Assembly: GCA_945833835.1 (NCBI GenBank)
Contig: CAMAFR010000005.1
Location: 1-64,000 of the forward strand
Direction of reading: 5' to 3'
Length of the DNA: 64,000 nucleotides
Origin: an uncultured Bacteroides sp.
GTDB taxonomy: Bacteria > Bacteroidota > Bacteroidia > Bacteroidales > Bacteroidaceae
The notes below the pieces were generated by a model. It was not told where the DNA came from. It searched no databases and saw nothing but the letters and a program-made list of their open reading frames with translations. Both the position numbers and the translations under genes were made by a program. Shown piece after piece: positions 1-64,000 of the stretch; position 1 is the stretch's first letter; every line of letters begins with the position of its first letter.

Positions 1-867
1 GTACAAGGTTTTATCCGTGAGGTACGCTTTACCGATTTTCAGCAGGTAAAGAAGGGGGACACACTCGTTATCATTGAGGAGGCCGAGTTCCGCCTGCGGC
101 TGGCTCAGGCGGAGACAGACCTGCTCCGCGCCGAACAGGGTTCGAAGGGAACGGCAAGCAGCATTGTCACCACTAAGACGAGCATGACCGTTACTGAGGC
201 GGGTATCGAATCGGCACGTGTGCAGATGGAGAATGCCCTGCGTGAGGATAACCGTTTCAAAAACCTTCTCGGTCAGGATGCCGTCACGCCACAACAGTAC
301 GACAACGTACATACGGCTTATCTGAGTGCCAAGGCTGCCTATGATCAGGCGGTTCGTTCACGCCAGATGCAGTCGGCTGTTGTGGCCGAGCAGGGGCATC
401 ACCTTTCGGTTGCGGAGCAGGGCATTGAGCTGGCCCGCCGTGCTGTAGACCTGGCCCGTCTCAACTTGTCCTATTGCTACATCATTGCTACTTGCGACGG
501 TACTGTCGGCACGAAGGACATTCATGTGGGGCAGCTGGTGAATCCGGGCCAGACACTGGTGAGTGTCGTTGACAAGGAGGAACGTTGGATTGAGGCGAAC
601 TACAAGGAAAGCCAGTTGCCACACATCAAGGTGGGTGATAAGGTGGAGATTACGGCTGACGCCGTTCCGGGGGTGGCATATACAGGTACGGTGGAACGCA
701 TTTCAGGTGCTACCGGCAGTGCCTTCTCACTCCTCCCTATCGACAATGCCACCGGCAATTTTGTGAAGGTGGAACAACGTGTTACCGTGCGCATCAAGCT
801 CGACACCAGCGGTGATGTCGCCCGGCTGAAGGGCGGTTATAATGTGGAATGTATCGTGAAGGAGTAG
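1..867 (+). CDS. HlyD/EmrA-family efflux periplasmic adaptor subunit (5' truncated by window edge)
   Basis: Frame is open from base 1; membrane-fusion motif NLSYCYIIATCDGTVGTKDIHVGQLVNPGQTL; followed 6 bp later by an MFS transporter. Confidence 0.9.
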   Translation, partial: VQGFIREVRFTDFQQVKKGDTLVIIEEAEFRLRLAQAETDLLRAEQGSKGTASSIVTTKTSMTVTEAGIESARVQMENALREDNRFKNLLGQDAVTPQQYDNVHTAYLSAKAAYDQAVRSRQMQSAVVAEQGHHLSVAEQGIELARRAVDLARLNLSYCYIIATCDGTVGTKDIHVGQLVNPGQTLVSVVDKEERWIEANYKESQLPHIKVGDKVEITADAVPGVAYTGTVERISGATGSAFSLLPIDNATGNFVKVEQRVTVRIKLDTSGDVARLKGGYNVECIVKE

Positions 868-873
868 TGCGCA

Positions 874-2499
874 ATGGGACAGTTAACAGAATTTTTTATG
901 AAGGGTGCCGGCGGTCCTCCGCCCAACATGGGCTTTTCCATGCCGATGATGAAGGGGTGGGTGCCGCGCCGTGTCCAGCCTTGGCTGTATGTGCTGACCG
1001 CCCTTTGCTTTCAGTTCAGCGGAGGCATCTACCTCGGTGCGTTGGATGCCATCCGTGGCACCACCAACTTCATGATTGAGGACGTGCTCTTCCTGCTTTA
1101 TGCCACCCTGGCAGGCATGGCTGTGTATTTCCCTATGCTCTTCCGCATGAAGTTCCGTTTCACCAACCAGCAGCTGCTTTGCGGTTCTGCCATTGTCCTT
1201 GGCTTGTGCAATGGGTTGACCATGTATTGCCAGTCGATGCCTGTACTCGCGGTGGCTTGCTTCATTGCCGGAATGGCCAAGATACAAGGCACGTTCGAGT
1301 GTATGAGCAACATCCAGCTGTGGATCACCCCGCGGCGTGATTTTGCAGTGTTTTTCCCCGTACTCCACATCATCCTGCTCACGGCTATCGAGGGTAGTGG
1401 ATGGCTGGCTGCCTGGTTCGGCCATCATTTCACCTGGCAGATGATGCACGTCTTTACGATAGGCACCATGTCGTTCGTACTGTTTACGCAAGTGGTCTGT
1501 TGCCGTCCGTTCTGCCCCATGCCCCAGCGGCTGTCACTCAAAGGGATTGACTATCAGGGAGCGTTGCTCATCTGCGGGCTGATGCTGGTGGTGTCCTACA
1601 TCGTGGTGTTTGGTGACTATCTCATGTGGTTCGATACGCTCCGCATGCGCCTGCTGCTCGGTGCGGCCATGGTGCTTTTCGGCATCGTGCTCTACCGCTT
1701 GCACTATTACCGTTACCCTTACGTCGAGCTGGGTCTGTTCACACGTCGCAACGTCATTCCCATTCTCTTGGTCACTTTCTTTGCCGAATTGGCTTTTGGT
1801 GCAGAACACACTATGGAAGAGATACTTTACAGTGAGGTCATCCGTTTGGAGGAACTGACCAAAGAGGCGCAGTATATGTGGGCGCTTCCCGGTATGTATG
1901 TGGGCATTCTGCTGGACCTCTATTGGCTGAAAGTCAGGAAATGGAAGATCTGGAAACTCTTCGGAATAGCTTTTATCAGTATTGCGTTCTATGGGATGTT
2001 GATGTACTTCACGCTGGACATGAATGTCCATATCGAGCAGTACCGGCTGGCCATATTCTTGCGAGGTTTTGCTTATGCCATCCTTGCCCCCGCATTGATG
2101 TGGGCTTTAGACGAATCAGTGCCCAGCCTTGAACAATTTTTCATGGGCTTGTTCGTGTTCAATATCCTCCACATGTATCTGGCAGGAGCAGCCGGTTATG
2201 GTATTTATACCACCATTTTCTTGCACCTGATGAACGAAAACATGATGAGTTACGGACAGCAGCTTACCCTTACCCACTTGGATATAGCGCACTTTGACTT
2301 CAGTGGATACGTCGGGCACGACTTCCTGCACTCCATGATGATGGTGGCCATGAAGCAGGTCTATGGCTATGTCATTTGGTTTGCCTTGGCTCTTGCTGCC
2401 CTCTTCCTGTTATGCGACATTCCTGCGGTCCGTACCAATATCCGGAAAGTACCCCGCTGGCCGGTTTATGCCATCGAGTACCTTGCCAGAAAAAAGTAA
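874..2499 (+). CDS. MFS transporter (DHA2/EmrB-like), 541 aa
   Basis: Multi-TM protein immediately downstream of the HlyD adaptor. Confidence 0.82.
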   Translation: MGQLTEFFMKGAGGPPPNMGFSMPMMKGWVPRRVQPWLYVLTALCFQFSGGIYLGALDAIRGTTNFMIEDVLFLLYATLAGMAVYFPMLFRMKFRFTNQQLLCGSAIVLGLCNGLTMYCQSMPVLAVACFIAGMAKIQGTFECMSNIQLWITPRRDFAVFFPVLHIILLTAIEGSGWLAAWFGHHFTWQMMHVFTIGTMSFVLFTQVVCCRPFCPMPQRLSLKGIDYQGALLICGLMLVVSYIVVFGDYLMWFDTLRMRLLLGAAMVLFGIVLYRLHYYRYPYVELGLFTRRNVIPILLVTFFAELAFGAEHTMEEILYSEVIRLEELTKEAQYMWALPGMYVGILLDLYWLKVRKWKIWKLFGIAFISIAFYGMLMYFTLDMNVHIEQYRLAIFLRGFAYAILAPALMWALDESVPSLEQFFMGLFVFNILHMYLAGAAGYGIYTTIFLHLMNENMMSYGQQLTLTHLDIAHFDFSGYVGHDFLHSMMMVAMKQVYGYVIWFALALAALFLLCDIPAVRTNIRKVPRWPVYAIEYLARKK

Positions 2500-2536
2500 G
2501 TGTCTTCTCCAGATACGAATAAGCTTTGTGATAGAT

Positions 2537-2575
2537 ACACAAGGGCCCACTGAAATCATCAGTGGGCCCTTGTGT
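2537..2575. terminator. Bidirectional hairpin between the MFS gene and ssrA
   Basis: Perfect 15-bp stem ACACAAGGGCCCACT / AGTGGGCCCTTGTGT between convergent genes. Confidence 0.75.
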
Positions 2576-2579
2576 ACCC

Positions 2580-2975
2580 TGGTGGAGCTGGAGGGAGTCG
2601 AACCCTCGTCCAAACAAGGAAGCCATACGCTTTCTACATGCTTATCTCTGCCTTCGGTTTTCGTGCGTAAGCAAGACCAGAGCCACCCACTTGCGCCTTA
2701 GTCCCTCTATCTCATTCCGACTGCGGGACGAAGCCGGAACTATTCCCGATTTTGCTGCACCGCCGGATCAAACGCTTCGGAACAAGAGCTTTTGGGCGAT
2801 GTCTCGTTTCTGCCACTGTGGCAGAAATAAAGCTAATCTACTGTACTTCGATTAAGCAGCGAGAGCATAAGATTCGTTGCCAGATAATTGTTGGATAACT
2901 GGGATTATAGTGCCAATCACCGACGCACTGCATGCTTACGTACCACATCTCTCGCTGTCAAAACCAAACAACCCC
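2580..2975 (-). ncRNA. ssrA: transfer-messenger RNA (tmRNA)
   Basis: Minus strand begins GGGGTTGTTTGGTTTTGACAGC and ends GGACGAGGGTTCGACTCCCTCCAGCTCCACCA; internal tag frame GNESYALAA-stop at 2852-2881; upstream TTTG-N20-TACCTTTG promoter. Confidence 0.95.
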
Positions 2976-3057
2976 ATCGAGATGGATACTTATCCATGCC
3001 GCAAAGGTAGGCTTTTCGGACGGATTCTCCAAATGTTTTTTTCATTTTAATAGAAAG

Positions 3058-3094
3058 CCAGCAGGTGTGCCGGCAGCCCCGGCACACCTGCTGG
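3058..3094 (-). terminator. Hairpin terminator of the GH92 gene
   Basis: Perfect 16-bp stem CCAGCAGGTGTGCCGG / CCGGCACACCTGCTGG with a 5-nt loop, followed by a T-rich stretch on the minus strand. Confidence 0.75.
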
Positions 3095-3101
3095 TGCGGA
3101 T

Positions 3102-5294
3102 TTATTTCATCTTGTACACCAGAGTGCCGCCTTTCATGATGTCTTCATGGGTGATGTAGTTCTTGGTGTAAGGCTCGCCGTTCAGGGTGATGCTGTCCAC
3201 GTACTTGTGTTCCTTGCTCAGACCTTCGGCCAGGATGGTGAAGGTCTTGCCGTCCGCCAGATGGAGGACGAACTTCGGCATTTGCGGAGCGCCGAACACA
3301 TATTGTGCGCTGACGGGGTTCACCGGATAGAAGCCCATGGCCGAGAGCATGTACCAGGCTGACATCTGGCCGCAGTCGTCATTGCCGCAGAGGCCGTTGG
3401 GCTTGGGCAGATACTGGGTGTCGAAAATCTCGCGCACCAGTTCCTGCGTGCGTTCGGGCTTGCCGGCCAGGGCGTAGAGGTAGGTTACGTGGTGGCTCGG
3501 CTCGTTGCCGTGTGCATACTGGCCGATGAGGCCGGTCACGTCGGCCTGGTTGGTCTCCAGCTTCAGGGTGAACATCGAGTCCAGCTTGTTCAGGAACGGT
3601 TCTTCACCGCCCATCAGGGCGATGAGGCCCGGGATGTCGTGCTGCACGTGCCAGGTGTACTGCCATGCGTTGCCTTCGGTATAGTCGCCGCCCACACTCT
3701 CGGAGTGGCCCACCTGGCTGGGGTTGAAGGGCGATTTCCAAGAGCCGTCGCTCTTGCGCGGACGCATGAACTTCGTCTCGGGGTCGAACAGGTTCTTGTA
3801 GAAGTCGGCACGCTTGCTGAAGTAAGCGGCCTCCTCGGTCTTGCCCATGCGCTGCGCCATGTCGGCTGCGGCATAGTCATCATACACGCTTTCCAGAGTG
3901 GACGACACCGATTCGGCAGCAATGAGGTCGGTGGGCAGATAGCCGTATTTCATGTACGTCTCCCAGTCTGATTTTAGCTTGTGCGATTCGGTCTGGGTGC
4001 GCTTGATGGCCTCGAAGGCGCGTTCGGCATCGAAGCCGTGGAAACCTTTGGCGTAAGCCTCGGCCACGATGGAGACGGCGTGGTTGGCCACCATGCAGTA
4101 GTTCTCCTTGCCCCACAGTCCCCAGATGGGCAGGAAGCCCTGCACCTCGGCCTGGTCGACGAGCGAGTTGACAAAGCCATCCACACGTTCGGGCACCATG
4201 ATGGTGTAGAACGGATGGGCGGCGCGGTACGTGTCCCATGCCGAGAAGGTGGAATAGAACTTGCCTCCGGTGGCGGCCACTACCTCGTCGGCAGCGTTGC
4301 GGTACATGCCGTCTACGTCGGTGATTTCGTTGGGCTGGATCAGCGCGTGATAGAAAGAGGTGTAGAAGTTGGTCTTCTGGTCGTCGGTGCCTTCCATTTC
4401 GATGCGGCTCAGGTAGCTGTTCCATTCGTCGTGCGCCCGCTGGCGGGTGCCGTCGAAGTCCCATCCCGGCAGCTCGGCGGCCAGGTTCTTCTTGGCGCCC
4501 TCGACGCTGGTGGTGGACAAGGCCAGCTTCATGAGCACCTGTTCGCCCGGCTGCACGTCGGTGAAGCTGGCGATGATGCGCTTGCCCTTTTCCGTCTCGG
4601 CCATCGGCAGGTCGATGGTGCTGCCCACGGGATGGTCGAACTGGAGGACAAAGAAGTAGTCCTGGTTCACCCATACGCTGTTCTTCACGTGGCCGGTGAG
4701 GGTGGTCTCGTTTTCCCACTGCACCTCGCAGGCCCTTACTTGTGAGTGGTACTGGTTCTCGTTCCACGACGGGCCGTGCTGCAGGTCGATGAGTACGGAG
4801 GCAGAGTCGGCCGTGTTGTAGGTGTAGCGGTGCAGGGCCGCATGGGTGGTGGCGGTCAGCTCGGCTTTCACGCCGGGACGGTCGAGGGTCACGGTGTAGT
4901 AGCCCGGTGTGGCCGCTTCGGTGGCTTTGCTGAACGGGCTGCGGTAGTCATCCCAGGCGCGGGTACGCGGGCCGGTGACCGGCATGACCAGCAGGTCGCC
5001 GAGGTCCATACAGCCGGTACCGTTGAGGTGCGTCTGGCTGAAGCCCCAGATGATGGAGTCGGTGTAGACATATTCCGAGCAGTATTGCCATCCCACGGCA
5101 CCGGTGACAGGGCTTGTCTGAATCATGCCGAAGGGCGAGCAGGCACCGGGGAAGGTGTGGCCGTTGTCGGCCGCCCCGATGAAGGGATTGACGTATTGGG
5201 TATAGTCGGTAGCGGCCTGGCGTGTTGCCGTAGAGCAGCCGGTGGCGAGTGCCGTGAGCGCGATGCCGCAACCTAAAGTGATGAGTTTGTTCAT
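3102..5294 (-). CDS. GH92 family alpha-mannosidase, lipoprotein
   Basis: YVNPFIGAADNGHTFPGACSPFGMIQTSP N-terminus, GNEPSHHVTYLY and GNDDCGQMSAWY motifs; lipobox ATGC. Confidence 0.93.
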   Translation of the reverse strand: MNKLITLGCGIALTALATGCSTATRQAATDYTQYVNPFIGAADNGHTFPGACSPFGMIQTSPVTGAVGWQYCSEYVYTDSIIWGFSQTHLNGTGCMDLGDLLVMPVTGPRTRAWDDYRSPFSKATEAATPGYYTVTLDRPGVKAELTATTHAALHRYTYNTADSASVLIDLQHGPSWNENQYHSQVRACEVQWENETTLTGHVKNSVWVNQDYFFVLQFDHPVGSTIDLPMAETEKGKRIIASFTDVQPGEQVLMKLALSTTSVEGAKKNLAAELPGWDFDGTRQRAHDEWNSYLSRIEMEGTDDQKTNFYTSFYHALIQPNEITDVDGMYRNAADEVVAATGGKFYSTFSAWDTYRAAHPFYTIMVPERVDGFVNSLVDQAEVQGFLPIWGLWGKENYCMVANHAVSIVAEAYAKGFHGFDAERAFEAIKRTQTESHKLKSDWETYMKYGYLPTDLIAAESVSSTLESVYDDYAAADMAQRMGKTEEAAYFSKRADFYKNLFDPETKFMRPRKSDGSWKSPFNPSQVGHSESVGGDYTEGNAWQYTWHVQHDIPGLIALMGGEEPFLNKLDSMFTLKLETNQADVTGLIGQYAHGNEPSHHVTYLYALAGKPERTQELVREIFDTQYLPKPNGLCGNDDCGQMSAWYMLSAMGFYPVNPVSAQYVFGAPQMPKFVLHLADGKTFTILAEGLSKEHKYVDSITLNGEPYTKNYITHEDIMKGGTLVYKMK

Positions 5295-5329
5295 GGTTGT
5301 TCTGGTTTTGATGGGTCTTGCCGAAGGCA

Positions 5330-5370
5330 GCGAAGCACCTGCCGCTGCAAGCGTGCGGCAGGTCCTTCGC
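5330..5370 (-). terminator. Intergenic hairpin between manA and the GH92 gene
   Basis: 16-bp stem with one mismatch GCGAAGCACCTGCCGC / GCGGCAGGTCCTTCGC, 9-nt loop. Confidence 0.6.
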
Positions 5371-5409
5371 TGGTCCGGTAGGGGTGGCGGGCAGCCGCCA
5401 CCTCAGGGA

Positions 5410-6381
5410 TTATACATACGTTTCCAGGAATTTGGCGTTTCCTTCGGGTCTCACTTCCAGTTCCTTGGTAGTGGCCGGGAAGAGGATGGACTCGCCGGCC
5501 TGCATGGGCACCGTGTTGCCCTCGTTGTCGGTGACGGTGGCTTTGCCTTCCATGCAGATGTAGATGACGAACGAATCCAGCTCGCTGTAATCCAAGCTCA
5601 TGGGTTCGGTGAGGTCATAGACGGTCGTCGTGAAGTAGGGGCAGGACACCAGTTCCACCGGTTCGTCTTTCTTCGGGGTGTAGTTGGTGCGGTAGTCGTC
5701 CTCTACCGAGTAGTCGATGGCGTCTTTTGACAGTTCGGTGTGCAGCTCGCGGGTATTGCCGTTCTTGTCCTTGCGGTTGAAGTCGTAGATGCGGTAGGTG
5801 ATGTTGGACGTTTCCTGGATTTCGGCGATGAAGCAGCCGGCGCCGATGCTGTGGATGCGTCCGGCGGGCAGGTAGTAGACGTCGCCCGGCTGTACGGCAT
5901 ACTCCTTCAGTGCGTCCGTTATGGTGTTGTCGGCAATCATGGCCGCATACTGTTCGGGGGTAATCTGCTGGCTGAGTCCGGAACGCAGGTGGGCCTTGCC
6001 CTCGGCGTTGTCGATGACGTACCACATTTCTGTCTTGCCGCGGGAGTTGTGGCGTTTTTCGGCCAGTTCGTCATCCGGGTGCACCTGGATGGAGAGGTCG
6101 TCTTGCGCGTCGATGAACTTGATGAGCAGGGGGAACTGTCCGTTGAAGCGCTTGTAGTTCTCTTCGCCCACCAGCGCGCCTTTGTATTCGTCCATCATCT
6201 GCTGGAGGTTCTTGCCGGCATCCGCACCGTTGGCCACGACAGACTCGTCACCGGGCACGCCCGAGATTTCCCAGCTTTCGCCTACTTTCTCCTGCTGCAG
6301 GTCGAGGTTCTTGAACGGAATGATTTTCTCGCCACCCCAGATGGTGGATTTCAATAAGGGTTGAAATTTAAGTGGATACAT
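5410..6381 (-). CDS. manA: class I mannose-6-phosphate isomerase
   Basis: MYPLKFQPLLKSTIWGGEKI, LLIKFIDAQDDLSIQVHPDDELA, GRIHSIGAG motifs. Confidence 0.93.
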   Translation of the reverse strand: MYPLKFQPLLKSTIWGGEKIIPFKNLDLQQEKVGESWEISGVPGDESVVANGADAGKNLQQMMDEYKGALVGEENYKRFNGQFPLLIKFIDAQDDLSIQVHPDDELAEKRHNSRGKTEMWYVIDNAEGKAHLRSGLSQQITPEQYAAMIADNTITDALKEYAVQPGDVYYLPAGRIHSIGAGCFIAEIQETSNITYRIYDFNRKDKNGNTRELHTELSKDAIDYSVEDDYRTNYTPKKDEPVELVSCPYFTTTVYDLTEPMSLDYSELDSFVIYICMEGKATVTDNEGNTVPMQAGESILFPATTKELEVRPEGNAKFLETYV

Positions 6382-6433
6382 GATTTGTAAGATTTGTAGG
6401 TTATGTAATAGGTTCTTTTCTCACAGAGGGGGC

Positions 6434-7144
6434 TCAGTTGTGGACCAGGGTGCCAATGTTCTCGCCCGACAGGACTTTCTTGAGGTTGCCCACGGTGTCC
6501 ATGTCGAACACGATGATGGGCAGGCGGTTTTCCTTGCACATGCAGGTGGCGGTGAGGTCCATCACCTTCAGTCCGCGGGCCAGCACCTCGTCGTAGGTGA
6601 TGTCGTCGAACTTGGTGGCGGTGGGGTCCTTTTCGGGGTCGGCGGTGTAGATGCCGTCCACGCGCGTACCCTTGAGCATGACATCGGCCTCAATCTCGAT
6701 GCCGCGTAGGGAGGAGCCGGTGTCGGTGGTGAAGAACGGATTGCCGGTGCCTGCCGACATGATGACCACTTCGCCGTTCTCCATGGCCTCGATGGCTTTC
6801 CATTTGGTGTAGAATTCGCCGATGGGTTCCATCCGGATGGCCGTCAGCACCCGTGCCTTCACGCCGGCGGCTGTTAAGGCCGAGCTGAGGCCAAGGCTGT
6901 TGATGACGGTGGCCAGCATTCCCATCTGGTCTCCCTTCACGCGGTCGAAGCCCTTGCCGGCTCCGCTCAGGCCGCGGAAGATGTTCCCGCCGCCGATGAC
7001 GATGCCTATCTGGACACCCATGTCGTGGATTTCCTTGATTTGCAGGGCATATTCGCCGAGGCGCTTTTCGTCGATTCCGTATTTCTTTTCTCCCATCAGG
7101 CTCTCGCCGCTCAGCTTGAGCAGTATGCGTTTAAATCTTGCCAT
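6434..7144 (-). CDS. pyrH: UMP kinase
   Basis: MARFKRILLKLSGESLMG, VIGGGNIFRG, STGTGNPFFTTD-like motif; internal Met chosen as start. Confidence 0.95.
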   Translation of the reverse strand: MARFKRILLKLSGESLMGEKKYGIDEKRLGEYALQIKEIHDMGVQIGIVIGGGNIFRGLSGAGKGFDRVKGDQMGMLATVINSLGLSSALTAAGVKARVLTAIRMEPIGEFYTKWKAIEAMENGEVVIMSAGTGNPFFTTDTGSSLRGIEIEADVMLKGTRVDGIYTADPEKDPTATKFDDITYDEVLARGLKVMDLTATCMCKENRLPIIVFDMDTVGNLKKVLSGENIGTLVHN

Positions 7145-7194
7145 AGTATATAAATAGTATGAATGGTTATAGTGTTCGTTGTTATTTCGCAAAT

Positions 7195-8511
7195 TTAAGA
7201 AATAGTTTTGAATGTGTCACTATCTTTCAAGAGGCAAAATCCTTGCAAAAGGGCACGAAGGGCCAAATAACTGATGTAGGCCATCCACAGGGCATGGTTG
7301 CCGAGGGCGGGATGCAGCCCGAAGTAGAGCAGGAAGAAGGCTGCGGCGGTGGCCGACGCGCTTTTGAGCATGATGCCGGTGGCGGTGATGCCGATGCAGA
7401 TGCCGTCGAACAAAAAGGCGGCAAAGCCGCACAGCGGGATGGCGAGCACCCAGTAGAAGTAAGCCCCGGAGGCGGCAATGACCGTTCCGTTGTCGGTCAG
7501 CAGCGCGAGGAAGCCTTTGCCGCAGGCGGCATAGAGCAGGGTGAAGCCCACGGCCAGACCGATGCCCCACCCGAACAGGTGGCGGACGGTAGCGTGCAGG
7601 GCGGCGCGGTCGCCGCTGCCCCACTGTTTGCCCGACAGGGCTTCGCCGGCATAGGCAAACCCGTCCATGATGTAGGAGAACAAGGTGAACAGCTGCATGA
7701 GCAGGGTGTTGACGGCAAGCAGGGTGTCGCCGTAGGCGGCACCGGTGGAGGTGAACCATACGTTGACCGCTACCAAGCAGAGGGTGCGCAGGAAGATGTC
7801 GCGGTTCACTTTGAAGAAACGCATCATGACTCCCCGTTCGAGCAGGCCGGTGAGGCGGCAGCAAGACCGCAGGTGGGAGTAGCGGTGGGCCCAGAGGCCG
7901 ATGGCCAGCAACAGCCCGGCATATTGTGCCGTGAGGGTGCCCAAGGCCACTCCCTCCACCTTCAGGTGCAGCTGGAAGACGAAGAACAGGCTGGCACCGA
8001 TGTTCACCAGGTTCTGCAGGATGGCTATCAGCATGGGGTAGCGGGAGTTCTGCATCCCGATGAACCACCCGATGAAGCTGTACAGTCCCAGGGTGGCGGG
8101 AGCCCCCCAGATGCAGATATGGAAGTAGCGGGTGGCCAGCTGCTCCACTTCCGTGCTGGCCTCCATGAAGTGGAAGGCCGCCAGGCGGATGGGCGTTTGC
8201 AGCACGATGAGCGTCACGGCCAGCAGGAGGCTGAGGCCCACAGAGCGCAGCAGGATGCGGGTGGCTTCGGCGAGGTCCTGCTGTCCGTAAGCCTGGGCGG
8301 TCAGTCCGCCGGTCCCCATGCGCAGGAATCCGAAGACCCAGTAAATCATGCTGAACAGCATGCCGCCCACGGCAATGGCACCGATGTAGGAGGCGGCGCC
8401 CAGATGGCCGACAATGCTGACATCCACCAGCCCTAACAAGGGCACGGTGATGTTGGACACGATGGAGGGGACGGCTATCCGGAGGATGTCCCGGTTGATG
8501 GCTTTCTTCAT
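7195..8511 (-). CDS. MATE family efflux transporter
   Basis: MKKAINRDILRIAVPSIVSNITVPLLGLVDVSIVGHLGAASYIGAIAVGG; 12-TM pattern. Confidence 0.92.
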   Translation of the reverse strand: MKKAINRDILRIAVPSIVSNITVPLLGLVDVSIVGHLGAASYIGAIAVGGMLFSMIYWVFGFLRMGTGGLTAQAYGQQDLAEATRILLRSVGLSLLLAVTLIVLQTPIRLAAFHFMEASTEVEQLATRYFHICIWGAPATLGLYSFIGWFIGMQNSRYPMLIAILQNLVNIGASLFFVFQLHLKVEGVALGTLTAQYAGLLLAIGLWAHRYSHLRSCCRLTGLLERGVMMRFFKVNRDIFLRTLCLVAVNVWFTSTGAAYGDTLLAVNTLLMQLFTLFSYIMDGFAYAGEALSGKQWGSGDRAALHATVRHLFGWGIGLAVGFTLLYAACGKGFLALLTDNGTVIAASGAYFYWVLAIPLCGFAAFLFDGICIGITATGIMLKSASATAAAFFLLYFGLHPALGNHALWMAYISYLALRALLQGFCLLKDSDTFKTIS

Positions 8512-8524
8512 GCGGCGGCCTCCG

Positions 8525-9259
8525 TTAAAGCACATATTCCACTTCCTTGAAATAATAGAGGCGGCGTTGCCCTCCGGTGTCTTCCAGCGTCAGCTGCCCG
8601 TTGGTGGCCACACCGGCGATGCGGGCCTCGAAGCCCCCTTGCGCATCCCGGTAGGGGTGCAGGCCTTCCCGGCGGTACAGGCGGTCTTGGTAGCGCTGGC
8701 TGATGGCGGCTTCTCCGCCGTCCTTCAGCCAGGTGTAGTATGCCTCTATCCGTGCCAGTAGCTGTGCCAGCACGTCCGCCGGTTCGGTGTGCCGGCCGGT
8801 AATCTGGTAGAGCGATACCGGGTTGGGGGCATTGCTGACGAAGCGTTCCTGGTTCAGGTTGACCCCGCTCCCGCTGATGGAACGGCTGACGCGGCTCCCC
8901 GTCCAGTCGTTCTCTATCAGGGTGCCGCAGAGCTTGCGGTCGTGCCAGTAGATGTCGTTGGGCCATTTGATGCGGATGCCTTCCGCATAGCCCGACAGGA
9001 CTTCCTGCAAGGCCAGGGCCGTGATTTCGGCCAGCAGGAACTGGTGTTTGATTTCGAGGAAGGAGGGGAAGACCACGAAGCTGAACAGGAGGTTCTTGCC
9101 GGCTTCGGACTCCCATGAATTGCCCCGTTGCCCCCTGCCGGCCTGCTGGAAGGAGGTATAGACACAGCTCAGGTCGGGCAGCGGCCCCGCGGCACAGAGC
9201 TCCGACAGATAGTCGTTGGTAGAAGTGGTGGAGGGTAAGTAGATCGGGTTGGGAAACAT
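8525..9259 (-). CDS. birA: biotin--[acetyl-CoA-carboxylase] ligase
   Basis: STTSTNDYLSEL, QQAGRGQRGNSWESEAGKNLLFSF, IRIKWPNDIYW motifs. Confidence 0.92.
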   Translation of the reverse strand: MFPNPIYLPSTTSTNDYLSELCAAGPLPDLSCVYTSFQQAGRGQRGNSWESEAGKNLLFSFVVFPSFLEIKHQFLLAEITALALQEVLSGYAEGIRIKWPNDIYWHDRKLCGTLIENDWTGSRVSRSISGSGVNLNQERFVSNAPNPVSLYQITGRHTEPADVLAQLLARIEAYYTWLKDGGEAAISQRYQDRLYRREGLHPYRDAQGGFEARIAGVATNGQLTLEDTGGQRRLYYFKEVEYVL

Positions 9260-9286
9260 ACGTTTTTCGGTTTGTCGGTGAGTCAA

Positions 9287-9652
9287 TCACCCGATGGGTG
9301 CAAAAAAGGCATCTTCGATATGCTCTATCCGGAAAGGCGGGACGGTCCCCGTGAGGGCGATGACGTCAAACCGTACGGGCTGCTCAATCCCGAACCGGCG
9401 GAGATAGGCGTCGGCCGAAGCCACGATACGCCGTATCTTGGCGGGAGTGACCGCCGTTCCCGGAGTGCCGTAGTCCGTATTGCGGCGCGTCTTCACCTCG
9501 ACGATGACCGTTGTCCGGTCTTTCTCGGCCACGATGTCCAGCTCTTTGTGCCCCGACCGCCAGTTGCGGTGGCGGATGAGGTATCCGTGGGCCGTCAGAT
9601 AGTGTACCGCCGCTTCTTCTCCGGCTTTTCCTAACAGATTATGTGATGCCAT
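9287..9652 (-). CDS. YraN/UPF0102 family endonuclease-like protein
   Basis: GKAGEEAAVHYLTAHGYLIRHRNWRSGHKELDIVAEKDRTTVIVEVKTR. Confidence 0.9.
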   Translation of the reverse strand: MASHNLLGKAGEEAAVHYLTAHGYLIRHRNWRSGHKELDIVAEKDRTTVIVEVKTRRNTDYGTPGTAVTPAKIRRIVASADAYLRRFGIEQPVRFDVIALTGTVPPFRIEHIEDAFFAPIG

Positions 9653-9696
9653 CTTCTTGTCTTTTTGCAAAATTACGATTATTTTTGCAATCCAGT

Positions 9697-9930
9697 ATGA
9701 TTAATCAAGGTAAAAAAAGACAGAAGGTGCCCTCGTCATTACCTCCGCGCAGGCAACGCATGGTGTGTCTGATGAGCGAGGAGGAAGAGCGGATTGTGGA
9801 GCGTTATCTGAACAAGTATCGGATAACGAACAAGTCACGTTGGCTGAGGGAGACGGTTCTGGCCTTCATCCATCAGAAGATGGAGGAGGATTATCCTACC
9901 TTGTTCAACGAGCATGACATGCGCAGATGA
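9697..9930 (+). CDS. small conserved protein, possible ribbon-helix-helix fold
   Basis: ORF internal Met; VCLMSEEEERIVERYLNKYRITNKSRWLRETVLAFIHQKMEEDYPTLF; directly upstream of tadA. Confidence 0.6.
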   Translation: MINQGKKRQKVPSSLPPRRQRMVCLMSEEEERIVERYLNKYRITNKSRWLRETVLAFIHQKMEEDYPTLFNEHDMRR

Positions 9931-9957
9931 GTCTTTTCCCAGAAAAAATCAGCAAGA

Positions 9958-10392
9958 ATGGCAGACGATACGTACTATATGAAGCAGGCCTTGATGGAAG
10001 CCGGCAAGGCTTTCGACAGGGGAGAAGTGCCGGTGGGGGCTGTCGTGGTGTGCCGCGACCGGATTATAGCACGGGCCCATAACCTGACCGAGACCCTGAA
10101 CGACGTGACGGCCCATGCCGAAATGCAGGCGATAACGGCTGCCTCCAACGCTTTGGGAGCCAAGTATCTGAATGATTGTACCCTGTATGTGACCGTGGAA
10201 CCCTGCGTCATGTGTGCCGGAGCCATCGCCTGGGCGCAGACCGGCCGGCTGGTCTATGGGGCCGCTGACGAGAAGCGCGGTTTCCGGAAGTATGCTCCCG
10301 CGGCCTTGCATCCGAAGACAACGGTGCAGCAAGGGGTGTTGGCCGAAGAGTGTGCCGCCTTGATGAAGGGGTTCTTCAAGCACCGCCGCTGA
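9958..10392 (+). CDS. tadA: tRNA adenosine(34) deaminase / nucleoside deaminase
   Basis: DVTAHAEMQAI and VEPCVMCAGAI zinc motifs. Confidence 0.92.
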   Translation: MADDTYYMKQALMEAGKAFDRGEVPVGAVVVCRDRIIARAHNLTETLNDVTAHAEMQAITAASNALGAKYLNDCTLYVTVEPCVMCAGAIAWAQTGRLVYGAADEKRGFRKYAPAALHPKTTVQQGVLAEECAALMKGFFKHRR

Positions 10393-10454
10393 CGGCCGGT
10401 GGGAGGCTTCACTGATGGCTGCGACCGGTCATCACTGACGACAGTGGTCGGTCA

Positions 10455-10739
10455 TCAGGGGTGGGTGATTTCTTCAAAGTCGATGTATTCCCCCTCATCG
10501 TCATCGAACACTTTTTTCCTTTTTCCACTTTTCGGGGGAGGTGCCTGCCGTTCGGCCGGTTCATACGCGTCGGTGCCGGTATCCGTAGTGGCCGGTCCGC
10601 CGGCCGGTTGCCCGCCGAAGGCATCGGCCACCTTGCGTTTCCAGCCGAACAGCGTGCTGACGATTTTGGACACGATGGCGATGCCGATGAAAAGCACCGC
10701 CAGTACGATGAAGAAAATGAATCCTATCAGATGAAACAT
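10455..10739 (-). CDS. DUF4834-like small membrane protein
   Basis: MFHLIGFIFFIVLAVLFIGIAIVSKIVSTLFGWKRK, acidic C-terminus FDDDEGEYIDFEEI. Confidence 0.7.
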   Translation of the reverse strand: MFHLIGFIFFIVLAVLFIGIAIVSKIVSTLFGWKRKVADAFGGQPAGGPATTDTGTDAYEPAERQAPPPKSGKRKKVFDDDEGEYIDFEEITHP

Positions 10740-10767
10740 AGTTATTGTCTTTAGTTACAGATGAACT

Positions 10768-10794
10768 AACAATAACCGTGCCACGATTATTGTT
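10768..10794. terminator. Hairpin upstream of DUF4834 gene / downstream region of psd-pssA
   Basis: AACAATAA...TTATTGTT stem with inner CGTG/CACG. Confidence 0.45.
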
Positions 10795-11502
10795 TTAGGC
10801 TTTTTTACGGGTCATCAGCGACAGCAGGATGTACCACACGATGACTGCCGCAAACCCGCTCAGGCGGAACAGGAAGAAAAGCGGCAGGCACACCAGCAGG
10901 AAGATGTAGCTGATGCGGTTGCTTTGCCAGGAGAGGTTCTTGAACTTGAGCGAGAACATCGGAATCTCGGCCACCAGCAGCAGTGACATGACGACGACCA
11001 TCACCAGCAGATAGAGGGCATTGAAGGAGGCGGACGTCAGGTAACCCTGCTGTCCTACCACTAACGAGCCCCAGAACAGGGCATTGGCGGGAGTGGGCAA
11101 CCCGATGAACGAGCTGGTCTGGCGGGTGTCCAGGTTGAACTTGGCCAACCGCAGGGCCGAGAACACGGCAATGAGAAACGCCGTATAGGGCAACCAGGCG
11201 GCCGCCGGTTGCAGGAAGCCGGGGTAATGCACCTCTTTGAACAAAGAGAAAGCGATGGCGGCTGGTGCCAGTCCGAAGGTGACATCATCGGCCAGCGAGT
11301 CCAGCTCTTTGCCGATGGGCGAAGACACATGGAGCAGGCGTGCCACCATGCCGTCGAAGAAATCGAAGACAGCCCCGATGACGATGAACAGCAGGGCACT
11401 CTCATAACGGCCGCCAAACGCCATATAGGCGGCAATGCATCCCGAGAACAGGTTGCAGCTGGTCAGCGTGTTCGGTATGTTTCTGACAATTGCATTTGCC
11501 AT
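10795..11502 (-). CDS. pssA: CDP-diacylglycerol--serine O-phosphatidyltransferase
   Basis: DFFDGMVARLLHVSSPIGKELDSLADDVTFGLAP CDP-alcohol phosphotransferase motif. Confidence 0.94.
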   Translation of the reverse strand: MANAIVRNIPNTLTSCNLFSGCIAAYMAFGGRYESALLFIVIGAVFDFFDGMVARLLHVSSPIGKELDSLADDVTFGLAPAAIAFSLFKEVHYPGFLQPAAAWLPYTAFLIAVFSALRLAKFNLDTRQTSSFIGLPTPANALFWGSLVVGQQGYLTSASFNALYLLVMVVVMSLLLVAEIPMFSLKFKNLSWQSNRISYIFLLVCLPLFFLFRLSGFAAVIVWYILLSLMTRKKA

Positions 11503-11516
11503 AGCCGGGTCTCTCC

Positions 11517-12212
11517 TTATTTTAGTTTGGCAATGACGGTCTGGTTGCCGGTGGTCTTCTGCCCCATCGTGACGCAGACTTCGGAGCCCAGCGGCAGATA
11601 GACATCCACCCGCGAGCCGAATTTGATGAAGCCCATGTGCTCGTCAATGAAGCACTCTTCATCCTTCTCGGCATAGGTGACGATGCGTCGTGCCACGGCT
11701 CCGGCTATCTGCCGGGCCATGACGGTATGGCCGTGGGGCGTCTCGATGACCACGGTGGAGCGTTCGTTCTCCGTGCTGGCTTTCGGCAGCCACGCTTTCA
11801 TGAAGCGTCCGTTGTGGTGGGCGATGTAGCGCACGATGCCGTCTACCGGATACCAGTTGGCGTGCACATTGGTGATACTCATGAAGATGGAAATCATCAG
11901 ACGACGGTCGTGGAAGTATTCATGCTCGTCCACTTCTTCAATAACCACAATCTTGCCGTCGGCGGGGGCTACCACCACATTTTCCGTATCACCTTCGAAC
12001 AGCCGGATGGGGCAACGGAAAAAATTCACCATCAGCAGATAGACAACGGTGCTGACGAAAGCTACGACATAAAACGGCATTTTGCACTCCAGACCCCAAT
12101 ATAGAACGGCGTTCACCGCCAACAGCAGTGCCGCACTGGTGATGAGGATGTGGGTCCCTTCGTGGTGCAGTCTGATTTTCTTAATTCTTTTTATTTTGTT
12201 TAGATTGGCCAT
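11517..12212 (-). CDS. psd: phosphatidylserine decarboxylase family protein
   Basis: [43 protein letters not shown]; start [12 protein letters not shown] chosen inside the longer ORF. Confidence 0.92.
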
Positions 12213-12332
12213 ACAAGAATTGATGTTTATCCGGCAAAAGTACTGTAATTTTAACAAAACACAAAGGATTTGATGCAAATATTCCTTTTTTGCCGAAAAA
12301 AACGCTATAAATCGAAACTTTAGGCATCCTTT

Positions 12333-12363
12333 TTTGTGGATTGCCACAAAGTGGGTATCTTTG
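12333..12363 (+). promoter_or_regulatory. dnaE promoter with embedded inverted repeat
   Basis: TTG(12334-12336)-N19-TATCTTTG(12356-12363); TTTGTGG-ATTG-CCACAAA at 12333-12350. Confidence 0.6.
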
Positions 12364-12389
12364 TTTCTCGTTTCATTAGCTAATGTTAT

Positions 12390-15300
12390 ATGCAGGATTT
12401 TGTTCATTTGCACGTCCATACCCAGTACTCCATTCTGGACGGACAGGCGTCCATCCCTCGCTTGGTAGACAAGGCGATGGCCGACGGAATGCGGGGAATT
12501 GCGGTGACCGATCATGGGGATATGTTCGGCATCAAGGAGTTTTTCAATTATGTCAATAAGAAAAACAGCGGCACCAACGGTGAGATAAAGACCCTGAAGA
12601 AGCGGCTGGCGGCCTTGGAGAGCGGCAAGGAGGAGTGCGCTTCGCCCGAAACGGCCATCCGGGAGTGTAAGGAGCAGCTGGAGGCGGCGCGCAAGAAATT
12701 GTTCAAGCCCATTTTCGGATGTGAGATGTATGTGGCCCGGCGCCGACTATATAATAAGGAAGGGAAACCCGACCAGAGCGGTTATCACCTGGTGGTGCTG
12801 GCCAAGAACGAGAAGGGGTATCACAACTTGATCAAGCTGGTGTCTAAGGCATGGACGGAAGGCTTCTACATGCGTCCGCGGACCGACCGCGTGGAACTGG
12901 AGAAATACCACGAGGGACTGATTGTGTGTTCGGCCTGTCTGGGTGGGGAGATTCCCCGCCGCATCTCGGCCGGACAGCTGGAAGAGGCCGAGGAGGCCAT
13001 CCGGTGGTACCGGCAGCACTTCGGAAACGACTTCTATCTGGAGTTGCAGCGGCATAAGGCCACGGTGCCCCGCGCCAACCATGACACCTACCGGATGCAG
13101 CAGGAGGTGAACGCCAAGCTGATAGAGTATTCCAAGAAATTCGGCATCAAGCTGGTATGTACCAATGATGTGCATTTTGTGGACGAGGACAATGCCGAGG
13201 CGCACGACCGGCTGATTTGCCTGAGCACCGGCAAGGATCTGGACGACCCCAACCGGATGCTCTACACCAAGCAGGAGTGGATGAAGACACGTGCGGAGAT
13301 GAACGAGATCTTCGCCGATGTGCCCGAGGCACTGGCCAACACGTGCGACATCTGCGACCAGGTGGAGTTTTACAGCATTGACCATGCCCCGATTATGCCG
13401 ACCTTTGCCATTCCCGAAGATTTCGGTACGGAAGAAGGCTATCGGGCCAACTATACGGAGAAGGACCTGTTTGACGAGTTCACGCAGGACGAGAACGGAA
13501 ATGTGGTGATGGACGAGGCCGACGCCAAGGCCAAGATTGAGCGTCTGGGCGGTTTTGACAAGCTCTACCGCATCAAGCTGGAAGCCGACTATCTGGCCAA
13601 GCTGGCCTATGACGGGGCCCGGAAACGCTATGGCGAACAGCTGACCGACGAGGTGAAGGAACGCATCAAGTTCGAGCTGCACATCATGAAGACCATGGGC
13701 TTCCCCGGCTACTTCCTCATTGTGCAGGACTTCATCTCCGCCGCCCGCAACCTGTTGGATGTGTCGGTAGGTCCGGGCCGTGGTTCGGCAGCCGGCTCGG
13801 CGGTGGCCTACTGCCTGGGCATCACGCAGATTGACCCCATCAAGTACGACCTGCTGTTCGAGCGTTTCCTGAATCCCGACCGTATTTCCTTGCCCGATAT
13901 TGACGTGGACTTCGACGATGACGGACGCGGACGGGTACTGAATTGGGTGACCGAGAAGTACGGGCAGGAGAAGGTGGCCCACATCATCACCTACGGCACG
14001 ATGGCCACCAAGCTGGCCATTAAGGATGTGGCGCGTGTGCAGAAGCTGCCGCTGGCGGAGTCGGACCGCCTGTGCAAGCTGATACCCGACAAGATACCCG
14101 ACAAGAAGATGAATCTTCCCAACGCCATCGCCTATGTCCCCGAACTGCAGCAGGCCGAGGTGTCGCCCGACCCTGTGCTGCGCGATACCATCAAGTATGC
14201 CAAGATGCTGGAGGGCAACGTGCGCAATACGGGGGTGCATGCCTGCGGCACCATCATCTGCCGTGACGACATCACCGACTGGGTGCCGGTCAGCACGGCG
14301 GACGATAAGGAGACGGGCGAGAAGATGCTGGTGACCCAATACGAGGGCTCGGTCATCGAGGATACCGGCCTCATCAAGATGGACTTCCTGGGGCTGAAGA
14401 CATTGTCCATCATCAAGGAGGCCCTGGAAAACATACGTAACAGTAAGGGTATCGTGGTGGACATCGACGAGGTGCCCATTGACGACCCCGCCACCTACCG
14501 GCTGTATAGCGAGGGACGCACCATCGGTACCTTCCAGTTCGAATCGGCCGGTATGCAGAAGTACCTGCGCGAATTGCAGCCCACTACCTTCGAGGACCTC
14601 ATCGCCATGAACGCGCTCTATCGTCCGGGCCCGATGGACTATATCCCCGATTTCATCGACCGCAAGCAGGGGCGCAAGCCGATTGAGTATGACATCCCCG
14701 TCATGGAGAAGTACCTCAAGGATACCTACGGCATCACGGTCTACCAGGAGCAGGTGATGTTGCTCTCGCGCCTGTTGGCCGACTTCACCCGTGGTGAATC
14801 GGATGCCTTGCGAAAGGCTATGGGCAAGAAGCTGCGCGACAAGCTGGACCACATGAAGCCCAAGTTCATAGAGGGCGGCAAGAAGAACGGCCACGACCCG
14901 CAGGTGCTGGAGAAAATCTGGGCCGACTGGGAGAAGTTCGCCTCGTATGCGTTCAACAAGTCGCACGCCACCTGCTATTCTTGGGTGGCCTATCAGACAG
15001 CCTACCTGAAGGCCAACTATCCCTCGGAATACATGGCGGCTACGATGAGCCGGAACATCTCGAACATTACCGAAATCACCAAGCTGATGGACGAGTGCAA
15101 GGTCATCGGCATTAAGGTGCTGGGGCCTGACGTGAACGAGAGTAACCTGAAGTTCTCCGTCAACCGTCGGGGCGATATCCGTTTCGGGCTGGGAGCCATC
15201 AAGGGAGTCGGCGAGTCGGCGGTACAGAGCATCCTGGAGGAACGGAAGAAGAACGGCCCCTTCAAGAACATCTTCGACTTCGTGCAGCGGGTCAATCTGG

Positions 15301-16187
15301 CTGCCTGCAACCGGAAGAACATCGACAACATGGCCCTGGCCGGCTGTTTCGACTCGTTCGAGGAAATCAGACGGGAGGACTTCTTTATGAAGAACGCCAA
15401 AGAGGAAACCTTCTCGGAAGTCCTGGTGCGCTATGGCAACCGCTACCAGCTGGACCAGGCGGCAGCCGCGCATTCCTTGTTCGGAGGCGAGCACGCGGTG
15501 GAGATTGCCACTCCCGAGATTGTGCGTGCGCCGGTCTGGAGCGACTTGGAGCGGCTGAACCGGGAGCGCGAGCTGGTGGGCATCTATCTGTCGGCCCATC
15601 CGCTGGACGAATATGCGGTAATTCTGGAGCATGTGTGCAATGTGCACATGGCGCAGCTGGCCGACCTGACCCCCTTGCAGAACCGCGAGCTGCTGCTGGG
15701 AGGCATTGTCACCAGTGTCCGCGAAGGCTATACCAAGAACGGCAAGCCGTATGGCATCACCAAGGTGGAGGATTATTCGGGAGTGTCCGAGTTCGCCTTT
15801 TTCGGTAACGAGTGGGTGGAGAAGAAGAAGTTCTTCAGTGACGGGATGTTCCTGCTGATGCGCGGCAAGTGCCAGCCACGACAATGGAAACCGGACGAAT
15901 GGGAGGTGAAAATCAACACGATAGACCTGTTGCCCGAAGTGAAGGATGACCTGATACGCAAACTCACCGTTACGGCTCCCCTGTCGGCCATTGACGATGA
16001 GCTGATAGCCGAACTCTCGGCCCTGCTGCGCCACAGCCCCGGCAATGCCGAGCTGGCTTTCCGCATCATGGACGAGGACGGCCAGATGAAGGTCAACTTG
16101 TTGTCGCACTCTGTGAAAATATCCATCCGGAAGAACCTGATCAACTTTTTAAAGAGCCAACCTCTATTGGACTATCAAATAAATTAG
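12390..16187 (+). CDS. dnaE: DNA polymerase III subunit alpha
   Basis: [18 protein letters not shown] domain, [38 protein letters not shown]. Confidence 0.97.
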
Positions 16188-16236
16188 TATATTTGCCCCA
16201 TCTAACCAATAGCAACCATTAAAAAACTTATCTATT

Positions 16237-16554
16237 ATGGCATTGAATATTACCGATAGCAATTACGAGGCAATCGTAGCCGAGGGAAAACCCGTAGTGT
16301 TGGATTTTTGGGCGACATGGTGCGGTCCGTGCAAGCAGATTGCTCCCTATATCGAAGAGCTGGCCGAAGCCTACAAGGACACGGTGAACATCGGAAAATG
16401 TGATGTGGACGACAATTCCGACCTTCCGGCACAGTTTGGTGTGCGTAACATCCCTACCGTGCTGTTCATCAAGAACGGCGAGGTGGTCGACAAGCAGGTA
16501 GGCGCCACGACCAAAGCCGCTTTGCAGGCCAAGGTGGAAGCCTTGCTGAAATAA
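16237..16554 (+). CDS. trxA: thioredoxin
   Basis: VLDFWATWCGPCKQIAP active site. Confidence 0.97.
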   Translation: MALNITDSNYEAIVAEGKPVVLDFWATWCGPCKQIAPYIEELAEAYKDTVNIGKCDVDDNSDLPAQFGVRNIPTVLFIKNGEVVDKQVGATTKAALQAKVEALLK

Positions 16555-16638
16555 GCTGCTGTCCGGATGTCAAGAGGGGAGTGGCTGCCGGTCTTGGCAG
16601 ACACTGCTGGAATCTGTAATACTGAAAACAATAGCAAT

Positions 16639-16974
16639 ATGGGAATGGAAGACGATTTTTTGTTGGAAGATGAAGACGATGAAAAGACCATCGAGTTCAT
16701 CAAAGGATATTTGCCGCAGGATTTGAAGGACAAATTCTCGGATGATGATTTGTACTACATCCTCGACCTGATTGTGGACTATTATACCACCAGCGGTTGC
16801 CTGGATGCCCAACCCGACGAAGAGGGTTACATCAACATCGACCAAGATGAAATTGTAGACTATGTAGTCAAGGAATCAAAGAAAGACGGCATGGGACCTT
16901 TCGATCCCGAAGACATCTTCTTTGTTGTACAAGGCGAGATGGAATACGGCAACTCGCTGGGTCAGGTGGACTAA
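16639..16974 (+). CDS. conserved acidic hypothetical protein, 111 aa
   Basis: MGMEDDFLLEDEDDEKTIEFIKGYLPQDLKDKFSDDDLYYILDLIVDYY; internal Met. Confidence 0.7.
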   Translation: MGMEDDFLLEDEDDEKTIEFIKGYLPQDLKDKFSDDDLYYILDLIVDYYTTSGCLDAQPDEEGYINIDQDEIVDYVVKESKKDGMGPFDPEDIFFVVQGEMEYGNSLGQVD

Positions 16975-16994
16975 GCGGAAGTTGTCAGGTCTTG

Positions 16995-17067
16995 TCATTC
17001 AGAACGGAGTGAAGCATCTGTAAACATCAAGTGGATGTAATCAGATGCTTCACTTCGTTCTGAATGA
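16995..17067. repeat. Long imperfect palindrome (REP/MITE-like or terminator)
   Basis: 26-bp arms TCATTCAGAACGGAGTGAAGCATCTG / CAGATGCTTCACTTCGTTCTGAATGA with one non-Watson-Crick position (G.T). Confidence 0.75.
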
Positions 17068-17151
17068 TAAAAGGATAGTTCGTTGTAAGACTCTCGGAAA
17101 GTCGGGGACCCTTTTTTCTGTGTTTATGCGGGCTGCGTTCCCCGGCGGGCT

Positions 17152-17379
17152 TCAGGCGGTGTAGGCCGCCGCAGTGGCCAGGAAGAAATAGGTGCCGGTG
17201 GCCATCAGCAGCAGGCCGATGGCGGCATAGAACCAGCGGGCTCTTGTGCGTCCCACACTCTCCACCACAAAACGGCTGTTGTGGGCGGTGAAGAACCAGT
17301 CCCAGTCGAAGAGGGAGGCCAGCACCGACAAAAGGCCCGTCAGGACAAAGACCGCCTGGATGATGTAGTGCATCGTCAT
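17152..17379 (-). CDS. Imm17-family-like small membrane protein
   Basis: 75 aa, two [38 protein letters not shown]; 4-bp overlap with tsaE. Confidence 0.6.
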
Positions 17380-17807
17380 GCTTCGTCGTCCGTTTCGGTC
17401 GTGATGGTGCGGCTGCCGTCCGGCTGTTCCTCGATGCGTACCGTCACGGCATCTCCCGGCAGCAGTTCCTCAATCAGCTCGGGCCATTCGATGAAACACA
17501 GCGCGCCGCTGTAGAAATAGTCTTCGTAGCCCATGTCGTACACTTCGTCCAGCTTCTTGATGCGGTAGAAGTCGAAGTGGTAAATCAGTTCTCCGGTAGT
17601 GTCCGATCGGTATTCGTTGACGATGGCGAAAGTCGGCGAATTGATGACGTCCGTCACACCCAGTTCCTCGCAGACCGCTTTGATGAAGGTGGTCTTGCCG
17701 GCACCCATTTTGCCGTAGAACGCAAAGACCGTATTGTCTTCCATGGCTGCGATGAACTGGCGGGCAGCCTTATGGATGTTGTCGAGGGATGAAATCTTTA
17801 TTTCCAT
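17376..17807 (-). CDS. tsaE: tRNA threonylcarbamoyladenosine biosynthesis ATPase
   Basis: [46 protein letters not shown]. Confidence 0.94.
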
Positions 17808-17962
17808 TATATATAATGTGCTTTAATATATCGGCAGGTTGTTTTATCTGCCTGCAAACTTACGGAAAATCTTCCGAATAAACGAAGGAAACCGGAAGAA
17901 ATGGAGGATCGTCGGCATCCTGCTGACATGAAGGCCCAATATGCGCTGATGGGGGAGGAAGG

Positions 17963-18766
17963 TTATTCCCGGATGCGTTTCAGCAGTTTCGAGACGGCAT
18001 AGAGAAGGATGGACACAAAGATGATGGCGGCACCCGACGGCACTTGCAGCTGGTAGGACAGCAGCAGTCCGCCCAGACAGCTCAGGTAGCCGATGACGAC
18101 AGACAGTCCGATGATGTAGTTGAACCTGTCGGTGAACAGATTGGCGGTCATCTGGGGCAGCGTCAGCAGCGAGATGACCAGCACGATGCCCACCATGCGC
18201 AGGCAGGCCACGATGGTCAGGGCGATGAACATCATCAGCACATACTCGAATAAGACGACAGGCAGGTGTTGAGAGCGCGCGAACTCACGGTCGAAGGCTA
18301 TCGCTACGATGGGCTGGAGGAAAAGGCCGAAAAACACGAGCAGACAACCGCTCAAAATGGCCAGCAGGGCGATGTCACTGCCGGTAATGGTCAGGATATT
18401 GCCGAACAGATAGGAAGAGAGGTCGGGGGTGAATCCCGGAGCCAGAAAGCTGAAGATGATGCCTACCGCCATGCCGAAGGTCCAGAAAACGGCGATGGCG
18501 GAGTCTTCACGCATATCGCTCCGCTTGCTGAGCCATTCTACCCCGAAGGCGGACAGCACGGCAAAGACAGCAGCGGCCAGCAGGGGAGAGATACCGGTGT
18601 ACAGGCCGATGCCGATGCCTCCAAACGAGGCATGGGTAATGCCGCCGCTGATGAAGACCAGCCGGCGGGTGACGATGTAGGTCCCGATAATGCCGCAGGC
18701 GATGCTGGCCAACAGGCTGCCCAGCAGTGCGTGCTGGAAAAACGTGTAGTGAATCAGTTCGTTCAT
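17963..18766 (-). CDS. metal (zinc/manganese-type) ABC transporter permease, ABC-3 family
   Basis: MNELIHYTFFQHALLGSLLASIACGIIGTYIVTRRLVFISGGITHASFGGIGIGLY. Confidence 0.9.
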   Translation of the reverse strand: MNELIHYTFFQHALLGSLLASIACGIIGTYIVTRRLVFISGGITHASFGGIGIGLYTGISPLLAAAVFAVLSAFGVEWLSKRSDMREDSAIAVFWTFGMAVGIIFSFLAPGFTPDLSSYLFGNILTITGSDIALLAILSGCLLVFFGLFLQPIVAIAFDREFARSQHLPVVLFEYVLMMFIALTIVACLRMVGIVLVISLLTLPQMTANLFTDRFNYIIGLSVVIGYLSCLGGLLLSYQLQVPSGAAIIFVSILLYAVSKLLKRIRE

Positions 18767-18780
18767 GGCAGGTGCTTTTG

Positions 18781-19215
18781 TCAAGGTTCGTTTTTGGCTT
18801 TGAGCCGTCGTTCGCCCACAATCATGAACAGCTCGTCTTTCAGTTCATCGGGCAGGGCGATTCCTCGCAGTTGCAGGCTCCGGCTCCATCCGGCCACTTC
18901 CTCTTCATGGGTGGTGTAGAGGATGTCCCGGAATTCTTCGATTTCGTCTTCCGTATAATCATCGGAAGCTCGCCCTTTGAAGCGGTCCAGCTCTTCGTCG
19001 TCATAATACTCTATCTGTTTGCTGACGGCGGCCAGCAGGCTTTCTTTCTCGCACACTTCGTGCTGTCCGCAGCATTCGCTGTCTACCGTGACGGTTTCAG
19101 GAGCGGCCTCCAGTTCGCCCCGCTCAATCTTTTTCCGGATGTTCCGGTTGTAGCACCAGCCGGCTGCCATGCCGAAGAGCACCACGCCTATCAGAATGAC
19201 TATCAATATGCCCAT
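18781..19215 (-). CDS. conserved hypothetical protein with N-terminal TM
   Basis: MGILIVILIGVVLFGMAAGWCYNRNIRKKIE; tight spacing with neighbours. Confidence 0.65.
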   Translation of the reverse strand: MGILIVILIGVVLFGMAAGWCYNRNIRKKIERGELEAAPETVTVDSECCGQHEVCEKESLLAAVSKQIEYYDDEELDRFKGRASDDYTEDEIEEFRDILYTTHEEEVAGWSRSLQLRGIALPDELKDELFMIVGERRLKAKNEP

Positions 19216-19219
19216 AGGT

Positions 19220-20449
19220 CTATTCCTCCGTGAGGCCGAATCCGGCCTGTTCCAGGTCGTCCCAATAGCGGGGATAGGATTTCGATACCACTTCGGGATG
19301 TCTGATCCTCAAGGATCCCAGTACGATGGCCGCCGGTGCAAAGGCCATGGCCATGCGGTGGTCTTCGTAGGTGTCAATCACGGGACAGGGGTCGGGCGCA
19401 GTGCGTTCGCCGTCCCATGACAGGATGGAGTCTTCTGCCTCGTGGAGCACATATCCCAGTTTCCGCATTTCGGCGATGAGGGCAGCTATGCGGTCGGTTT
19501 CCTTTATCTTCAGGCTTTGCAGTCCCGTGAAGCGGAAAGGAATGTCTTTCAAGGCACAGGTCACGACAAAGGTCTGTGCCATGTCCGGCTGGTGGGTGAA
19601 ATCATATTCCAACGTTCCGCCAGGCCTCTCCTTCTTTATCAAGAGTGCCCCTTCGGAGTCGAACGAGGTGGTTACGCCCAGTCGGGCAAAGAGGCCGGCG
19701 ATTTGTGCATCTCCTTGAACACTATGGGGATAGAGCCGGGGAAGTCGGATGGTGGCCTGGTCGGACAAGACAGCCATTTCATACCAGTAGGAAGCTGCGC
19801 TCCAGTCGCTTTCTATCGTGTAGGGCTTCGAGCTGTACTCCTGTCGTTGGACCTCCAGTCTGTCCGGTGCCGTCCATTGTGCCTGCACGCCGTATTCCCG
19901 CATCAGTTGCAGCGTCATGTCAATGTAGGGTCGCGATACAATGTCTCCCGTCAGGGTCAGTCGGAGTCCGTTCTCCAGCACAGGGGCAATCATCAATAAT
20001 GCCGAAATGTATTGTGAACTGACATTTCCCGGCAGGCTGATGGCATCGTTGCTGAGGTGCCGGCCGGTGATGCGCAACGGCGGGAACCCTTCGTTTTCGG
20101 CGTATTCTATGTCTGCTCCCAGCTGCCGCAAGGCATCCACCAACAGCCGGATAGGCCGTTGGCGCATCCGTTCTGTGCCGGTAATGAGATGGGTGCCCGG
20201 TGTCACGGCCAGATAGGCGGTCAGGAAACGCATGGCGGTCCCGGCAGCCATGATGTCGATGGTGGGAGGCAGGGCATCGAGGGCGCGTATCAGGACACGG
20301 GTGTCATCGCAGTCCGACAGATTGTCGGGGGTGCAGGTGCCGTGTGCCAGCGCATTGATGATGAGGGCGCGGTTGCAGATGCTCTTTGACGAAGGCAGCG
20401 TGATGGTTGCCTGCAAAGAGGAGGGCGGGGTGATTATTAGTTGCTTCAT
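19220..20449 (-). CDS. aroA: 3-phosphoshikimate 1-carboxyvinyltransferase
   Basis: LPSSKSICNRALIINALA, MAAGTAMRFLTAYLA, KIKETDRIAAL, YEDHRMAMAFAP. Confidence 0.95.
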   Translation of the reverse strand: MKQLIITPPSSLQATITLPSSKSICNRALIINALAHGTCTPDNLSDCDDTRVLIRALDALPPTIDIMAAGTAMRFLTAYLAVTPGTHLITGTERMRQRPIRLLVDALRQLGADIEYAENEGFPPLRITGRHLSNDAISLPGNVSSQYISALLMIAPVLENGLRLTLTGDIVSRPYIDMTLQLMREYGVQAQWTAPDRLEVQRQEYSSKPYTIESDWSAASYWYEMAVLSDQATIRLPRLYPHSVQGDAQIAGLFARLGVTTSFDSEGALLIKKERPGGTLEYDFTHQPDMAQTFVVTCALKDIPFRFTGLQSLKIKETDRIAALIAEMRKLGYVLHEAEDSILSWDGERTAPDPCPVIDTYEDHRMAMAFAPAAIVLGSLRIRHPEVVSKSYPRYWDDLEQAGFGLTEE

Positions 20450-20609
20450 GCTTGCATCAGTCATTGGTTCGATGATTCGGGCACAAAGATAGAAAGAACT
20501 TGGTAAAGAACATGAAGAATCGCCGATGAAATAAACAGCCCTAAGTGGTTTGAAATTGACGGAAATTCCGGTATATTTCCGGAATCCAGAATCTTAATAA
20601 CAAATTATT

Positions 20610-20913
20610 ATGGCAACTGTAAAAGTAAAGTTTCGTCCTTCGGTACAGGAGGACAAGGAGGGACGTTTGTTCTTCAGAGTGATTCATCATCGGGTAGCCA
20701 GACAGATAAAGTCGGAGCTGACCTTAAAGAATTCCGAATGGAACAGTCGGCAGGCTACGATAGTGTGGCCCGATGATTCGGAACGGAAAAATTATGGTCA
20801 TCAGCGAGGGTATGGGGCATGACAACGAGTCGACAACCCGCATCTATCTGGCTTCCATTGATGCTGTTGAGGTAGACAATGCCAATCGTCAGATTCTGGA
20901 TGAACTCGAATAA
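20610..20913 (+). pseudogene. Tyrosine recombinase/integrase remnant (N-terminal arm domain joined to C-terminal end, frameshifted)
   Basis: MATVKVKFRPSVQEDKEGRLFFRVIHHRVARQIKSELTL (frame of 20610) then, +1 frame, ISEGMGHDNESTTRIYLASIDAVEVDNANRQILDELE-stop at 20911-20913; central catalytic part absent. Confidence 0.8.
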
Positions 20914-20944
20914 ACCGGCCTTTTGAGTGAGAGGCTGATAGAAC

Positions 20945-20979
20945 GAGGGTGTATCTTGTTTTGGATGCATCCTCTTTTT
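20945..20979 (+). terminator. Intrinsic terminator of the integrase remnant
   Basis: GAGGGTGTATC-N8-GATGCATCCTC followed by TTTTT. Confidence 0.6.
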
Positions 20980-21093
20980 CGGGATTGGCCGTTCCTTCTT
21001 CCGGCGACTGCCCGCTTAAAAAAATGCAAAGAAGTGTGCTTGTTTACAATAGAATGTTTACTTTTGCAGCTCATTGAGTAAATAGTTGGATGA

Positions 21094-23787
21094 ATGACAC
21101 CGTTTGGAAACTCTACATACACATTGCCGATTCTGTTCATGACATTTCTATTGTCGTCTTTCTATGCCGAGGCGCAGCGTGCCCGTGGCAGGAGGGCACA
21201 GCGTCCGATGACAGAATTTGCCGATTCGGTGCCTGCTGCGGATACAGTCTCGTCTGACTCTGTGCAGAAGAAGCAGCCTTTGGACGCGCCGGTCGTGTAT
21301 GAGGCTTCCGACTCCATTGTCTTTACGAAAGGAGGATTCGCCCATCTGTATGGTAACGGTAAGGTGAATTACCAGAAAATAGAGCTGACATCGGCCATCA
21401 TCACCATGAACATGGACAGCAGCGTTGTCTATGCGCGGGGAGTGGAGGATTCTGCCGGTGTGGCGTCTGGCACACCGGTGTTCAAGGAAGGAGACACTCC
21501 TTATGAGTCCCACTCGATGCGCTATAATTTCAAGTCGAAAAAAGGGTTTATCAGCAATATCACCACCCAGCAGGGAGAAGGGTATGTCACCAGTATGGAA
21601 GCCAAGAAGAACGCCGATGACGAGATTTATATGCGTCAGGGGCGTTATACCACCTGTGACAACCACGAACATCCCCACTTTTATCTGAAGATGTCGGTGG
21701 CCAAGGTGCGCCCCCAGAAGAATGCCGTGTTCGGTCCGGCGCAGCTGGTGGTGGAAGATGTGCCGTTGCCCATCGCTGTGCCCTTCGGCTTTTTCCCTTT
21801 CAGCAGCAGTTATTCGTCGGGGTTCATCATGCCGACCTACGGCGACGAGATGAACCGTGGGTTCTACCTTCGTGACGGAGGCTATTATTTTGCCATCAGT
21901 GACCGGATGGACCTGAAGCTGTTGGGCGAAATCTACACGAAGGGTTCGTGGGGATTGTCGGCCGCCTCCAACTACACCAAGCGCTACCGGTACAGCGGCA
22001 GTTTCAATGCCAGTTATCTGGTGACGAAGACCGGCGAGAAGAATATGCCCGACTATGCCGTGTCGAAGGACTTCCGTATCCAGTGGAGCCACCGGCAGGA
22101 TGCCAAGGCCAATCCCAACAGTACGTTCTCGGCCAGTGTGAACTTCGCGACCAGCAGCTATGACAAATCGAGCCTCAGCACGCTCTACAATCCCAGTTCG
22201 TACAGTAACAACACCAAGGCGTCCAGCGTCAGCTATTCGCGCAATTTCCCCAGCATCGGTCTGAATATATCGGGGACGTTCAATATCACGCAGAACACGA
22301 AAGACTCGTCCATCAACATGACCTTGCCCGATTTGAACGTGGCGTTGAACCGCCTCTATCCGTTCAAGAAAAAGAATTCGTCGGGCGGCCATTGGTATGA
22401 GAAAATCTCCTTGCAATATACCGGTGCCATGACCAACTCGGTGAATACCAAGGACAACCTGCTTTTCAAGACACCGATGAAGCAGTGGCGGTCGGGCATG
22501 AAGCATTATATCCCGGTCGAAGGAAACTTCACGTTGTTCAACTACATCAACATCTCGCCCTCGTTCAACTATACCGAACGCTGGTACACGAAGAAGGTGA
22601 TGCAGAGTTATGATGAGGCACGCCGGCAGGTGGTGCGCGACACCATCAGCGGATTCAACCGCCTGTCAGAGTATAACATGGCCGTGTCGGTCACCACCAA
22701 GCTGTATGGTATGTACAAGCCGCTGTTCATGAAAAGCAAGGAAATCCAGATTCGTCACGTCGTGACCCCCACGGTGAGCTATACTTATACGCCCGACTGT
22801 GGCTCGCGCTACTACGAGGCATATACTTATACGGACGAGGACGGCAATGTGCGCATGACGGAGTATTCGCCTTATTCCGACGGTCCGTATGGCGTGCCGG
22901 GCAAGGGAGTGTCACAAAACGTCAGCTTCAATCTGAAGAACAATCTGGAAATGAAGATGAAATCGGACAAGGATACCACGGGGTACAAGAAAATCAGTCT
23001 GATAGATGATTTGAGTGGTACGCTGTCGTATGACATCGCCCGCAAGCGGTGGAGCAACCTGACGATGAACGCCCGATTGAAGCTGACCAAATCTTATACG
23101 TTCAACATGGCCGCCACGTTTGCCACGTATGCCTATAAGTTTGACGAGAACGGCAATGTGGTGGAAGGCGACCGGACGGAATGGTCGTATGGCCGTTTCG
23201 GACGTTTCCAGGGATACAGCGGCTCGTTCTCGTACACCTTGAATAATGATACGTTCAAGAAACTGTTTGGCAAGGGGGACGGAAAGGAGAAGGACAAGCC
23301 GAATAACCAGGAACCGGACGATGTGGAGGACGAGGACCTGGAAGAAAAAGAAGAAGACAAGGCGCACATCCGCAAGAAAGAGGATGCCAAGATTTCTTCG
23401 GACGGTTATTTGGCCTTCAAGATGCCGTGGACCCTGAGCCTGAGCTACAGTTACAGCATCAGCGAAGACCGGACGAAACCCATCAACATCAAGAATATGC
23501 GCTATCCGTATAAACTGACCCATTCGCTGAACGCTTCGGGAAATGTGAAGCTGGGCAGCCGGTGGAATGTGACCTACTCCAGCGGATACGACTTTACCAA
23601 CAAGAAGATTTCCATGACCACCCTGAACATCACGCGCGACCTGCATTGTTTCAACATGAGCTGCGGACTGGTGTTCGGACCGTTCACTTCCTATAATTTC
23701 TCCATCCGGGCCAACTCACAGATGCTGACCGATGCCCTGAAGTGGGACCAGCGGAGCAATACCGGCAGTGCGGTGACGTGGTATTGA
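21094..23787 (+). CDS. lptD: putative LPS-assembly protein LptD (OstA-like outer-membrane protein)
   Basis: Signal peptide, GNGKVNYQKIELTSAIITMNMDSSVVYARG OstA-like domain, FFPFSSSYSSGFIMPTYGD, large beta-rich C-terminus. Confidence 0.85.
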   Translation: MTPFGNSTYTLPILFMTFLLSSFYAEAQRARGRRAQRPMTEFADSVPAADTVSSDSVQKKQPLDAPVVYEASDSIVFTKGGFAHLYGNGKVNYQKIELTSAIITMNMDSSVVYARGVEDSAGVASGTPVFKEGDTPYESHSMRYNFKSKKGFISNITTQQGEGYVTSMEAKKNADDEIYMRQGRYTTCDNHEHPHFYLKMSVAKVRPQKNAVFGPAQLVVEDVPLPIAVPFGFFPFSSSYSSGFIMPTYGDEMNRGFYLRDGGYYFAISDRMDLKLLGEIYTKGSWGLSAASNYTKRYRYSGSFNASYLVTKTGEKNMPDYAVSKDFRIQWSHRQDAKANPNSTFSASVNFATSSYDKSSLSTLYNPSSYSNNTKASSVSYSRNFPSIGLNISGTFNITQNTKDSSINMTLPDLNVALNRLYPFKKKNSSGGHWYEKISLQYTGAMTNSVNTKDNLLFKTPMKQWRSGMKHYIPVEGNFTLFNYINISPSFNYTERWYTKKVMQSYDEARRQVVRDTISGFNRLSEYNMAVSVTTKLYGMYKPLFMKSKEIQIRHVVTPTVSYTYTPDCGSRYYEAYTYTDEDGNVRMTEYSPYSDGPYGVPGKGVSQNVSFNLKNNLEMKMKSDKDTTGYKKISLIDDLSGTLSYDIARKRWSNLTMNARLKLTKSYTFNMAATFATYAYKFDENGNVVEGDRTEWSYGRFGRFQGYSGSFSYTLNNDTFKKLFGKGDGKEKDKPNNQEPDDVEDEDLEEKEEDKAHIRKKEDAKISSDGYLAFKMPWTLSLSYSYSISEDRTKPINIKNMRYPYKLTHSLNASGNVKLGSRWNVTYSSGYDFTNKKISMTTLNITRDLHCFNMSCGLVFGPFTSYNFSIRANSQMLTDALKWDQRSNTGSAVTWY

Positions 23788-23827
23788 TGCCCGATGCGGC
23801 TACTGACAACCCTAATGAAGCATAACG

Positions 23828-24490
23828 ATGAATGTTCAGATAGAAGAAAGCTGGAAGCAGGTATTGGCTCCCGAATTTGAGAAAGACTACTTTGTGCGGC
23901 TGACGGACTTCGTGCGTCAGGAGTATCGTGTGACGACTGTTTATCCTCCTGGAAGGTTGATATTCAACGCCTTCAACCTTTGCCCGTTCGAGCAGGTGAA
24001 GGTGGTGATCATCGGTCAGGACCCTTATCACGGACCGGGACAGGCACACGGCTTGTGCTTCTCAGTGAACGATGGAGTGCCGTTTCCGCCGTCGTTGCAG
24101 AATATCTTTAAGGAAGTGCACGACGATACCGGCGCGCCGGTTCCGCCGACCGGCAACCTGACCCGTTGGGCGGAGCAAGGTGTGCTGATGCTGAACGCCA
24201 CGCTGACAGTCCGTGCCCATAGCGCAGGCTCGCATCAGCGTCAGGGCTGGGAAGAGTTTACCGACGCCGCCATCCGTGCCTTGGCCGGGCGGCGTGAACA
24301 CCTGGTGTTCATCCTATGGGGGGCGTATGCCCAGAAGAAGGGGGCTTTTATCGACCGTAACCGTCATCTGGTGCTGACGTCGGTCCATCCTTCGCCCTTA
24401 TCGGCCTATCATGGCTTTTTCGGCAACCATCATTTCAGTCAGGCCAATGCCTATCTGCAGGCGCATGGCCGAGAGCCCATCCGCTGGTAG
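23828..24490 (+). CDS. ung: uracil-DNA glycosylase
   Basis: VVIIGQDPYHGPGQAHGLCFSV and HPSPLSAYHGFFGNHHFSQAN. Confidence 0.97.
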   Translation: MNVQIEESWKQVLAPEFEKDYFVRLTDFVRQEYRVTTVYPPGRLIFNAFNLCPFEQVKVVIIGQDPYHGPGQAHGLCFSVNDGVPFPPSLQNIFKEVHDDTGAPVPPTGNLTRWAEQGVLMLNATLTVRAHSAGSHQRQGWEEFTDAAIRALAGRREHLVFILWGAYAQKKGAFIDRNRHLVLTSVHPSPLSAYHGFFGNHHFSQANAYLQAHGREPIRW

Positions 24491-24531
24491 TCGGGCAGGG
24501 GACCTCCGGTGGCCGGGGTATCCATAAAATG

Positions 24532-24574
24532 AGAGTGTGCCAAGAAGCTCCGGTCGGGGCCTTTGGCACACTCT
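24532..24574. terminator. Bidirectional terminator between convergent ung and asnA
   Basis: 12-bp stem AGAGTGTGCCAA / TTGGCACACTCT. Confidence 0.7.
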
Positions 24575-24611
24575 TGTCATTATAATAATGAATGATGCTG
24601 TCTGTGTTCCG

Positions 24612-25652
24612 TCAGATGAGCTGCATGCCCAGGCTGGCGCATTCCTGGCGCATGTCCTCGGGCCAGATGCTGGCTTGGATTTCGCCGATGTGGGCCTTCT
24701 TCAGATAGAGCATACACAGGCGTGACTGACCGATACCTCCACCGATGCTCAGCGGCAGCGAGCCTTCGAGCAGCCGGCGGTGGAAGTACAGTTGGGTACG
24801 TTCTTGCTTGCCGGTCATCTCCAGCTGTCGCAGCATGGCCTCCTTGTCTACGCGGATACCCATGGAAGAGAGCTCCATGGCACGTCCCAGCACATGGTTC
24901 CATACCAGCAGGTCGCCGTTCAGTCCTGCCAGGCCGGTCTGCGGGTCTATGGTAGTATAGTCGTCATAGTCGGGGGCGCGCAGGTCGTGCGGCTTTCCGT
25001 CGCTCAGTTGTCCGCCGATGCCGATGATGAACACGCTGCCATATTGTTCGGTAATCAGGTTCTCGCGTTCCTTCGGGGTCTTGTCGGGATACCTGTCCAG
25101 CAGCTCCTGCGCATGGATGAAGTGGATGTCGTGGGCCATGAACGGTGTGAGCTGCGGATACGATTCGCAAATCATGTATTCTGTGCGTCGCATGGCGGCG
25201 TAGATACGGGTGACGATGTTCTTGAGGAATGTCACATTGCGCTGTTCGGGGGTGATGACCCGCTCCCAGTCCCACTGGTCCACGTAAAGGGAGTGCAGGT
25301 TGCCCAGCTCTTCATCGGCACGGATGGCGTTCATGTCTGTATAGATGCCGAATCCCGGAGCGATGTGGTAGTCGGCCAAGGTGACCCGTTTCCATTTGGC
25401 CAACGAGTGTACCACTTCGGCCTGTTGTTCGCCCAGGTCCTTGATGGGGAACGACACGGGCCGTTCCACACCGTTCAGATCATCGTTGATACCCATCCCT
25501 TTCAATACGAACAGCGGGGCGGTGACACGCCGCAGACGGAGCTCGGATGACAGGTTCTGCTGGAAGAAATCCTTTATCTGCTTGATGCCCAACTCGGTCT
25601 GTTTCATGTCGAGCAACGGTTGGTAGCTGGCAGGTTTTATTAGATAACTCAT
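24612..25652 (-). CDS. asnA: aspartate--ammonia ligase
   Basis: KQTELGIKQIKDFFQQNLSSELRLRRVTAPLFV, LYVDQWDWERVI, SIGGGIGQSRLCMLYL. Confidence 0.95.
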   Translation of the reverse strand: MSYLIKPASYQPLLDMKQTELGIKQIKDFFQQNLSSELRLRRVTAPLFVLKGMGINDDLNGVERPVSFPIKDLGEQQAEVVHSLAKWKRVTLADYHIAPGFGIYTDMNAIRADEELGNLHSLYVDQWDWERVITPEQRNVTFLKNIVTRIYAAMRRTEYMICESYPQLTPFMAHDIHFIHAQELLDRYPDKTPKERENLITEQYGSVFIIGIGGQLSDGKPHDLRAPDYDDYTTIDPQTGLAGLNGDLLVWNHVLGRAMELSSMGIRVDKEAMLRQLEMTGKQERTQLYFHRRLLEGSLPLSIGGGIGQSRLCMLYLKKAHIGEIQASIWPEDMRQECASLGMQLI

Positions 25653-25836
25653 GTCTGTTTTTCTTAGTTGGTTTATTATAAATGCGTCGGCAAAGATAGG
25701 TATATTTTGTTATTGTGCAATATATTCTCCTTGAAATATTATCAAAATGTATCTTCTGTTCCTGCTATTGTGTGATATTTGATAGTAAGAGTAAGAGGGC
25801 TTTGCAGAAAAAGAACAAAAAAACTTCGAAACTTAT

Positions 25837-25867
25837 TTTGAGGTAATGCAGATAAATTGTACTTTTG
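25837..25867 (+). promoter_or_regulatory. Promoter of tRNA-Arg
   Basis: TTTG(25837-25840)-N19-TACTTTTG(25860-25867). Confidence 0.7.
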
Positions 25868-25885
25868 CACTGCATTTAAAAACAG

Positions 25886-25957
25886 GCACCTATAGTTCAA
25901 TGGATAGAATATCGGATTCCGGTTCCGACGATTGGGGTTCGACTCCCCATGGGTGTA
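25886..25957 (+). tRNA. tRNA-Arg (anticodon CCG)
   Basis: Cloverleaf: acceptor GCACCTA/TGGGTGT, anticodon arm TCGGA-TTCCGGT-TCCGA, T arm TGGGG-TTCGACT-CCCCA. Confidence 0.88.
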
Positions 25958-25974
25958 CTACTTGTTGTTACAGG

Positions 25975-26013
25975 ACAGAGGCTTCTCAAAACGTGTGTTT
26001 GTGAAGCCTCTGT
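25975..26013 (+). terminator. Hairpin downstream of tRNA-Arg
   Basis: ACAGAGGCTTC / GAAGCCTCTGT inverted repeat. Confidence 0.55.
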
Positions 26014-26027
26014 TCCTATTAAAACCT

Positions 26028-26777
26028 ATGGCTATGAAATATATGTTTGAGATTTGCGCCAATTCAGCTGAGAGCTGTTGGGCCGCCCGGCAAGGTGGGG
26101 CACACCGGGTAGAACTTTGTGCCGGTATTCCCGAAGGGGGGACCACTCCTTCGTATGGTGAAATGGTGGCGGCGCGCCAGATTCCCGGGCTGCGCCTGCA
26201 TGTCATTATCCGTCCGCGTGGAGGGGACTTTGTCTATACACCGCAGGAATTGGACATTATGGAAACGGATATAAAGATGGCGCGTCAGGCGGGAGCCGAC
26301 GGAGTGGTGTTCGGGTGTCTGAAGCCGGATGCCACACTTGATATGCCGGCGATGGAACGCCTGATGAAGGCGGCCGAAGGCATGTCTGTCACCTGCCATC
26401 GTGCGTTTGACTATGTGGCCGACCCGTTCGGTGCCTTGGAGCAACTCATAGGTCTGGGAGTGGACCGTATCCTGACCTCCGGGCAGCAGGTGAATGCCCT
26501 GAAGGGAGCTCCGCTGCTGGCCGAGCTGGTGCGGAAGGCGGACGGACGCATCATCATCTTGTGCGGATGTGGCGTGAACGAAAAGAACATTGCCGAATTG
26601 GCCCGTATCACCGGAGCGTCTGAGTTCCACTTCTCGGCCCGCGAGAACGTGGAGAGCACCATGCAGGTGCGTAATCCCGATTTGGCGATGGGAGCGGCCG
26701 ATGCCGACGAGTATGTCCGTCCGGTCACTACCGTCAAGCGTGTGCACGACACGATTGCAGCCTTGCTGGGTGAGTAG
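26028..26777 (+). CDS. cutC: copper homeostasis protein CutC family
   Basis: FEICANSAESCWAARQGGAHRVELCAGIPEGGTTPSYG, HVIIRPRGGDFVYT. Confidence 0.94.
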   Translation: MAMKYMFEICANSAESCWAARQGGAHRVELCAGIPEGGTTPSYGEMVAARQIPGLRLHVIIRPRGGDFVYTPQELDIMETDIKMARQAGADGVVFGCLKPDATLDMPAMERLMKAAEGMSVTCHRAFDYVADPFGALEQLIGLGVDRILTSGQQVNALKGAPLLAELVRKADGRIIILCGCGVNEKNIAELARITGASEFHFSARENVESTMQVRNPDLAMGAADADEYVRPVTTVKRVHDTIAALLGE

Positions 26778-26828
26778 TCCGTTTCTCCTACGAGGCAAGG
26801 TGGCTGGTGCCGGCATCCGCTCCGCACG

Positions 26829-27689
26829 TTAACGGCCGGAGCTGGCGGATTGTTCGAAGACGATGACAAAGGTGACGTGCCAGCCGCTGGCAGGTACATC
26901 GGCGAGCCTCAGGTCTCCGCCTTGTGCTACCATCAGCTGGCGCGACAGCGACAATCCGATGCCCGACCCGTTCCGTTTGGTTGTGAAGAAAGGGATGAAG
27001 ATTTCTCTGGCCGTCTCGGCGGAGATGAAGTGCCCGTCGTTGCTGACCAGCAAGGCGGCGTCCCATCGGATGTCGATGGTGCCGGCACCCGCTTCGGCGG
27101 CATTCTTCACCAGATTGACCAGCACTTGGCGTAGCATGTTCTTGTCGGCATGGACGGCCAGTCCGTGGGGCAGCCGTACCTGCCAGTGCAGCTGCGGGTA
27201 GAGGGTCCGTACAGCGTCAATGAGGTCCGACACTGCCATCCGGCAGGGCTGGGCTTCCTGCAGTTGCGTGAGTTTGCGGTAGCTGTCTATAAAGGCAATG
27301 AGTCCAGAGCCGGTGTCGTGAATGGCGCGCAGTCCTTCTTCGTACACAGTCCCCTGTATGTCGGGACGGCTCAGATAGGCCTGGCTGATGCTGTTGATGG
27401 GGGTGACGGTGTTCATGATTTCGTGTGTGAGCACGCGGGTCAGTTTCTGCCAGGCTTCCACCTCGTTGCGGGCGGTCAGCACGCCTGCCTCTTGGCCGAT
27501 GGCATTGAGCGTTTCCAGCAGGCCGCGTTCGCCCGGCCAGCTTCTCCGGGTGGGGAGCTGAAACATAAAGTCCCTGTTGCGGATGGCTTCGCGCATCAGG
27601 CGGGCCTGGATGTTCAGGCGGTGCAGCCGGTAGCCGTAACCGGCGGTGCATAGCAGCAGCAAAACGACGGCGATGGTCAGCGCTATCAT
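26829..27689 (-). CDS. sensor histidine kinase
   Basis: LTRVLTHEIMNTVTPINSISQAYLS H-box, NLVKNAAEAG N-box, GSGIGLSLSRQLM G-box. Confidence 0.9.
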   Translation of the reverse strand: MIALTIAVVLLLLCTAGYGYRLHRLNIQARLMREAIRNRDFMFQLPTRRSWPGERGLLETLNAIGQEAGVLTARNEVEAWQKLTRVLTHEIMNTVTPINSISQAYLSRPDIQGTVYEEGLRAIHDTGSGLIAFIDSYRKLTQLQEAQPCRMAVSDLIDAVRTLYPQLHWQVRLPHGLAVHADKNMLRQVLVNLVKNAAEAGAGTIDIRWDAALLVSNDGHFISAETAREIFIPFFTTKRNGSGIGLSLSRQLMVAQGGDLRLADVPASGWHVTFVIVFEQSASSGR

Positions 27690-28210
27690 ATTTTCTTCAT
27701 TTTGGCATACAGGGTCTGGCGGGTGATGCCCAGCAGTTCGGCAGCCTTGCTGCGGTTGCCGTGACAGCGGTCAATGACCTTGCGTACATGTTCTTTCTCC
27801 AGTTCTTCTAACGGGAGGATTTCCTTGCCGGCATCGACGGCGTCTTTCAGCGTGCGTATCAGCTCGTCGTTGTCCCATGGCTTGGTGACGAAATCCACCG
27901 CTCCTGCCTTCAGTCCTCTGACGGCCAGTCTCACGTCGGCGTAGGCCGTCATCAGCACAATCGGGATGTCTGGATGCCGTTTGTGGAGGGCGCGCAGCCA
28001 GAACAGCCCTTCGTCGCCCGAGTTGACACCGGGGCAGAAGTTCATGTCGAGCAGCAGGACATCTGCCGTTTCCTGTTGGAGGAGGGCCGGCAGGCCGTCG
28101 GGGTGGGCGAGCGGCACCACCCGTCCGAAAGTGCCGTTCAGGCATATCTTGATGGCCGTGAGGATGGCCGGATTGTCGTCAATCACCACTATCGTTCCGT
28201 AGGTTGCCAT
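27686..28210 (-). CDS. response regulator, receiver plus Fis-type HTH, no AAA+ domain
   Basis: GTIVVIDDNPAILTAIKICL, VLLLDMNFCPGVNSGDEGLFWLRALH, C-terminal VIDRCHGNRSKAAELLGITRQTLYAKMKKI. Confidence 0.9.
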   Translation of the reverse strand: MATYGTIVVIDDNPAILTAIKICLNGTFGRVVPLAHPDGLPALLQQETADVLLLDMNFCPGVNSGDEGLFWLRALHKRHPDIPIVLMTAYADVRLAVRGLKAGAVDFVTKPWDNDELIRTLKDAVDAGKEILPLEELEKEHVRKVIDRCHGNRSKAAELLGITRQTLYAKMKKI

Positions 28211-28280
28211 GGTCTTTTCTTTGTTTTTCGGTCGTGCGAAAGTAGCGAAAGATTTCCTGTCCGCCAAACCTGCTTGCAGA

Positions 28281-28322
28281 TTGTATGAGAATCATCCACG
28301 TTTCTGTATGATTTTCATACAA
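28281..28322. promoter_or_regulatory. Candidate response-regulator operator (paired ATGAnnnTCAT sites)
   Basis: TTGTATGAGAATCAT-N12-ATGATTTTCATACAA, 15-bp arms, one mismatch, between divergent genes. Confidence 0.6.
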
Positions 28323-28348
28323 CCCGCCGGCTGCGTCCCGTCTGTCCC

Positions 28349-28378
28349 TTGCCTGGAAAAGAGTTTGTCTTACCTTTG
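28349..28378 (+). promoter_or_regulatory. Promoter of the ABC transporter genes
   Basis: TTG-N19-TACCTTTG. Confidence 0.65.
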
Positions 28379-28402
28379 CCGGCAAATCATATCCACTGAC
28401 AC

Positions 28403-29095
28403 ATGATAAGCATAGAGCATCTGACGAAAACCTTCCGTACGGAAGAAGTGGAGACCGTTGCACTGAACGGCGTGAGCCTCCGGGTGGACGACGGCGAGTT
28501 TGTGGCCGTTATGGGGCCTTCGGGCTGTGGCAAGTCCACCTTGTTGAGTATCCTCGGCCTGCTGGACCGTCCTACAGCCGGCCGTTATTATTGGGACGGT
28601 CGGGAGGTAGGGCATCTCGGCGAGAATGAGCGAACCCTATACCGCCGGGGGCGCATCGGGTTCGTGTTCCAGAACTTCAATCTGATAGACGAGCTGACGG
28701 TGGAGGAGAATGTCGACCTCCAGCTGAAATATTTGTCCGTATCCAGGGCGGAGCGCAGGCAGCGGGTGCTGGAGGTGCTCCGGCAGGTAGGCCTCAGCCA
28801 GCGGGCCCGTCATTATCCTTCGCAGTTGTCGGGCGGGCAGCAGCAACGGGTGGCCATCGCCCGCGCCATTGTGGGAAGGCCCGGCCTGATTCTGGCGGAT
28901 GAGCCGACCGGCAACCTCGACTCGCGGAACCGTTTGGAGGTGATGGACCTGCTTTCCGGCCTTCATGCGGCGGGGACCACTTTGGTGATGGTGACGCATT
29001 CGCTGCAGGATGCCCTGCGGGCACAGCGCATTGTCCGCCTGTTCGACGGACAGATAGTGGACGACGGCACCGGGACCTGTGCCGGACCTGTCTGA
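28403..29095 (+). CDS. ABC transporter ATP-binding protein (LolD/MacB type)
   Basis: [55 protein letters not shown]. Confidence 0.95.
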
Positions 29096-29129
29096 AGACT
29101 TACAACCTGTTTTTAAATAGGATAGAACC

Positions 29130-31499
29130 ATGAAAAGTTATTTCCGTTTTTTGGCCCGTAACCCCTTGTACACGTTCATCAACGTGGCGGGTCTGGCCGT
29201 TTCCTTGATGTTTGTGCTGCTCATCGGCGATTACGCCTGGCGGCAGCTCAGTATGGACAGTTGGCACCGCTATGCGGACCGCACGTATCTGCTCGGCAGT
29301 CAGAACAGCTTCTATTCGTGGCCCGACGCCAGCCGCGCCCTGGGGAACAGTTTCCCCGAAATAGAGAGCACCTGTTGCGTGCAGGGGCAGCGGGGGAAAA
29401 TCAAGGCCGGCCAGCGGGTGTATGTCGATAAGGAATCGACCTGCATCCTGATGGCCGACTCCACGTTTCTGGATTTTTTCGATTTCAGGCTGAAGGAAGG
29501 CGACCGCTCCACGGCCCTGGATGCCCCCGACAAGTGCCTTATCACCGAGACACTGGCCCGGCAGCTGTTTCCCGACGGGTCACCCTTGGGGCAGTCGCTG
29601 CAGGTGGTCGGCAAGCAGTCGGTCTTCATTCAAAAAGACCGCACGCTGGACAGCACGTTGGTCTATACCGTGACAGGGGTGTTGTGCGACCTTGACCGTA
29701 CCCTGCTGCCTAACAGCGTGAAGGTGGTGGTCAACATGGACCGTCATCCGCAGGTGTTGGGCTACCGCAATGACGACAACAGTATGAGCTATGGCCCCGA
29801 CGGAGGTCCGTACACCTTCTACCGGTGCAGGCCCGGCACCCGTCTCTCCGCCAAGCTGGACGAGATGATGGCCTTTCTGGAGCGGCGGGTCACGTGCCTG
29901 TCCTTGTGCGGTGTCCGGCAGTTGACCCTCACCCCGCTGCCCGACGTGATGTTCGCTCCGCAGAACGAAGGCCTGGGGATACAGAAAGGCGACAAGAGGC
30001 AGCTCTACATCCTGCTGTCGGCCATGGTGGCCGTTCTGTTCTTCGCCGTCAGCAACTATATCAACCTGACGGTGGCCAACGCCGGTTTCCGGGCGAAGGA
30101 GGTGGCCACTTGCCGTCTGCTGGGCAGCACGGGCCCTCAGATTGCCGGCAAGTTCATGGCCGAGTCCGTCGTGTTGATAATGGTCTCCTTCGGGTTGGGG
30201 CTGTTGCTGGCCCTGACCTTTGAGCAAGATTTCCAGCTGCTTTTCCGGGGCAAGATAGCCCTGTGGCAGGATGTCAGTGTAGGCTCGTTCGGACTCTCGC
30301 TGGCCTTCATCTTGGTGCTGGGGGTGGTGTCGGGCGTGGTGCCCGCCTGGCAGATGTCGCGCTATAACCCGATGGACATCGTGAAGGGCCGTTTCCGGTT
30401 TCGTTCCAAAATGGTGTTGGGGCGTGTGTTCCTGTTGTTGCAGAGTATCGTCACGTTTGTGCTGCTGGTGTCTGTCTTCACCATCCATAGCCAGTTGCGA
30501 CATTTGCTGACGGCTCCGCTGGGCTTCCACACCCGCCATATCTTCTTCATCGAGGCCGACCGTCCGGACGTGCTGCGTGACAAGCTGCGGGGCTTGCCTT
30601 GTGTGGAGCGGGTGGGATGCCTGTCGGGCAGTGTGCCGGGCACCCGCTACGTGTCGATGCAGACGCGCCGCGACGCTGCCGGGGAACATCGTCTGTTCTT
30701 TCTGATGGACTTGGAACGGGATGCGCTGGACCTCTATGGGCTGCAGCTGTTGCGGGAGAACGTCCGTACGCCGGGGGCCGTCTACCTGAACGAGGAGGCG
30801 TTGCGTAGCCTGGGGCTGCCGATGGAGGCCCGCGAAGTGCACTGGGGCGACGGGAGCACCACCCCGGTGGCCGGCGTGTTCCGCGACTTCTATGGCAACG
30901 GCAGGTTGGCCGGGGTCCGTCCGTTCCTTATCCGCATCCACGAAAACGGCGGGGTAGAGCGGCCCGATTTCCTGGTACGCACGGATGGCTCTGCCTCGGC
31001 CGTAGCCCGGTTGAGGCAAGCGATGGCCGAGGCCGGCTGTTCCGGCGAGGGGGCGGACCGGAAGCTGCGGTCGCTGGAGGACGAGCTGGCCGGCGAGCTG
31101 AAGGAGGAGCGCAACACCCTGCATGTCGTCCTGCTGTTTGCCGTCATAGCGGTCGTGGTCTCTACGTTGGGGTGCGTCGGGATGTCGCTGTTCTTCATCC
31201 GCCAGCGCCAGAAGGAGATTGGCATCCGCAAAATCATGGGCGGCACCAGCCGCGAAGTCACGGTCCGCATGTTGCGGTTGTTCTGTATGCCGTTGCTGTG
31301 GTCGTTCGCGATTTCCGTCCCCCTGTCGGTGTACCTGCTGGAGGATTGGCTGCAAGGCTTCAGCTACCGCATCTCCTTGAGTCCGCTGCTGTGGCTGGCG
31401 ACGGCTATTCTGCTGTTGTTCATCGCGGTGCTCTCCGTCATTGTCCAGCTGTTCAAGGCCGTCCGTACCAATCCGGTAGAGAGTGTCAAGATAGAGTGA
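29130..31499 (+). CDS. ABC transporter permease (MacB/FtsX type, two modules)
   Basis: [66 protein letters not shown]. Confidence 0.9.
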
Positions 31500-31594
31500 G
31501 GCAAGATGCTTTTTTTGAAATATTTGTTTTGCCAATCGAATGCTTTCACTAATTTTGCCGAAAGAATTGTATTGAAACCTTAAAATAGCATCGA

Positions 31595-32482
31595 ATGAGT
31601 TTGAAAATTGTAGTTTTGGCAAAACAGGTTCCTGACACCCGCTGTGTAGGAAAAGATGCCATGAATGCCGACGGAACAATCAACCGTGCGGCGCTTCCGG
31701 CCATATTCAATCCGGAAGACTTGAATGCCTTGGAACAGGCTCTCCGACTGAAAGACACATATCCCGGATCTACTGTCACGGTCTTGACCATGGGACCGGG
31801 GCGTGCCGCAGAAATTATCCGTGAAGGTCTGTATCGCGGTGCCGACAACGGCTATCTGCTGACCGACCGCGCTTTTGCCGGTGCCGATACGTTGGCCACC
31901 TCGTATGCCTTGGCCACCGCCATCCGCAAGATTGGGGAGTATGACATCATCGTCGGTGGCCGTCAGGCCATTGACGGCGATACGGCCCAGGTAGGCCCTC
32001 AGGTGGCCGAGAAGCTGGGTTTGCCGCAGGTGACCTATGTGGAGGAGATTGAAGAGGTGAAGGACGGACGTATCCGTGTGAAGCGTCACATAGACGGAGG
32101 GGTGGAGACCGTCGAAGGTCCGTTGCCCATCGTGCTGACCGTCAACGGCAGCGCGGCTCCCTGCCGTCCCCGCAATGCCAAACTGGTGCAGAAATACAAA
32201 CGTGCGTTGGGCGGACAGGAAAAGGCGGCCCTGACGAAAGACGGTGCGCCGCTGCCGTATGCCGACCTGTATGAACAGCGTCCGTACCTGAACATTGTGG
32301 AATGGAGCGTGGCCGATGTGGAAGGCGACGTGAAGCAGTGCGGCCTGTCGGGCTCGCCCACCAAGGTGAAGAAGATTGAGAACATCATCTTCCAGGCCAA
32401 GGAAAGCAAGACCATTTCGGGCAGCGATGCAGAGGTAGAGAACTTGATTGTTGAACTGTTGGCAAACCACACTATCGGATAA
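31595..32482 (+). CDS. etfB: electron transfer flavoprotein beta subunit
   Basis: MSLKIVVLAKQVPDTRCVGKDAMNADGTINR, GRQAIDGDTAQVGPQVAEKLGLPQVTYVEEIEEV. Confidence 0.93.
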   Translation: MSLKIVVLAKQVPDTRCVGKDAMNADGTINRAALPAIFNPEDLNALEQALRLKDTYPGSTVTVLTMGPGRAAEIIREGLYRGADNGYLLTDRAFAGADTLATSYALATAIRKIGEYDIIVGGRQAIDGDTAQVGPQVAEKLGLPQVTYVEEIEEVKDGRIRVKRHIDGGVETVEGPLPIVLTVNGSAAPCRPRNAKLVQKYKRALGGQEKAALTKDGAPLPYADLYEQRPYLNIVEWSVADVEGDVKQCGLSGSPTKVKKIENIIFQAKESKTISGSDAEVENLIVELLANHTIG

Positions 32483-32486
32483 AACT

Positions 32487-33506
32487 ATGAACAACGTATT
32501 TGTATATTGTGAGATGGAAGGCAACCGCGTTGCCGATGTCAGTCTCGAACTGTTGACCAAAGGCCGCAAGCTGGCCTCGCAGCTGGGATGCCAGTTGGAG
32601 GCCATCTGCGCAGGAACCGGTCTTGACGGAGTGGAAAAACAAGTCCTGCCTTTCGGGGTGGACCGCGTGCACGTGTTCGACGCGCCGGGGCTGTTCCCCT
32701 ATACTTCGCTGCCGCACACTTCTATCTTGGTGAACCTCTTCAAGGCCGAGCAGCCGCAGATTTGCCTCATGGGCGCTACGGTCATCGGACGCGACCTGGG
32801 GCCGCGTGTGTCATCGGCACTGACCAGTGGCCTGACAGCCGACTGCACGCAGTTGGAAATCGGCAGCCATGAAGACAAAAAGGCCGGCAAGACCTACGAG
32901 AACCTGCTCTATCAGATTCGTCCGGCTTTCGGCGGCAATATCGTGGCCACGATTGTCAACCCCGAACACCGTCCGCAGATGGCCACGGTGCGCGAGGGCG
33001 TGATGAAGAAGGAAATCCTCGACGAGAACTACCAGGGCGAGGTCATCCGTCAGGATGTGGCGAAGTTCGTGCCTGAGACCGATTATGTGGTGAAGGTGAT
33101 AGACCGCCATGTGGAGAAGGCGAAACACAACCTCAAGGGAGCCCCCATCGTGGTGGCCGGCGGTTACGGCATGGGCAGCCGCGAGGGCTTCGACATGCTG
33201 TTCGAGCTGGCGAAGGAGCTGCATGCCGAGGTGGGTGCCAGCCGTGCGGCTGTAGATGCCGGTTACTGCGACCACGACCGTCAGATAGGCCAGACCGGCG
33301 TGACGGTGCACCCCAAACTGTACATCGCCTGCGGTATCTCCGGACAGATTCAGCACATTGCCGGTATGCAGGATGCCGGTATCATCATTTCGGTCAACAG
33401 TGACCCGAACGCTCCCATCAACACGATTGCCGACTATGTCATCAACGGAACGGTGGAAGAGGTGATACCGAAGATGATCAAGTATTATAAGAAAAACAGT
33501 AAATAA
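32487..33506 (+). CDS. etfA: electron transfer flavoprotein alpha subunit
   Basis: VVAGGYGMGSREGFDMLFELAKELHAEVGASRAAVDAGY, IGQTGVTVHPKLYIACGISGQIQHIAGM. Confidence 0.95.
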   Translation: MNNVFVYCEMEGNRVADVSLELLTKGRKLASQLGCQLEAICAGTGLDGVEKQVLPFGVDRVHVFDAPGLFPYTSLPHTSILVNLFKAEQPQICLMGATVIGRDLGPRVSSALTSGLTADCTQLEIGSHEDKKAGKTYENLLYQIRPAFGGNIVATIVNPEHRPQMATVREGVMKKEILDENYQGEVIRQDVAKFVPETDYVVKVIDRHVEKAKHNLKGAPIVVAGGYGMGSREGFDMLFELAKELHAEVGASRAAVDAGYCDHDRQIGQTGVTVHPKLYIACGISGQIQHIAGMQDAGIIISVNSDPNAPINTIADYVINGTVEEVIPKMIKYYKKNSK

Positions 33507-33529
33507 TTCCTGTAAACCGAAAATAAGAA

Positions 33530-35236
33530 ATGGCAAATTATTATACCGAACGTCCCGAGCTCAAGTTTCACTTGAACAACGAGATGATGGAGCGTATCTG
33601 TCAGTTGAAAGAACGCGACTATAGAGATAAAGATGAATTCGACTATGCACCGCAGGATTATGCCGATGCCCTCGATTCGTATGACAAAGTGTTGGAAATC
33701 ACCGGCGAGATTACCGGCGAAATCGTGGCGGCCAATGCCGAAGGCGTAGACCAGGAAGGGCCGCACCACGCAGGCGGACGGGTGGAGTACGCTTCGGGCA
33801 CGAAGCAGAACCTGGACGCCATGGTCAAGGCCGGGCTCAACGGCATGACGATGCCCCGCCGGTTCGGCGGCCTGAACTTCCCGATTACCCCCTACACCAT
33901 GTGTGCCGAAATCGTGGCGCAGGCCGATGCCGGTTTCGGCAATATCTGGTCGTTGCAGGATTGCATCGAGACCTTGTATGAGTTTGGCAACGAAGATCAG
34001 CACAGCCGTTTTATCCCCCGCATCTGTGCCGGCGAGACCATGTCGATGGACCTCACGGAACCCGATGCCGGCTCTGACCTGCAGAGCGTCATGCTGAAGG
34101 CCACTTTCGACGAGGCTAACAACTGCTGGCGGCTGAACGGCGTGAAGCGTTTCATCACCAACGGTGATGCCAACCTGCACCTGGTGCTGGCCCGCTCGGA
34201 AGCCGGAACGAAGGACGGACGCGGCCTCTCCATGTTCATCTATGACAAGAACGACGGTGGGGTGGACGTGCGCCGCATCGAGAACAAGCTGGGCATCCAC
34301 GGTTCGCCCACCTGCGAGCTGGTGTACAAGAACGCCAAGGCCGAGCTGTGTGGCGACCGCAAGCTGGGTCTGATCAAATATGTCATGGCGTTGATGAACG
34401 GTGCCCGTCTGGGTATCGCCGCACAGTCGGTAGGTCTGAGCCAGGCCGCCTACGATGAGGCGTTGGCCTATGCCAAGGACCGCAAGCAGTTCGGCAAGGC
34501 CATCATCGAGTTCCCGGCTGTCTACGACATGCTGTCTACCATCAAGGCGAAGCTGGACGCCGGTCGGGCCTTGCTGTACCAGACGGCGCGTTACGTAGAC
34601 ATCTACAAGGCACTCGACGACATCGCCCGCGAGCGCAAACTGACGCCCGAGGAACGCCAGGAACAGAAGAAGTACGCCAAGCTGGCCGACGCCTTCACAC
34701 CGCTGGCCAAGGGCATGAACTCCGAATATGCCAACCAGAACGCCTACGACTGTATCCAGGTGCACGGCGGTTCGGGCTTCATGATGGAATATGCCTGCCA
34801 GCGCATCTACCGCGACGCACGTATCACCAGCATCTACGAGGGTACGACCCAGTTGCAGACGGTGGCTGCCATCCGTTACGTGACCAACGGTGCCTATGCC
34901 GCCACGCTGCGTGAGTTCGAGGCACAGCCCGTTGCGCCCCAGTATGAAGCCTGTCTGGACCGTATCCGGGAAATGACGGCGAAGTTCGAGGCCTGCACCA
35001 ATGCCGTGAAAGAGGCCCAGAACCAGGAGCTGCTTGATTTCGTGGCCCGCCGGCTGTACGAGATGGCCGCTGTGAACGTCATGAGCTGCCTCTTGCTGAA
35101 GGATGCCGAAAAGGCTCCCGAACTGTTCGACAAGTCGCTCGAAGTCTATGTGAACTACGCCGAGGCCGAAGTGGAGAAGCATTTCAACTTCATCCGCAAG
35201 TTTAAGGCCGAAGCGCTTGAGAGCTACCGGAAGTAA
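33530..35236 (+). CDS. acyl-CoA dehydrogenase family protein
   Basis: TEPDAGSDLQSVMLKA, DRKQFGKAIIEFPAVYDML, QVHGGSGFMMEYACQRIYRDARITSIYEGTTQLQ. Confidence 0.94.
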   Translation: MANYYTERPELKFHLNNEMMERICQLKERDYRDKDEFDYAPQDYADALDSYDKVLEITGEITGEIVAANAEGVDQEGPHHAGGRVEYASGTKQNLDAMVKAGLNGMTMPRRFGGLNFPITPYTMCAEIVAQADAGFGNIWSLQDCIETLYEFGNEDQHSRFIPRICAGETMSMDLTEPDAGSDLQSVMLKATFDEANNCWRLNGVKRFITNGDANLHLVLARSEAGTKDGRGLSMFIYDKNDGGVDVRRIENKLGIHGSPTCELVYKNAKAELCGDRKLGLIKYVMALMNGARLGIAAQSVGLSQAAYDEALAYAKDRKQFGKAIIEFPAVYDMLSTIKAKLDAGRALLYQTARYVDIYKALDDIARERKLTPEERQEQKKYAKLADAFTPLAKGMNSEYANQNAYDCIQVHGGSGFMMEYACQRIYRDARITSIYEGTTQLQTVAAIRYVTNGAYAATLREFEAQPVAPQYEACLDRIREMTAKFEACTNAVKEAQNQELLDFVARRLYEMAAVNVMSCLLLKDAEKAPELFDKSLEVYVNYAEAEVEKHFNFIRKFKAEALESYRK

Positions 35237-35273
35237 TCCGCCGGGGCGGATAGGGAAGTTCCCGTCATCCCCC

Positions 35274-35331
35274 AAAAAGAGGGTGTGCCGGCTGCGGTTC
35301 TGAGGAATCGCGTCGGCACACCCTCTTTTTT
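35274..35331. terminator. Intrinsic terminator between convergent acyl-CoA dehydrogenase and M28 peptidase genes
   Basis: AAAAAGAGGGTGTGCCG / CGGCACACCCTCTTTTT. Confidence 0.85.
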
Positions 35332-35347
35332 CAGTGGTTAAGAAGCC

Positions 35348-36976
35348 TTATTTCCGGAGGTTGGCGAACTCGGACGACGGGTTCCATTGCGGGTAGGCGG
35401 TGTCCTGCGCCAGCCGGTAGCCCAGGTCGAAGAACAGGTGGACCTCCTGCAAGAGGCCGCTGTAATCATCGTCGGGGTGGGTCTGGTCGGTCGGCTTGTG
35501 GTAGACCTCTGCCCAGTAGCGGGCAATCTGTTCTTTCGACCACTCTTTGCCGTGACGGCGGTTGTCGTTCCAGCCTTTGGCGAAAAGGGCGGGGACACCT
35601 TTGCGGACAAACGAGAAATGGTCCGAACGGTAGAACATGCCGTTGTAGGCATCCGGGTCGGGCATGACATAGCGTCCGTAGGGCCGGGCCAGTTCGGCCA
35701 GGGTCTGGTCCAGGTCCGAATGGCCGAATCCCGTAATGGTCACGTCGTTGTTCTCGCCCCACAGCGGGAACACATCGAGGTTGATGACCGCCACGGTCTT
35801 CTCGATCGGGAACAGCGGATGGTTCACGTAGTATTCGCTGCCCAGCATCCCGCTTTCCTCGCAGGTCGGTGCCAGGAAGACCAGGTTGCGGCGGGGTTTC
35901 TGCTTCAGCTGCCCGAAGCAGCGGGCCGTTTCGAGCATCCATGCCACGGCCACGGCGTTGTCGGTCGCTCCGTTCACGATGCTGTCGTTGTCAATGGGTT
36001 TGCCGTAGCCCAGGTGGTCCCAGTGTCCCATGTAGACGATGCTCTCGTCGGTCGGTTCGCTGGCAGGGATGACCCCGATCAGGTTCGGACTGCTCTGCCG
36101 CGTGAAGGTGTTGTTCATCTGTACGCTGACGGTCGCAGTCAGGTCGAAAGGCCTGAAGTCGGGACGTTTGGCCTGTTCCATCAGCTCGTCGAAGCTGTAG
36201 CCGTTGTCTGCCAGCAGCTGCCGGGCGATGTCCTGCCGCAGCCATCCGTTCAGTGGGGCATGATAGTCGGAGCAGGCATCGTCCACATACATTTTCTGGC
36301 AGGCAGAGGCCCTCACCACCGACCACGGATAGCCGGCTCCCCGGTCGTCGTGGATAATCAGCACCCCTTTCACGCCTTGGCGGTCTCCTTCCTCGAACTT
36401 GTATTTCCATCGTCCGTAGTAGGTCATGGCATCTCCTTTGAAATAGGTGCTGTCAGTACTGCCCAGTCCCGGGTCGTTGACAATGACCACCGCCACTTTC
36501 TCCGACGGGTGGCTGATGCCGGCATAGTCGTTCTTGCCGTATTCGGGGGCCACAATGCCGTAACCGGCGAAGAACAAGGGCACCTTGTCCAGACGGATTT
36601 CCGGTTCTATGCGGGCGGAGAAGGCGGTGAATCCTTCCAGCCACTCGGGGGAGAGCCGCTGTTTCGGGGTCTGTATCACCATGGGCGACGGGCATTCGGT
36701 GACCGAAGACACAATGGGCACCTGTTGCAGGTAAGACCCTCCTGCCGGTGGCTGTAGTCCTACGGCCTGCATCTGGCGGGCAATGTAGCCGACGGCCCTG
36801 TCGGCTCCTGCGGTGAAGGGGCGGCGGCCTTCGCAGCTGTCGTGTGCAATGGCCTCGGTGTAGGTTCTCAAGTGTTCGGCGGAAGCGGCTTTCTTGGCCA
36901 GTTCCGCATCGGTTCCGCCTGTGCAGGCACCGAGAAAGGCACAGGCGGCGATGGATAGCGATAGTACTCTTTTCAT
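35348..36976 (-). CDS. M28 family metallopeptidase, lipoprotein
   Basis: LGACTGG lipobox; YMGHWDHLGYGKPIDNDSIVNGATDNAVAVAWMLE, LAPTCEESGMLGSEYYV. Confidence 0.9.
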   Translation of the reverse strand: MKRVLSLSIAACAFLGACTGGTDAELAKKAASAEHLRTYTEAIAHDSCEGRRPFTAGADRAVGYIARQMQAVGLQPPAGGSYLQQVPIVSSVTECPSPMVIQTPKQRLSPEWLEGFTAFSARIEPEIRLDKVPLFFAGYGIVAPEYGKNDYAGISHPSEKVAVVIVNDPGLGSTDSTYFKGDAMTYYGRWKYKFEEGDRQGVKGVLIIHDDRGAGYPWSVVRASACQKMYVDDACSDYHAPLNGWLRQDIARQLLADNGYSFDELMEQAKRPDFRPFDLTATVSVQMNNTFTRQSSPNLIGVIPASEPTDESIVYMGHWDHLGYGKPIDNDSIVNGATDNAVAVAWMLETARCFGQLKQKPRRNLVFLAPTCEESGMLGSEYYVNHPLFPIEKTVAVINLDVFPLWGENNDVTITGFGHSDLDQTLAELARPYGRYVMPDPDAYNGMFYRSDHFSFVRKGVPALFAKGWNDNRRHGKEWSKEQIARYWAEVYHKPTDQTHPDDDYSGLLQEVHLFFDLGYRLAQDTAYPQWNPSSEFANLRK

Positions 36977-37004
36977 GACTCTTGGTTCATAGTTGCCGGC
37001 AAAA

Positions 37005-37547
37005 TTAGCGTTTTGTGCTGGAAACACCAATCAATTCGGGCAAAATGATAGCTTGTTCCAGTTCCAGCAGACGGCGTTTGCGGCCGATGCCTCCGGCATA
37101 GCCGGTAAGGTGCCCGTTGCTCCCGATGACCCGGTGGCACGGCACCATCAGACTGACGGGGTTGCGGCCCACGGCCTGCCCTACGGCCTGCGCCGACAGG
37201 TGCCGTCGGCCTTGCAGGCGGGCAACAGCCTGCCCGATGGCCTGATAGGTAGTGGTGGTGCCGTAGGGGATAAGGGTCAGCTGCCGCCACACCGCCAGTT
37301 GGAAGGCGGTTCCTCTCAACAAGAGGGGAGGCAGTGCGGGCGGACGCTGTCCGGAGAAGTAGGCATCCAGCCACCCGACGGCTGCCGCCAGCAGCGGCTG
37401 GGAGGGGTCGGGCCCGTCCGCTGAGGCCGGGCAGGGAGCGTTCTTCTGCCCTTCGAACCACAATCCGCTGATGCCGTCGGGCTCGGCGGCGATGAGGAGG
37501 TTGCCTAAGGGAGAAGCGTAAAGGGTGTAGTGGGTCATCTGTTGCAT
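37005..37547 (-). CDS. ogt: methylated-DNA--protein-cysteine methyltransferase
   Basis: GTAFQLAVWRQLTLIPYGTTTTYQAIGQAVA, NPVSLMVPCHRVIGSNGHLTGYAGG. Confidence 0.93.
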   Translation of the reverse strand: MQQMTHYTLYASPLGNLLIAAEPDGISGLWFEGQKNAPCPASADGPDPSQPLLAAAVGWLDAYFSGQRPPALPPLLLRGTAFQLAVWRQLTLIPYGTTTTYQAIGQAVARLQGRRHLSAQAVGQAVGRNPVSLMVPCHRVIGSNGHLTGYAGGIGRKRRLLELEQAIILPELIGVSSTKR

Positions 37548-37580
37548 GGGGCTTTCATGGGGGATGGAAAGGTAGGGGCA

Positions 37581-37606
37581 TAAAAAAAGGGATTCCGCTG
37601 AATCCC
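37581..37606 (-). terminator. Intrinsic terminator in the leader of ogt
   Basis: Minus strand GGGATTC-AGCG-GAATCCC followed by TTTTTTT. Confidence 0.75.
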
Positions 37607-37650
37607 AACCTTTTGTTAACCTTAAATCTAATACTATGAAAAACACAATG

Positions 37651-37681
37651 CAAAGGTACGCATTTTCTGTCAGCCACCAAA
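37651..37681 (-). promoter_or_regulatory. Promoter of the short leader upstream of ogt
   Basis: Minus strand TTTG-N19-TACCTTTG. Confidence 0.7.
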
Positions 37682-37854
37682 TCTTTTGGCGGAAATTTCC
37701 TGCTTTATAACATAATTTAAAGCAGACGGCGGCAGGCGTTAAAGGAAGTTAGTGTTTCGCCGCCCTTCAGAGCGAGTGTAGGCGGTGCGCCAGGGCAGTT
37801 CTGTCCGCTTCGCTATGCCTGACAGTGGGCAGGAGATGAACGGAGAGAGGTGTC

Positions 37855-37932
37855 CGGATGATGTCGGACAATCGTCTGACAGCTGTCAGACAATTGACCG
37901 ACAACTGTCAGACGATTGTCTGACGTCATCCG
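37855..37932. repeat. 78-bp loop-less palindrome built from six 11-bp-spaced GTCnGAC-type words
   Basis: 34 of 39 symmetric pairs Watson-Crick, 2 G.T; words start at 37863, 37874, 37885, 37896, 37907, 37918. Confidence 0.9.
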
Positions 37933-38073
37933 AACGTAAGGGTATGATCAGCGTATGCCGGCACGGAGAAGGACTGAGATGTGAAAAATGTCGGCCGAAA
38001 CGTTGAAATCTATGAAAACTTTGTCGCTGCGTTTCTCCGGCTTGAAGAAAAAGACTAACTTTGCGGCGTTTCT

Positions 38074-38117
38074 GTAAAGCACAACTTGACCGTATGAGTA
38101 AAGCACAACTTGACCGT

Positions 38118-38121
<4 letters not shown>
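38074..38121 (+). repeat. 24-bp exact tandem duplication at the ABC-F start codon
   Basis: GTAAAGCACAACTTGACCGTATGA x2. Confidence 0.97.
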
Positions 38122-40049
<1,928 letters not shown>

Positions 40050-40089
40050 CCCCGACGAAAGAGAGAATCTTTTTTAAGCATAAAAACAC

Positions 40090-42129
40090 ATGAAGACAAA
40101 AATGTATGCAGCAGTAGCTGCAATGGTAATGACGACAATGGCTGCCGGATGTGCCGGACAGAAAGAGGTGAAGACCGTTGCCGGAATCGATGTGGCCAAC
40201 ATGGACACCACCGTGGCACCGGGTAAGGACTTTGCACGTTATGCTACCGGAGGATGGAACGACGCCCATCCGCTGACGGCAGAATATTCGCGCTACGGAG
40301 CATTCGAGATGCTCAACGAGAACAACCAGGCGAAACTCAAAGACCTGATAGAGGGGCTGGCCGCCCGCGAAAGCGCGGCGGGAACAGCGGCGCAGAAAAT
40401 AGGCGACCTCTTCAACCTGGCCATGGACAGCCTGACGCTCAACCAGGAAGGCATGGCTCCGGTCAAGGCGCAGTATGACAAGATTGCCGCCGTTGCCGAC
40501 AGAAAACAGCTGGTGCCGCTGATGGCCGAACTGGCTTATGACGGTATCGGGACCTATTTTGCCGCATACGTGTATGCCGACCCCAAGAACAGTGACCGGA
40601 ACATCCTGCAGCTGGCACAGGGCGGCATCAACCTGCGTGAAAAGGAATATTACCTGGCTACCGACAGTGTGACGGAGAATATCCGCAACCAGTACAAGGC
40701 CTACATCGTCCGGTTGTTCCAACTGGCCGGATGCGCCGAGGCGGAGGCCCGTCAGAAAATGGAGGCGGTGATGGAGATTGAGACGGCCATTGCCGGTAAG
40801 TCGTTCAGCGCGGTGGAACGTCGCAACCCCGAGGCCAACTACCACAAGCTGGGGTATGCCGACTTCTGCAAGCGGTTTGCCGGTGTGGACTGGGAGGCCT
40901 ACCTGGCCGTGCTGGGAGTCAAGAACCCCGATGAGCTGAATGTGGAGCAGCTGGAGCCTCTGCAGGAAGTGGTGCGCCTGCTCACCGTCCTGCCGTTGGA
41001 CAAGCACATCGCCTACATGCAGTACAACCTGCTCGATGCGGCGGCCCCCTATCTGAGCGATGACTTTGTGACCGCCAAATTTGATTTCTACGGCAAGGTG
41101 CTTTCGGGCCGTCAGGAGAACCGTCCGCGCTGGAAGCGTGCCGTGGGCACGGTCAACAGCCTGCTGGGCGAACTGGTGGGACAGATGTATGTGGAGAAAT
41201 ATTTCCCCGCCGCCGCCAAGGAGCGGATGCTGCAGTTAGTGAAGAACCTGCAGGAGTCGTTGGGCCAGCGCATTGACGAGCAGGCATGGATGTGCGACAG
41301 CACCAAGCAGAAGGCGCACGAGAAACTGGCCGCCTTCACGGTGAAGATAGGCTATCCCGACAAGTGGAAGGACTATACGGCCCTGAAGGTGGAGAAAGAC
41401 TCCTACTGGGCCAACGTCTGCCGTGCGTCCAACTGGGAGATGGCGGATATGTTCGGCCGTATCGGCCAGCCGGTCGACAAGACCGAGTGGCTCATGTCGC
41501 CCCAGACGGTGAATGCCTATTACAATCCTTCGACCAACGAAATCTGTTTCCCGGCCGCTATCCTGCAATATCCTTTCTTTGACATGAACGCCGACGATGC
41601 CTGCAACTATGGTGCCATCGGTGTCGTGATCGGCCATGAGATGACGCATGGATTTGATGACCAGGGACGCCAGTTTGACAAGAACGGCAACCTGAAGGAC
41701 TGGTGGACCGCCGAGGATGCCGAACGCTTCCAGGCACGCACCCAGGTGATGGTGGACTTCTTCAACGGCATCGAGGTGCTGCCGGGACTGAAGGCCAACG
41801 GCCAGCTGACCTTGGGCGAGAACATCGCCGACCACGGTGGGCTGAAAATCGCCTTCCAGGCTTTCCGCAACGCCACCAAGGACGCTCCTCTCGGTGTGGA
41901 GAACGGCTTTACCCCCGAACAGCGTTTTTTCCTGTCATACGCGCTGCTGTGGGCCGGCAATATCCGCGACGAGCAGATCCGTGTCAATACCAAGTCGGAC
42001 CCGCACTCGCTGGCCCGCTGGCGTATCAACGGGGCGTTGCCGCACATTCCCGCCTGGTATGAGGCCTTCGCCATTGCCGATACCGACCCGATGTACGTGG
42101 CCCCCGAAAAACGAGTGGACATCTGGTAA
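40090..42129 (+). CDS. M13 family metallopeptidase (neprilysin/PepO-like), lipoprotein
   Basis: AAGCAGQ lipobox; VVIGHEMTHGFDDQGRQFD zinc motif, GENIADHGGLKIAF. Confidence 0.95.
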   Translation: MKTKMYAAVAAMVMTTMAAGCAGQKEVKTVAGIDVANMDTTVAPGKDFARYATGGWNDAHPLTAEYSRYGAFEMLNENNQAKLKDLIEGLAARESAAGTAAQKIGDLFNLAMDSLTLNQEGMAPVKAQYDKIAAVADRKQLVPLMAELAYDGIGTYFAAYVYADPKNSDRNILQLAQGGINLREKEYYLATDSVTENIRNQYKAYIVRLFQLAGCAEAEARQKMEAVMEIETAIAGKSFSAVERRNPEANYHKLGYADFCKRFAGVDWEAYLAVLGVKNPDELNVEQLEPLQEVVRLLTVLPLDKHIAYMQYNLLDAAAPYLSDDFVTAKFDFYGKVLSGRQENRPRWKRAVGTVNSLLGELVGQMYVEKYFPAAAKERMLQLVKNLQESLGQRIDEQAWMCDSTKQKAHEKLAAFTVKIGYPDKWKDYTALKVEKDSYWANVCRASNWEMADMFGRIGQPVDKTEWLMSPQTVNAYYNPSTNEICFPAAILQYPFFDMNADDACNYGAIGVVIGHEMTHGFDDQGRQFDKNGNLKDWWTAEDAERFQARTQVMVDFFNGIEVLPGLKANGQLTLGENIADHGGLKIAFQAFRNATKDAPLGVENGFTPEQRFFLSYALLWAGNIRDEQIRVNTKSDPHSLARWRINGALPHIPAWYEAFAIADTDPMYVAPEKRVDIW

Positions 42130-42130
42130 G

Positions 42131-43084
42131 ATGGAGCGGCAGGCAAGATACCACGACTTTTCCCGGTTCCTGGCCGGACGGTTTCCGTTCAAAGTGCAGA
42201 AGCTGTCGGTCAATGCCGGGTTCACCTGCCCCAACCGGGACGGGACGACGGGCTTCGGTGGCTGCACCTATTGCAACAACCAGACGTTCAATCCCGCTTA
42301 TTGCCGGACGGAGAAGGGAGTGCGCGAACAGCTGGAGGAGGGCAAGCACTTCTTCGCCCGCAAGTATGCGGATATGCGCTATCTTGCCTACTTTCAGGCG
42401 TACACCAATACCTATGCCGGGCTGGACCGCCTGCAGCGGATGTACGAGGAAGCCCTGTCGGTCGACGGGGTGGTGGGATTGGTCATCGGTACCCGTCCCG
42501 ACTGTATGCCCGAGGCCTTGCTGGACTATCTGGAACGGCTGGCCCGGCAGACCTTCCTGCTGGTGGAGTATGGCATTGAGAGTACGTCCGACGCCACGCT
42601 GGCCCGCATCAACCGCGGACATGACTTTGCCTGTACGCAGGATGCCGTGTGCCGCACCGCCGGCAGGGGCATCCTTACGGGCGGCCATGTGATACTGGGG
42701 CTGCCGGGCGAGGGGCGTGAGGAACTGATACGGCAGGCGGCCGACGTGTCTCGGCTGCCGCTGACTACCCTGAAGATGCACCAGCTGCAACTGATACGAG
42801 GGACCCGCATGGCGCATGAATATGCCGCGCATCCAGCGTCCTTCCGGCTCTACACCGCCGAAGAGTACATTGACCTGGTGATAGACTACGTGGAGCACCT
42901 GCGCCCCGACCTGGTGTTGGAGCGTTTCGTTTCGCAGTCGCCCAAAGAGCTGCTCCTGGCTCCCGACTGGGGATTGAAGAACCACGAGTTTACCGCAAAG
43001 GTGCACCGCCGGATGGAGCAGCGTGACGCCTGGCAGGGAAAGCATTATACAGACAAACCCATTCTATCATTTATAAAGAACTAA
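42131..43084 (+). CDS. TIGR01212-type radical SAM protein (YhcC-like)
   Basis: NAGFTCPNRDGTTGFGGCTYCNNQTFNPAY, YFQAYTNTYAGLDRLQRMYEEAL. Confidence 0.9.
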   Translation: MERQARYHDFSRFLAGRFPFKVQKLSVNAGFTCPNRDGTTGFGGCTYCNNQTFNPAYCRTEKGVREQLEEGKHFFARKYADMRYLAYFQAYTNTYAGLDRLQRMYEEALSVDGVVGLVIGTRPDCMPEALLDYLERLARQTFLLVEYGIESTSDATLARINRGHDFACTQDAVCRTAGRGILTGGHVILGLPGEGREELIRQAADVSRLPLTTLKMHQLQLIRGTRMAHEYAAHPASFRLYTAEEYIDLVIDYVEHLRPDLVLERFVSQSPKELLLAPDWGLKNHEFTAKVHRRMEQRDAWQGKHYTDKPILSFIKN

Positions 43085-43088
43085 AGGT

Positions 43089-44270
43089 ATGGAAATTAAA
43101 GGAAAAGTACATTATGTGGGTGTGAACGACCGCACCAAGGCCCTGTTCGAGAACCTGTGGCCGCTGCCGTATGGCGTGTCTTACAACTCGTATCTGATTG
43201 CCGACGACGAGATGGTGGCGTTGGTGGATACGGTGGACGTGGCTTTCTTCGAAGTCTATCTGAAGAAAATCCGCAGCATCATCGGCGACCGTAAGATCAA
43301 TTATCTCATCATCAATCACATGGAGCCGGACCATTCGGGCTCGATTGCGCTCATCAAGCAGTATTATCCCGACATCGTGCTGGTAGGCAACAAGAAGACG
43401 TTCGATATGGTGGAAGGCTACTACGGCGTGACGGGCGACCGTTATGTGGTGGGCGACGGAGATTTCCTGAAGCTGGGACACCACACCTTGCGCTTCTACC
43501 TGATACCGATGGTGCACTGGCCCGAGACGATGGTGTCGTTTGACGAGACCGAGGGCATCCTGTTCTCGGGCGACGCGTTCGGCTGTTTCGGTGCCTTGAA
43601 CGGTGGCTGTATCGACCGGAACATCAATACGGACATTTACTGGGACGAGATGCGCCGTTACTATGCCAACATTGTGGGCAAGTTCGGCAATCCGGTGCAG
43701 AAAGCATTGCAGAAATGCAGCGGGCTGCCCATCAAGATGATTTGTCCTACCCACGGCCCGGTATGGGAAGAGCAGATAGCCCGAGTGGTGGAGATGTACG
43801 ACCGCCTGAGCCGCTACCAGGGCGAAGAAGGCGTGGTCATCGTCTACGGCACCATGTATGGCAATACCGAGGAACTGGCCGAAACCATTGCCGAGGAGCT
43901 GAGCCGTCTGGGTGTCAAGAACATCGTGCTGCACAATGTGTCGCACACGCATCATTCGTTTATCCTGGCCGACATTTTCAAATACAAGGGGCTGATAGTG
44001 GGATGCACCACGTATAACATGCACCTCTATCCCGAAATGGAAGCGTTGCTGAGCAAGGTGGCCGCCCGTGAGATGAAGAACCGTGTGATGGGTTACTTCG
44101 GTTCGTTTACGTGGGCCAGCGCCGCCGTGAAGAAGCTGGCCGAATATGCCGAGAAGCTGAAGTTCGAGGTGGTCGGCAATCCGGTGGAAATGAAGCAGAG
44201 CATGAAGACGGACAATTATGCCCAGGCCAAGGAATTGGCGAAGGCCATGGCCGAACGCCTGAAGGCGTGA
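43089..44270 (+). CDS. FprA family A-type flavoprotein
   Basis: NHMEPDHSGS metallo-beta-lactamase-like motif; VVIVYGTMYGNTEELAETIAEEL flavodoxin domain. Confidence 0.94.
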   Translation: MEIKGKVHYVGVNDRTKALFENLWPLPYGVSYNSYLIADDEMVALVDTVDVAFFEVYLKKIRSIIGDRKINYLIINHMEPDHSGSIALIKQYYPDIVLVGNKKTFDMVEGYYGVTGDRYVVGDGDFLKLGHHTLRFYLIPMVHWPETMVSFDETEGILFSGDAFGCFGALNGGCIDRNINTDIYWDEMRRYYANIVGKFGNPVQKALQKCSGLPIKMICPTHGPVWEEQIARVVEMYDRLSRYQGEEGVVIVYGTMYGNTEELAETIAEELSRLGVKNIVLHNVSHTHHSFILADIFKYKGLIVGCTTYNMHLYPEMEALLSKVAAREMKNRVMGYFGSFTWASAAVKKLAEYAEKLKFEVVGNPVEMKQSMKTDNYAQAKELAKAMAERLKA

Positions 44271-44302
44271 CCGGAGGCCGTAGGGCCGCCGTTGCAACAG
44301 AA

Positions 44303-44349
44303 GAGGGTATGCCCCCACCGCCGGAGAGGCGATGGCGGGGCATACCCTC
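44303..44349. terminator. Bidirectional terminator
   Basis: GAGGGTATGCCCC / GGGGCATACCCTC between convergent genes. Confidence 0.75.
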
Positions 44350-44371
44350 GATTGCTTTTCTCCACCGGCCT

Positions 44372-45232
44372 TTAATTCTCGGCCTGGTGGACAGTGAGTT
44401 GCGGGAAGGGGAATCCGATGCCTTCCTGGTTGAAGGTGGCATAGACCTTCTGGTTCATGTCAAACAGCACGCTCCAGTAGTCGGCGGCTTTGGTCCAGAC
44501 ACGTACCTTGATGTCTACGCTGCTGGCGGCCAGTTCGTTCAGTGCGATGAACGGAGCCGGGTCTTTCAAAATACGGTCGTCTGCGGCGATGATGCGATCC
44601 AGTACGGCTTTCACTTTCGCAAAGTCCTCTCCATATTCCACCCCGAAGGTCCAGTCGATGCGGCGGGTTTCCGCTTTGTTGTAGTTCACCACGGCATTGC
44701 TGCTCAGCGAGCCGTTGGGCATGAAGACGATGCGGTTGTCGGGCGTGGTCAGGATGGTGTGGAAAATCTGGATTTCCTTGACGGTCCCGCTCATGCCGCC
44801 GGGAGCGTCGATGTAGTCGCCCACTTTGAAGGGTTTGAACACCAAGATGATGAGTCCTCCTGCAAAGTTGGACAGGTTGCCCGAGAGTGCCATACCCACG
44901 GCGACACCGGCCGAGGCCAAGAGGGCCGCGAAGCTGGTGGTCTCTACCCCCAGTTTGCCGATGACGGCAAATGCCAGGATGAGGTTGAGCAGCAGCGAGA
45001 GGAGGCTTTTCAGGAAGGTCTGTACGCTGACCTCCAGTTTCCGTTTCTCCAGCAGCTTGCTGATCAGGCGGCTGATTTGTTTGATGATGAACCGTCCCAC
45101 CACATAGATGATGATGGCACCGATGAGGTCTTTGCCCACTTCGATGCCCCCGTTCATCAGCTTCTCTGCCAATTGTGCGATGTCGATTTTCTGTGTGGCA
45201 TCGAGAACCACTTGCATAATTGTCAATAACAT
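44372..45232 (-). CDS. mechanosensitive ion channel, MscS family
   Basis: ASAGVAVGMALSGNLSNFAGGLIILVFKPFKVGDYID. Confidence 0.93.
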   Translation of the reverse strand: MLLTIMQVVLDATQKIDIAQLAEKLMNGGIEVGKDLIGAIIIYVVGRFIIKQISRLISKLLEKRKLEVSVQTFLKSLLSLLLNLILAFAVIGKLGVETTSFAALLASAGVAVGMALSGNLSNFAGGLIILVFKPFKVGDYIDAPGGMSGTVKEIQIFHTILTTPDNRIVFMPNGSLSSNAVVNYNKAETRRIDWTFGVEYGEDFAKVKAVLDRIIAADDRILKDPAPFIALNELAASSVDIKVRVWTKAADYWSVLFDMNQKVYATFNQEGIGFPFPQLTVHQAEN

Positions 45233-45264
45233 AGTTTGGATAATATAAATAAAAAAAGAATGTT

Positions 45265-45876
45265 TCAGCGGATTACTTCGCCTTTGCCTTGCCGGATGAT
45301 TTCGGGGTCGTCGTCACGGCAGTCAATGACGGTAGACGGTTCCGTACCGCCGATGCCGCCGTCGATGATGAGATCCACGTCGTTGCCGAATTTCTCGTCT
45401 ATCAGTTCGGGGTCGGTGATGTATTCGATGTCTTCCTCCTCGTCATGCGGAAGGGTAGTGGTGAGGATGGGTGCGTCCAGCATCCGGCAGATGTCGCGGA
45501 TGACCGGATGGTCGGGGACGCGGATGCCTACCTCCTTCCGGTTGCGGAAAATCTTGGGCAGCCGGCTGTCGGCGTTCAGGATAAAGGTGAAGGGGCCGGG
45601 CAGGTTGCGCTTCATCAGCTTGAACGTGGTGTTGCTGACGCGGGCATATTCGCTGATGTTGCTCAAGTCGTAGCAGATGATGGACAGGTAGTGCTTGCGC
45701 GCGTCGATATTCTTCAGCCGGCAGATGCGTTCGATGGGTCTTTCTTTCAGCGCATGGCAGCCGATGGCATACATCGTGTCCGTGGGGTAGATGATGATGC
45801 CCCCGTCGTTGAGCAGGTCTACCACCTTCTGGAGGTCGGCAGGCTGGTTGTTTTTGTTGTAGAGTTTCAGTAACAT
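45265..45876 (-). CDS. L-threonylcarbamoyladenylate synthase (Sua5/YciO/YrdC)
   Basis: DGGIIIYPTDTMYAIGCHALKERPIERICRLKNIDARKHYLSIIC. Confidence 0.93.
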   Translation of the reverse strand: MLLKLYNKNNQPADLQKVVDLLNDGGIIIYPTDTMYAIGCHALKERPIERICRLKNIDARKHYLSIICYDLSNISEYARVSNTTFKLMKRNLPGPFTFILNADSRLPKIFRNRKEVGIRVPDHPVIRDICRMLDAPILTTTLPHDEEEDIEYITDPELIDEKFGNDVDLIIDGGIGGTEPSTVIDCRDDDPEIIRQGKGEVIR

Positions 45877-45881
45877 GGTGG

Positions 45882-47894
45882 TCAGTGTTTCTTTTTTCTT
45901 TTTCTGAGTTCTTCGGCCAGCCGGAAGTGTATTTCGGCTTCCGCCTCTTTGCCGGCCTGTTCGAGCGCTTCGGCAAAGTACTGGTGGCTGCCTGCATGTT
46001 CCGGTTTCAGGGTCGTGGCCTTGTCGAGGTCGGCCACGGCACCTTCTGTGTCGTGGGTGTGCAGGCGGAGCCGCCCCCGGTTATAGACCGCCTTGAAGTG
46101 GAGCGGCTGTATCTGGAGGGCGTGGCTGAAGCATTCCTCCGCTTGGGGGATGTACCCCTCGTTGAAGAGGGTGATGCCTTTCCGCACCCAGGCGTCGGTA
46201 AAGTCCGGAAACAGCTCGATGGCCTTGTCATAGTTGGCCAGGGCGGCGCGGTTGTCGTGTGCGCCGGTCACACACTCGTTGCCCATCAGGTAGTATTCGC
46301 GGGCATATTTCTCTGTCCGCCGTTTTTGCTGTTGCAGTTGCTCTTTCAGCTGCCGGTTTTCTTCCTTCAGCCGGGTGATGATGCCCAGCTTCTTGCGGAT
46401 GAACCGTTGTATGAGCGGTTTCTCGATGTCGTAGCGCGAGTGGATGGCCCGGAAGAACTGTTGCAGGAACTCCCCGAAATCGCCGCGGTCGAACGCCTTG
46501 ACGGCCGCCACATATTCCACGTCGGCTTGCGCCTTTTTCAGAGCCCGCTCTATTGCCTGCCGGTCGTTGAAGCGCCGGGCGAAGGCCACGATGTCGGGCC
46601 GCACGAAGATGTCGCTGCGGCTGATGGCACGTTTCAGGCGGATGCCTTCCAGCGACGTGCACCGGCTCAGGGCCACGTACGCCTGTCCGCCGGCAAACAC
46701 CCCTCCTGTAAAGTCGATGACCGCCCGTGTGAAGGTCAGCCCCTGGCTCTTGTGTACCGTGATGGCCCAGGCCAGCCGGATGGGAAACTGGGTGAAAGTG
46801 CCCAGTTCCTCTTCTTCTATTTTCTTCTCCGTCTCGTTGTATCTGTAGCGGATGTTGCTCCACACCTCCTGCTCTACGCTCACCTCCCGGCCGTCTTCGG
46901 TCATGACGTGGAGGATGCCCTCATCATCAATGCCCGACAGGATGCCGATGGTGCCGTTCACCCATTGCTTCTTCTGGTCGTTCTTGATGAAGATGACCTG
47001 TGCGCCCGGCTTCACTTCCAGTTCGGTCAGGGTGGGGAGGCTGTTTTCGGGGAACTCGCCCTTGATTTCTCCCCGCAGGGTCACCGCTTCCCCGGCCAGG
47101 GCGGCCAGTTTCCGTTCGTTGATAGAGTCCACGGTGTCGCGCCGGGTGGCCAGGGTGATATAGAGGTCGTTGCCTTCTTCCGTCGGGAGTGGGGTGCCCA
47201 GGCGGGTGTTCAGCAGTTGCAGGTCGGCGGTGCCGGCGGTGTTGTTCCGGATGCGGTCGAGCACGTGTACGAATGTTTCGTCCTTCTGGCGGTACACCTG
47301 GGTCAGCTCGATGGACACCAGCTCCATTTCCTGGAACACTTTGGCCGAGAAGAAATAGGGATTGGGATAGAAACGGTTCAGAATGTCACGCTGGTCCGAC
47401 GGGACCACTGGCTCCAGCTGGAACACGTCGCCCACCAGCAGCAGCTGTTTGCCCCCGAAGGGTTCGCGCATGTTGCGTGAGTAGACGCGCAGCACTTTGT
47501 CAATGAAGTCGATGATGTCTGCCCGCACCATAGATATTTCGTCGATGATGACCAGCTCGATGTTCTCGATCAGCTTGCGGCGGTCGGCGGAATACTTTAA
47601 AGACTCCTGCAGACGGCCTCCGTGGAGGCTGTAGTTGGGGTCATCGGGCAGCAGCGGATGGAAGGGCAGCTTGAAAAAGCTGTGCAACGTGCTTCCGCCG
47701 GCATTGATGGCGGCGATGCCAGTAGGTGCCAGCACCACGTGTTTCTTCTTCACCGACTGGCAGACGTACTTCAGGAAGGTGGACTTGCCTGTGCCGGCCT
47801 TTCCGGTGAGGAAGACGGAATTGTGGGTGTACTGGATGAGTCGCAGGGCGTTCTGGAACTCCTCGTTGCTGGTATCTATCTCGATGGCTTTCAT
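45882..47894 (-). CDS. Pif1/RecD2-like helicase with C-terminal TPR repeats
   Basis: FLTGKAGTGKSTFLKYV, IIDEISMVRADIIDFIDKVLR, RLAWAITVHKSQGLTFTRAVIDF; C-terminal TPRs. Confidence 0.92.
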   Translation of the reverse strand: MKAIEIDTSNEEFQNALRLIQYTHNSVFLTGKAGTGKSTFLKYVCQSVKKKHVVLAPTGIAAINAGGSTLHSFFKLPFHPLLPDDPNYSLHGGRLQESLKYSADRRKLIENIELVIIDEISMVRADIIDFIDKVLRVYSRNMREPFGGKQLLLVGDVFQLEPVVPSDQRDILNRFYPNPYFFSAKVFQEMELVSIELTQVYRQKDETFVHVLDRIRNNTAGTADLQLLNTRLGTPLPTEEGNDLYITLATRRDTVDSINERKLAALAGEAVTLRGEIKGEFPENSLPTLTELEVKPGAQVIFIKNDQKKQWVNGTIGILSGIDDEGILHVMTEDGREVSVEQEVWSNIRYRYNETEKKIEEEELGTFTQFPIRLAWAITVHKSQGLTFTRAVIDFTGGVFAGGQAYVALSRCTSLEGIRLKRAISRSDIFVRPDIVAFARRFNDRQAIERALKKAQADVEYVAAVKAFDRGDFGEFLQQFFRAIHSRYDIEKPLIQRFIRKKLGIITRLKEENRQLKEQLQQQKRRTEKYAREYYLMGNECVTGAHDNRAALANYDKAIELFPDFTDAWVRKGITLFNEGYIPQAEECFSHALQIQPLHFKAVYNRGRLRLHTHDTEGAVADLDKATTLKPEHAGSHQYFAEALEQAGKEAEAEIHFRLAEELRKRKKKH

Positions 47895-48119
47895 AATGCG
47901 GCTGCAAAATTACATTGTTTTCGTGAGATATACAACTTCGCCACCGGTTAGTTGTCCCTAACCGGCCCAGCCCTTGCGTCAGATTGTCTCCTTCTCGGAG
48001 GGGGCTATTGAGCCTTTATTATCCACTGTGGAGGCCGTTGAATAACTCCGGGAGTTTTTGGTGATATTACGTCAAATTGCGTATCTTTGCCCCCATTCTA
48101 TATTTAAGCAGTGAAGAAT

Positions 48120-48392
48120 ATGAGCAGAACGATTATTACCGTAGTGGGCAAGGATACGGTGGGTATCATTGCCAAAGTGTGCACATTCCTGGCAGAACAT
48201 AAAGTGAACATTCTGGACATCTCGCAGACCATCGTGCAGGACTATTTCAACATGATGATGATTGTGGACATGACCGACATGGAGAAACCCTTTGAACAGG
48301 CCGCCGCCGAGCTGGCCGAACTGGGCAAGGGGATGGGCGTGCAGGTGAAGTGCCAGCGCGAGGAAATCTTCGACATGATGCACCGTATATAA
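48120..48392 (+). CDS. ACT domain-containing protein (UPF0237)
   Basis: MSRTIITVVGKDTVGIIAKVCTFLAEHKVNILDISQTI. Confidence 0.92.
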   Translation: MSRTIITVVGKDTVGIIAKVCTFLAEHKVNILDISQTIVQDYFNMMMIVDMTDMEKPFEQAAAELAELGKGMGVQVKCQREEIFDMMHRI

Positions 48393-48416
48393 ACCTTCAA
48401 AAAAAACGCAAGACAC

Positions 48417-49781
48417 ATGATCAATATATCAGAAGTTATAGAAACCAATAAGATGATCGAGCAGGAGAATCTCGACGTGCGTACCATCACGATGGGCATC
48501 AACCTGCTTGACTGCGCCGATGGCAATCTGGACGTGCTTTGCCGGAAGATATATGACAAGATTCTCCGCCTGGCGAAGGACCTGGTCCGGACGGGCGAGG
48601 ACATCTCTAAGGAATACGGCATCCCCATCGTCAACAAGCGCATTGCCGTCACCCCGATTGCGCTGGTGGGCGGAGCTGCCTGCCAGACACCGGATGACTA
48701 TGTGCAGATAGCCCGTACGCTTGACCGGGTGGCCCGCGAAGTGGGCGTGAATTTCCTGGGTGGCTACTCGGCCATCGTGTCGAAAGGCATGAGCCGCAGT
48801 GACGAGCTGCTGATTCGTTCCATCCCCCGGGCGTTGGCCGAAACCGATTTCATCTGTAGCTCGGTCAATGTGGGCTCTACCAAGACCGGTATCAACATGG
48901 ATGCCGTGAAGCTGATGGGCGAAATCATCAAGGAGACGGCCGAGCTGACCCAGGAGCGCATGTCGCTGGGCTGTGCCAAGCTGGTGGTGCTCTGCAACGC
49001 GCCCGATGACAATCCCTTCATGGCCGGTGCGTTCCACGGCGTGTCCGAAGCCGATGCCGTGGTGAGTGTGGGGGTCAGCGGTCCTGGCGTGGTGAAGTAT
49101 GCCCTTGAGCAGGTTCGTGGGGCCAGCTTCGAGGTGTTGTGTGAGACCATCAAGCGGACGGCGTTCAAGATTACCCGGGTGGGGCAGTTGGTGGCCAAGG
49201 AGGCCTCATGCCGTCTGGGCGTGCCGTTCGGCATCATCGACTTGTCGTTGGCGCCTACGCCGGCGGTGGGCGACAGTGTGGCCGAGATTCTTCAGGAAAT
49301 CGGTCTGGAATATGCCGGGGCGCCCGGTACGACGGCAGCTCTGGCCTTGCTCAACGACCAGGTGAAGAAGGGCGGCATCATGGCTTCGTCTTACGTGGGC
49401 GGACTGAGCGGAGCCTTTATCCCGGTCAGCGAAGACCAGGCCATGATTGATGCGGTGGAGGCCGGTGCGCTGACGCTGGAGAAGCTGGAGGCCATGACCT
49501 GCGTCTGCTCCGTCGGGCTGGACATGATTGCCATTCCCGGCTCCACGTCGGCGGCAACGGTGGCCGGCATTATTGCCGACGAGGCCGCCATCGGCATGAT
49601 TAACCAGAAGACGACGGCGGTGCGCATCATTCCTGCCGTGGGCAAGGAGGTGGGCGACCGTGTGGAGTTTGGCGGATTGCTGGGGTATGCTCCCATCATG
49701 CCGGTCAACCCGTATAGCTGTGAGGCGTTTGTGGGTCGCGGTGGCCGCATTCCGGCACCGGTGCACAGTTTCAAGAACTGA
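48417..49781 (+). CDS. PFL family protein (UPF0210/DUF711)
   Basis: [33 protein letters not shown]; adjacent to the ACT protein as in many genomes. Confidence 0.92.
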
Positions 49782-49791
49782 CGGGGGCCGT

Positions 49792-52065
49792 ATGTCGAAT
49801 TATCTGGAAGAACTCAACGGCAGCCAGCGAGCTGCCGTTTTGTATAATGACGGCCCTTCGTTAGTCATTGCCGGTGCCGGGTCGGGCAAGACACGGGTGC
49901 TGACCTACAAGATAGCCTATCTGCTGGACAACGGCTATGAGCCTTGGTCCATCCTGGCACTGACCTTTACCAACAAGGCAGCGCGCGAAATGAAGGAGCG
50001 CATCGCCCGGCAGGTGGGCATGGACCGCGCGCGTTACCTGTGGATGGGCACATTCCACTCCCTGTTCTCGCGCATCTTGCGGATGGAAGCGGAGCTCATC
50101 GGCTTTACGCCCCACTTCACCATCTATGATGCGGCCGACTCGAAGAACCTGCTGAAGACCATCATCAAGGAGATGCAGCTCGACGACAAGACCTATAAGC
50201 CGGCGGTGGTGCAGCACCGCATCAGCCAGGCCAAGAACCGGCTGCTCCTGCCCGAGGTGTACGGGGCGGATGCCGGGTTGCGGGAGGCGGACACCGCCGC
50301 CAAGATGCCGGCCATCGGGCAGATTTATCGCCGGTATGCGGAGCGGTGCCGGCAGAGCGATGCCATGGATTTCGATGACCTGTTGCTCCAGACCTACCTG
50401 CTGTTCGACCGTCATCCCGAGGTGGCCGGCCGCTATGCCGAGCGGTTCCGCTATGTGCTGGTGGATGAGTACCAGGACACCAACTACGCCCAGCACTGCA
50501 TTGTCCGGCAGCTGACACAGAAGTACCGGCGCGTGTGCGTGGTGGGCGACGACGCGCAGAGCATCTATTCGTTCCGGGGCGCGAACATCGACAATATCCT
50601 GAAGTTCACGGAGCTTTACCAGGAAGCCCGCCTGTTCAAGCTGGAGCAGAACTACCGTTCCACGCAGACCATCGTGAAGGCGGCCAACAGCCTGATTGCC
50701 AAGAACCGTGACCGGATACAGAAAGAAGTGTTCTCCGAGAATCAGGCGGGTGACCCGCTGACGGTGTCGTGTGCGTATAGTGACGTGGAGGAAGGGGAGA
50801 TTGTCGCCAACCGGCTGCAGCGGCTCCACCTGCGCGAAGAGTGCGGCTACGACGGTTTTGCCATTCTCTACCGCACCAATGCGCAGAGCCGTATCTTCGA
50901 GGAGGCCTTGCGCAAGCGCAACATCCCCTACCGCATTTACGGAGGCTTGTCATTCTATCAGCGCAAGGAGATAAAGGACATTATCTCGTACTTCCGGTTG
51001 GCCGTCAATCCGCATGACGAGGAGGCCTTTAAGCGGGTGCTCAACTATCCGGCGCGGGGGATTGGCAATACCACGCTGAACAAGCTGCTGGCCGCTGCCA
51101 CCACGCATCACGTCAGTCTTTGGACGGTGGTCGAGGAACCGGCGGCCTACGGACTGGAGGTGAGCAAAGGCACGCTGGCCAAGCTGAAAGGATTTCACGA
51201 CCTGATAGCCGGTTTTAGGGCCGACACGGCGGTGAAGGATGCGTATGAGCTGGGTGGAGAGATTGTGCGGCAAGCGGGCATCGTCAGCGACCTCTATCAG
51301 GACCGTTCGCCCGAAAGCCTCAGCCGGCAGGAGAATGTGGAGGAGCTCATGACGGGCATCCACGATTTCTGTGCCTTGCGGCAGGAGGAAGGCAATACCC
51401 GTGTGGGACTGTCGGACTACCTCTCGGAAGTCTCATTGCTGACCGACCAGGACAGCGGGACCGATGAGGAGGGGGCCAAAGTATCGTTGATGACCATCCA
51501 TTCGGCTAAGGGGCTGGAGTTTCGCACGGTCTTTGTGGTGGGGCTGGAAGAGAACCTGTTTCCCAGCCTGCTCTCGGGTGACTCCTATCAGGCGCTCGAA
51601 GAGGAACGCCGGCTGTTTTATGTCGCCATCACCCGTGCCGAGGAACATTGTTTCCTGTCGTATGCCAAGAGCCGGTTCCGGTATGGGAAGACCGAGTTCT
51701 GCTCGCCCAGCCGTTTTTTGCGCGACATTGATGCCCGCTACGTGCAGTGGCCCGAGGGGGCTCCTCAGACGGTGCGGCAAGACAGTCCTCCGCCGGTGCG
51801 CAAAGTGTTCATCCCGTCAGTCAGACCGGTCCCGACTGTATCGGCGACAGGCGCCTCGGCATCTTCATGGGCTCCGACGACCGTGATGACCAAGGCTGGG
51901 CGGTTGCAGGTAGGCGACATGATTGAGCACGAACGGTTCGGTCCCGGCGAGGTGACCCGGCTGGAAGGCAGCGGTGATGACTGCAAGGCGACGGTGGTGT
52001 TCCGCCATGCGGGGACCAAACAGCTGCTGCTGAAGTTTGCCCGCTTCAAGATTGCGGGCCGGTGA
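49792..52065 (+). CDS. ATP-dependent DNA helicase UvrD/PcrA family
   Basis: LNGSQRAAVLYNDGPSLVIAGAGSGKTRVLTYKIAYLL, VDEYQDTNYAQ, TIHSAKGLEFRTVFVVGLEENLFPS. Confidence 0.95.
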   Translation: MSNYLEELNGSQRAAVLYNDGPSLVIAGAGSGKTRVLTYKIAYLLDNGYEPWSILALTFTNKAAREMKERIARQVGMDRARYLWMGTFHSLFSRILRMEAELIGFTPHFTIYDAADSKNLLKTIIKEMQLDDKTYKPAVVQHRISQAKNRLLLPEVYGADAGLREADTAAKMPAIGQIYRRYAERCRQSDAMDFDDLLLQTYLLFDRHPEVAGRYAERFRYVLVDEYQDTNYAQHCIVRQLTQKYRRVCVVGDDAQSIYSFRGANIDNILKFTELYQEARLFKLEQNYRSTQTIVKAANSLIAKNRDRIQKEVFSENQAGDPLTVSCAYSDVEEGEIVANRLQRLHLREECGYDGFAILYRTNAQSRIFEEALRKRNIPYRIYGGLSFYQRKEIKDIISYFRLAVNPHDEEAFKRVLNYPARGIGNTTLNKLLAAATTHHVSLWTVVEEPAAYGLEVSKGTLAKLKGFHDLIAGFRADTAVKDAYELGGEIVRQAGIVSDLYQDRSPESLSRQENVEELMTGIHDFCALRQEEGNTRVGLSDYLSEVSLLTDQDSGTDEEGAKVSLMTIHSAKGLEFRTVFVVGLEENLFPSLLSGDSYQALEEERRLFYVAITRAEEHCFLSYAKSRFRYGKTEFCSPSRFLRDIDARYVQWPEGAPQTVRQDSPPPVRKVFIPSVRPVPTVSATGASASSWAPTTVMTKAGRLQVGDMIEHERFGPGEVTRLEGSGDDCKATVVFRHAGTKQLLLKFARFKIAGR

Positions 52066-52084
52066 CCGGTAGAGATGCTCCGGC

Positions 52085-53902
52085 TTATGCCAGTTCCAGT
52101 CCGAAGGTTTCTTTCAGCTTCATCAGCGACGGATTTTTCTGGCTCATCAGTTGGAAGCGTTCTACGGGGCTGTAGGCCCGCACTGTCTCGTTTTCCTCGC
52201 TCACCCGTACCTCCATGCGGATGCGCCGGTTGTGCAGTTGTTGTTGCAGGTATGCCACAATCTGCGGCGACAGCCGTTCCATGTACTGGCGCACCATGTC
52301 GTTGTCTACCGTTACTTCAAACACGTCCTCCGCTTTCAGGTGGGGGGCGGCGTTCATCATGCGGGCGGCGTTGGCGGCTTCCTCCTTGGGCAGTTGTGCG
52401 GCGAATTCCCGCCAGCAGAAACTGAGGGCCTTTTCATCGAACGGATAATCCGTATAACCCTTGCCGGTGGCATCGTTGCCTGTGGCGGCCATCGGTGCGG
52501 TATTGGCCTTGGCCGGTGTCGGCGGTTTGCGGCGGATGGACATGCCCAGACTGCCGGCCTGCACTACGGGTATCTTGGGCCGGCCTGTCTCGTGCTGGTC
52601 AGCCGGAGGGAGCGGGGCTGCCTGGCTGCCGGGAGCAGGAGTACCGGTAGGGACTGGACGTGCCGGAGCCGGCGCCGGAGGGGGAACCGGTGTGGCGGCA
52701 GGACCTGCGTTGGCGGTCGGGGCAGGCGCAGGCGTTGGCTGCGGGGTGGTGAAGGGGGAGGAAATAGACGGTCGAGGGCTACGCCCGTCACCGGGGGTGT
52801 CATTCGGGTCGGCCGTGAGTTGCGACAGCTGTATGAGGGTCAGTTCCACCAGCAGCCGTTTGTTCTTGCTGGCCCGGTAATTCAGGTCACAGTCGTTGGA
52901 CAGCTTCATGGCCCGGTACAGGAATCGGGGGGTGCATTGCTGCGCCTGCGCCTGATAGCGTTCGCGGATGGAGGCACCCACCTCCAGGAGCGGGAGAGTC
53001 GAGGCGTCGCGGCTCACCAGCAGGTCGCGGAAGTGCGACGAGAGGCCGGTGATGAAGTGTCCGCCGTCGAATCCCTTCGACAGGATTTCGTTCAGCAGCA
53101 GCATGCAGTCCAGCGTACGGTTCTGCAGGATGGCCTCCGTGAGCCGGAAGTAGTATTCATAGTCCAGCACGTTCAGGTTGTCGATGACGCTGCGGTAGGT
53201 GATGTTCCCGTTGGTGAAGCTCACCACCTGGTCGAAGATGGACAAGGCGTCGCGCATACCGCCGTCAGCCTTTTGGGCGATGACGTTCAGTGCCTCCGGC
53301 TCGGCGTGGATGTGCTCTTTCTGTGCCACTTCGGCCAGGTATTCCACGATGTCGTTCACGTTGATGCGGTTGAAGTCATAAATCTGGCACCGGCTGAGGA
53401 TGGTGGGCAGAATTTTGTGCTTCTCGGTGGTGGCGAGGATGAAGATGGCGTGGTGGGGCGGTTCTTCCAGTGTCTTGAGGAAAGCGTTGAAGGCCGCTTG
53501 CGACAGCATGTGCACTTCGTCAATGATATACACCTTGTAGTGTCCTATCTGGGGCGGGATACGCACCTGGTCAATCAGCGAGCGGATGTCCTCGACCGAG
53601 TTGTTCGAGGCGGCGTCCAGCTCGTGGATGTTGTAGGAGCGTTGTTCGTTGAAGGCACGGCAGGACTCACACTCGTTGCAGGCCTCGCCGCCAGCAGTGG
53701 GATGCAGGCAGTTGATGGTCTTGGCGAAGATACGGGCGCAGGTGGTCTTGCCCACCCCGCGCGGGCCGCAGAACAGATAGGCGTGTGCCAGCTTGTCGTT
53801 GGCAATGGCGTTTTTCAGGGTGGTGGTCAGTGCCCGTTGTCCCACTACGGTACCGAAGGTGGACGGACGGTATTTGCGTGCCGATACGATATAGTCTCCC
53901 AT
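52085..53902 (-). CDS. dnaX: DNA polymerase III subunit gamma/tau
   Basis: RKYRPSTFGTVVGQRALTTTLKNAI, HAYLFCGPRGVGKTTCARIFAKTINC; Pro/Ala-rich linker. Confidence 0.95.
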   Translation of the reverse strand: MGDYIVSARKYRPSTFGTVVGQRALTTTLKNAIANDKLAHAYLFCGPRGVGKTTCARIFAKTINCLHPTAGGEACNECESCRAFNEQRSYNIHELDAASNNSVEDIRSLIDQVRIPPQIGHYKVYIIDEVHMLSQAAFNAFLKTLEEPPHHAIFILATTEKHKILPTILSRCQIYDFNRINVNDIVEYLAEVAQKEHIHAEPEALNVIAQKADGGMRDALSIFDQVVSFTNGNITYRSVIDNLNVLDYEYYFRLTEAILQNRTLDCMLLLNEILSKGFDGGHFITGLSSHFRDLLVSRDASTLPLLEVGASIRERYQAQAQQCTPRFLYRAMKLSNDCDLNYRASKNKRLLVELTLIQLSQLTADPNDTPGDGRSPRPSISSPFTTPQPTPAPAPTANAGPAATPVPPPAPAPARPVPTGTPAPGSQAAPLPPADQHETGRPKIPVVQAGSLGMSIRRKPPTPAKANTAPMAATGNDATGKGYTDYPFDEKALSFCWREFAAQLPKEEAANAARMMNAAPHLKAEDVFEVTVDNDMVRQYMERLSPQIVAYLQQQLHNRRIRMEVRVSEENETVRAYSPVERFQLMSQKNPSLMKLKETFGLELA

Positions 53903-54017
53903 GATGCGATAGATAGTGTTTTAACTGATTCACTGCAAATGTACGGAAAATCTTGCGTTAATTAGGGTATCCGACGAAATATTTCTATCTTTGTCCGGAC
54001 ACTTAAAACCGAACGAA

Positions 54018-54344
54018 ATGCAGAAGTTGCTTAGAATCTGGAATCTGATAAGCCGTCACAAATACCTGATAACCATTGTCGCCTTTTTGCTGATTATCGG
54101 GGTGCTCGACGAGAACAGCCTGATACGCCGCATAGGGCACTGGCACGAAATCACGACGCTCAAGGCCGAAATCAAGAAGTACCGTGATCAGTATGACAAG
54201 GACAGCCGGACGCTCAAGGAACTGACCACCCATCCCGACGAGCTGGAGAAGGTGGCACGGGAGAAATACCTGATGAAGAAACCCAATGAGGACATCTATA
54301 TCTTCGAGGAAGACATGGATATCCCGAACCGTGACCAAGAATGA
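54018..54344 (+). CDS. FtsB/DivIC-like septum formation initiator family protein
   Basis: Single TM then coiled coil and HPDELEKVAREKYLMKKPNEDIYIF. Confidence 0.88.
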   Translation: MQKLLRIWNLISRHKYLITIVAFLLIIGVLDENSLIRRIGHWHEITTLKAEIKKYRDQYDKDSRTLKELTTHPDELEKVAREKYLMKKPNEDIYIFEEDMDIPNRDQE

Positions 54345-54658
54345 AACGTTATTATCCGATGATTGCTGTTGCCGGGGGCATCTTGCTCTTGATAGGGGCG
54401 TTGCTGCAACTGACGAGACTATGGGTGGCTCCTTACTTATATATAATAGGTGCGGTGGCTTTCGCCTACGTGCAGGTGCTGGACGGGTATGACGGTACTG
54501 ACGTGGTCTTGCGCCGGTTGCGCCGCCAGCAGGTGCTGGGAGCCGTGTTGCTGGTGCTGGCCGGGGTGCTGATGTTCACCCATCACCACAACGAGTGGGT
54601 GCTGTGCCTCAGCATCGCCGCGGTGTTTGAGGTCTATACCGCCTTCCGCTTGGGATAA
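54341..54658 (+). CDS. small integral membrane protein
   Basis: 4-bp overlap with upstream gene; multiple TM segments. Confidence 0.75.
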   Translation: MKRYYPMIAVAGGILLLIGALLQLTRLWVAPYLYIIGAVAFAYVQVLDGYDGTDVVLRRLRRQQVLGAVLLVLAGVLMFTHHHNEWVLCLSIAAVFEVYTAFRLG

Positions 54659-54687
54659 GGCAACGAAAATGACAAATACAATCAACC

Positions 54688-56688
54688 ATGATGAGCAATA
54701 AAGTGGCGGCAGGACGCATGAGGAGGGTCTGTCGGGCAGGCCTCTTGTGGGTGTGTCTGCTCGGCTTGGCGGTCTCCTGCCGTTCCGGGCAGCAAGGGCA
54801 GGCGTTGGTGCCCGGCACACCGGCCTACCGCTACGACCGCCTGTACCAGGAGGCACGGGGCGCGCAGCAGGAGCAGCGGTATGAGGCAGCCATCCGCCTG
54901 TTTCGCCAGTGCCTGGCGTGGCCGGAGGGTCCGGCCGACAGCCTGGAGGCGCTGGACTACCAGGCATCGGTGACAGGTACCCTCCAGCAACTGATGAACA
55001 CCTACCAGTCTGCCGGACGGCCCGACGCAGGTGCCGCCTGTTTTGACAGCCTGCTGGCCGCTCCTCCGGTGGTGGTGAAAGACTATTTCTATGCCGACCT
55101 GCTCTCGGTGGCGGGCTATGCGCTGTCGCGTACCGAGCGTATGCAGGAGGCCGAACGCTGCACCGACCGTGCGCTCGCCACCCCGTTGTGGAATCCTACC
55201 CCCAACCGTCTTTTCCGTACCTACGCTTATGCGGCAGCCGTGTTTTTCCCCAACCCCGACCGCCAGGAGCAGGTCATCGAACTGGCCGAGAAAGGCATGT
55301 CCGTCGCCCGGTGGTCGGAGAATGTGACCGGCGTGCAGTACATCTCCTCGATGCTGGGCACCCTCTACAAGCGCACCGGGCGGATGGAAGAATCCATCAC
55401 AATGCTGGAGCAGAGCCTGCAGATGTCGCACGAATGCAAAGACCGGCTGGGAGAGGTCAACGCCTGTTACGCCCTGACCGACCTGTTGTTGTACTGGGGA
55501 CTGGTGAACCAGGCGAATGTCATTGCCAGCCGGGGCATACGGATCATTGATGACATAGAGCGGCACGAAGACAGCGTCAATCCGATGGTCTTCGGGTGCA
55601 TGTTCCTCATGAAGGGGCGGGTCATGGAACAGTTGAATCTGCAAGACTCGGCTCTGTACTATTGGACGAAGTCGGAGGTGTACACCTCCCGGCTGCCCTA
55701 CAACAGTGGCATGGCCGATGTGGACGTGCAGCTCGGGCGGAAGTTGTGCCAGATGGCGGCCGAAGACTCCGTGCAGATGGGGGTGCGGCACTTGGAACGG
55801 GTGATTGCCGAAGGTACCTTGCAGAATAAGGCGACGGCCTACTACCATCTGGCCCGCCTGTACTTGGGGCGCGGTCAGGAGGACCGGGGCGAAGCCTGTC
55901 TCGACAGCATGTACAACCTGCTCCACCGATCGCCGGCACCGGTCTACATCAAGGGGGCGTATGCCTTTGGTCTGACTTATTATCTGAAGAAAGACTGGAA
56001 GGAGGGCATCTACCGCTATGCCGGCAACCTCATAGCGGAGCAGCAGTTCACCAAAGACGAGGCGCAGATTACCGATGCGTTGGTGCGCATGCACGTCAAT
56101 GTCAGAGAGACACGCTTGCAGCTGCTCGAAGAGCAACTGCACAACCGCACGCTGGTGTTCACCATCATTTCGCTGGTGGTGTTGCTGGGGGGGATCATCG
56201 TGGCGATTGTCGTCATCAACCTGCGGAGCCTTTCGCACACCCGGCAACGGCTGGCCGAAAGCAAGCTGGAGGGCCTGATGAACGACCACCGCATGGCTTT
56301 GCAGATGCTGGAGGAGCAGTACCGCTACTCGTCGCACATCCAGCAGCAGCTCGACCAGGTGCTGAACGACCGCAGGCAGCGTTCGGAGTTGCAGGCCTCC
56401 TCGCTGGCACAGGCGGTGGCAGAGGGCGGCATGGAGCATTTTTACGTCCGCTTCGACATGCTCTACCCGCTGTTCCGCTCCAACCTCAAGCGGCGGTTGG
56501 GCACGGTGGGACGGCGGGAGGAGTTCTTCTGCATGCTCATCCTGATGGGGCAGAACGGCGAGCAGATAGCCGACCTGATGGCGGTGGCTCCCCGCAGTGT
56601 GAACATGATGCGCTACCGTCTGCGCAAGAAGTTGTGGCTGGCGCCCGAGGACTCTTTCGAAGACACCATCAAGGCGCTGGCCGAGTGA
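54688..56688 (+). CDS. membrane-anchored TPR protein with C-terminal LuxR/HTH-like domain
   Basis: Signal/lipobox-like N-terminus, TPR-like repeats, TM LVFTIISLVVLLGGIIVAIVVINL, coiled coil, C-terminal HTH ILMGQNGEQIADLMAVAPRSVNMMRYRLRKKL. Confidence 0.8.
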   Translation: MMSNKVAAGRMRRVCRAGLLWVCLLGLAVSCRSGQQGQALVPGTPAYRYDRLYQEARGAQQEQRYEAAIRLFRQCLAWPEGPADSLEALDYQASVTGTLQQLMNTYQSAGRPDAGAACFDSLLAAPPVVVKDYFYADLLSVAGYALSRTERMQEAERCTDRALATPLWNPTPNRLFRTYAYAAAVFFPNPDRQEQVIELAEKGMSVARWSENVTGVQYISSMLGTLYKRTGRMEESITMLEQSLQMSHECKDRLGEVNACYALTDLLLYWGLVNQANVIASRGIRIIDDIERHEDSVNPMVFGCMFLMKGRVMEQLNLQDSALYYWTKSEVYTSRLPYNSGMADVDVQLGRKLCQMAAEDSVQMGVRHLERVIAEGTLQNKATAYYHLARLYLGRGQEDRGEACLDSMYNLLHRSPAPVYIKGAYAFGLTYYLKKDWKEGIYRYAGNLIAEQQFTKDEAQITDALVRMHVNVRETRLQLLEEQLHNRTLVFTIISLVVLLGGIIVAIVVINLRSLSHTRQRLAESKLEGLMNDHRMALQMLEEQYRYSSHIQQQLDQVLNDRRQRSELQASSLAQAVAEGGMEHFYVRFDMLYPLFRSNLKRRLGTVGRREEFFCMLILMGQNGEQIADLMAVAPRSVNMMRYRLRKKLWLAPEDSFEDTIKALAE

Positions 56689-56818
56689 GGCCGACGGGCA
56701 GGGCGGGCTTTGGCCGCAGGGGCATTACCTACTTTTAGGGATGTCCGGACAGGCTTTGCGGCGTTTTCTGTCGCTTCCCGGAGGGGAAGGAGGCAGGAAA
56801 AATCATCGAAAGTGGGTA

Positions 56819-56867
56819 TTGTACACATAGGGATGAACCGGTAATTTTGCAACCGTTGAGAACAACG
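56819..56867 (+). promoter_or_regulatory. Promoter of the TonB receptor operon with inverted repeat near the start site
   Basis: TTG-N20-TAATTTTG, then CGTTG-AGAA-CAACG at 56854-56867. Confidence 0.55.
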
Positions 56868-56961
56868 AGCAGTGACACTTCACGTAAGTCCAGTTGACTA
56901 CATGAGGCGGCACTGTTTTTTTTGCCGACACTTTTCTATGATTAAAAAGTAAAGACCACTG

Positions 56962-59331
56962 ATGAGTAAAAGAAGCCAAATGCTGCTGTGCCTGCTGCTC
57001 TTTGTACTGACAGCCTTCGCACAGACCGACGGCCCGGCCTTGTCGGGCAGAATCATATCCAAGGACAAAGAAGAAGTGGCGTTTGCCACCGTTTACCTGA
57101 AAGGGACCTCCTATGGTTGCTCCACCAACGAGAAAGGCATGTACCACCTGTTCGCCCCTGTAGGCCGCTACACGCTGGTCGTCTCCGCCATCGGCTACGA
57201 GACGGTGGAACGGCCGTTGGAGCTGACGGGGATGCGGCAGAAGATGAACATCACCCTGTCGGCCTCGGAAGTGCAGCTGGACGAGGTGGTGGTCATGGCT
57301 ACCGGTGTGGGCCGGGTGAAACGATCGCCTTTCAACACCGTGGCGGTGGACACGCGCGAGATGCAGAACACCACCAAGAACTTGAGCGATGCGCTGGCCA
57401 AGGCACCGGGGCTGAAGCTCCGCGAGTCGGGTGGAGTGGGTTCGGACCTCTCGCTCATGCTCGACGGCTTCAGCGGCAAGCACGTCAAGGTGTTCATTGA
57501 CGGGGTGCCGCAGGAAGGGGTAGGGCAGTCGTTCGGACTGAACAACATCCCCGTGAGCTTTGCCAACCGCATCGAGGTCTACAAGGGAGTGGTGCCGGTG
57601 GGCTTCGGCACCGATGCCATCGGTGGTGTGGTGAACATCGTGACCGACCGTCGCCGCAAAGGGTGGTTTGCCGATGCTTCCTATTCCTACGGTTCGTTCA
57701 ACACACACAAGTCGTCCGTCCACGTCGGACAGACATTCGACGGCGGCTTTACCTACGAGGTCAATGCCTTCCAGAACTATTCGGACAACAATTATCGGGT
57801 GGACTCGCCGGTCGAGGATTTCGAGACCGGACGCATCGACCGCACCCTGAAGCAGCGGGTGCAGCGTTTCAATGACACCTACCATAACGAAGCGTTGATT
57901 GGGAAGGTGGGATTCGTCAACCGTCGCTGGGCTGACCGGCTGCTGCTGAGCCTCACCTGGTCACACATGTATAAGGAGATACAGACCGGGGTACGGCAAG
58001 AGATTGTCTATGGCGAGAAGCATCGCCGGGGACACGCGCTGATGCCTGCCCTCGAATATGCCAAGCGCAACCTCCTCACCCGTGGGCTGGACGTGTCGCT
58101 GACGGCCAATTATAACCACGATGTGACGACAAATATCGACACGGCCTCCTACAAATACAACTGGTTGGGCGAGAAGGCCCTGCTCAACTCGCCCGGCGAG
58201 CAGAGTAACCAGTACCAGCGGGCCGTCAACCATAACTGGAACGGGACGGTCACCGTGAACTACCGTCCGGGCAAGGCCCACCTGATTACCTTCAATCATG
58301 TGCTGACCGATTTTCGGCGGCAGAACACCTCCCTGCTCACCAACGAGCCCGTGACCGACCCCATCGACAAGCGGACGCGGAAAAACATATCGGGCCTTGC
58401 CTACCGCCTGATGCCCACCGACCGGTGGAACTTCTCCGTATTCGGGAAATATTATTCCCAGTCGGTATCGGGACCGGTGGCCACTACCGAGGCGATGGAA
58501 GACTACGTACGCTCATCGCGCGACATTGATTTCTGGGGGTTCGGCGCGGCCGGCACCTATTTTGTGCTGCCCGGCCTGCAGGTCAAGCTGTCCTACGAGC
58601 GGGCCTGCCGCCTGCCGACCATCGAGGAGATGTTCGGCGATGAGGACCTGGAGATGGGCGACATGGGTATCCGTCCCGAACGCAGCCACAACCTGAACTT
58701 CAACCTCAGCTATGCCCGCACCTTCGGCAGGCACTCAGTCTATGTGGAGGGAGGGCTGGTCTACCGCAACACGAAAGATTACATCCAGCGCAACATCGCC
58801 TCGATGAGCGGAGGCAAATATGCCGCCACCTACATCAATTACGGCAATGTGCTGACCAAGGGTTATAACCTTTCTGCCCGTTACAGCTTCTCCCGCTGGA
58901 TGAGCGTCGGGGGGAACTTCACGCACATGGATGTCTGCGACAACATGCCGACGGCTATGGGCAGCACGGCGGCCAACATCAATTACAAAGAGCGACTCTC
59001 CAACCTGCCGTACCTGTTTGCCGACTCGGACGTGAATTTCTATTGGCACGACTGCCTGCGCAAGGGCAACGTGCTGACGCTGACGTATGACAACCATTAC
59101 CTGCATAGCTTTACCTACTACTCGTCCCACATCGGCGCCAACAAGGACGACTATGTGGTGCCCGACCAGTTCTCGCACAACCTGACACTGACCTACAGTG
59201 TGGCGAAGGGGCGTTACAACTTCTCCTTCGAGTGCAGCAACTTCACCGACGAGAAACTGTACGACAACTTCTCGCTCCAAAGGGCGGGCAGGGCCTTCTA
59301 CGGCAAAGTGAGGGTGCACTTCGGGAAATGA
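56962..59331 (+). CDS. TonB-dependent receptor with N-terminal CarboxypepD_reg-like domain (XusA-like)
   Basis: LSGRIISKDKEEVAFATVYLKGTSYGCSTNEKG, plug domain VFIDGVPQEGVGQSFGLNNIPVSFANRIEVYKGVVPVGFGTDAIGGVVNIVT. Confidence 0.93.
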   Translation: MSKRSQMLLCLLLFVLTAFAQTDGPALSGRIISKDKEEVAFATVYLKGTSYGCSTNEKGMYHLFAPVGRYTLVVSAIGYETVERPLELTGMRQKMNITLSASEVQLDEVVVMATGVGRVKRSPFNTVAVDTREMQNTTKNLSDALAKAPGLKLRESGGVGSDLSLMLDGFSGKHVKVFIDGVPQEGVGQSFGLNNIPVSFANRIEVYKGVVPVGFGTDAIGGVVNIVTDRRRKGWFADASYSYGSFNTHKSSVHVGQTFDGGFTYEVNAFQNYSDNNYRVDSPVEDFETGRIDRTLKQRVQRFNDTYHNEALIGKVGFVNRRWADRLLLSLTWSHMYKEIQTGVRQEIVYGEKHRRGHALMPALEYAKRNLLTRGLDVSLTANYNHDVTTNIDTASYKYNWLGEKALLNSPGEQSNQYQRAVNHNWNGTVTVNYRPGKAHLITFNHVLTDFRRQNTSLLTNEPVTDPIDKRTRKNISGLAYRLMPTDRWNFSVFGKYYSQSVSGPVATTEAMEDYVRSSRDIDFWGFGAAGTYFVLPGLQVKLSYERACRLPTIEEMFGDEDLEMGDMGIRPERSHNLNFNLSYARTFGRHSVYVEGGLVYRNTKDYIQRNIASMSGGKYAATYINYGNVLTKGYNLSARYSFSRWMSVGGNFTHMDVCDNMPTAMGSTAANINYKERLSNLPYLFADSDVNFYWHDCLRKGNVLTLTYDNHYLHSFTYYSSHIGANKDDYVVPDQFSHNLTLTYSVAKGRYNFSFECSNFTDEKLYDNFSLQRAGRAFYGKVRVHFGK

Positions 59332-59449
59332 TGCACTGGCGCTCCCCGGTCACCACTGAGGATGGCCCGGTCTGGTACGACGGGGGGGAGCCTTCCTGGT
59401 CAGGACACTGTGAAATCATCAACAATAACTCTAAAATAACGTTTGAACA

Positions 59450-60910
59450 ATGAAAAAGAACTATTTCTACCATCTGACTTTTGCCATGCTGATGGCAGCT
59501 GCTTTGGCGGCTTGCTCGGACGACAAGACGAGCCCGGACACCCCCAACACACAGCCCGGAACCGGAACGGAGACAGACGTGCCCGCCACCCCCGACACGT
59601 CCGAAAAGGAGGAAGTGGTCGGGTTTACGTTGGCCACATCGGTGGCCGATGGTGACAAGACGGCCAACGTGTTGCTCACCGCAAAAGATTTGAATGCCGG
59701 CAGCGTGTCGCCCGTCGGCAACGGTCTGGTGAACGACGGTGCCACGGAATGGGTGTTTTACGGCGACAGCTACCTCTATGCGCTGACCTACAACCAGGGT
59801 AACGCAGGGACTACCCGCTCGTATGTCTTGGGAGCAGACGGACAAATGTCGGCACGCCCCAACGAATATAAGATCAGCCGTTTCACGTCATTCGGCAAGT
59901 GCGGCAAGTACCTGCTGACCTCCTCTACCGGCGACGGACCGTCGGCCTATGCCGATGCCTCCGGTCACCTGCCGCAGATGTTGCTGCTCACCTACTTGGA
60001 TGTAGAGGCGGAAATGGCCACTTCCAGTGACTCGCAGAACAAGGACACCTTTATGGCGGAGAACTTTGTGGGCAACGGTGAGTATGTCACGTTGTCGGGT
60101 TTCGTAGAGTCGGGTGGCAAGCTGTACAGCGGTGTCATCGGGATGGGGCTCAGCCCCTATGGATCGGCAGCCGAGGGCGGCAAGTACATCCGCGACGGGT
60201 ATGCCGATTTGGTGAAGACCGAGAGCGGAGGTACCGGTTCGGGAGCGTATGAGAAAGGCGAGCTGCAGGGTACGCAGTATCCCGACGAATGTTGGGTGGC
60301 CGTTTTCGACAACGAACGGCTTGAAGGACGGAAACTCTTGCACACCGATAAAATCAGCTATCCCTGCGGCCGTTACCGTTCGCAGTACTATCAGGCTGTA
60401 TGGGCTGCCGACAATGGCGACATTTACGTCTTCTCGCCCAGCTATGCCAAAACCTTGGCCGATGCACGCCAGCAGACCGTGTTGCCTGCCGGAGTGGTGC
60501 GCATCAAGGCCGGTGCTGCCGAGTTTGATGCCGGTTACTACTTTAACCTCGAAGAGCAGAGTGGCGGCAAGTCGTTCTTGCGCTGCTGGCACGCGGGGGG
60601 CAACTATTTCTTGCTCCGTATGTACGACCGTCCGTTTGCCCAGAGCGGTTATGTGGCCAACCAGCTTGCCATCTTCGATGGTGACAGCGGCAAGCTGACC
60701 TTCGTGAGCGGACTGCCGGCTGCCGAGAGCATTACCGATTTCGGCAAGATGCCATATATCGCCGATGGTGCTGTCTATATGCCGGTCATGACTTCCGACG
60801 GTTATCCCGCCATTTATAAGATTGACCCAGCCACCGCAACGGCAGTCAAGGGCTTGCAGGCCGAAGTAAGTACCGTGACGGCAGTGGGCAAGATGCGTCT
60901 GTTGGACTAA
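59450..60910 (+). CDS. DUF4374 family surface lipoprotein (XusB-like)
   Basis: Lipobox AALAACSDDK (acidic surface-export-type signal); position between TonB receptor and PepSY protein. Confidence 0.82.
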   Translation: MKKNYFYHLTFAMLMAAALAACSDDKTSPDTPNTQPGTGTETDVPATPDTSEKEEVVGFTLATSVADGDKTANVLLTAKDLNAGSVSPVGNGLVNDGATEWVFYGDSYLYALTYNQGNAGTTRSYVLGADGQMSARPNEYKISRFTSFGKCGKYLLTSSTGDGPSAYADASGHLPQMLLLTYLDVEAEMATSSDSQNKDTFMAENFVGNGEYVTLSGFVESGGKLYSGVIGMGLSPYGSAAEGGKYIRDGYADLVKTESGGTGSGAYEKGELQGTQYPDECWVAVFDNERLEGRKLLHTDKISYPCGRYRSQYYQAVWAADNGDIYVFSPSYAKTLADARQQTVLPAGVVRIKAGAAEFDAGYYFNLEEQSGGKSFLRCWHAGGNYFLLRMYDRPFAQSGYVANQLAIFDGDSGKLTFVSGLPAAESITDFGKMPYIADGAVYMPVMTSDGYPAIYKIDPATATAVKGLQAEVSTVTAVGKMRLLD

Positions 60911-60925
60911 ACGGAGGGCTTGCTC

Positions 60926-62107
60926 ATGAAAATGAAGAAACTTTTCCGCGACATCCATCTATGGCTGTCGGTTCCTTTCGGAGTGTTCATTACACTGATT
61001 TGTTTCTCGGGTTCCATGCTGGTGTTCGAGAAGGAGATTTCCGAGTGGTGCCGCCCCGGCCTGTATTTCGTGGACGAAGTGAAAGAACAGCCTTTGCCGC
61101 TGGATGAACTGATGGAGCAGGTGGCGGCCACACTGCCCGACAGTGTCGCTCCGACGGGTATCACCATCTTTCCCGAAGCGGATCGGGCCTGGCAGGTCAG
61201 CCTGTCCAAGCCGCGCCGTGCATCGGTGTACGTCGACCCCTACACCGGCCAGGTGAAGGGCTACAACAGTCGTTTGCCGTTCTTTGACACGATGTTCCAC
61301 CTCCACCGCTGGTTGCTGGGCCCGTCTTCGGGGGTCGGCAAATGGCTGGTGGGTGTCAGCACTTTGTTGCTAGTGGTGATTCTGCTCACCGGTCTGCTGA
61401 TGTGGCTGACCAACCGCCACAAGCCCTTGCTCCGGAGCCTCACCCTCTCTTTCACCAAAGGCTGGCCGCGTTTCTGGCATGACCTGCACGTGGCCGGTGG
61501 CATCTACGCCACCCTCTTCCTGCTGGCGTTGGCCCTGACTGGCCTGACATGGTCCTTCTCTTGGTACCGCAATGGTTTCTACAGTCTGTTTGGAGTGGAA
61601 AGCTCTGCGCACGAAGTCGGTCCTGCTGCTGGCGGACACGTCCGTGGCCGGCAGGGCGGACGGCCCGAAGGAAGGGAGCGGAAGGGGGCGGACGGCGCTC
61701 ACCGCCGCTCGCCGTATGCCCATTGGCAGGAGGTGTATGAAGCGGTGGCGGCGGCTCATCCCGGTTACCGTCAGCTGACGGTGACCGATGGCGTGGCATC
61801 GGTCGTGCCGGCCGGGCGCACTCATCTGCGGGCTACCGACAACTATGACTTCCATCCGCGCAGTGGTGAAATCACCGGCAGTTGTCCGTATGACACGCAA
61901 GACAAGGCGGCCAAAGTGCGGAGCGCCGTCTACAGGGTGCATGTCGGCAGTTGGGGAGGCCTGCTCACCCGGACGCTCACCTTCTTGTCGGCCTTGTTGG
62001 GTGCCACGCTGCCTCTGACGGGATATTATCTGTGGCTGCGTAGGTGGCTGCGCAAACGGCGGCACCTTCGTCAAGAACCGGACCGTTTCCGTGCCGGCCA
62101 GGCCTGA
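60926..62107 (+). CDS. PepSY-associated TM domain protein (XusC-like inner-membrane protein)
   Basis: KLFRDIHLWLSVPFGVFITLICFSGSMLVFEKEI, DTMFHLHRWLLG, HDLHVAGGIYATLFLLALALTGLTWSFSWY. Confidence 0.9.
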   Translation: MKMKKLFRDIHLWLSVPFGVFITLICFSGSMLVFEKEISEWCRPGLYFVDEVKEQPLPLDELMEQVAATLPDSVAPTGITIFPEADRAWQVSLSKPRRASVYVDPYTGQVKGYNSRLPFFDTMFHLHRWLLGPSSGVGKWLVGVSTLLLVVILLTGLLMWLTNRHKPLLRSLTLSFTKGWPRFWHDLHVAGGIYATLFLLALALTGLTWSFSWYRNGFYSLFGVESSAHEVGPAAGGHVRGRQGGRPEGRERKGADGAHRRSPYAHWQEVYEAVAAAHPGYRQLTVTDGVASVVPAGRTHLRATDNYDFHPRSGEITGSCPYDTQDKAAKVRSAVYRVHVGSWGGLLTRTLTFLSALLGATLPLTGYYLWLRRWLRKRRHLRQEPDRFRAGQA

Positions 62108-62172
62108 CAGAAAAGGCGATCCCTTTGACGGAAGCGGCCGTAGCTGACTTTGACAGCCGTTTGTCCTAAGAT

Positions 62173-62216
62173 AGATATAGGTAGATGCATGTCCGTAAAT
62201 GTGTCTACCTATATCT
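62173..62216 (+). terminator. Hairpin terminating the TonB/DUF4374/PepSY operon
   Basis: AGATATAGGTAGA / TCTACCTATATCT 13-bp stem. Confidence 0.6.
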
Positions 62217-62415
62217 GTATAAGACACGGAACGCCTTTTGTGGGGAAACAATGCCAATAAATGAGAATGTCCTCGTCAAGGAAGTCGGAAGATATGGATT
62301 TTTTTCGTACTTTTGACGCACTGAACGTCGATGACCCTCCTCTGCGGGAGGATGCCGTGGATGGGCGGTGGCATGTATCGGATGAATGGACAATGGACAT
62401 GATAATAGAAGAAAT

Positions 62416-63144
62416 ATGAAAGGTTTTCCTTGGTTTCCCTTGTGGCTGGTTTGGGTGGCGATGCTCACCGGTTCCTGCTGTTCGGAGCTGAAATCCCAGC
62501 CCCGTTTTTCGATATTGGGCGATTCTTATTCTACGTTTGGCGGTTATGTGACGCCTTCCACCAATCTCTGTTGGTACAATGGTACGGATGGAGGAAACGG
62601 ACCCCAACAGAACGATGTGCGTCGGGTAGAAGACACCTGGTGGTTCCTGTTGGCACAGAAATACGGGCTTCGGTTGGATACGAACAATTCCTATTCCGGT
62701 TCTACGGTTTGCCATACGGGCTATGAAGGCGTGGATTATTCGGACCGTTCCTTCGTCACCCGGCTGGACGAGCTGGGTCGTCCCGACATTCTGCTGGTGT
62801 TTGGCGGGACGAACGACAGCTGGGCGGGCGTGCCGATAGGCGAGTATCGGTACGATGCGTGGAGTCGGCAGGACCTGTATGCTTTCCGTCCGGCCTTCTC
62901 TTACCTGTTGCACCACCTGAAGGAACGCTATCCCCAGACGCGGATTCTCGTCGTCACCAACACCGAGCTTTCGGAAGCGGTGACCGCCTCGATGGACAGC
63001 ATCAGCCGTCATTACGGCATTGACAATGTCCGCCTGCACGATATAGACAAGCAGGCAGGGCATCCCTCGGTGGCCGGCATGAAGGCCATTTGTGAGCAGG
63101 TGGGCGACCGGTTGAATAGGATTGATTTTGATAAAAATAGGTAG
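62416..63144 (+). CDS. SGNH/GDSL hydrolase family lipoprotein
   Basis: SILGDSYSTFGGYV block I, VFGGTNDSWAG, C-terminal HPSVAGMKAI; lipobox TGSC. Confidence 0.88.
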   Translation: MKGFPWFPLWLVWVAMLTGSCCSELKSQPRFSILGDSYSTFGGYVTPSTNLCWYNGTDGGNGPQQNDVRRVEDTWWFLLAQKYGLRLDTNNSYSGSTVCHTGYEGVDYSDRSFVTRLDELGRPDILLVFGGTNDSWAGVPIGEYRYDAWSRQDLYAFRPAFSYLLHHLKERYPQTRILVVTNTELSEAVTASMDSISRHYGIDNVRLHDIDKQAGHPSVAGMKAICEQVGDRLNRIDFDKNR

Positions 63145-63145
63145 T

Positions 63146-63523
63146 ATGCGCATTATCGGAAATTTGTTGTGGTGGGTTTTCGGAGGACTCGAAGCCGCCA
63201 TCGGTTATTTTACGGGGAGTCTGGCCCTGGCCGTCACCATCATCGGTATCCCTGTGGCCTTGCAGACCTTCAAAATCGGGCTTTTGTGTCTGTGGCCTTT
63301 TGGGGCCGAAGTGAGGGATACCGCCTGTCCGACGGGCTGTGTCCGCATTCCGCTGAACCTCCTCTGGATGCTTTTCGGCGGCCTGTGGGCGTGCCTGATG
63401 CACCTGCTGTTTGGCACCTTGCTGTTTCTGACCCTGATTGGTATCCCGTTTGCCCGGCAGCATTTCAAGATGGCCGGTCTGGCCTTGGCTCCTTTCGGGA
63501 AAGAGGTGGAGCTGCATCTGTAA
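63146..63523 (+). CDS. YccF domain-containing inner-membrane protein
   Basis: GNLLWWVFGGLEAAIGYFTGSLALAVTIIGIPVALQTFKIGLLCLWPFG, repeated half. Confidence 0.92.
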   Translation: MRIIGNLLWWVFGGLEAAIGYFTGSLALAVTIIGIPVALQTFKIGLLCLWPFGAEVRDTACPTGCVRIPLNLLWMLFGGLWACLMHLLFGTLLFLTLIGIPFARQHFKMAGLALAPFGKEVELHL

Positions 63524-63569
63524 CTTGTTTCCTTTCGCTTTGTCAATTCTTAAAATGTAGTAATATCCT

Positions 63570-64000
63570 ATGTCGCAATTAGCTCCCCTTATCAACGACT
63601 TGGCCTTGATTCTGATATTGGCCGGTATCACCACCCTTTTGTTCAAGAAACTGAAACAGCCGTTAGTGTTGGGCTACATCGTGGCCGGCTTCATGGCCAG
63701 CCCTCATTTTGTGTTCACTCCCTCGGTGATAGACACGGCCAATATCCACACGTGGTCCGAGATAGGCGTCATCTTCCTGTTGTTTGCCCTGGGGTTAGAG
63801 TTCAGTTTCAAGAAGCTGGTCAAGGTCGGCGGGTCGGCCGTCATTTCGGCCTGCACCATCATTCTCAGTATGATTCTGGTGGGGATGTCCGTCGGGTGGC
63901 TGTGCGGATGGAAGCAGATGGACTGCATTTACTTGGGCGGTATGTTGGCCATGTCGTCGACCACCATCATCTATAAAGCCTACGACGACATGGGGCTCCG
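63570..64000 (+). CDS. cation:proton antiporter (Kef/CPA2 type), 3' truncated by window edge
   Basis: MSQLAPLINDLALILILAGITTLLFKKLKQPLVLGYIVAGFMASPHF, FLLFALGLEFSFKKL; open to the end of the window. Confidence 0.9.
   Translation, partial: MSQLAPLINDLALILILAGITTLLFKKLKQPLVLGYIVAGFMASPHFVFTPSVIDTANIHTWSEIGVIFLLFALGLEFSFKKLVKVGGSAVISACTIILSMILVGMSVGWLCGWKQMDCIYLGGMLAMSSTTIIYKAYDDMGL

Follow-up and report, generated by a model that had tools for sequence, protein, structure and literature searches.

The usual definition of a REP element is a small hairpin with a GTAG foot. More broadly, the REP, BIME and REPIN elements that accompany RAYT (TnpA-REP) transposases are dispersed extragenic palindromes that form hairpins and whose sequence is specific to the species (PMC2817692, PMC3116915, PMC6006769). 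The element described here, from an uncultured Bacteroides sp., resembles them in these respects, and in other bacteria the words of which it is composed flank RAYT genes. It differs from them in its length of 86 bp and its four fixed 22-bp modules (their hairpins being of 20-40 bp), in the absence, on inspection, of a GTAG/GTGG (or CGTC) foot from the element and its flanks, and in that no cognate RAYT was found in its own genome. CGTC-tagged REPs are likewise REP-like repeats without a known dedicated transposase, though they consist of an 8-9-bp stem, a 4-5-base loop and a CGTC foot (PMC3733652) and not of an array. Non-GTAG repeats around RAYT-like genes, with copies elsewhere in the genome, are also described in the main text of the reports on TIRYT, in the form of the inverted repeats of RAYT subclass 2.1 and the 'atypical secondary structures' of subclass 2.6, the latter found mainly in Bacteroidetes; that text does not describe a constant-step array of palindromic words, though the GGGGTCAG words in the arrays of Acidimicrobiia, discussed below, agree with the TIR motif GGGGWSAS that it gives (PMC3733652, PMC6006769). 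Within the Bacteroidales, the BrickBuilt MITE of Porphyromonas gingivalis is similarly species-specific and intergenic, with about 19 copies and 23-nt tandem repeats predicted to form long stem-loops; its variable repeat number and its leader and tail with IS5-like terminal repeats (PMC4596501) have no counterpart in the copies studied here. Transposon ends of the IS607 type were considered on account of their helical phasing, being several phased motifs that are bound cooperatively, and were rejected by comparison of the descriptions, IS607 sites being direct 9-bp repeats (PMC6188088).

The window, that is, the whole stretch of 64,000 nucleotides analysed here, carries the element between divergent genes, with a FopS-type sRNA and ogt on the left and an ABC-F ATPase on the right. 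A preliminary description had reported a 78-bp loopless palindrome at 37855-37932, and its coordinates and sequence proved exact, with 34 Watson-Crick and 2 G.T pairs among the 39 of the arms. The best loopless palindrome with 39-bp arms reached 21-24 pairs in 30 first-order shuffles of the window and 23 pairs in the window outside the element, and the predicted single-stranded DNA fold of the palindrome has an energy of -33.2 kcal/mol, compared with -12.6 +/- 2.3 for shuffles (z = -9.0). The true extent is taken as 37851-37936, since six genomic copies align without gaps over 86 columns; the inverted-repeat arms are 37852-37893 and 37894-37935. The six units at an 11-bp step that had been described are thus part of a larger structure: the step itself holds, with six consecutive matches of at most two mismatches at 37852, 37863, 37874, 37885, 37896 and 37907, while the element of about 86 bp comprises four 22-bp modules, or eight 11-bp half-units with degenerate outermost words, and its self-shift identity is dominated by 22 bp (0.67), with 11 bp second (0.61). 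The features of the locus are as follows.

37005-37562, minus strand: left neighbour, methylated-DNA-protein cysteine methyltransferase gene (ogt), TIGR00589 above cut-off.
37651-37658, minus strand: TAnnTTTG box TACCTTTG, candidate Bacteroidota -7 element of the leftward FopS/ogt transcript, outside the element, by pattern match only.
37851-37936, no strand assigned: whole palindromic element of 86 bp, delimited as an inverted repeat, by the gap-free alignment of six copies and by inter-copy similarity ending at about 90 bp.
37852-37858, plus strand: outer half-unit 0, degenerate word GTCCGGA, spacer TGAT.
37863-37869, plus strand: half-unit 1, GTCGGAC, spacer AATC.
37874-37880, plus strand: half-unit 2, GTCTGAC, spacer AGCT.
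37885-37891, plus strand: half-unit 3, GTCAGAC, its spacer AATT being the centre of the palindrome.
37896-37902, plus strand: half-unit 4, GACCGAC, spacer AACT.
37907-37913, plus strand: half-unit 5, GTCAGAC, spacer GATT.
37918-37924, plus strand: half-unit 6, GTCTGAC, spacer GTCA.
37929-37935, plus strand: outer half-unit 7, degenerate word TCCGAAC.
38056-38063, plus strand: TAnnTTTG box TAACTTTG, candidate -7 element of the rightward ABC-F gene, outside the element, by pattern match only.
38094-40049, plus strand: right neighbour, ABC-F family ATPase gene, NF000355 above cut-off.

The sRNA of the FopS family (RF04319) lies at 37579-37646 on the minus strand, just upstream of ogt, with 80.5 bits against a gathering threshold of 56, and a terminator-like hairpin falls within its region at 37589-37606. 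On the other side, a 24-bp tandem duplication at 38067-38114 spans the start of the ABC-F gene and creates two possible in-frame starts.

A search of the genome revealed a dispersed family, with at least six full-length copies on six contigs of the same genome, all of them intergenic. The five other copies (contigs C1, C2, C4, C13 and C36) share 79-86% identity in a BLAST-type search, and all six have the same length and exactly six recognisable inner words at 11-bp steps. The words are conserved between copies and many spacer positions vary; beyond the element ends the copies are dissimilar, with nothing in common past about 90 bp. The surrounding genes are unrelated, and several copies have the 3' end of a gene within 50 bp. 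The palindrome is unlikely to be a foldback artefact of the assembly, because it stops before the flanks and because the copies differ from one another. As with REP and BIME elements, this is a dispersed, intergenic, multi-copy palindrome, six copies being few by REP standards. Lack of conservation at orthologous loci and random unit spacing had been named beforehand as observations that would speak against the array; the former was found, no array lying upstream of any of the 30 ABC-F orthologues examined in related genomes, and the latter was not, GTCnGAC pairs inside the own-genome arrays being spaced at multiples of 11. None of these 30 orthologues adjoins ogt, and no empty site can be read in relatives because the neighbourhood is not syntenic there. 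The element is not tied to the ABC-F gene, and the window copy would now be immobile and without a specific role for ABC-F or ogt.

Plain DNA similarity across 36 congeneric genomes detected relatives only in G015 and G028. A covariance model was built from the six own copies; it carries the 11/22-bp period and biases the scan towards it, though non-periodic hairpins can still pass, and a profile search with it found a palindrome of about 86 bp and 22-bp periodicity in ten congeneric genomes and a Mediterranea genome. The words of these elements are species-specific: GACCGACC/GGTCGGTC in G013 and G014, GTTTCAC/GTGAAAC in G025, GTCCGGC/GCCGGAC in G020, CGTCCCAC/GCAGGACG in G002, and GTCGGAC/GTACGAC in G070, which was reached through the Mediterranea record. 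The strongest self-repeat is exactly 22 bp in all 14 elements from 12 genomes, the own genome included, and a covariance-model match in G031 is a hairpin without periodicity. About half of the related families have 22 bp and not 11 bp as a period, so the phasing of a single word at 11 bp is a local feature that belongs to the GTCnGAC version. In G070, with about 30 copies, the 86-bp core is central in a non-coding repeat of about 375 bp with conserved arms (L452-L469). This conserved modular layout with changing words appears to be undescribed. That it defines a distinct class of Bacteroidales hairpin elements, recognised by an approximately 86-bp palindrome of four 22-bp self-complementary modules with words replaced between species, is a tentative proposal that we regard as possible and somewhat doubtful.

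Beyond this lineage, a scan of 85,462 species genomes for exact (GTCnGACn4)x3 returned at least 110 stretches, and several phyla include genomes with tens of dispersed (GTCnGACn4)n arrays. Counted against a reversed control pattern, the two-unit pattern is strongly enriched in array-bearing genomes, the counts being 173 against 2 in Flavihumibacter, 84 against 0 in Acidimicrobiia, 66 against 0 in Terriglobia and 90 against 0 in the Bacteroidales genome RGIG9971, with a less clean 117 against 18 in the Acidobacteria genome G071. Among viral contigs, the 11-bp version occurs in 47 and a control word in 9; a version with a 12-bp step occurs in 42, most of which resemble in-frame coding repeats as judged by eye. 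The element itself was not found in plasmids or phages, and 28 matches to its 15-base end pattern in viral contigs are possibly due to chance. Several viral contigs (L163, L165, L179, L180, L185, L195 and others) share a flanking sequence that is followed downstream by a common GTCGGACAGGT array. Direct 11-bp arrays of the GTCGGACTTTT type occur at L073, L113 and other Celeribacter/Rhodobacteraceae loci, and searches with PF01797 and RAYT alignments found no Y1 gene in the Celeribacter ethanolicus genome (G069).

The search for Y1 transposase genes used PF01797 and alignments of the RAYTs found. Arrays of GTCnGAC at an 11-bp step closely flank a RAYT gene on both sides in Terriglobia SRVP_36 (L294), in Acidimicrobiia (L296) and in Flavihumibacter (L329), touching the stop codon of the RAYT in two of the three, and two-unit 11-bp arrays lie alongside two Saprospiraceae RAYTs. 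One of the RAYT proteins matches NF047646, REP-associated tyrosine transposase, over the cut-off and the others match it below. The chance of arrays on both flanks within 100-150 bp is estimated at about 1e-5 to 4e-5 per genome, when the number of exact pairs is taken as the maximum for arrays and several RAYTs per genome are allowed for. Other arrays were seen at such genes: a palindromic (GTTTATAAAC)n array with a 10-bp step directly upstream of each of these two Saprospiraceae genes (L325, about 150-240; L334, about 130-220), and GTCnGAC arrays with a 14-bp step around a second Flavihumibacter RAYT (L316), whose locus also holds another 14-bp palindromic array (positions, taken together, 1241-1380, 2042-2076 and 241-276).

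Within the own genome, in an assembly that is 89.6% complete, no cognate RAYT flanked by the element was found. Its only Y1/RAYT gene (L229, 1462-2031, on contig C57), between thiC-like and thiH-like genes, was rejected as a partner; it belongs to a different RAYT group and lies beside inverted GTAG-type GTAGGGGCGGACCTGTGTGTCCGCCC repeats, with no array. Searches with PF01797 or alignments found no matching RAYT in G015, G028 or the array-rich G066, G068, G069 and G070, nor was a RAYT present inside the 8-kb array loci from the collection scan, and most array genomes of the own lineage are without such a gene. Transposase genes can disappear while repeats persist (PMC3733652), and by analogy the transposase of this lineage may have been lost and the repeats left behind.

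Covariation bears on whether the element acts as a hairpin or as a duplex. For the full-length hairpin it is 0.217 in the six own copies, compared with 0.181 +/- 0.023 in shuffles, a weak excess reached by 34 of 500 shuffles, and 0.068 in 20 copies of the G070 family, compared with 0.044 +/- 0.006, about 4 standard deviations above shuffles. Hairpins formed by neighbouring units (a 7-bp stem with a 4-base loop), considered as the reason for the 11-bp step, showed no covariation excess in the 20 G070 copies and are unsupported by it. Though modest, the covariation speaks for a single long hairpin rather than small ones between neighbours, and for maintenance of the palindrome as a whole. Template-switching correction of imperfect palindromes could give the same signal, which does not prove a hairpin-binding protein.

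Taken together, these results lead us to favour, with moderate confidence, a dispersed and probably non-autonomous mobile element of the REP/BIME kind with an unusual modular geometry. The preliminary description had listed a mobile palindromic repeat among its alternatives, and this fits better, given the dispersed copies, the orthologous ABC-F loci that lack the array and the like arrays flanking RAYTs elsewhere. Some protein is likely to recognise the array words sequence-specifically, and by association in other bacteria mobilisation of the RAYT type would be the best-supported mechanism. In a single-stranded region, such as a lagging-strand template or a transcription bubble, the 86-nt palindrome would fold into one long hairpin of four 22-bp modules; the repeated words would be bound by a RAYT-type (TnpA-REP) HUH/Y1 transposase with sequence specificity, which would cleave the hairpin and copy it to new intergenic sites. 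We infer that a RAYT mobilised the copies in the own lineage, with the hairpin as its substrate.

Rather less probable is that the element is the core of a MITE moved by a conventional DDE transposase, for example of the IS5 type, acting at flanking inverted repeats, the 22-bp array being an internal minisatellite as in BrickBuilt. The arms around the G070 core recall the BrickBuilt plan of leader, 23-nt repeats and tail (PMC4596501), and no Y1 transposase was found in G070; however, the own-genome copies have nothing in common beyond about 90 bp, their flanks contain no terminal inverted repeats with target duplications as judged by eye, and where a transposase was found the arrays flank RAYTs and not DDE genes.

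An operator or nucleoid-type array, on which protein dimers would bind cooperatively to double-stranded half-sites at 11 or 22 bp, is unlikely. The rigid spacing in every copy and the retention of words within the genome while many spacer positions vary are what such an array would show, but the orthologous ABC-F loci lack it, the intergenic sites of the copies are unrelated, some of them lying immediately 3' of a gene, and covariation is better for the palindrome as a whole than for adjacent units. The cooperative binding of a small dimer at an 11-bp helical phase, as first proposed, is accordingly weakened, since the family is dispersed and 11 bp is often no period.

A structured transcript, be it an RNA hairpin, a terminator or an sRNA-like element, would account for the very stable fold and the covariation along the full stem, but is very improbable here: the candidate TAnnTTTG boxes on both sides point outward, so that neither expected transcript would include the element, it overlaps no terminator-like site, and although FopS adjoins, the only Rfam matches of the palindrome itself are sub-threshold microRNA hairpins. 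Equally little credence is given to the possibility that a short word expanded locally in tandem and that palindromy is a by-product: each word is close to its own reverse complement, so that any array is automatically near-palindromic, and arms of different copies pair almost as well as those within a copy (30.5 against 32 pairs), but module number and length are fixed in the six dispersed copies and in related species, and the 11-bp arrays do not look like coding repeats as the 12-bp-step controls do.

What is conserved here is the geometry of the modules, while the sequence turns over between species; if the layout does define a class of its own, the words would have to be co-evolving rapidly with a protein that recognises their sequence and is none of the RAYTs detectable here. 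Such arrays should not be called operators from sequence alone. They offer a testable case of how an HUH transposase, or another enzyme, recognises repeats, and could unite the 'atypical' structures around Bacteroidetes RAYTs with the TIRYT repeats of Acidobacteria.
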